A DNA stretch of 25,100 nucleotides, taken from Saccoglossus kowalevskii. Lineage: Eukaryota; Hemichordata; Enteropneusta; Harrimaniidae. The stretch lies in NCBI RefSeq assembly GCF_000003605.2, contig NW_003156234.1, positions 415,932 through 441,031 on the forward strand. The letters run 5' to 3'. The notes under the pieces were generated by a model. The model searched no databases and was not told the origin of the DNA. It saw nothing but the letters and a program-made list of their open reading frames with translations. Shown one piece after another: positions 1 to 25,100 of this stretch; positions within the stretch are counted from its first letter, which is position 1, and every line of letters begins with the position of its first letter. The position numbers and the translations under genes are program-made.

Positions 1-803
1 GTATGATGAGAGAGAACCTTCCAATGCACAAAAGGTAATTGTTAAGATCTTGTGTTCAATGTGCTTATATGGGTCGCCAATGCAGCTTGAATAATACTGT
101 GGTATGTGGTCATATTCTTTTTTTTTTGTTCTTGTTGAAGTTGAAGCCTTCTTAAATTGGTTTCAAAGATGCCATAGGAGATCAAAGCTGTTTCCATAGC
201 CAATCTTTAATTGACTAAACAAATGTCTATTTTCTGATGGAATTTATATTCCAGATTTGCACATATTAAGGTAGAGATGCAGTTTACCTGACAGGTATTT
301 TAATTAGTTAATTAGGCAACCAAGAGGACCTCCCTTGTCCACAAAACTATATATTTTCGAAAAGCTTATGGTATGAATTTTAAAAATTTGTAAGTATTTT
401 TTTTTATGGACACTGTAGTTTGAAATATGCACAAAAATGTGTTTTATTTTATCGAAAGTGATTTAAAACAAATCATCTTCTAGACCATGCCTCTGTCGCC
501 TGTCAAAATTGGTTTACGGGTACATCTGTTTACTTTGAAGAAAGTGCCGTCTTGAAAACTGTCTACCACTTGTCAATTTTGCTGGGCAGCAGCTCAAATT
601 CCACTACTTCAAGTTTATGCATAAATTAACACCCAGGCTAGTTGTCTGTACGATTGTTGTCGCAACCCGGCCACTCTGCTTGTGCTGAAATCATGCCCTC
701 AATTGAAATCCTACACACACATTTCAGCACGTGATGACTCGGTCCCGACTCAACATGTGGTGAGATCTGTAACGTGAACGCCACTAATAATTCTGTTTTG
801 TTT
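1..803. other. Non-coding stretch, no gene seen
   Basis: I see no convincing exon, RNA gene or element boundary here. The sequence is AT-rich with short T runs (for example near 118-128 and 400-408). It ends where a TA-flanked inverted-repeat element begins. Confidence 0.5.
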
Positions 804-805
804 TA

Positions 806-1693
806 CAGTAAGTCTCAGAAGTATTGGGGCAGCCAATTTGCAAACTCACTAGCGAATTGGCTAACCGCTTGGGTTTTGACTAAACAATTAGCTTTGGAAT
901 CTCGCTGGCGCCGTCTCGTGGTCGTGTCCACTCTGGACAAGTCTATATTGCATTAGGGAACATAGAATATTTATACGTAGCATGGAATTGCTTTGTTACG
1001 CGAGGCATTATAATGTATAAGTAGTTTCCCTGATCAGTCTGAGAATGGCCACAGTCAACTGGCGTACAAGTGATAATATTATAAATACGATTAACCCATC
1101 GAAATTTACAATATGGGGGTAGCCATCTTGAACATTGCTTGACACTGAATAAAGAGACAAGTTGAGAAATAGTTTCCTACAAATCGGGTAAGAAACAACA
1201 AACTTTCACATCTAAACGATCCGTTGGGGTAACATTAAGCCAACCGCTAAAACAATCAAGCTCATTCGTCGTTTTTGCATGGACATTCCCTTGTATACAA
1301 ACACCTCATTACATGAAAAACATGATATACCGTAAAATCTGTATTAGAAGCCGCATCCCTAATATAAGTCGCACCCATTCTTTTTGAATAATTGAGAATC
1401 TAAAATTTACCATTTCTCATATGTGTAGATGCTCTAATAGAAGCCGCATCCCCTCTGTTGCTTTGTACCATTTTAATAGAAGCCGCGGTTTCTAATACAG
1501 ATTTTACAGTAACACTTTCCCTAGTATATTTGAAAGTGAAATCGACATCCAACTGTAAGACCGTCGCTGATTAGCTCCTGAATTATGACGATCGTCCCCT
1601 ACTGTTATATAGATTCGTCCAGAGAGGGTGTGACCAGAAGACGCCGCCAATCCGTTTGGCGAGTTTGGCTGCCCCAATACTTCTGACTTTCTG
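806..1693. mobile_element. 888-bp TA-flanked inverted-repeat (Tc1/mariner-like) non-autonomous element
   Basis: The left end reads CAGTAAGTCTCAGAAGTATT and the right end, on the other strand, reads CAGAAAGTCAGAAGTATTGG. Both continue into GGGGCAGCCAA. Each end is flanked by TA (804-805 and 1694-1695), the target duplication of the Tc1/mariner superfamily, whose members often start with CAGT. The arms match well beyond the tips. Shared blocks near GGCG-CGTCT, TCTGGAC and TCTATAT extend the inverted repeat to roughly 806-962 and 1590-1693, with extra sequence in the left arm. No transposase is visible, so this is a long-TIR MITE or fold-back derivative. A 60-codon open frame at 774-956 is only a by-product of the left arm. 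Confidence 0.72.
1330..1509. mobile_element. 180-bp MITE nested inside the 806-1693 element
   Basis: The left tip reads CCGTAAAATCTGTATTAGAA and the inverted right tip reads CTGTAAAATCTGTATTAGAA, each followed by a (G/A)CCGC block. The flanks are TA at 1328-1329 and 1510-1511. Inside, the motif TAATAGAAGCCGC recurs near the left tip, in the middle (about 1434) and near the right tip, so the element has an internally repetitive structure. Complete TIRs and TA flanks within another TIR element indicate a later insertion. No coding capacity is seen. Confidence 0.7.
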
Positions 1694-1759
1694 TAAATTG
1701 TTATGTGTGAAAAAGTTATGAATTTCCTTTATAGCACTTTCCATACACATTTATAGCGT

Positions 1760-1874
1760 TTGCCTTAAAGCACAAATAAAGTTGAGTGTCATCAGCATAG
1801 AGTCGAATCAATGAAATAGCGAACACAATGAAATTAGGAACAGATCCTTGTGGGACACCATACTGCAACTTGGG
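1760..1874 (-). pseudogene. LINE reverse-transcriptase relic with YADD motif
   Basis: Read on the minus strand, one frame gives LQYGVPQGSV followed after a short gap by LYADDTQLY. These are two adjacent hallmarks of non-LTR retrotransposon reverse transcriptase (the GVPQGS block and the YxDD catalytic loop, CR1/L2/Jockey-type wording). The spacer between them is shorter than usual and does not match the usual LGPLLF block, so the copy carries an internal deletion or is heavily decayed. The frame closes soon on both sides. It lies just outside the right end of the TA-flanked element ending at 1693. It is a dead fragment of about 115 bp. Confidence 0.72.
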
Positions 1875-2399
1875 TGGTATTTAGAAATGTTCACTTCAAA
1901 ACAAAGACAGCAACACCTCAATTTGTAGATGCATTTGATAGTGTTTACTTCATTTTGGGGGGGGGGGTTATAATATTGTACTGCGTTTTATTTTTATGTT
2001 AGCATTTTAATTTCTTAATAAGGTAAACATTACTTATTCACAAAAGTCCAGAGTTTCACCTTCATTTTATAATCACTTATTTATTTACAATGCAGTGAAT
2101 ACTGTTTACTTAGTCTACCTGTGAATGTTACAATGTGTAAACTAGTTACTACATTACAAATTGTTTAAATATGTGATGCTTGGTATTAGGCAGAGCAGTT
2201 TTTTGAGTACATCATAATAAAACCAAAACATACACTCAAAGTCTAAGTGTAACACAAACAACTTCTTTAACATATACAAGCCCCAAATTATTATTTTTAA
2301 ACTTTTAAACCTAAAATTGGTTTCTACATATTTTATGACAAAGCCCCTGTTGGTTCAATAGTATACAAAACCGAAATAATATAATGAACAATGTAGACA
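1875..2399. other. Non-coding AT-rich stretch
   Basis: No gene is seen. A run of eleven G residues lies at 1957-1967. The remainder is AT-rich unique-looking sequence. Confidence 0.45.
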
Positions 2400-2745
2400 A
2401 TTATAATGGTCTATTGCACTCACTGAATTAGTAAAGATTTGACAGACATGGCTCTGAAACAGCATTTTCATTTGGCTGTTTTGAATACGATCTGAAAAAT
2501 AGTTGTTCATGCATAACTTAGATCTGGGTTCATAATAGCAGAAATGCTTGATGCATTTGGCAGTTTTGAATCTGATCGTCAAACAAATTAATGTGCATAC
2601 ATATAACATCATTTATGATGTCCGGGCAAGGTTAGAACATGATTAGTCAAGGCATGTCAGAGTTATGGTTCCGGAACCACATTCATTAAAATAAAATGGC
2701 CGCAAGTCAGCCATTTTGAATCTGATCTGAAAAACAAAATGACAC
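2400..2745 (+). repeat. Dispersed ~160-bp-monomer repeat, left-hand cluster
   Basis: At least two diverged monomers are visible. Shared phrases are TTTTGAATCTGATC followed by an A-rich stretch (near 2561 and 2716), CATGCATAACTTAGATCTGG (2509) and AAGGCATGTCAGAG (2650). The phrase AAAATGGCCGCAAGTCAGCC (from 2694) matches the GGCCGCCAGTCGGCC core of copies at 24.5 kb. Related copies occur in introns of the BET gene. The unit is non-coding. An 85-codon minus-strand open frame across it has no support as a gene. Confidence 0.6.
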
Positions 2746-2746
2746 T

Positions 2747-2772
2747 CGCACGCGCATGCGCGCACACACACA
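2747..2772. repeat. 26-bp alternating pyrimidine-purine tract
   Basis: CGCACGCGCATGCGCG followed by a CA repeat alternates pyrimidine and purine without a break. This is the type of tract that can adopt Z-DNA. It directly follows the repeat cluster ending near 2745 and could have grown from its A/C-rich tail. Confidence 0.7.
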
Positions 2773-3419
2773 GACGTTAATCCATAACAATGGGTACGAC
2801 GTTTACCAGTGTTAACTGGGAAAAAGTACCTTATACACGTATATTTCTGTATGGTTTCTCAAGTAAGCCAATGTTAATAGTAGGGCGGGGCAGCTTTGTT
2901 TTCATCCAATGAGAACGGGAGTTTTGTAGATTGTCACATGCAGTGATTGCGAAATCATGGAGCTAACATAAAAATATAATATAAATGTTGCCATTGGTTA
3001 GATATAGAATTCTGTAATCTATGATTTGGTTGTCTGATTAAAATAAAAGGCTGGAGTAATGTTTTATCATTTAGGTCAGTTAATGTTTAAATCAGATGAG
3101 TGTATTGACCTCAGACAACCATTTATCATACGCCAATATCACTAATAAAATAAATAGTATGTTCCTGGAAACATTGAAATAAAAAAAGTAGATACAGTCA
3201 ATGGCACAAAGCTGAGGCTTAGTTTGCTAATGAACACATTTATAAAAAATTGCACCACCCATTATCTATCTGTATTTTCCTGTATTCCGCTCCAGTAACT
3301 GCTAAGCAACAGCGATACAGGATACTCGTCCAATCATGAATAAAATTGGTGGATTTTACTGCAATACTTCATGTCATGTGTGTTTTTGTGGATTGTATAA
3401 ACCATTTCTGATTTAGAAG
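2773..3419. other. Non-coding stretch
   Basis: I see no exon, RNA gene or clear repeat in this AT-rich segment. Confidence 0.4.
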
Positions 3420-3423
3420 TTAA

Positions 3424-3546
3424 ATGACTATGATCGTCGCGCCGTGTCCTGTTCCATATGGGGGACTTATAGTGACGTACACAATGTGTGTAAAATACAT
3501 TGTTTACAGAAAATTCGAACAAGCGTTGTGCGCTGATCATCGCTCT
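3424..3546 (+). mobile_element. 123-bp TTAA-flanked (piggyBac-type) MITE
   Basis: The segment is bounded by TTAA at 3420-3423 and 3547-3550, the piggyBac-superfamily target site. Its ends are imperfect inverted repeats sharing an ATGATC-CGC core. The interior (GTGACGTACACAATGTGTGT, then AAATACATTGTTTAC) matches a copy at 6608-6700 in the same orientation and one at 18192-18309 in the opposite orientation. Three related copies with two TTAA-bounded examples support a real family. Overlapping open frames on both strands are by-products. Confidence 0.6.
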
Positions 3547-3550
3547 TTAA

Positions 3551-4084
3551 GGTGGCAGAAAACCATTCATCAATGCATTGTATTAATATTTTCAACAATC
3601 ACAGCTTTCTGCCCTTCACTGTAACCTTATTTTGTCAATTTTTTGGCTATTTCAATTAATTGTTATAAAAATTTTGCTGGGTATGTTAATTGGTCTATAC
3701 TGCTTTACTGAAGTCTTTTACAAATGACATTTTCAGGATACATGATGATATTCGAGTCTAGCGTGCAACTAAAAACAAAAAATGAGCACACTAGCCTCCT
3801 GCGTTTACAGCCCAGTATTATTAATTACAATTATTATACATCCGTCACCGTAACACCATAAGTTATAGCGTGCCATAATTTTACAGGGTATTTTCCTTTT
3901 ACCATATTAGGAAATTTGAATTCTAAATATGGATTGATTATGGCGTAAGCGTCCTCTAATAAAAAAAAAAAACATGGCTGCCAACAGAGTTTGTCTGGAC
4001 TCAACACAAAGAAGTTCACTGAATCTGTTTCTAAACATTTTGGATTTTGGCATCCCCATGGTGTATCCTTGGACGGAAAAGATG
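3551..4084. other. Non-coding stretch
   Basis: No gene or element boundary is seen. An A tract of 12 lies at about 3961-3972. Short open frames here overlap one another on both strands and have no recognisable product. Confidence 0.4.
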
Positions 4085-4254
4085 TATAATAATAAGGTTA
4101 TTACAAGAATACCTGAAAGTATGCACTCTGACAGTACGCTGTACATTGACCTCTGCTATGCGCCAGACGATACTCCCGCTGTACTGTCTTCGTGCATACT
4201 TTGAGGTGTCTACGTGCATACTTTGAGGTATTCTTGTAATAACCTCATATTATA
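4085..4254. mobile_element. 170-bp fold-back (hairpin) MITE
   Basis: The left arm (4085-4126) and right arm (4213-4254) are near-perfect inverted repeats sharing GGTTATTACAAGAATACCT and AAGTATGCAC. Pairing continues inward through GACAGTAC (about 4130) and GTACTGTC (about 4180), so most of the element folds into one long hairpin. On the right side a block of about 22 bp (GTGCATACTTTGAGGT) is duplicated head to tail, near 4192 and 4214. The ends lie in TATA, compatible with TA duplication. No coding capacity is seen. Confidence 0.68.
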
Positions 4255-5667
4255 AGATAAGTGTTAACATTGCAATTTGCATTTTAGTTATTTCCCAAAC
4301 CAATGCTCTTATTATAATATAGTAAAATGCTCTAGGTCCATGCCCTGAAATTGACCTCATTTGATGCACCTATTTACACTCGGACCAAACCATTTTCTCG
4401 TCTTGGATGTTTTTTTTTTTTTTTCATTTTCTGTTATTTTTTCTATGATTGGATAGAAAAAAAACAAACTCCAAAGTCTCCAAGATTTTTTTAACTTCAT
4501 TAAAAAACATCGTTTTTGTAGGATGGAAACTTTTTGATGTCAAAAACCCTCCACCCCCAAACTAAAGCGAATAAGTTTTTTAGCCAGGCATCGATCTTTT
4601 GACGTCGTCCCTTATAGACACAACGATTGAAAACACTGTTTTGGGAAGAAAATAGCAATATCGAAAGTTCAAATTTAACAGTTTGTAATGGTAAGCCGAT
4701 TTGAATTTGCTACTTTTTAATATTAGCTTAATAGCAAGTTATATTACAATACTGCTGGTTGGGTTGTTTTTTCGTTCCCAGTAAATCAGGGTTTGTCTCG
4801 ATTTTATACAAGCAAGTAAAGCCACAGACTTCATCTACTAGAGCAACATTGAAACTCAATGTTTACACTGGTATTTTTTGTAACAGTCTTGTGTATACCG
4901 GAGATTTGAGAAGGTTTAACCAAACTAGTATTTCCACTCAATCGTGAAGCTCCACAACTCAATACACCAGTCTTAGTACACCCAGAATGAGCCGACTCTT
5001 AACAACAAAACATCTATCGACACGACACCAAAAAATCGTCAGTTGAAGAAATAAATTTCACTAAGTTCAATCCATCTTCGCCACTTAATTTTGCGTGGTA
5101 CTTTTTACATTGTTGAACGAACTGAAATGCCACACCCAAAACCTGAGTGGAACGCCAAACTGTTCAAGGGGTGTATTGTATTTGTATCACAGGTAAACCG
5201 CGAAGATATTATAGTATAGTTCCTTAGCGCATCAAGTTGATGTTAAATTATACCATTCTCAGAATCCATGTACATTTGTCACAAAAAAACGACGGCAGTA
5301 CTCTGACTTTTCATTACGATATGAGAGTCCCAAGCAAATACCATGACCTTCACATACACGCCCAAGTTGCAAGGTGGTCGTACGTCGTAAAAATACATTA
5401 AAAAGGGAATTTGGAGATCCGTCTGACATTGTTGATGCCAAACTGCCCGCTATCTCTATGGAATTTCTGAAGAAGATTAAAATATTCTTACTGTTTTGGT
5501 TCTTTACTACATCGAGTACAGATCTCGCCATTCACAAATAGTCACACACTCATTCAAACTCAAACAGGCCACAGCGTGAGTGGCGTGCATATTTGTCACA
5601 CTGTGCACACACACCTAAAGTCGGTCGCCAGACTCTCGACGAAAACGCAAGTAAACACGATACTTAC
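4255..5667. other. Non-coding stretch with A/T runs
   Basis: No reliable exon is identified. The region holds long T and A tracts (4411-4424, 4456-4464). If the candidate first exon at 5668-5700 is real, this would be part of its first intron. A minus-strand acceptor-like site (TTTTAATCTTCTTCAG, ending about 5466) is present, but I could not join it to the first exon with a recognisable product. Confidence 0.35.
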
Positions 5668-5700
5668 GTTTTGGAAGGACTGCTTATCAGCCTCCGACAT
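5668..5700 (-). CDS. Possible first coding exon of an unidentified gene
   Basis: On the minus strand an ATG in good context (AAAA before it, in-frame TAA 12 bases upstream) opens MSEADKQSFQN. The frame then meets a perfect donor GTAAGT at 5667-5662. The 11 codons end in phase 0. The surrounding 5560-5800 interval is richer in G+C and CpG than its neighbours, as expected near a promoter, and no TATA box is evident. I do not recognise the protein from 11 residues and found no convincing second exon. It could be a chance ATG plus donor. Confidence 0.3.
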
Positions 5701-6080
5701 TTTTAGATGTTATTTCGGAAGACGAGGGGAGTAAAATTCTTCAAATGCACGCAGGACGAGCCTCCACCACTGAGGTTTACAGAGAAAGTGGTTAAAAAAT
5801 GAAGCACAATAAAACGACCTAATTTGCATATTCCATTTCACCTGCTTATTTATGGCGCTACGGTTTCAAGGTCCCCGCATATTTACAAAACTTGCCTGGC
5901 CATTAGCCGACTGTACGTCATCTGTATCGCTTTCCATAATTAGGGGTAACTTTGTATTGAAAGTTGTTGTTTTTTTTGATTGTCAAAAAATACTGATGAT
6001 AGACGTTCAGTTACATCTGTTCATTACCGATTACGGTGGCCATAACACATTCGGCAATTTTACACAATAGTCCGGGTCTA
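5701..6080. other. Non-coding stretch; possible promoter/5' UTR of the 5668-5700 exon
   Basis: The part nearest 5700 would be 5' UTR if the neighbouring first exon is real. I see no TATA or initiator motif I can defend. A 72-codon plus-strand frame at 5852-6070 has no recognisable features. Confidence 0.25.
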
Positions 6081-6140
6081 CGGGATGTTATGTGACTGTT
6101 GGTGATATTATACGATTGTTGGTGATGTTACACGGTTATC
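6081..6140 (+). repeat. Three 20-bp tandem units
   Basis: The units start at 6081, 6101 and 6121 and follow the pattern GGTGATRTTAYRCGATTGTT with scattered differences. The first unit is the most diverged. This is a small decayed tandem repeat. A tRNA B-box-like string follows at 6153-6163 but does not form a tRNA. Confidence 0.6.
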
Positions 6141-6477
6141 GTTGATTTTTAGGGTTCAAATCCGTGCATATTAATTATATAATTTATATAAATTAGCCAA
6201 TACTGTACTCTGAGATAAATCACTAACCTGATTACTATACGGCTGTAACCGTACATATTAATTAACTAATTTGCATGATACTAGCAGCTAATTTTAGACT
6301 TGTCCATTGAAGTATCGCGAACTTTTAAAACGTTACAGTCGTCCCAGCGCGTCGTGTCGTGTTCTCCTTCCCAGAGTTCCTGGCGGTTAGACTACCGAAA
6401 GTATATATTCGTGGAATATGATATATAGAAGATAATATTTGGTAATCGTAGTCCTAAATAACTATTGAAAATAGCTA

Positions 6478-6508
6478 GACGTTTCGAGCAATGGCTCTTT
6501 ATCGATAG
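6478..6508 (-). ncRNA. Degenerate hammerhead-ribozyme-like core (Penelope-type relic)
   Basis: On the minus strand the segment reads ATCGATAAAGAGCCATTGCT then CGAAACGTC. This resembles the hammerhead layout: a CUGAUGA-like box, a stem II of GAGC/GCTC closed by a four-base CATT loop, then GAAAC and a GUC that could be the cleavage triplet. The CUGAUGA box is only partly conserved, so activity is unlikely. Motifs of this form are known from the ends of Penelope-like elements and retrozymes. I see no reverse transcriptase beside it. Confidence 0.4.
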
Positions 6509-6607
6509 CATAGAAGAAATTTTCTATCATATTCATCAGTCCGAGCAGCGTTTATTTATTTATAAACTACTATTCGTGGAATAGAACTCTGCCTGGGAGA
6601 TTGTGCA

Positions 6608-6700
6608 CCCGGGGATTGCACAGTGACGTATACAACGCGTGTAAAATACATGTACACTGTTTGTTTACACGAAATTCTAGCACGCGCTGAGCAATGCTCT
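6608..6700 (+). repeat. Second copy of the 3424-3546 MITE family, boundaries unclear
   Basis: GTGACGTATACAACGCGTGT, TGTTTACACGAAATTC and CACGCGCTGAGCAATGCTCT align with the elements at 3424-3546 and 18192-18309. No TTAA is found at the expected right end, so this copy is truncated, diverged at the tip or bounded elsewhere. A short duplication (TACATGTACACTGTTTGTTT region) widens its middle. Confidence 0.55.
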
Positions 6701-7982
6701 GGGATAAACCAAGGACCACTGATGTCGCTATTAGTTTTCACTTTTAAATCTTTTTATTTCAGCTTATGTTAAATAAAATAGTAATCTTACAATTTGTGAT
6801 AAAAAAAAACATCCATGAAATTCAATATATTAGATTATTGGTGCTGGTACAACATTATTATAATTTCGGTGTAGAGGGGAAACGTTTTCTATATCTCCCA
6901 TACATGATGGCTCCATGGTTTTCTTCCCATAATTATACAATGCTATACAATGCATAAGGTCTCCCCAACGGTCAATATTGTGAAAGTTTAAGGAGAAGTG
7001 TGATTTAGAGACAAGTTTCAACAGGTATGTTTCAACGTAGTTACACCCATTTTCAAATTTTAACTCTCATAAACCACACTGGTGCGCGTATTTTCAGCCA
7101 AAATGGTATTGTATCACGGATACGGATGAGGATGTTTGGGGATTTAGAGATTATAATTGATTGTAGGAGCAAGGGGGATAGTTGGTACAGATTACAGAAA
7201 ATAAAAATACATTTTACGTTTTCACAGAAAATAAAATGGAAAGTTCCATTTAGAATAAAAAATAGCTTTTTACACTTTACAAATAAAGCAAATTCCTGAT
7301 TACATTTTACATTTTTATAATATACTTGATAATTTGTGTTTAAGAATCAAAATTTGAAATTGCGCACGAATTACGGCATTTAATGTGGGAAATGCTTTAC
7401 ACGCTTACAAAAAATAGGATCTTTGTACAAATTACGGACGAATAAAATAGCTGATTACATTTTAGACCTTGCAGATGTCTACGAATTCACGTTTTTTATT
7501 TATTTAAATTACATTATTACGAGAATAAAAACAATTGATTACAGCTTACGAGAATACCCCTTGCCGACCCTCTAAATAGAGCAACATCTGTAAAAGCTCC
7601 ATTTTTCACCAAAGTTACAAACAATTATGGCAAAACATGGATCTAAATTGAATCTGGAGAATTTAAAAAAACAACGACAGGTTTATGGATTCACTTGTAC
7701 TTTGTTATTGAAGAGATATGGGCCAGTCTACCTTAGTTTGAAGATGAGAGGAAAAGTTGAGACAAAGTATAGTTATTTCTAACTATTTGGTGTAAGTGTG
7801 CTCACGTGTATGAAAAAAACATGGGTCTCATGCAATCTAATCGCTTGCTTATATTTGAAGGACATGCAAACTAACTCGTTGTTAACTGTTTGAGTCATAT
7901 GGCAATGAATAGTCATTGAAATTATTATTTCCAAAGGGTCATGAAAATCATCCACGTGTAACTGTTTCGAGTTGCCCTGCTT
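6701..7982. other. Non-coding AT-rich stretch with a decayed repetitive section
   Basis: No gene is seen. From about 7190 to 7560 the phrases GATTACA(TTTTA) and TTACG...AATAAAA recur at irregular spacing (7191, 7297, 7451, 7536). This may be an old tandem repeat or simple AT-rich bias. Small open frames at 6766-7299 read through this biased sequence and show no domain. Confidence 0.35.
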
Positions 7983-8684
7983 ACAGTCGGCAAAGACCTT
8001 GCAAATAAGATTAATCAGACCAATGATCCTTTGAGTTATTCAAGTTCTCCCAAGCCAAATTCATTCTTCCTCCACCAAGTTTGTGAAAATGATATAGAGT
8101 TAGAGCTTAATAGTTTGAACCCAAATAAACCCAGTGGTCATGATCTCCTCTCTCCCCGTCTTCTAAAAGATGCTGCTCCCTACATCAAACAACCATTATG
8201 TCACATTATCAATCTCTCCCTCACTGCAGGTATCTTTCCACACCAACTTAAACTCGCTACTGTTTCCCAATTTACAAAAATTAGAAAGGTTCTCCCTATT
8301 TAGTGAGCAACTATAGACCAATTTCTATATTGCCAATCATTAGCAAAATTATTGAAAAAAAATATTAACAAGCAATTAATTTTATTTCTTGACAAACATA
8401 AAATCATTAATAAATATCAGTATGGCTTCGGAAACAAATATAGTACTAAGCTCGCACTAATTGACATAAACTTTGACCTTGCTAGAACAATTGACGACGG
8501 CAACATAGTTTTTGGTGTATTTCTCGATCTAACTAAAGCCTTTGATACAATCAACCACGAAATCTTACTATTCAAGTTACTCAATTATGGCATCCGTGGT
8601 ACTCCTCTAAATTGGTTTAAAGATTATCTATCTAACCGTAGACAATATGTTCGTGTAGATGGTTATCAAAATTTCAAATTTTGA
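7983..8684 (+). pseudogene. LINE (CR1/L2/Jockey-type) reverse-transcriptase fragment
   Basis: In order the conserved blocks are GKDLANKI and LNSLNPNKPSGHD (7983-8300), [18 protein letters not shown] (8306-8360), YQYGF...ST (about 8417-8453), [13 protein letters not shown] with the motif-A aspartate (8521-8559), and YGIRG...WF...YLSNRRQYV (8587-8655). This is the fingers and proximal palm of a non-LTR reverse transcriptase. A TAG at 8301-8303 and two frame changes, at about 8304 and in the A run at 8354-8361, break it. It is also truncated before the GVPQGS and YADD blocks, with no endonuclease upstream. It is a dead 5'- and 3'-truncated copy and cannot encode an active enzyme. Confidence 0.9.
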
Positions 8685-9830
8685 TTCTTAACACAAATTA
8701 TCAAATATATTATAAAAATGAAAAATGTAATTAAGAATTTGCTTTATCTGTTAAGTTTAAAAAAACTATTTTTTACTGTGAATTGAACTTTCATTTTATT
8801 TTCTGTAAAAACGTAAAAGTGCCTTTTTTATTTCCTGTAACATGTACCAGCTACCGCCCCCGCCCTTGCCCCCTTCTATTTATGTGAAATCAAACCAACA
8901 CTCATCGCATCCGCGTTCTTACGCCGAATCCGTGTCCGCTTTAGACCCGTGCTAATGCAACATAACAGCTTAAACATAATGAAGGTTCGTTTCCGAACCG
9001 TCGTACTATAGTGACCATGATTTACTACTATAATACTATATATGCTCGACCTACTAGTCGGCAGCGCCGTTAAAATAACAAAGTCCACATTTCATGATCC
9101 ATGTTTATATCAAACAAAGTTCGATGTCCTATATACAAAGATACCAGACATATACAAATTGTAATATATAGACCATAGTGGCATTTGCATTTGTAGTATA
9201 ACTCAACATTAAACACTACGACTCAATTTCCGACATTGTGAAATTCTTTCGTTTTTATGCAGAAAATTACAGTATTTTACCAAGTAAAACAATATTTATT
9301 AAAGTTATTGTTTAACACGAGTTGTTGGACACACTGCATAGTTTGTAATTTTACTTAGCTGCTTTCAGTCATAGTTCAAGACAAATAAAATGCAAAAATA
9401 TCGAGAATATAGCAAATTATTCTTCTGTAATATACTTGTGTAACAGGGAGTGAGGAGCCAAGTGTTGTATTGAATTGATTTTTGTTTTGTAAAATTTGTA
9501 TCTCGTCTTTATTTAAATGTTGCCTGAGCTATTGATTGGGAACATTAACTTATTCTTATTTCCTGGCAAGACTTTCGGTCATCCAACAAATCAGTTTATT
9601 GCACGACCGGTGGAGACGCAAAATCCCGAGGGGAAATAGACATATAATATTAAACGCATTTGCTTGAATAAAGCCAGTTAGTGTTTTTTTTTAATGCACC
9701 TCATACAGACTTTTAATGCACATCAATACACATTATTTAGAATGTGCCATGTGGTTTTCCGCAAAGTTCAATGTGTGCGCGGCATCTAAGAACGAGATTA
9801 TTATTATTATACAATAGTTTCGTTATAAAG
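8685..9830. other. Non-coding stretch
   Basis: No exon or element is recognised. A CpG-richer patch lies at about 8900-9070. A 70-codon minus-strand frame there (9088-8876) has no domain, and no donor or acceptor I can defend. Confidence 0.35.
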
Positions 9831-9834
9831 TTAA

Positions 9835-9965
9835 AGCGGGAGGATCGTCGTCTGCGCACGCGCGGGAATTGAGTCCCAAGCAACGATAACAACACACGCT
9901 AAAAACGCAAAGGCTCATGGTATGACATACCATCTGATGCATGCGCAGGTGATGAATCCCCCGCT
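9835..9965. mobile_element. 131-bp TTAA-flanked (piggyBac-type) MITE
   Basis: TTAA flanks the element at 9831-9834 and 9966-9969. The left tip is AGCGGGAGGAT and the inverted right tip is AGCGGGGGATT. The arms stay alignable for about 30 bp through CTGCGCA-GC. Near the middle is a perfect 17-bp palindrome, ATGGTATGACATACCAT (9917-9933). The element is compact, CpG-rich and non-coding. Its tips differ from the 3424-3546 family beyond the shared TTAA-AGCG start, so it may be a sister family. Confidence 0.72.
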
Positions 9966-9969
9966 TTAA

Positions 9970-11374
9970 GCTAAAGATTATTTGACAGCATCCCTAGTCT
10001 GTTGAGAATCATTGTCGGATACTAGCTCAACTAGTTCCTTGTCTAAAGTACAAAACGCTTAACTTTGAATTTGTTCCCTAAACATTTCAGTGTGTTCGCA
10101 TAAGTCTACACAACTCCATGTGACCACGTAATAACCAATCAAGAGACAGAATCCGGATATGATGTATTATGATATTCCATGTATTTCTGTATCCAAAATT
10201 ATTTTTGTAGTATCAAATGAGTAAAGTGAACACTTCGTGATATTTGAAGTAACACAGTGAGTTTATATCATGCAAATAGCTGCAAATTCATTTCTGTCTG
10301 GGCGTTGTTTATATATGCATAGCATACGAGGAATTTGGGGTTTAGTATATTACATAGATTCAAGAATAAGAACAAAAACAGAATTTTGTTTTGTATATTA
10401 CATTCGTATAAAAGTACCCGAAAGAATATTCAAATAGACTTCAGACGCAAATGGACGCCGAAATCTCGCTGAGAGCGAGAGTCACGAGACTTGAGTTATG
10501 CCTCTCAAATACCTCTATCCACAGTCCCTCAACACCGGACTGTACTCTATCATATACACCCAGCGACAGTTAAAAAAAAAAAAAAGAGTAAGGTGTCAAG
10601 GGGTATAGCATTGGAGTGGTAATGGGTTTAAAAGGATTTATATGTGATCCAATAATTCCAGTTACTTGAAAAAAGACCCAACTGGATACCATGCGTTGGG
10701 TAATGATGGCCCAGAATGATATTTTTGTAATCGCCCAAATTTCATTTCTGATAAAAAACGACCAAATATGATGAGCAGTTGGACCATTTTAAATCATAGG
10801 GATGGCTGGAAAGTTTGCTAGACACAAAGAGAAAAAAATATTGGCATAGTCAATAAAAATATACAAGTCATAAAATACACTGGCCACACTCATACTGTGA
10901 TTGGCAATGGGTTTGAACATTTTCCCGTGACAGACCAATTTCAGTTTTCAGAAGAGACCCAATAGGTCTGAAAGAATTTCGTGACCTAACCATATCAGCC
11001 TTAGAAAGACTTGACAGGATATCCGGTGATTGCTAGTATACCACCCAATTTACCACAGAAACAATATTTTTATTTTCCATCTGGTAAGAGTTTATCAGGA
11101 TCCAGAATGGCTAGAACCGAGGACTATTTCTCTAAATTGCAGTGGTTGTCATGTTCCACATGATGTATATAACTCATGTGAAAATTAAACGTGCCCGACA
11201 ACCTCCCTTGTGTATTTTCTCAACTTTCTTCCTGAAAAGCGTACCTTGAAATTCAGATTTGGGTTAGTGAATAAAACATCCAATTTGTCTTTTCCGTCTA
11301 TACACAAATGCAAAGCGTTTAAAATAACCAATGTTTGGAGTAAAAAAGATGCTCAAAAGCAGAGAAAATTTAGG
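9970..11374. other. Non-coding stretch with a possible 285-bp spaced duplication
   Basis: No gene is seen. The phrase AATGGGTTT followed by loosely matching sequence ending AGACCCAA-GG occurs near 10621 and again near 10906. This hints at an old duplication. A 14-A run sits at about 10572. Confidence 0.3.
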
Positions 11375-12620
11375 ATTTAGTTAATATGATTTAACTTTTA
11401 TTAATACAATGTAATTCAAGGCCAGGCGAAAGGAGATGACATGACAAACATTGAAAATAATAAAAACAGAAGACAATATCAATATTTTGCCAAATGGTTT
11501 GTATCTCCATAAGGGCTTTAATACTACAAACTGTTTAAACCTCTAAGGAGGACAAAAACAGCAAACTGTGAAAATAAATTTACGTTTTAATATTACAAAA
11601 ATGTCTTTCTCCCTTGTATAAATTATTCCTGAAATGCATACACATTACGCTATAACAAGTATCACACACACAAAACAAAGATTTTTTTTTACAGTTTAAG
11701 TTCTCATTCTGTTAACTGAGAATAAAACACAAAATAAATTTCACAAATTATTAACAAACAGTATTGTTTTGTCTACTCTTAAGAACTAGTGTTTCTTATG
11801 ATGTATCTACTGTCACTATACGTCACTATATCACTGAAGTCTGTTAACAAATTGGAGAAAAAGAACTAGAGCATTCTTAAGCACCAATCTCCACAATCAC
11901 AAGTATAATTAAATCATACAATTACTCAAAATTGTTTTTCACAACGTTTATATGGCACCGATAATTCTAGAGTGAGCCTCTCAAAAAAATGATTGTAAAA
12001 CTTTTTACAATGAATGTATTATGAAATTTTTTTTCTACCTGTGCCCCTGATAATAGATACCGGAGGAAAATGTCAGTGGCCAGGATGAAGGTAGCAAATG
12101 TCTAGGTGTGACTAGGGGATAGCGAATGACAGATCGGTGAGGGTATTGCAAATTCCACCGTTACTTGGGAATGGAAAAAAAATGCCAATGACAGAGGGGT
12201 AGGGATAGAAAATGCCAGTGAATCGCAGCAGAGGGTGGCAAATTCCACTCCAGCTAGTGGTTGAGAAAGCAAAGAAGTTTGAAACATGCCATTGAATAAC
12301 AGAACTGAAATAAATCCACCAGTAAAAGTATTTTCTACCTTAATTTAAATTCAGTTTCTGAAATACAATAATTCAAAACGTGGCAAATTCATTGGTTTTC
12401 ACTCGCATACATATAAAAATAAGAAAAATATTTGTCGTGTAAAACTAATGATGCTCATTTTAGTCAATCTAATATTGAAGGCAAAGAAAGATAATCTGTA
12501 CATAGAAATGTTAGCACACGTATCGCGAAAAATGCAATTCATTTATAAAATATTGTGGTCCATTGTAGTTATTTCTTGTTGGTTAAAGACAAAATAGATG
12601 AAACTAGATGACAATATACT

Positions 12621-12626
12621 TTTATT
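12621..12626 (-). terminator. Candidate distal poly(A) signal AATAAA
   Basis: Minus-strand AATAAA is followed about 25-35 bases downstream by the U-rich string CTATTTTGTCTTT, a plausible downstream element. It lies 5.3 kb after the BET stop codon, so use by that gene is only a possibility. Confidence 0.2.
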
Positions 12627-15600
12627 GTGTTTAAATTTTTGTTTTCCTTTGAGCAAGGAAAATAAACCTGCCATGTACCTACACAGTACGTAACCCAGTT
12701 TTTGAATGCACAACCTTTAATCTACCAAGTTTAAATAACAAATCTTGGCTAAGTAGAAGATTCAGGAGTGATTACCAAAATGGTATGATCTATGTTCATT
12801 TACATAAAATCCCCATCCTACCATCTTCAGATTGAACAAAACAAAAAGGGTACCAAGCAGAGATTTTTAAAGATGGCTCTCACCTTGATAAAGAAAGAAT
12901 AATCTGCATGGAATACTGATGGCATTACATTTTAGTTTCAAATAAAAGGGGTAGGATGTGGATAACCATGGTTGGGTGCGGCGGATATGCAAGGAAGGGA
13001 AAACATTTAATTGTTGTGTGCAGAAATTCTGTGATCACATAAAGATTTCATCACATAAGCAATACACCATTCTAAGTGCGAGTAAAAGCATCCAATTTCA
13101 GCATTTTCAAATTTACTAGTTGAGAATGAAGCAAAAGCAATCATGAAGCTAATAGTTTTTACATCACATAAGGCTCAAAAAAGGTATTTTTCACAATCTT
13201 CTACGACAAAATCAATAGGTTGTGGCAATTATCCTGTTTCACCACCTGCATGTGTGTAGATTGTCCATTATTCAACATGACTGGCAACACCTTAAAATAG
13301 TAATGTAATTTCACACGTAGGAAATAATCATTCCAAAACTCTGCAAGGTTGGGCATGTCATCCTGGCCACAGATACTTTCACTTTAAATCTGTCTTATCA
13401 CGGGAAGGTACATAGTAGCAAGGTGTTCGAGTCAATATACAATTAATTTATACTATTTTTTCATGATAAATCTGTTTATGTGTAAATCAGTCAGTTACAG
13501 TGACTGCATTTCCAAGAAACTTGTGCTGATGTACAAGCAATTATTATACAAGTATTAAATCTGTACAAAAAGACTAGTAACTAAAGAACAAGTTAATACA
13601 TTTAATGAATATCAAATTGCTTAAAGAGGAAAAAACAAACTGTTGCATATATCTCAAATGATATATTGAAAAAATGTGGCTAAGGACAGGTTGGTACTGC
13701 AATGTTTTTCACCTGTCAAAATGTATGTAAACAATCACCCTTGATTGATCAACAATGTTACGTCTTCTGTTACCACAGCAGACGACTATACACGTAAATA
13801 TAAATGTTTCGAGTCACAACCTGAACTATTATGGATAAACACGACATTGCCACCATTAATTATATCCAATGTGGGGAATAGTGCACAGGGTCATTTGAAG
13901 GGAATGCCGGGGTAGGAGGGCAGGTGATACAATACCAAATGGGAATGCAGACCTTGCATAGCTATTACTACCAAACCCACAGCCTCGAGAGGGTGTGGTT
14001 GCGAATAAATAGCAAATATTGAGTGACATTGATGGCAGAGAAACTTTGCATAGTCATTGGCAAGGTATCAAAGACTGCGTTTAGCCGAGCCGAAGATACC
14101 ATGTCCTAGTGATCGTTCTAAGATCATGGTCAGTTGTCGAGGTCTTCATCACCGGCAATTTACATCTTTTATTAACATGGAAAGGAGGCACATTGAAGTT
14201 CAAGACAAAGCTGCATTACCCGGTATATGCAACATCAGTACAAAATAATTGGCATATGGAGGGCAATTAAACCAAAATATTAGAAAATTGCTTTTTTTTT
14301 TTTTTTAAATTTTGTAGATATGTAGGATAACTGGAATCGAGTTAAAAACATTTGGCAGACCATGTTCGCATCATATTTGTTTTTTTTTATTTTAGAGCAA
14401 TTCCAAAACTTCCAAAGTTTGAAAACGTGCAAGAAAAATTGGGGAAGGGGGCCTGCAAACATGGGAAATTACTAAAATTGTGTTTTATAGTCGAAATGAT
14501 TAGGTTAGAAAAATCTCTTATTTTCTTAATATATAAAAATAGTAAATTAGAAATGAATTTATAACTAGACATACATTTGGTTAAACAATTTGGGAAAACA
14601 ATGTTAATCCTGTGTAAGTAGGCAAAATATTTATGGAAAGAATGCACTCATTTACAATTTTAATGAAATTAACGAGATAGTTGCAAATATAATTGTAACA
14701 TTCAATATGGTAAACTAATTGGAGAGGGAGTTGGAGAAAGGGATATTAGTGTAAAATAAGGATAGCTTGGCTACTATTAGCACATTGATTTTCACCGAAA
14801 ACATTAAACCACTGGAGTGGGTTAAATTACAGCGTTCTACTTTCCACCACTTCATATGGGAGAACTCAAAGTGCATTTCTGAAGGGTTGAACGACCCAAT
14901 ATAGGGAGAGAAAAAATGTGTTTTATAGAGCAGACCTTCGAGAAAAGGTTTTTTGCAACTGCACAATATCAACTTTTAGTTTACTTCCTTGGTAAGTAAG
15001 GTCTTATTCTGTCTCATAAATCTCAGCTCGTGCCGACAACTGACACCATTTAAAATGACTTCAATGTATAGGCAAGATTAAACTTGCCATTTTATTATAA
15101 AATTATAACATTAGTTTCAAAAATCGTACAGCCCAAACTTATCCGTGCTGTTTTTATTTCTGTAACAAATAAACAATCAATGCAACAGCGGATACAAAGC
15201 AGAAATCATGTACAACTGAGAGCAGAATAGTGTGTGTATTACATGTACACAAGTCAGGAGGTGAGTGTGCAGAACACGTTCCCAGACAGTATTGTACATA
15301 AAAACGGCCACAGTATTTCCCCCCAGTTGTAGATCAGAAATGATGAACCAAGACTAGTCAACACAGTGATAATCACAGTGTTAGACAATATGCATACTTT
15401 TTTATGCTGCATCCTTAAATATATTCAGTTTATTGCAGTGTAAAAATAAAGTTCGTCGATCACTCAACATAATATTGACTTCAGTGACAGTGATCAATAT
15501 CTGGATATGAATATGGCCATCTGGTGGCACTTGTCCAAGATAAAAGCATGAGGCAAGAACTCAGGTTAAAGACAGTGATGCTGGTCCCACTGTCCACATA

Positions 15601-16870
15601 TATAACTCAAAAAAATCTCCGAGCGTATAAGTTACAGTACCCATACTGAATAGCTTGAGAGAGCAAAAAAAACAAGCATTCTTTTTTTTTTTCATAATCA
15701 GTGATATGTTTGATTGTATGCAAGAGGATGACTATTATCAGACTAATCTAATGGGGTGTATTACAAAATTAATCAACTGTCAGCATCACAAGTTTTACAA
15801 TGTATCCTGGAAATATTGCATGCAAGGGTTCCCGGCACCATCAGCAACTAAAACTGTATTAACACGTCATGTATGGATCAATCCATTTTGAGTACATATA
15901 TGTACAACTATATATTCACATACAAAACTCTTCACTACTATAAATTAAGGAACAAATTGTACAAAAAAAAATTCATATATATACTGGTAAGGTTATGACA
16001 CTGCTGATGGTATTTGAACTTAAAAACAAATAACGATAGCCATTTAAAAAAAAAAAAAGTTGAAAATAAAATAAAAATCACAGTTCATGTTTAAACATGC
16101 ATGATGGGTGAAGGAGGTGGTCACACATTTATAAGTTTGAAATTTGATCCATGCTTTTTTTTTTTCATTCCTTATTCTAAGAAATGAAATCCAAGTATAA
16201 TGCCACACATAAAGCACATATTAGAAATCACAACAAATATGGCTGCTAGTCCGCCATATTTGGCTAGATTATTAAGAACGATGAGGTGGTTTACTAAACT
16301 GGTTGAGAAAAATAGCTTTGAATTTGTTCTGCGAAATGATTTACAGACCACCAGTGGGATCCAATAAAAACAACATGATCTGCATATGACTGAGCTGATG
16401 TTGCGCCAAGAATCAAGTTGTTCCACGAACACCAGAAAAAAGTATGCATGCAACACGTGGACGGAACCCTACTCCATACCCTTAGCTTTTCAGCACACAG
16501 GAGGTGAACATATTTGTAGACTTTTATGTAATAATAAAGTAAAATTTATGAATGAAATAACTACGATCTCTTGAATATTGTCCAGTAACTACAACAAGTC
16601 TGAATCTAAATAAGTCACTGTACATTATATGCTCTGGCCGAAGGGGGAACTTGTATTGTTGTAAAAAAAAGATGTCAACCAGAGAATATCAAAGAAAATT
16701 TACTCTATATAGATACTTAGTATTAAGCAGTTACAAAGCGTACAGATGCAAGATATAACAATGGTCAGAACATGACCTAAGTATAAAAACAAAAACAAAG
16801 CACTTAACAAATTGCTATTACCAGTAAGTAGGAAGCCATACTGTATTCTGCATTATTTTTACAAATCGAA

Positions 16871-16974
16871 CTACCACCTTGATGTAGTAATATCCTAGTG
16901 CTCCTTCACCCAGGCCATCTTTCTTTTGACCTGGGTCGACCATTTTTTTTTTAAAAAAAGGATAGAGGTGGTAG
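16871..16974. other. Nested three-stem hairpin inside the putative BET 3' UTR
   Basis: Three complementary pairs are nested in order: CTACCACCT (16871-16879) with AGGTGGTAG (16966-16974), TATCCT (16891-16896) with AGGATA (16959-16964), and ACCCAGG (16908-16914) with CCTGGGT (16930-16936). The apical loop is 15 bases. This could be a structured UTR element or a worn MITE whose tips are the outer stem. Unpaired stretches between stems make a canonical microRNA precursor unlikely. Confidence 0.45.
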
Positions 16975-17339
16975 ATGTAGTTAAATACAAAATCATAGAC
17001 AAAAAATGAAAATTAATCCAAATTATTTAAATACATCTGCATAGCTTTTTTTTATGTGTATTGACCGTAAGAAAAAAAAAAGAAACATTCCAATTCATAG
17101 AAAATAAAACTATTTAGGAAATTATCAAAGTTTCTTTTCATTAAGTTATTTTACAACACTGGGAAAAAAAACGTTTGGTTCTGTATCCATATCATATAAA
17201 ACTCTAATTCCTTTAGTCTATTAATTTCCCAACCATCATCAGATACTAATTTGAGAAGTTTAAAAAAAAAACCCAGATCATTTAACTTCTCATAGCTGTT
17301 TGCCATGGTGATATTAACAGTTGTTGAACCTGGCCATGA

Positions 17340-17345
17340 TTTATT
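17340..17345 (-). terminator. Candidate proximal poly(A) signal AATAAA
   Basis: This is the first canonical AATAAA I noticed on the transcribed strand after the BET stop codon, about 565 bases downstream. A variant ATTAAA sits nearer, at 17779-17774. The downstream U/GU content is modest. Confidence 0.25.
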
Positions 17346-17909
17346 CCTGTAGAGATGTACAGCATAGATTTCGTTCCCACTTCTGCTAATGAATATTACA
17401 CAGGCCAGGTGAAGTTTCTGTTGATATCTCAGAGTCTCAATTACTGGATAAACTTAAGGCATTAGTATTTGCACATCCTTCCATACTGTTCAATAGGCTT
17501 TAGTCAGGAAGAGCAGTGCCAAACACAAAACACCTGAATGAACCAGTATTCGCTCAGCTCCCAGAAAACTTGCAGGTCTTTGGGTATCATCAAGGTCAAC
17601 ATGTACAGGAATCCAATTTCTCTACATACTACGATATAAAATGAGGCAGTGGCAGTATACACAACATCACTAAGCATGAAGAATCAAAAACCAAAACAGG
17701 AAGCAGACAATTCTTCTTTTCTCAGTCTCCCTTCAATATACCAGAATGCCTTGGGAGACGAAGAGTTTACGGTTTAATCATCCTGTGATAAAAGTTAGCT
17801 TTGAGGGATATAAGGTTCACCTGCAAATTGTGGTAATTGTACATTCTGTTTTCAAGCATATATGGAAAGAATATTGCACGAAAATGGTACAGCACTGATA
17901 AATGCAACA

Positions 17910-17975
17910 TCATAACATCTCTTCAAAGTTTGCCATAATGTCACTCTGTCTGTTCATATCAATAGCACCAGCCAT
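17910..17975 (-). CDS. BRD4: BET protein, last coding exon: P-TEFb-interacting motif and stop
   Basis: The exon follows acceptor TTCCACAG and encodes MAGAIDMNRQSDIMANFEEM then Leu and a TGA stop. It aligns residue for residue with the extreme C-terminus of vertebrate BRD4/BRDT long isoforms (IDMNFQSDLLSIFEENLF), the P-TEFb-interacting domain that contacts cyclin T1/CDK9 to release paused RNA polymerase II. Presence of this motif marks a long BET isoform like BRD4 or fly fs(1)h-L, unlike BRD2 and BRD3. The protein ends one residue earlier than the vertebrate form, which adds a Phe. It joins the preceding exon in phase 0 (…RRRREA|MAGA). Confidence 0.93.
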   Translation of the reverse strand: MAGAIDMNRQSDIMANFEEML

Positions 17976-18119
17976 CTGTGGAAGACAAAAAAAAAAATAA
18001 GTAAAAGTTATATTTACTCTGGTGTCAACAAGTTATGCCATAACAGAATCATCATCGTTAAATAGAAAACAAAATAAGTCAACAATTTTGAAACAACTGC
18101 ATTGTAACGTGTTTGGCAT

Positions 18120-18460
18120 GATGTATAATGCAATTTAATTTTGATTACAGTCTACGCATGTCAGAGACAGGGCCCCATATGTATATGTTAAAGCGCTATG
18201 GTCGCCACCCAGCGCGTGTTTGAATTTGGCATAAACAATGTATTTCACACAAGTTGTATACATCGCTATGGGTCCCACATTGAACACACTGTGCAACAAC
18301 TGTAGCACTTTAAAACAAAATGTCTGTCAGTTAGCAGTTTTGAATCTGACCTGAAAAACAAAACGATGTGCATCAAGGTCCCATACTTGAATTGGATGAT
18401 AAAACACATGCATATGTCTCCCCAGAAATGTGATATGATCAGCCAGACTGACAAAGCCTA
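18120..18460 (+). repeat. Dispersed ~160-bp-monomer repeat, intronic copy interrupted by a MITE
   Basis: The left part has CGCATGTCAGAGACAGGGCC (18155 on). The right part resumes at 18310 with TTAAAACAAAATGTCTGTCA, then TTTTGAATCTGACCTGAAAA and GATGTGCATCAAGGTCCCAT. These match the copy at 24485-24590 in order. Removing the 18192-18309 element and one TTAA restores the usual repeat order. Confidence 0.65.
18192..18309 (-). mobile_element. 118-bp TTAA-flanked MITE inserted in the intronic repeat
   Basis: The flanks are TTAA at 18188-18191 and 18310-18313. The tips are AGCGCTATGGTCGCC and, inverted, AGTGCTACAGTTGTT, differing only by transitions. The interior (AAACAATGTATTTCACACAA) matches the element at 3424-3546 in reverse orientation. 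Another copy of the host repeat, at about 24518-24530, shows an uninterrupted TTTAAAACAAA at the equivalent point, acting as an empty site. Confidence 0.75.
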
Positions 18461-18620
18461 CATGCAAATGAACATTGTGTGAGGTAATAGCTTGTACAGC
18501 AGGTCATGGTGAGGTAGGAAAGAGTTGACCAATCCCAAATTTGTCCTAAGTTGAGGTGACTAAAACACAAGTGCTTTTCGGAATGGAGAAAGCCATGAGC
18601 CAATCCAAACAATTACTTAC

Positions 18621-18750
18621 AGCTTCCCGTCGGCGCCTTTCTTGTTCTCTCCGCCTCTCTCTTTCCATCTGGGATTTACTTTGTTGTTTCTGTAATTCCT
18701 CTTTTTGTGTGTGTCTAGCCCTTTCTAGCGCATCATCTTCTTCCTTTTCT
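18621..18750 (-). CDS. BRD4: BET protein exon: charged coiled coil ending RRREA
   Basis: The exon lies between acceptor TTTGACAG and donor GTAAGT. One base completes an Arg codon begun in the preceding exon (phase 2), then 43 codons run EKEEDDALERARHTQKEEL onward and end in EQERRRREA. Vertebrate BRD4 has the matching order REDEDALEQARR then REQERRRREA just before the terminal motif. The strongly alternating E/R/K/Q composition predicts a long helix. The glutamine-rich insert seen in mammalian BRD4 between these blocks is much shorter here. Both-strand open frames across the exon are shadows. Confidence 0.93.
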
Positions 18751-19676
18751 CTGTCAAACATGATGAACAAAAATTATTTGTAATTTAGTGCAAAGCAAAA
18801 TTAGCATATATATAAAAAAAAAAACATTTTTAAAGGGGAGGTCTGAGCAAACAACATAATGCATCCAAATGAAAACAAATGTGAGAGAATGCAATTTACA
18901 GTTTTTCATCACTTTTCATTCTTTAGATATTCAACTTTTCAGCAAAGGATTATGGGTAAAGTATGGCATATCTGAAGTGCATTCAAGTCCTGTAAATGTA
19001 CATCACATGTTTATTGCTCTATTAATAGCATATGCTATAAAATCCGCACATGCATTACCAAGTTCTGGTTAAGGAATGACAAGAACACTTGATTTTGATC
19101 ATTTTTAGTAGCACCAATATGGCAACTATTTGGCCATTTTCAATGACAAAAAGAATGCATATGCCTGTACTTATGTATCCCACGAGATGTATGATAATAT
19201 TTTGAAATCTGAATCATCTGTTAAGATATGTCAGAGACGACAGCTAAACAGCTTTCATTAGAACAAAAAGTCCATCAGTCGACCGTTTTAAAATCATGTC
19301 TGCGAAAAAAGTGATATTTATCAAGGTTTCATGCACCAAGTCCACCCATTGTTGTGACAGGTACTTAAGATACAACAAATGTAATTATTGATTTATATGC
19401 ACTGCTATTTGAGATGCGTATCTAATAGAAGAAATATGACTTTTATTGCACCCCCCCAGCTAGATAAAACATCAAAGCTATCGTCAATCTCCTGATGCAA
19501 ACCCCCTAAAAATCACATCAATGAGTAGTCCTACGTGTTTCCCAAAAAGTGTCACAATTTTGAAGTAAATAGACAGTAAAAAGGAGTAATATAAAAACAA
19601 ACTGTACAAACAATGATTGTTGTAATATGTAAACAACCCTCAAGTCCAAATCTGAAAATTACTCTCTCCTACCTAC
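18751..19676 (-). other. BRD4: BET intron (phase 2) with a repeat copy
   Basis: The donor is AG|GTAGGT at 19676 and the acceptor TTGACAG ends at 18751. Apart from the repeat at 19110-19345, nothing recognisable lies in it. A C-rich run lies near 19451. Confidence 0.8.
19110..19345 (+). repeat. Dispersed ~160-bp-monomer repeat, diverged intronic copy
   Basis: Recognisable phrases in family order are ATATGTCAGAGACGACAG, CATTAGAACAAAAAGTCCAT, CAGTCGACCGTTTTAAAATC, then an A-run and TATTTATCAAGGTTTCATGC. They parallel the copies at 2650-2740 and 24485-24590, though identity is lower. Confidence 0.45.
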
Positions 19677-19768
19677 CTTTGCCTTTCTCGCTCCTGTCGT
19701 ATCCGGTCTCGTTCAACAATTTCACGTTGCTGTCGTCGACTCTCTTCTTGTGTACGTAATGCACGTTC
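19677..19768 (-). CDS. BRD4: BET protein exon: charged coiled coil, middle part
   Basis: The exon lies between acceptor TTGTTTCAG and donor GTAGGT. Thirty codons plus two bases encode ERALRTQEESRRQQREIVER followed by DRIRQERERQR. In vertebrate BRD4 the equivalent stretch reads [24 protein letters not shown]. The start phase is 0 and the end phase is 2, and both match neighbouring exons. It has no Cys, Pro or Gly, consistent with an uninterrupted helix. Confidence 0.92.
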
Positions 19769-20163
19769 CTGAAACAAATCTCAATCTTAGTAATCCATGA
19801 ATATAGATATTTATCAAGCAGTTTATTGTTTGTAGCCAAGAAATGTTGACAAAAACTATTGAATGATGTCTTAGTATCAATTTCTAATGATATCTACTGT
19901 CATGAACATGAATACCACAAATTTAACAAATGCAATGCAATGTTTCAAATGAAATCATAGCAAGAGAAACAAATGCATTAGGATTTAAGCAAATTTTGTA
20001 ACAAAACACCCACCAGATAATTGTATTGTATTGGATCAATAAAAACCTGTGATATATGGTGAAATATGTGTAGAATCAGCTCCTGATGAACAGGATCCGT
20101 TAAAGGTCTTCACTCAAAAAGGACCACACACAGCAGAGATGCCTAAAAAGAACAGTAACTCAC
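19769..20163 (-). other. BRD4: BET intron (phase 0), nothing further seen
   Basis: The donor is GTGAGT at 20163 and the acceptor TTTCAG ends at 19769. I see no repeat family or conserved-looking element. A short plus-strand open frame at 20049-20252 is an artefact overlapping the next exon. Confidence 0.8.
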
Positions 20164-20310
20164 TCTTTCCTCTTTTTCACGGGCCTGCCTTTGAAACTGT
20201 TTATAGCTTGTACGAGCAGTGGAATGCAGTACAGTGGTGGCACCAGAACTAACATTCACATCAGCTTTGGCAAGGTTGGACCAGGAACCAATGTTACGAA
20301 TCTTGAAGTC
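20164..20310 (-). CDS. BRD4: BET protein exon with the conserved IGSWSNL block
   Basis: The exon lies between acceptor CTCTGTTAG and donor GTGAGT, 49 codons, phase 0 at both ends. It begins DFKIRNIGSWSNLAKAD and ends SYKQFQRQAREKEER. These match the vertebrate BRD4 C-terminal signature DLKIKNMGSWASLVQK and FEQFRRAAREKEER. The region between them is Ser/Thr-rich and variable, as in other BET proteins. This block is among the best-conserved stretches outside the bromodomains and ET domain, and it identifies the gene securely. Confidence 0.95.
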
Positions 20311-21715
20311 CTAACAGAGAGAGGAGAAACGTATTGAAGATAAAATACACAACCTGGAACATTTTGGCAGCAGCATGGTTGCAAAACTGAAAACTGCCAA
20401 TTTTTATAATTCATTCAAAGTTTTAATTTAATGACTATAATGATATGGGAATTCACAAAATTATTTTGCTCTGGCATTTATTTTATGAAGTTTTCATCGT
20501 GTTTGTTATCTTTATCATAGATTTAAATCAAGATAAACGTTGAGCTGTGACCCGGATCTAAGTGAAGAAAATCACAAAAGCCGGCTTTATTTAACATTGC
20601 ATAGTGTGATATACTAAACAGCACTAATAAAATGAGTAATAAAATAGTGCTTTGGGTAGAATTTAGTTTTTCCTTGAGTGATTCATAGTAGAATTCGAGT
20701 TTATATGGAAATCATTTAACTGAAATACACAAATGTGTATAGTGTGAGATGATCCAATCATTGTCAAATAAGGCTACTTTGGGTTAGGTTTATGATACAT
20801 GGTGCAAGAAATTTATTGTCAGGTAAATGTTTAGTAAAAAAAAAAACTATAAAAATGAATCAAGTACGTGATAAATAGTTTATTTCTTGACATTCACATG
20901 TTGTTAAGGGAACATAGTAACAGGTACACAAAGGTCACTCTGATCAAAGTTAAAAGGTTTCAAAGCAATGTGTGCCAACTTTGTATAAATATTCCAGTAA
21001 CTGCTATGAACATGGTCATTGTACCAGAGAATTATCAAAGTTTAACGTATGTGTTGTCAATCATCTTTAATCTCATCATCAAACGATGTGTGTGACATGA
21101 TGTATATATAAAGTTTTAATATGATTGGTTAAGGCATGGCGGATATACGAGTTCAGAACACTCATTAGGACAAAATGGCCATCAGTCAAACAAAATGATG
21201 TTGATCACATTATGTTATTGCCAAAATACTTAATTTTAATGATTTTTTAGCACAAAAACAGCTACTATGTGATGATCTTGAATTGGATCGTGAACGAAAA
21301 GATGCATGTACATGCAGTCCAGTACAGTCTTGTTTTGAGGAGAGAGATGCAAAGATGGATTGACAGGGTCCAACAAATACTGTGACAAATGAGAACAGAG
21401 GTGCTGTTTATACATGTACCATTAAGTCAGGGATATATGCATAGTCATGACAATTTATTGCATATAAGAATAGTACAGGAAAAATTTGTATTCTCAGGGA
21501 AAAAAATATGATTAAATTGCCATGGCATATAGGAAAAGTATAGAAAAAAATATGTATTTCTGTAGTTCAAATCATATTAATATATGTAATATAGGGGACA
21601 TAAATTACATTTTATTTGAGTTGTATTTTGTGCAATAACACGTGTCAATAAAAAGTAGGTATTCATAAGGGAACACTAATGTCAGTATACATCACCAACA
21701 ATTCTGGCTTTTTAC
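20311..21715 (-). other. BRD4: BET intron (phase 0), largest within the window
   Basis: The donor is AAG|GTAAAA at 21715 and the acceptor GTTAG ends at 20311. It contains one repeat copy at about 21110-21320 and otherwise AT-rich sequence. A near-duplicate phrase (TTGCATATAAGAATAGTACA and GGCATATAGGAAAAGTATAG) lies around 21460-21545. Confidence 0.8.
21110..21320 (+). repeat. Dispersed ~160-bp-monomer repeat, intronic copy
   Basis: TGATTGGTTAAGGCATGGCG, CATTAGGACAAAATGGCCAT then CAGTCAAACAAAATGATG, and TTGAATTGGATCGTGAACG follow the family order seen at 2640-2740. The middle of the monomer (TTTTGAATC block) is missing, so the copy has a deletion. Confidence 0.5.
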
Positions 21716-21798
21716 CTTTTTTGATACAGGATGTACACTCTTTTTCAAATTCTCTCCAATACCTGGTGACGGGACAGCACCAACATTAAAAGAAACGC
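21716..21798 (-). CDS. BRD4: BET protein exon linking the proline-rich and conserved C-terminal parts
   Basis: The exon lies between acceptor ATTATTCCAG and donor GTAAAA. Two bases complete a Gly codon from the preceding exon (phase 1), then 27 codons encode VSFNVGAVPSPGIGENLKKS followed by VHPVSKK in phase 0. Vertebrate BRD4 has a poorly conserved Pro/Lys linker (…EPKTPVAPKK) directly before DLKIKNMGSW, and this exon occupies that place. The sequence itself is not conserved, so the call rests on splice sites, phase and position. Confidence 0.82.
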
Positions 21799-22829
21799 CT
21801 GGAATAATGAATAAAACATATGTATGTTTTGATATCTACATTTAACTAACAACTCCCCAGTCAATCAATCTGTGATGTCATTAACATTACCTTCTTGGTG
21901 ACCACTAGATCTAAGACCTGACGAAAGAACTTTTGATTTTGATTTGATCCAAAGTACACAACTGGTCAACAACCAGTAGAGTGATATGACAATGACAAAC
22001 ATTATAATATAAACTATAGCAGTATTTGGTATTCTGAGAAAACTCAATTTCAAGGCCATAGCAAACACATTATTTGACATGCTGTATTCAAATTAATGTT
22101 TCATACGAATTGGGCGATCAAATTCAATCAGAGGATTTTTTTTTTTATTGTTATGTGTATGTAATGATATATCCGTACACCATTTTGAAAAATCCCATAA
22201 CCGAGTTGGTTGAGTTTCAGACATTGACATAAAGCCGAGGGTATCTTGAAACAGAATGAATGTGTAATTTGCACTCAGTACATATATTTATTACTTTTCA
22301 TGTATGGTCATGAGGGTACTGTACTGCTAAGTGGCAAAACGTGTTGACAACCTGTCAGAAATGAATAATAAGCATGGCACTTGTAAATAATTACTTTCAT
22401 CTGGGTAGGAGTAAAAGTCACATTTGTTGTGCTGCAGTGAGACTTTCACGTCATTTTTATATAATTAAATGCTGAAGCTTCTAGAAATAGCCAAAATGAA
22501 TAGGGAAGATTTGTGTCAACAGGTATTGTGTTAAGATATGCACCTTAAACAGTGACTGACACAGAAGATGAAACGTGTATGCTTCACACTATCTCGCGTT
22601 TGTATAATGTTCAAATACAAAAGACAAACTCTTTCAAACCCTTATCCTGCAAGCCCCATGTCGATTGGCATTCACCTTAATACCTATCATATGATATGCA
22701 AACAAAATTTGCATATCGTTGTTCTGATTGGTAGCTCTATGTTATTCCCTTTTTCAGAAATTTATAAGACAAGGGTTCCTGCAATTCATCTGACTTGGCA
22801 ATCTGATTTAACAGAGCAGAAATACTTAC
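21799..22829 (-). other. BRD4: BET intron (phase 1)
   Basis: The donor GTAAGTATT at 22829 and the acceptor TTATTCCAG ending at 21799 are both strong. It contains a small membrane-protein-like open frame (22080-21865) and no recognised repeats. Confidence 0.85.
21865..22080 (-). CDS. Possible 71-residue single-pass membrane microprotein inside a BET intron
   Basis: The minus-strand frame opens at ATG (context ACAGC before it, purine at -3). It encodes a hydrophobic segment at about residues 20-44 (TAIVYIIMFVIVISLYWLLT), then a basic stretch (WIKSKSKV) and a polar tail ending GHQEGNVNDITD. The layout of one TM helix followed by a basic juxtamembrane stretch is that of a small integral membrane protein. 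A faint likeness to SMIM13 (tryptophan-rich helix, K-rich turn, then GxQEG) is noted but not strong. It could equally be chance in AT-rich intronic DNA, or an alternative exon. Confidence 0.2.
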   Translation of the reverse strand: MSNNVFAMALKLSFLRIPNTAIVYIIMFVIVISLYWLLTSCVLWIKSKSKVLSSGLRSSGHQEGNVNDITD

Positions 22830-24116
22830 CATGTCTTTGTGGTAGCTTATGGACATCAGGTTTCTGTTCAGACTTAGGAGGTTCTGTTTTTGGTGGTGAA
22901 GACCGAGATATCTCTGGAGGGGGTGATGGCGTATTACGATCAAAGGAATTGCTGTCCTCATCACCAACCATAAACTTAACTGCATCAGGCTCATGTGGCG
23001 GAGATGGTAGTTGCGGTGAGTATGCCTTGTCTTCTACTGGGCTAGATTCATTTGAGGGTTGCAAAGCTGGTTGTATGACAGGTTGCCTTGCAGGCTGTGA
23101 CATCTGTTCCATTTCGGCATTTGAAACAAGTTGAGCCACTGCATGCGACATGGCTTGCGTTCTAGGGTGCAGTGCAGGTTGTATCACAGAGTGTGATGTA
23201 GGCTGTGTTACATGATGAGATGTGCGTTGTGACATTGGATGCGACATAAGTTCAGTACCATGTGATGTGGGTTGTGAAATTTGCGACGTTGGCTGTGAAA
23301 TTTGCGACGTTGGCTGGGTAATGTGCGACGTTGGCTGGGTAATGTGCGACGTTGGCTGGGTAATGTGCGACGTTGGCTGGGTAATGTGTGCCGTGGACTG
23401 GGCAATGTGTGGCGTGGACTGGGCAATGTGTGGCGTGGACTGGGCAATGTGTGGCGTGGACTGGGAATTACGAGACGTGGGCTGTGAATTGCGCGAGGTG
23501 GGCTGTGAATTACGAGACGTGGGCTGTGAATTGCGCGAGGTGGGCTGTGAATTGCGAGACGTGGGCTGGGAATTGCGCAAGGTGGGCTGGTCAATATGCG
23601 GTGTTGGCTGTGAATTACGCGACGTGGGCTGGGCAATGTGCGACATTGGTTGCGTAATATGTGGAATGGGTTGTGGAACATGTGAAATAGGTTGCGTAAA
23701 ATGTGATGTAGGTTGTGTTAAATGCTGTGTCGTGTGTGACATGGGTTGTGTAACATGCGACATGGACTGTGAGACCTGGGACGACATTGAAAAAGACATA
23801 GAATCTGATGTTGTCATTTGATGTGGCATGGATTGCATCATTGCTGGTGGCATAGTGTGCATCATAGGATGAGAGATGGGTTGAGTAATAGGTTGTGATA
23901 AAGCTTGCAGCAAAGACTCTGGTATATCTGGTATTGACGGTTGTATAGAATGGTGAGATACTGATTTTGATCCATGCGAGAGCTCTGGCTGATTCACAGG
24001 TTCCTTGATAGGCAGTAATACTGGTGGTGTAGCTAGTTTTGATGATGCTTTTGACTTTGGTGGTGTAACTGATTTCGTTGATCGAGTATGAGACTTGGAA
24101 GGGGTGGTAGTGTGAC
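22830..24116 (-). CDS. BRD4: BET protein large exon: basic S/T-P region, heptad array, acidic proline-rich region
   Basis: The exon lies between acceptor GGAATTTTGCAG and donor GTAAGTATT, 1287 bp, phase 1 at both ends, so skipping it would keep the frame. Order of parts: a basic, proline-directed stretch (KSHTRSTKSVTPPKSKASSK), a leucine-containing island (PDIPESLLQALSQP), Met/His/Gln-rich sequence, the 22-unit heptad array (23718-23257), degenerate heptads, then SSPVEDKAYSPQLPSPPHEP and NTPSPPPEISRSSPPKTEPP, with VKFMVGDEDSN between them. The exon replaces the His/Gln/Pro-rich disordered region of vertebrate BRD4 and is expected to be disordered. The upstream exons carrying the bromodomains and ET domain lie beyond the window. 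Confidence 0.9.
23257..23718 (-). repeat. BRD4: 22 tandem 21-bp units encoding heptapeptides (QPTSHIT type)
   Basis: Units begin every 21 bp from 23257 to 23698 with no indel. In protein order the variants are TQPTSHF, TQPISHV, PQPIPHI, TQPMSHI, AQPTSRN, SQPTPHI, DQPTLRN, five SQPTSRN, SQSTPHI, two AQSTPHI, AQSTAHI, three TQPTSHI, TQPTSQI, SQPTSQI and SQPTSHG. Neighbouring units are identical or nearly so in DNA, including synonymous sites. The outermost units are diverged and merge into shorter or longer relics on both sides (for example TQHL, MSHP, VTQPTSHSV). Because the unit length is a multiple of three and lacks stops, other frames and the plus strand also stay open here. Confidence 0.93.
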
Positions 24117-24284
24117 CTGCAAAATTCCAAACACATATAGATACCAAATTGAATAAAATATTGGAAGCACATATAACTGATCATTTATAGCAATAACATA
24201 ATGCAATGGTTTTTAAAATAAGATACAAGAATAAGGGTATCGTGTACAACCCCCTGAAAAGTCACATAACCAGACACATCCAGG

Positions 24285-24835
24285 AAGGTCTTTCAGCAGC
24301 AAACATTTTACATGCATAACTGAGATCCGGGTCCGGAATGGTGAAAATGTGCGATTTCAATGCATTTTCGGCCTTAAAGTGGCCGCCATTTGGCTATCGT
24401 TAATGAGATCATGAAACAAATGCACATACATATTTGTGACATGATGTACCTTGTGTGTGTGAAGTTTGAACTCGATCAATCCAAGCATGTCTCAGATACG
24501 GATCCAGAACTGAATTCTTTAAAACAAATTGGCCGCCAGTCGGCCATTTCGAACCCGATCCAAAAAAAAAATGACGTGCATCAAGGTCCTATTATAGTTA
24601 ATGTATGTACCAAATTTGAACAAAATCCGTCCATGCATAACTGAGATCCGGGTCCGGAATGGTGAAAATGTGCGATTTTGATGCATTTTCGGCCTTAAAA
24701 TGGCCGCTATTCGGCTATCGTTAATCGGATCATGAAAAAAATGCATGTGCATATGTCCCATATAATGTGTGATGTATGAGTGAAGTTTGAACTTAATCGG
24801 TCCATGCATGTTCGAGATACAGGTGATCACGGACG
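24285..24835 (+). repeat. Tandem pair of the dispersed repeat with 321-bp period
   Basis: CATGCATAACTGAGATCCGG starts at 24311 and again at 24632. About 120 bp that follow are nearly identical (GTGAAAATGTGCGATTT, GCATTTTCGGCCTTAAA, TTCGGCTATCGTTAAT or TTTGGCTATCGTTAAT). Between them a second, diverged monomer carries the equivalent blocks (GATACGGATCCAGAACTGAA, TTGGCCGCCAGTCGGCCATT, GACGTGCATCAAGGTCC). The structure is therefore an A-B dimer of roughly 160-bp monomers forming a 321-bp higher-order unit. Confidence 0.8.
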
Positions 24836-24853
24836 CACACAGGGCAAAACATA

Positions 24854-24888
24854 AGTCCCCGTTTTCGGACTGCGTCCGAACGGGGACT
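24854..24888. repeat. 15-bp-stem hairpin at the end of the repeat
   Basis: AGTCCCCGTT (24854-24863) pairs with AACGGGGACT (24879-24888), and CGGAC (24866-24870) pairs with GTCCG (24874-24878). There is one TT bulge and a TGC loop. It follows CACGGACGCACACAGG directly and looks like the right-hand terminus of the mobile unit carrying the monomers. Confidence 0.75.
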
Positions 24889-24932
24889 AACAAAGTGTGT
24901 AACTTATTGTAGTAAGTTATCAACATCTAGCA

Positions 24933-24990
24933 CTACTTCAGCGTCAAATCAGCGCCTGGAATTGCTGTAATATCCAACTGCTGTGCTTCG
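24933..24990 (-). CDS. Possible cryptic or alternative terminal exon
   Basis: A strong minus-strand acceptor (TTATTTTCCCAG) is followed by a frame reading EAQQLDITAIPGADLTLK and then TAG at 24935-24933. No donor follows, so it could only be a terminal exon, for example of a truncated BET transcript ending before the heptad exon. It is short, not recognised in BET proteins, and lies beside a repeat terminus, so chance is the likelier explanation. Confidence 0.15.
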
Positions 24991-25100
24991 CTGGGAAAAT
25001 AATTAAGTTACTATAAAATACTCTATTTTAGCTAAAATAAATTTTCACTGAAAAAAACTTTTTTTTGTATGGACGAGTTGAATGTAAAATATAGGAAATA

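Follow-up and report, generated by a model that had tools for sequence, protein, structure and literature searches.

The window, a 25,100-nucleotide stretch of contig NW_003156234.1 of Saccoglossus kowalevskii (positions 415,932 to 441,031), carries on its minus strand what appears, from its C-terminus, to be the C-terminal part of a gene of the BRD4/FSH-long type, with a heptapeptide array in one large exon. The initial annotation had left the strand of array and gene unstated. Six exons, here called A to F, are predicted from splice consensus and reading frame, and, with AG and GT at their borders, would give one continuous frame down to a stop codon. In window positions, they are:

22830..24116, minus strand: predicted exon A, phase 1-1, 1287 nt, 429 codons, open throughout, acceptor TTTTGCAG, donor GTAAGTAT; contains the array, flanked on either side by degenerate relics, and has an end rich in Pro, Ser and Lys
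21716..21798, minus strand: predicted exon B, 83 nt (GT-AG borders and frame continuity)
20164..20310, minus strand: predicted exon C, 147 nt, DFKIRNIGSWSNL...QFQRQAREKEER (GT-AG borders and frame continuity)
19677..19768, minus strand: predicted exon D, 92 nt, many charged residues (GT-AG borders and frame continuity)
18621..18750, minus strand: predicted exon E, 130 nt, first part of the BRD4_CDT match (GT-AG borders, frame, Pfam match)
17910..17975, minus strand: predicted exon F, last coding exon with the stop codon, end of the BRD4_CDT match, MAGAIDMNRQSDIMANFEEML (GT-AG borders, frame, Pfam match)

The first codon of exon A takes its first base from a further exon upstream, and the AATAAA closest to the stop codon of exon F is at 17345. 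That a phase 1-1 exon holds the array, as claimed earlier, is borne out by the AG and GT borders, the length of 1287 nt and the open frame, and the exon is presumably used in transcripts. In the intron preceding exon A, two direct repeats of 189 nt each, 84% alike and 321 apart, occupy 24311-24820. A tandem repeat with a period of 319 bp at locus L026 (537-1319) is similar by eye, and because of this resemblance the direct repeats may belong to a dispersed family that can also be arranged in tandem.

The array consists of 22 consecutive, gap-free units of 21 nt, in a Q-first register that runs from 23715 to 23254 with Gln at the first position in every unit. Tandem Repeats Finder assigns a period of 21 to 23267-23644 (18.0 copies, 84% matches, 0% indels), and a second period-21 row to 23648-23724 (3.7 copies, no indels). 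Residue identity at lag 7 is 0.76, compared with 0.126 ± 0.026 and a maximum of 0.23 in 2000 shuffles. The regular 22-copy heptad array described previously is thus confirmed, with no indels and an open frame, and the limits given for it (23718-23257) are three bases off the Q-first register. The array and its blocks of related units are located as follows:

23254..23715, minus strand: heptapeptide array, 22 in-register 21-nt units, Q followed mostly by P-T-S-[HR]-[IN]-[ST] (repeat finder and unit alignment)
23275..23316, minus strand: two identical QPTSQIS units (unit alignment)
23317..23379, minus strand: three identical QPTSHIT units (unit alignment)
23401..23463, minus strand: three identical QSTPHIA units, which are three of the four Thr-Pro units (unit alignment)
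23464..23589, minus strand: QPTLRNS and five QPTSRNS units, including the pair formed by units 9 and 11 (unit alignment)

The commonest unit is QPTSRNS (6 copies), followed by QPTSHIT (3), QSTPHIA (3) and QPTSQIS (2), with eight singletons and 16 distinct unit sequences among the 22. QPTSHIT, QPTSRNS and QSTPHIA, which had been taken to make up most of the array, do all occur, but together account for just 12 of the 22 units. After the invariant Gln, position 2 is Pro in 18 units and Ser in 4; position 3 is Thr in 19, Ile in 2 and Met in 1; position 4 is Ser in 15, Pro in 5, and Leu and Ala once each; position 5 is His in 13, Arg in 7 and Gln in 2; position 6 is Ile in 12, Asn in 7 and other residues in 3; and position 7 is Ser in 9, Thr in 7, Ala in 4, and Pro and Asp once each. 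Tyr, Trp, Lys and Glu are missing altogether from the array, and its charged or ionizable residues are one Asp, seven Arg and 13 His.

Relics of the repeat had been reported on either side. Words of the form [MTI]SH are enriched in both flanks, with 4 in the downstream flank compared with 0.14 expected (0 of 5000 shuffles), and 3 in the upstream flank compared with 0.53 expected (55 of 5000 shuffles). The upstream flank also has a lag-7 identity of 0.19, reached by 1 of 2000 shuffles, yet its top lag is 4 (0.217), and the downstream flank gives no lag-7 signal (reached by 1833 of 2000 shuffles; top lag 8, 0.201). The relics are therefore seen as words on both sides, but as a seven-residue period at most upstream. 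Because such words occur in both flanks, the array may be the regular core of an older and wider repeat field.

The 172 residues obtained by splicing the exons after exon A match the Pfam family BRD4_CDT (PF17105) with an E value of 1.2e-17 and 63.5 bits, compared with a curated cut-off of 27; they thus contain the P-TEFb-interacting C-terminal motif of BRD4/FSH-long proteins. The open frame around exon E scores 23.1 bits on its own, which is under the cut-off. Vertebrate BRD4 presumably has similar sequence in the part that corresponds to exon C (IRNIGSWSNL) and to the end of exon A, which is rich in Pro, Ser and Lys. A PDB search with the C-terminus gave a best E value of 0.049, and Rfam has no match within the window. 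Upstream of the gene, the contig runs for about 291 kb beyond the window, with 441032-503842 all N and much of 531-571 kb N as well. Regular expressions for bromodomain and ET motifs found none in the fetched upstream stretches, which are largely N, apart from one brief ET-like string, at contig position 528434, that was put down to chance. A bromodomain search of the assembly returned 12 matches, all of them on other contigs and, judged by eye, unlike those of BET proteins, and the ET family (PF17035) has no match in the assembly, in a search where masked stretches cannot match and no control genome matched either. Because the upstream contig reads N and no bromodomain or ET exons are seen, the BRD4-type name applies by virtue of the C-terminus. 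The earlier description as a BRD4-like protein holds for this part, whereas the bromodomains and ET domain may fall in sequence that reads N.

As in the long isoform of vertebrate BRD4 and in Drosophila FSH-L, the predicted P-TEFb-binding C-terminal domain follows a long low-complexity stretch. To our knowledge, the vertebrate and fly tails are irregular and rich in Gln, Pro, His and Ala at this place, unlike the regular heptad array found here. An excerpt of PMC5133849 describes a C-terminal end of about 40 residues that Brd4, Brdt and FSH have in common in their long forms. The three coiled-coil heptads of human BRD4 (residues 506-527), given in a passage of PMC8578508, are located elsewhere in the protein and are of another kind than the array. 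Among the matches listed from the open-licence literature, none of the titles and abstract openings describes an array of heptads in the tail of a BET protein. A contig of the viral collection (L047, 5001-5474) has 27% identity to the BRD4-type C-terminus over query residues 37-171, which perhaps reflects a charged coiled coil only.

Units 13-15 are identical, as are units 17-19 and units 20-21, and unit 9 recurs unchanged as unit 11 after an intervening unit of another sequence, which corresponds to a step of 42 nt. Because neighbouring units are identical, the array appears to have grown by repeated local duplication. Exon A matches once in the 572-Mb assembly. A protein search of the assembly with the array returned at least 173 other matches at E ≤ 10 (150 of the 1162 candidates scored), and the 14 loci read among them (L003-L016) are all built of other units, so that a copy of a dispersed family can be rejected as the source. 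L010 and L011 overlap, as do L013 and L014, the latter two being one array. A period-21 row of at least seven copies is present at 13 of the 14 loci, and L016 has a period of 42. Some of the 21-bp-period arrays exceed 2 kb (L010, 129.5 copies) and several could code for heptapeptides, while at five of the 14 loci, which represent four distinct arrays, none of the six frames is free of stops. The search favours period 7, and hence proves that other such arrays exist but gives no density. In 94,870 unmasked bases (the window and 12 fetched stretches, three of these wholly N), no other 21-bp-period array was found, and an ordinary genome-wide background of such arrays was set aside on this ground. 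Because unrelated 21-bp arrays do occur elsewhere in the assembly, an ordinary origin can be expected for the present one.

With 21-nt units (a multiple of 3), 0% indels and a position inside the open exon A, the array fits the description of a coding minisatellite. It resembles known coding tandem repeats of disordered regions, as described in parts of PMC2718493, PMC2805694 and PMC9879509, in that expansion in frame gives a probably disordered repeat. Coding repeats of this type are already known, and the array would differ from them in its location in a BRD4-type transcription regulator, beside the P-TEFb-binding motif.

The differences between units spare the protein. Between units, pN/pS in the coding frame is 0.36 (codon-column bootstrap 0.17-0.67), and in the five other frames 0.58-2.01, with intervals that all include 1; the comparisons between units are not independent of each other. 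Column entropy is 1.12 at codon position 3, compared with 0.59 and 0.45 at the other two (one-sided permutation P 0.015). When the entropy test is made phase-blind, P rises to 0.048 for the array, and for L008, one of 13 control loci, it is 0.037. Among 20 stop-free control frames from eight loci, two have a pN/pS interval below 1, both of them from L003 (0.13, 0.0-0.46, and 0.62, 0.26-0.83), and three others lie above 1. A low pN/pS is consequently not unique to this array, and L003 could itself code for protein, or else the pN/pS test is loose. On the plus strand, a frame of 200 residues (23219-23821) is open opposite the array; the codon pattern of the coding strand probably produces it, and it is not taken as a gene.

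A single-sequence AlphaFold2 model of the array has a mean pLDDT of 53.9 and a pTM of 0.13, with 10 of 154 residues above 70, and DSSP gave nothing. The low confidence of this model is weakly consistent with the disordered tail proposed in the initial annotation, and argues, equally weakly, against a folded repeat such as a solenoid. According to passages of PMC8578508, BRD4 and BRDT have long isoforms with a disordered region, and that of BRD4 forms droplets. The same source, in the part available, describes condensates also for the short BRD4 isoform that lacks the long disordered region, so that the tail is not needed for condensates.

Considered as a whole, the locus is best explained, with somewhat better than even confidence, by the expansion in frame of a minisatellite that is under constraint and gives the protein a disordered, multivalent linker ahead of its P-TEFb-binding end. 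Our confidence is slightly lowered because the control frames with low pN/pS and the passage on the short isoform weigh against it. Within the large phase 1-1 exon, which would code for the low-complexity stretch preceding the P-TEFb-binding end, a 21-bp minisatellite would have arisen and multiplied in frame through repeated local tandem duplication. Selection may keep the frame and composition of the units, i.e., open, nearly uncharged and made of Gln, Pro, Ser, Thr and His. The array would then most probably be a multivalent linker, flexible and almost without charge, that keeps the chromatin-reading half at a distance from the P-TEFb-binding end and contributes weak contacts through Gln, His, Ser and Thr within transcription condensates. 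The proposed role in condensates is borrowed from the long isoform of BRD4. A multivalent or condensate scaffold, as put forward in the initial annotation, is a best guess at function.

A possible but less probable explanation is that the array is a neutral passenger, i.e., a 21-bp minisatellite tolerated where nearly any uncharged disordered sequence is allowed, with a copy number that drifts and on which nothing depends. The unrelated 21-bp arrays elsewhere in the assembly, including those with stops in six frames, and the recent duplication implied by identical neighbouring units agree with such a passenger, as do a statement in PMC2718493 that amino-acid repeats concentrate in unstructured regions, and a figure in PMC2805694 of 11-16% of Nematostella proteins with tandem repeats. 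The pN/pS of the array, whose interval lies below 1 in the coding frame and in none of the other five, speaks against neutrality, but selection directed merely against stops and bad residues would be compatible with a passenger. It is very unlikely that the repeat was expanded, collapsed or misjoined in assembly. Identical neighbouring units are easily mis-counted and the adjoining stretch reads N, so the exact copy number may be wrong, but the 16 distinct unit sequences, the relic words on both sides, the intact frame and splice sites and the single match in the assembly do not agree with an artefact.

The remaining explanations concern phosphorylation. With its period of 7, Ser/Thr-rich composition and a PTS core in 13 of 22 units, the array has some likeness to the RNA polymerase II CTD (which shares the period) and the SPT5 CTR, and since a P-TEFb-binding motif is found in the same protein, it could in principle be phosphorylated by BRD4-recruited P-TEFb, as substrate or decoy. 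CTD-like heptads contain Tyr and Ser/Thr-Pro, however, whereas the array has no Tyr, and Ser/Thr-Pro in only 4 of 22 units compared with 8.6 in shuffles (131 of 5000 as low). P-TEFb is specific for Ser/Thr-Pro according to an excerpt of PMC8257543. No sequence relation to the CTD or CTR is apparent, and mimicry of this kind is highly improbable, in agreement with the earlier remark that few units hold a proline-directed Thr and the doubt expressed there about CTD mimicry in the strict sense. If phosphorylation matters at all, the abundance of S/T-Q, the ATM/ATR motif, on which the initial annotation is silent, would instead point to kinases of the ATM/ATR/DNA-PK type, and not to CDK9. The array has 17 such motifs compared with 8.5 ± 2.1 in shuffles (0 of 5000), and in 15 of 22 units the terminal Ser or Thr is followed by Gln. 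The density in exon A reaches 14 per 100 residues, compared with 3 in the 172 residues after the exon, and exceeds the minimum of three in 50-100 residues by which S/T-Q cluster domains are defined in an excerpt of PMC10942620. The junctions would in this case be a multisite substrate for ATM/ATR/DNA-PK-type kinases, and DNA damage would charge the linker and alter BRD4 condensates or P-TEFb delivery. The motif is automatic in any repeat that places Ser or Thr before Gln, and the shuffle test thus measures the register; because the repeat fixes the motif in every copy, the excess is no sign of selection for it, and, compared with cluster domains in general, the putative sites here are a by-product of the repeat register. 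The part of exon A outside the array has 10 S/T-Q compared with 6.0 expected (226 of 5000 shuffles). A Pro at +2 and an Arg at -2 may also make the units poorer substrates of these kinases. Cluster domains are moreover commonplace, with 13.9% of human proteins according to the same excerpt of PMC10942620, and altogether we regard a functional S/T-Q cluster as improbable. More doubtful still is the bolder proposal that this lineage rebuilt the BRD4 tail as a phosphorylation sensor tunable by copy number, in which DNA-damage kinases would heavily phosphorylate an otherwise nearly uncharged, condensate-forming linker at the 15 S/T-Q junctions of 22 and switch P-TEFb delivery, with a sensitivity set by repeat number. 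The four Thr-Pro units lack S/T-Q and the 15 units with a junctional S/T-Q lack Thr-Pro, an exclusion that is a curiosity only, because three of the four Thr-Pro units are copies of one another.

Should the array be expressed and vary in copy number, it would provide a natural length series in a BRD4-type tail, with which it could be tested directly whether the length and regularity of the tail tune transcription condensates or P-TEFb delivery. If the array is neutral, it would instead show how loosely the sequence of such a tail is constrained. Elsewhere in the window, two adjoining open frames are present on the plus strand (7962-8303 and 8307-8684). The second of these matches RVT_1 with an E value of 6.1e-10, and 7962-8684 is probably a LINE-type fragment.
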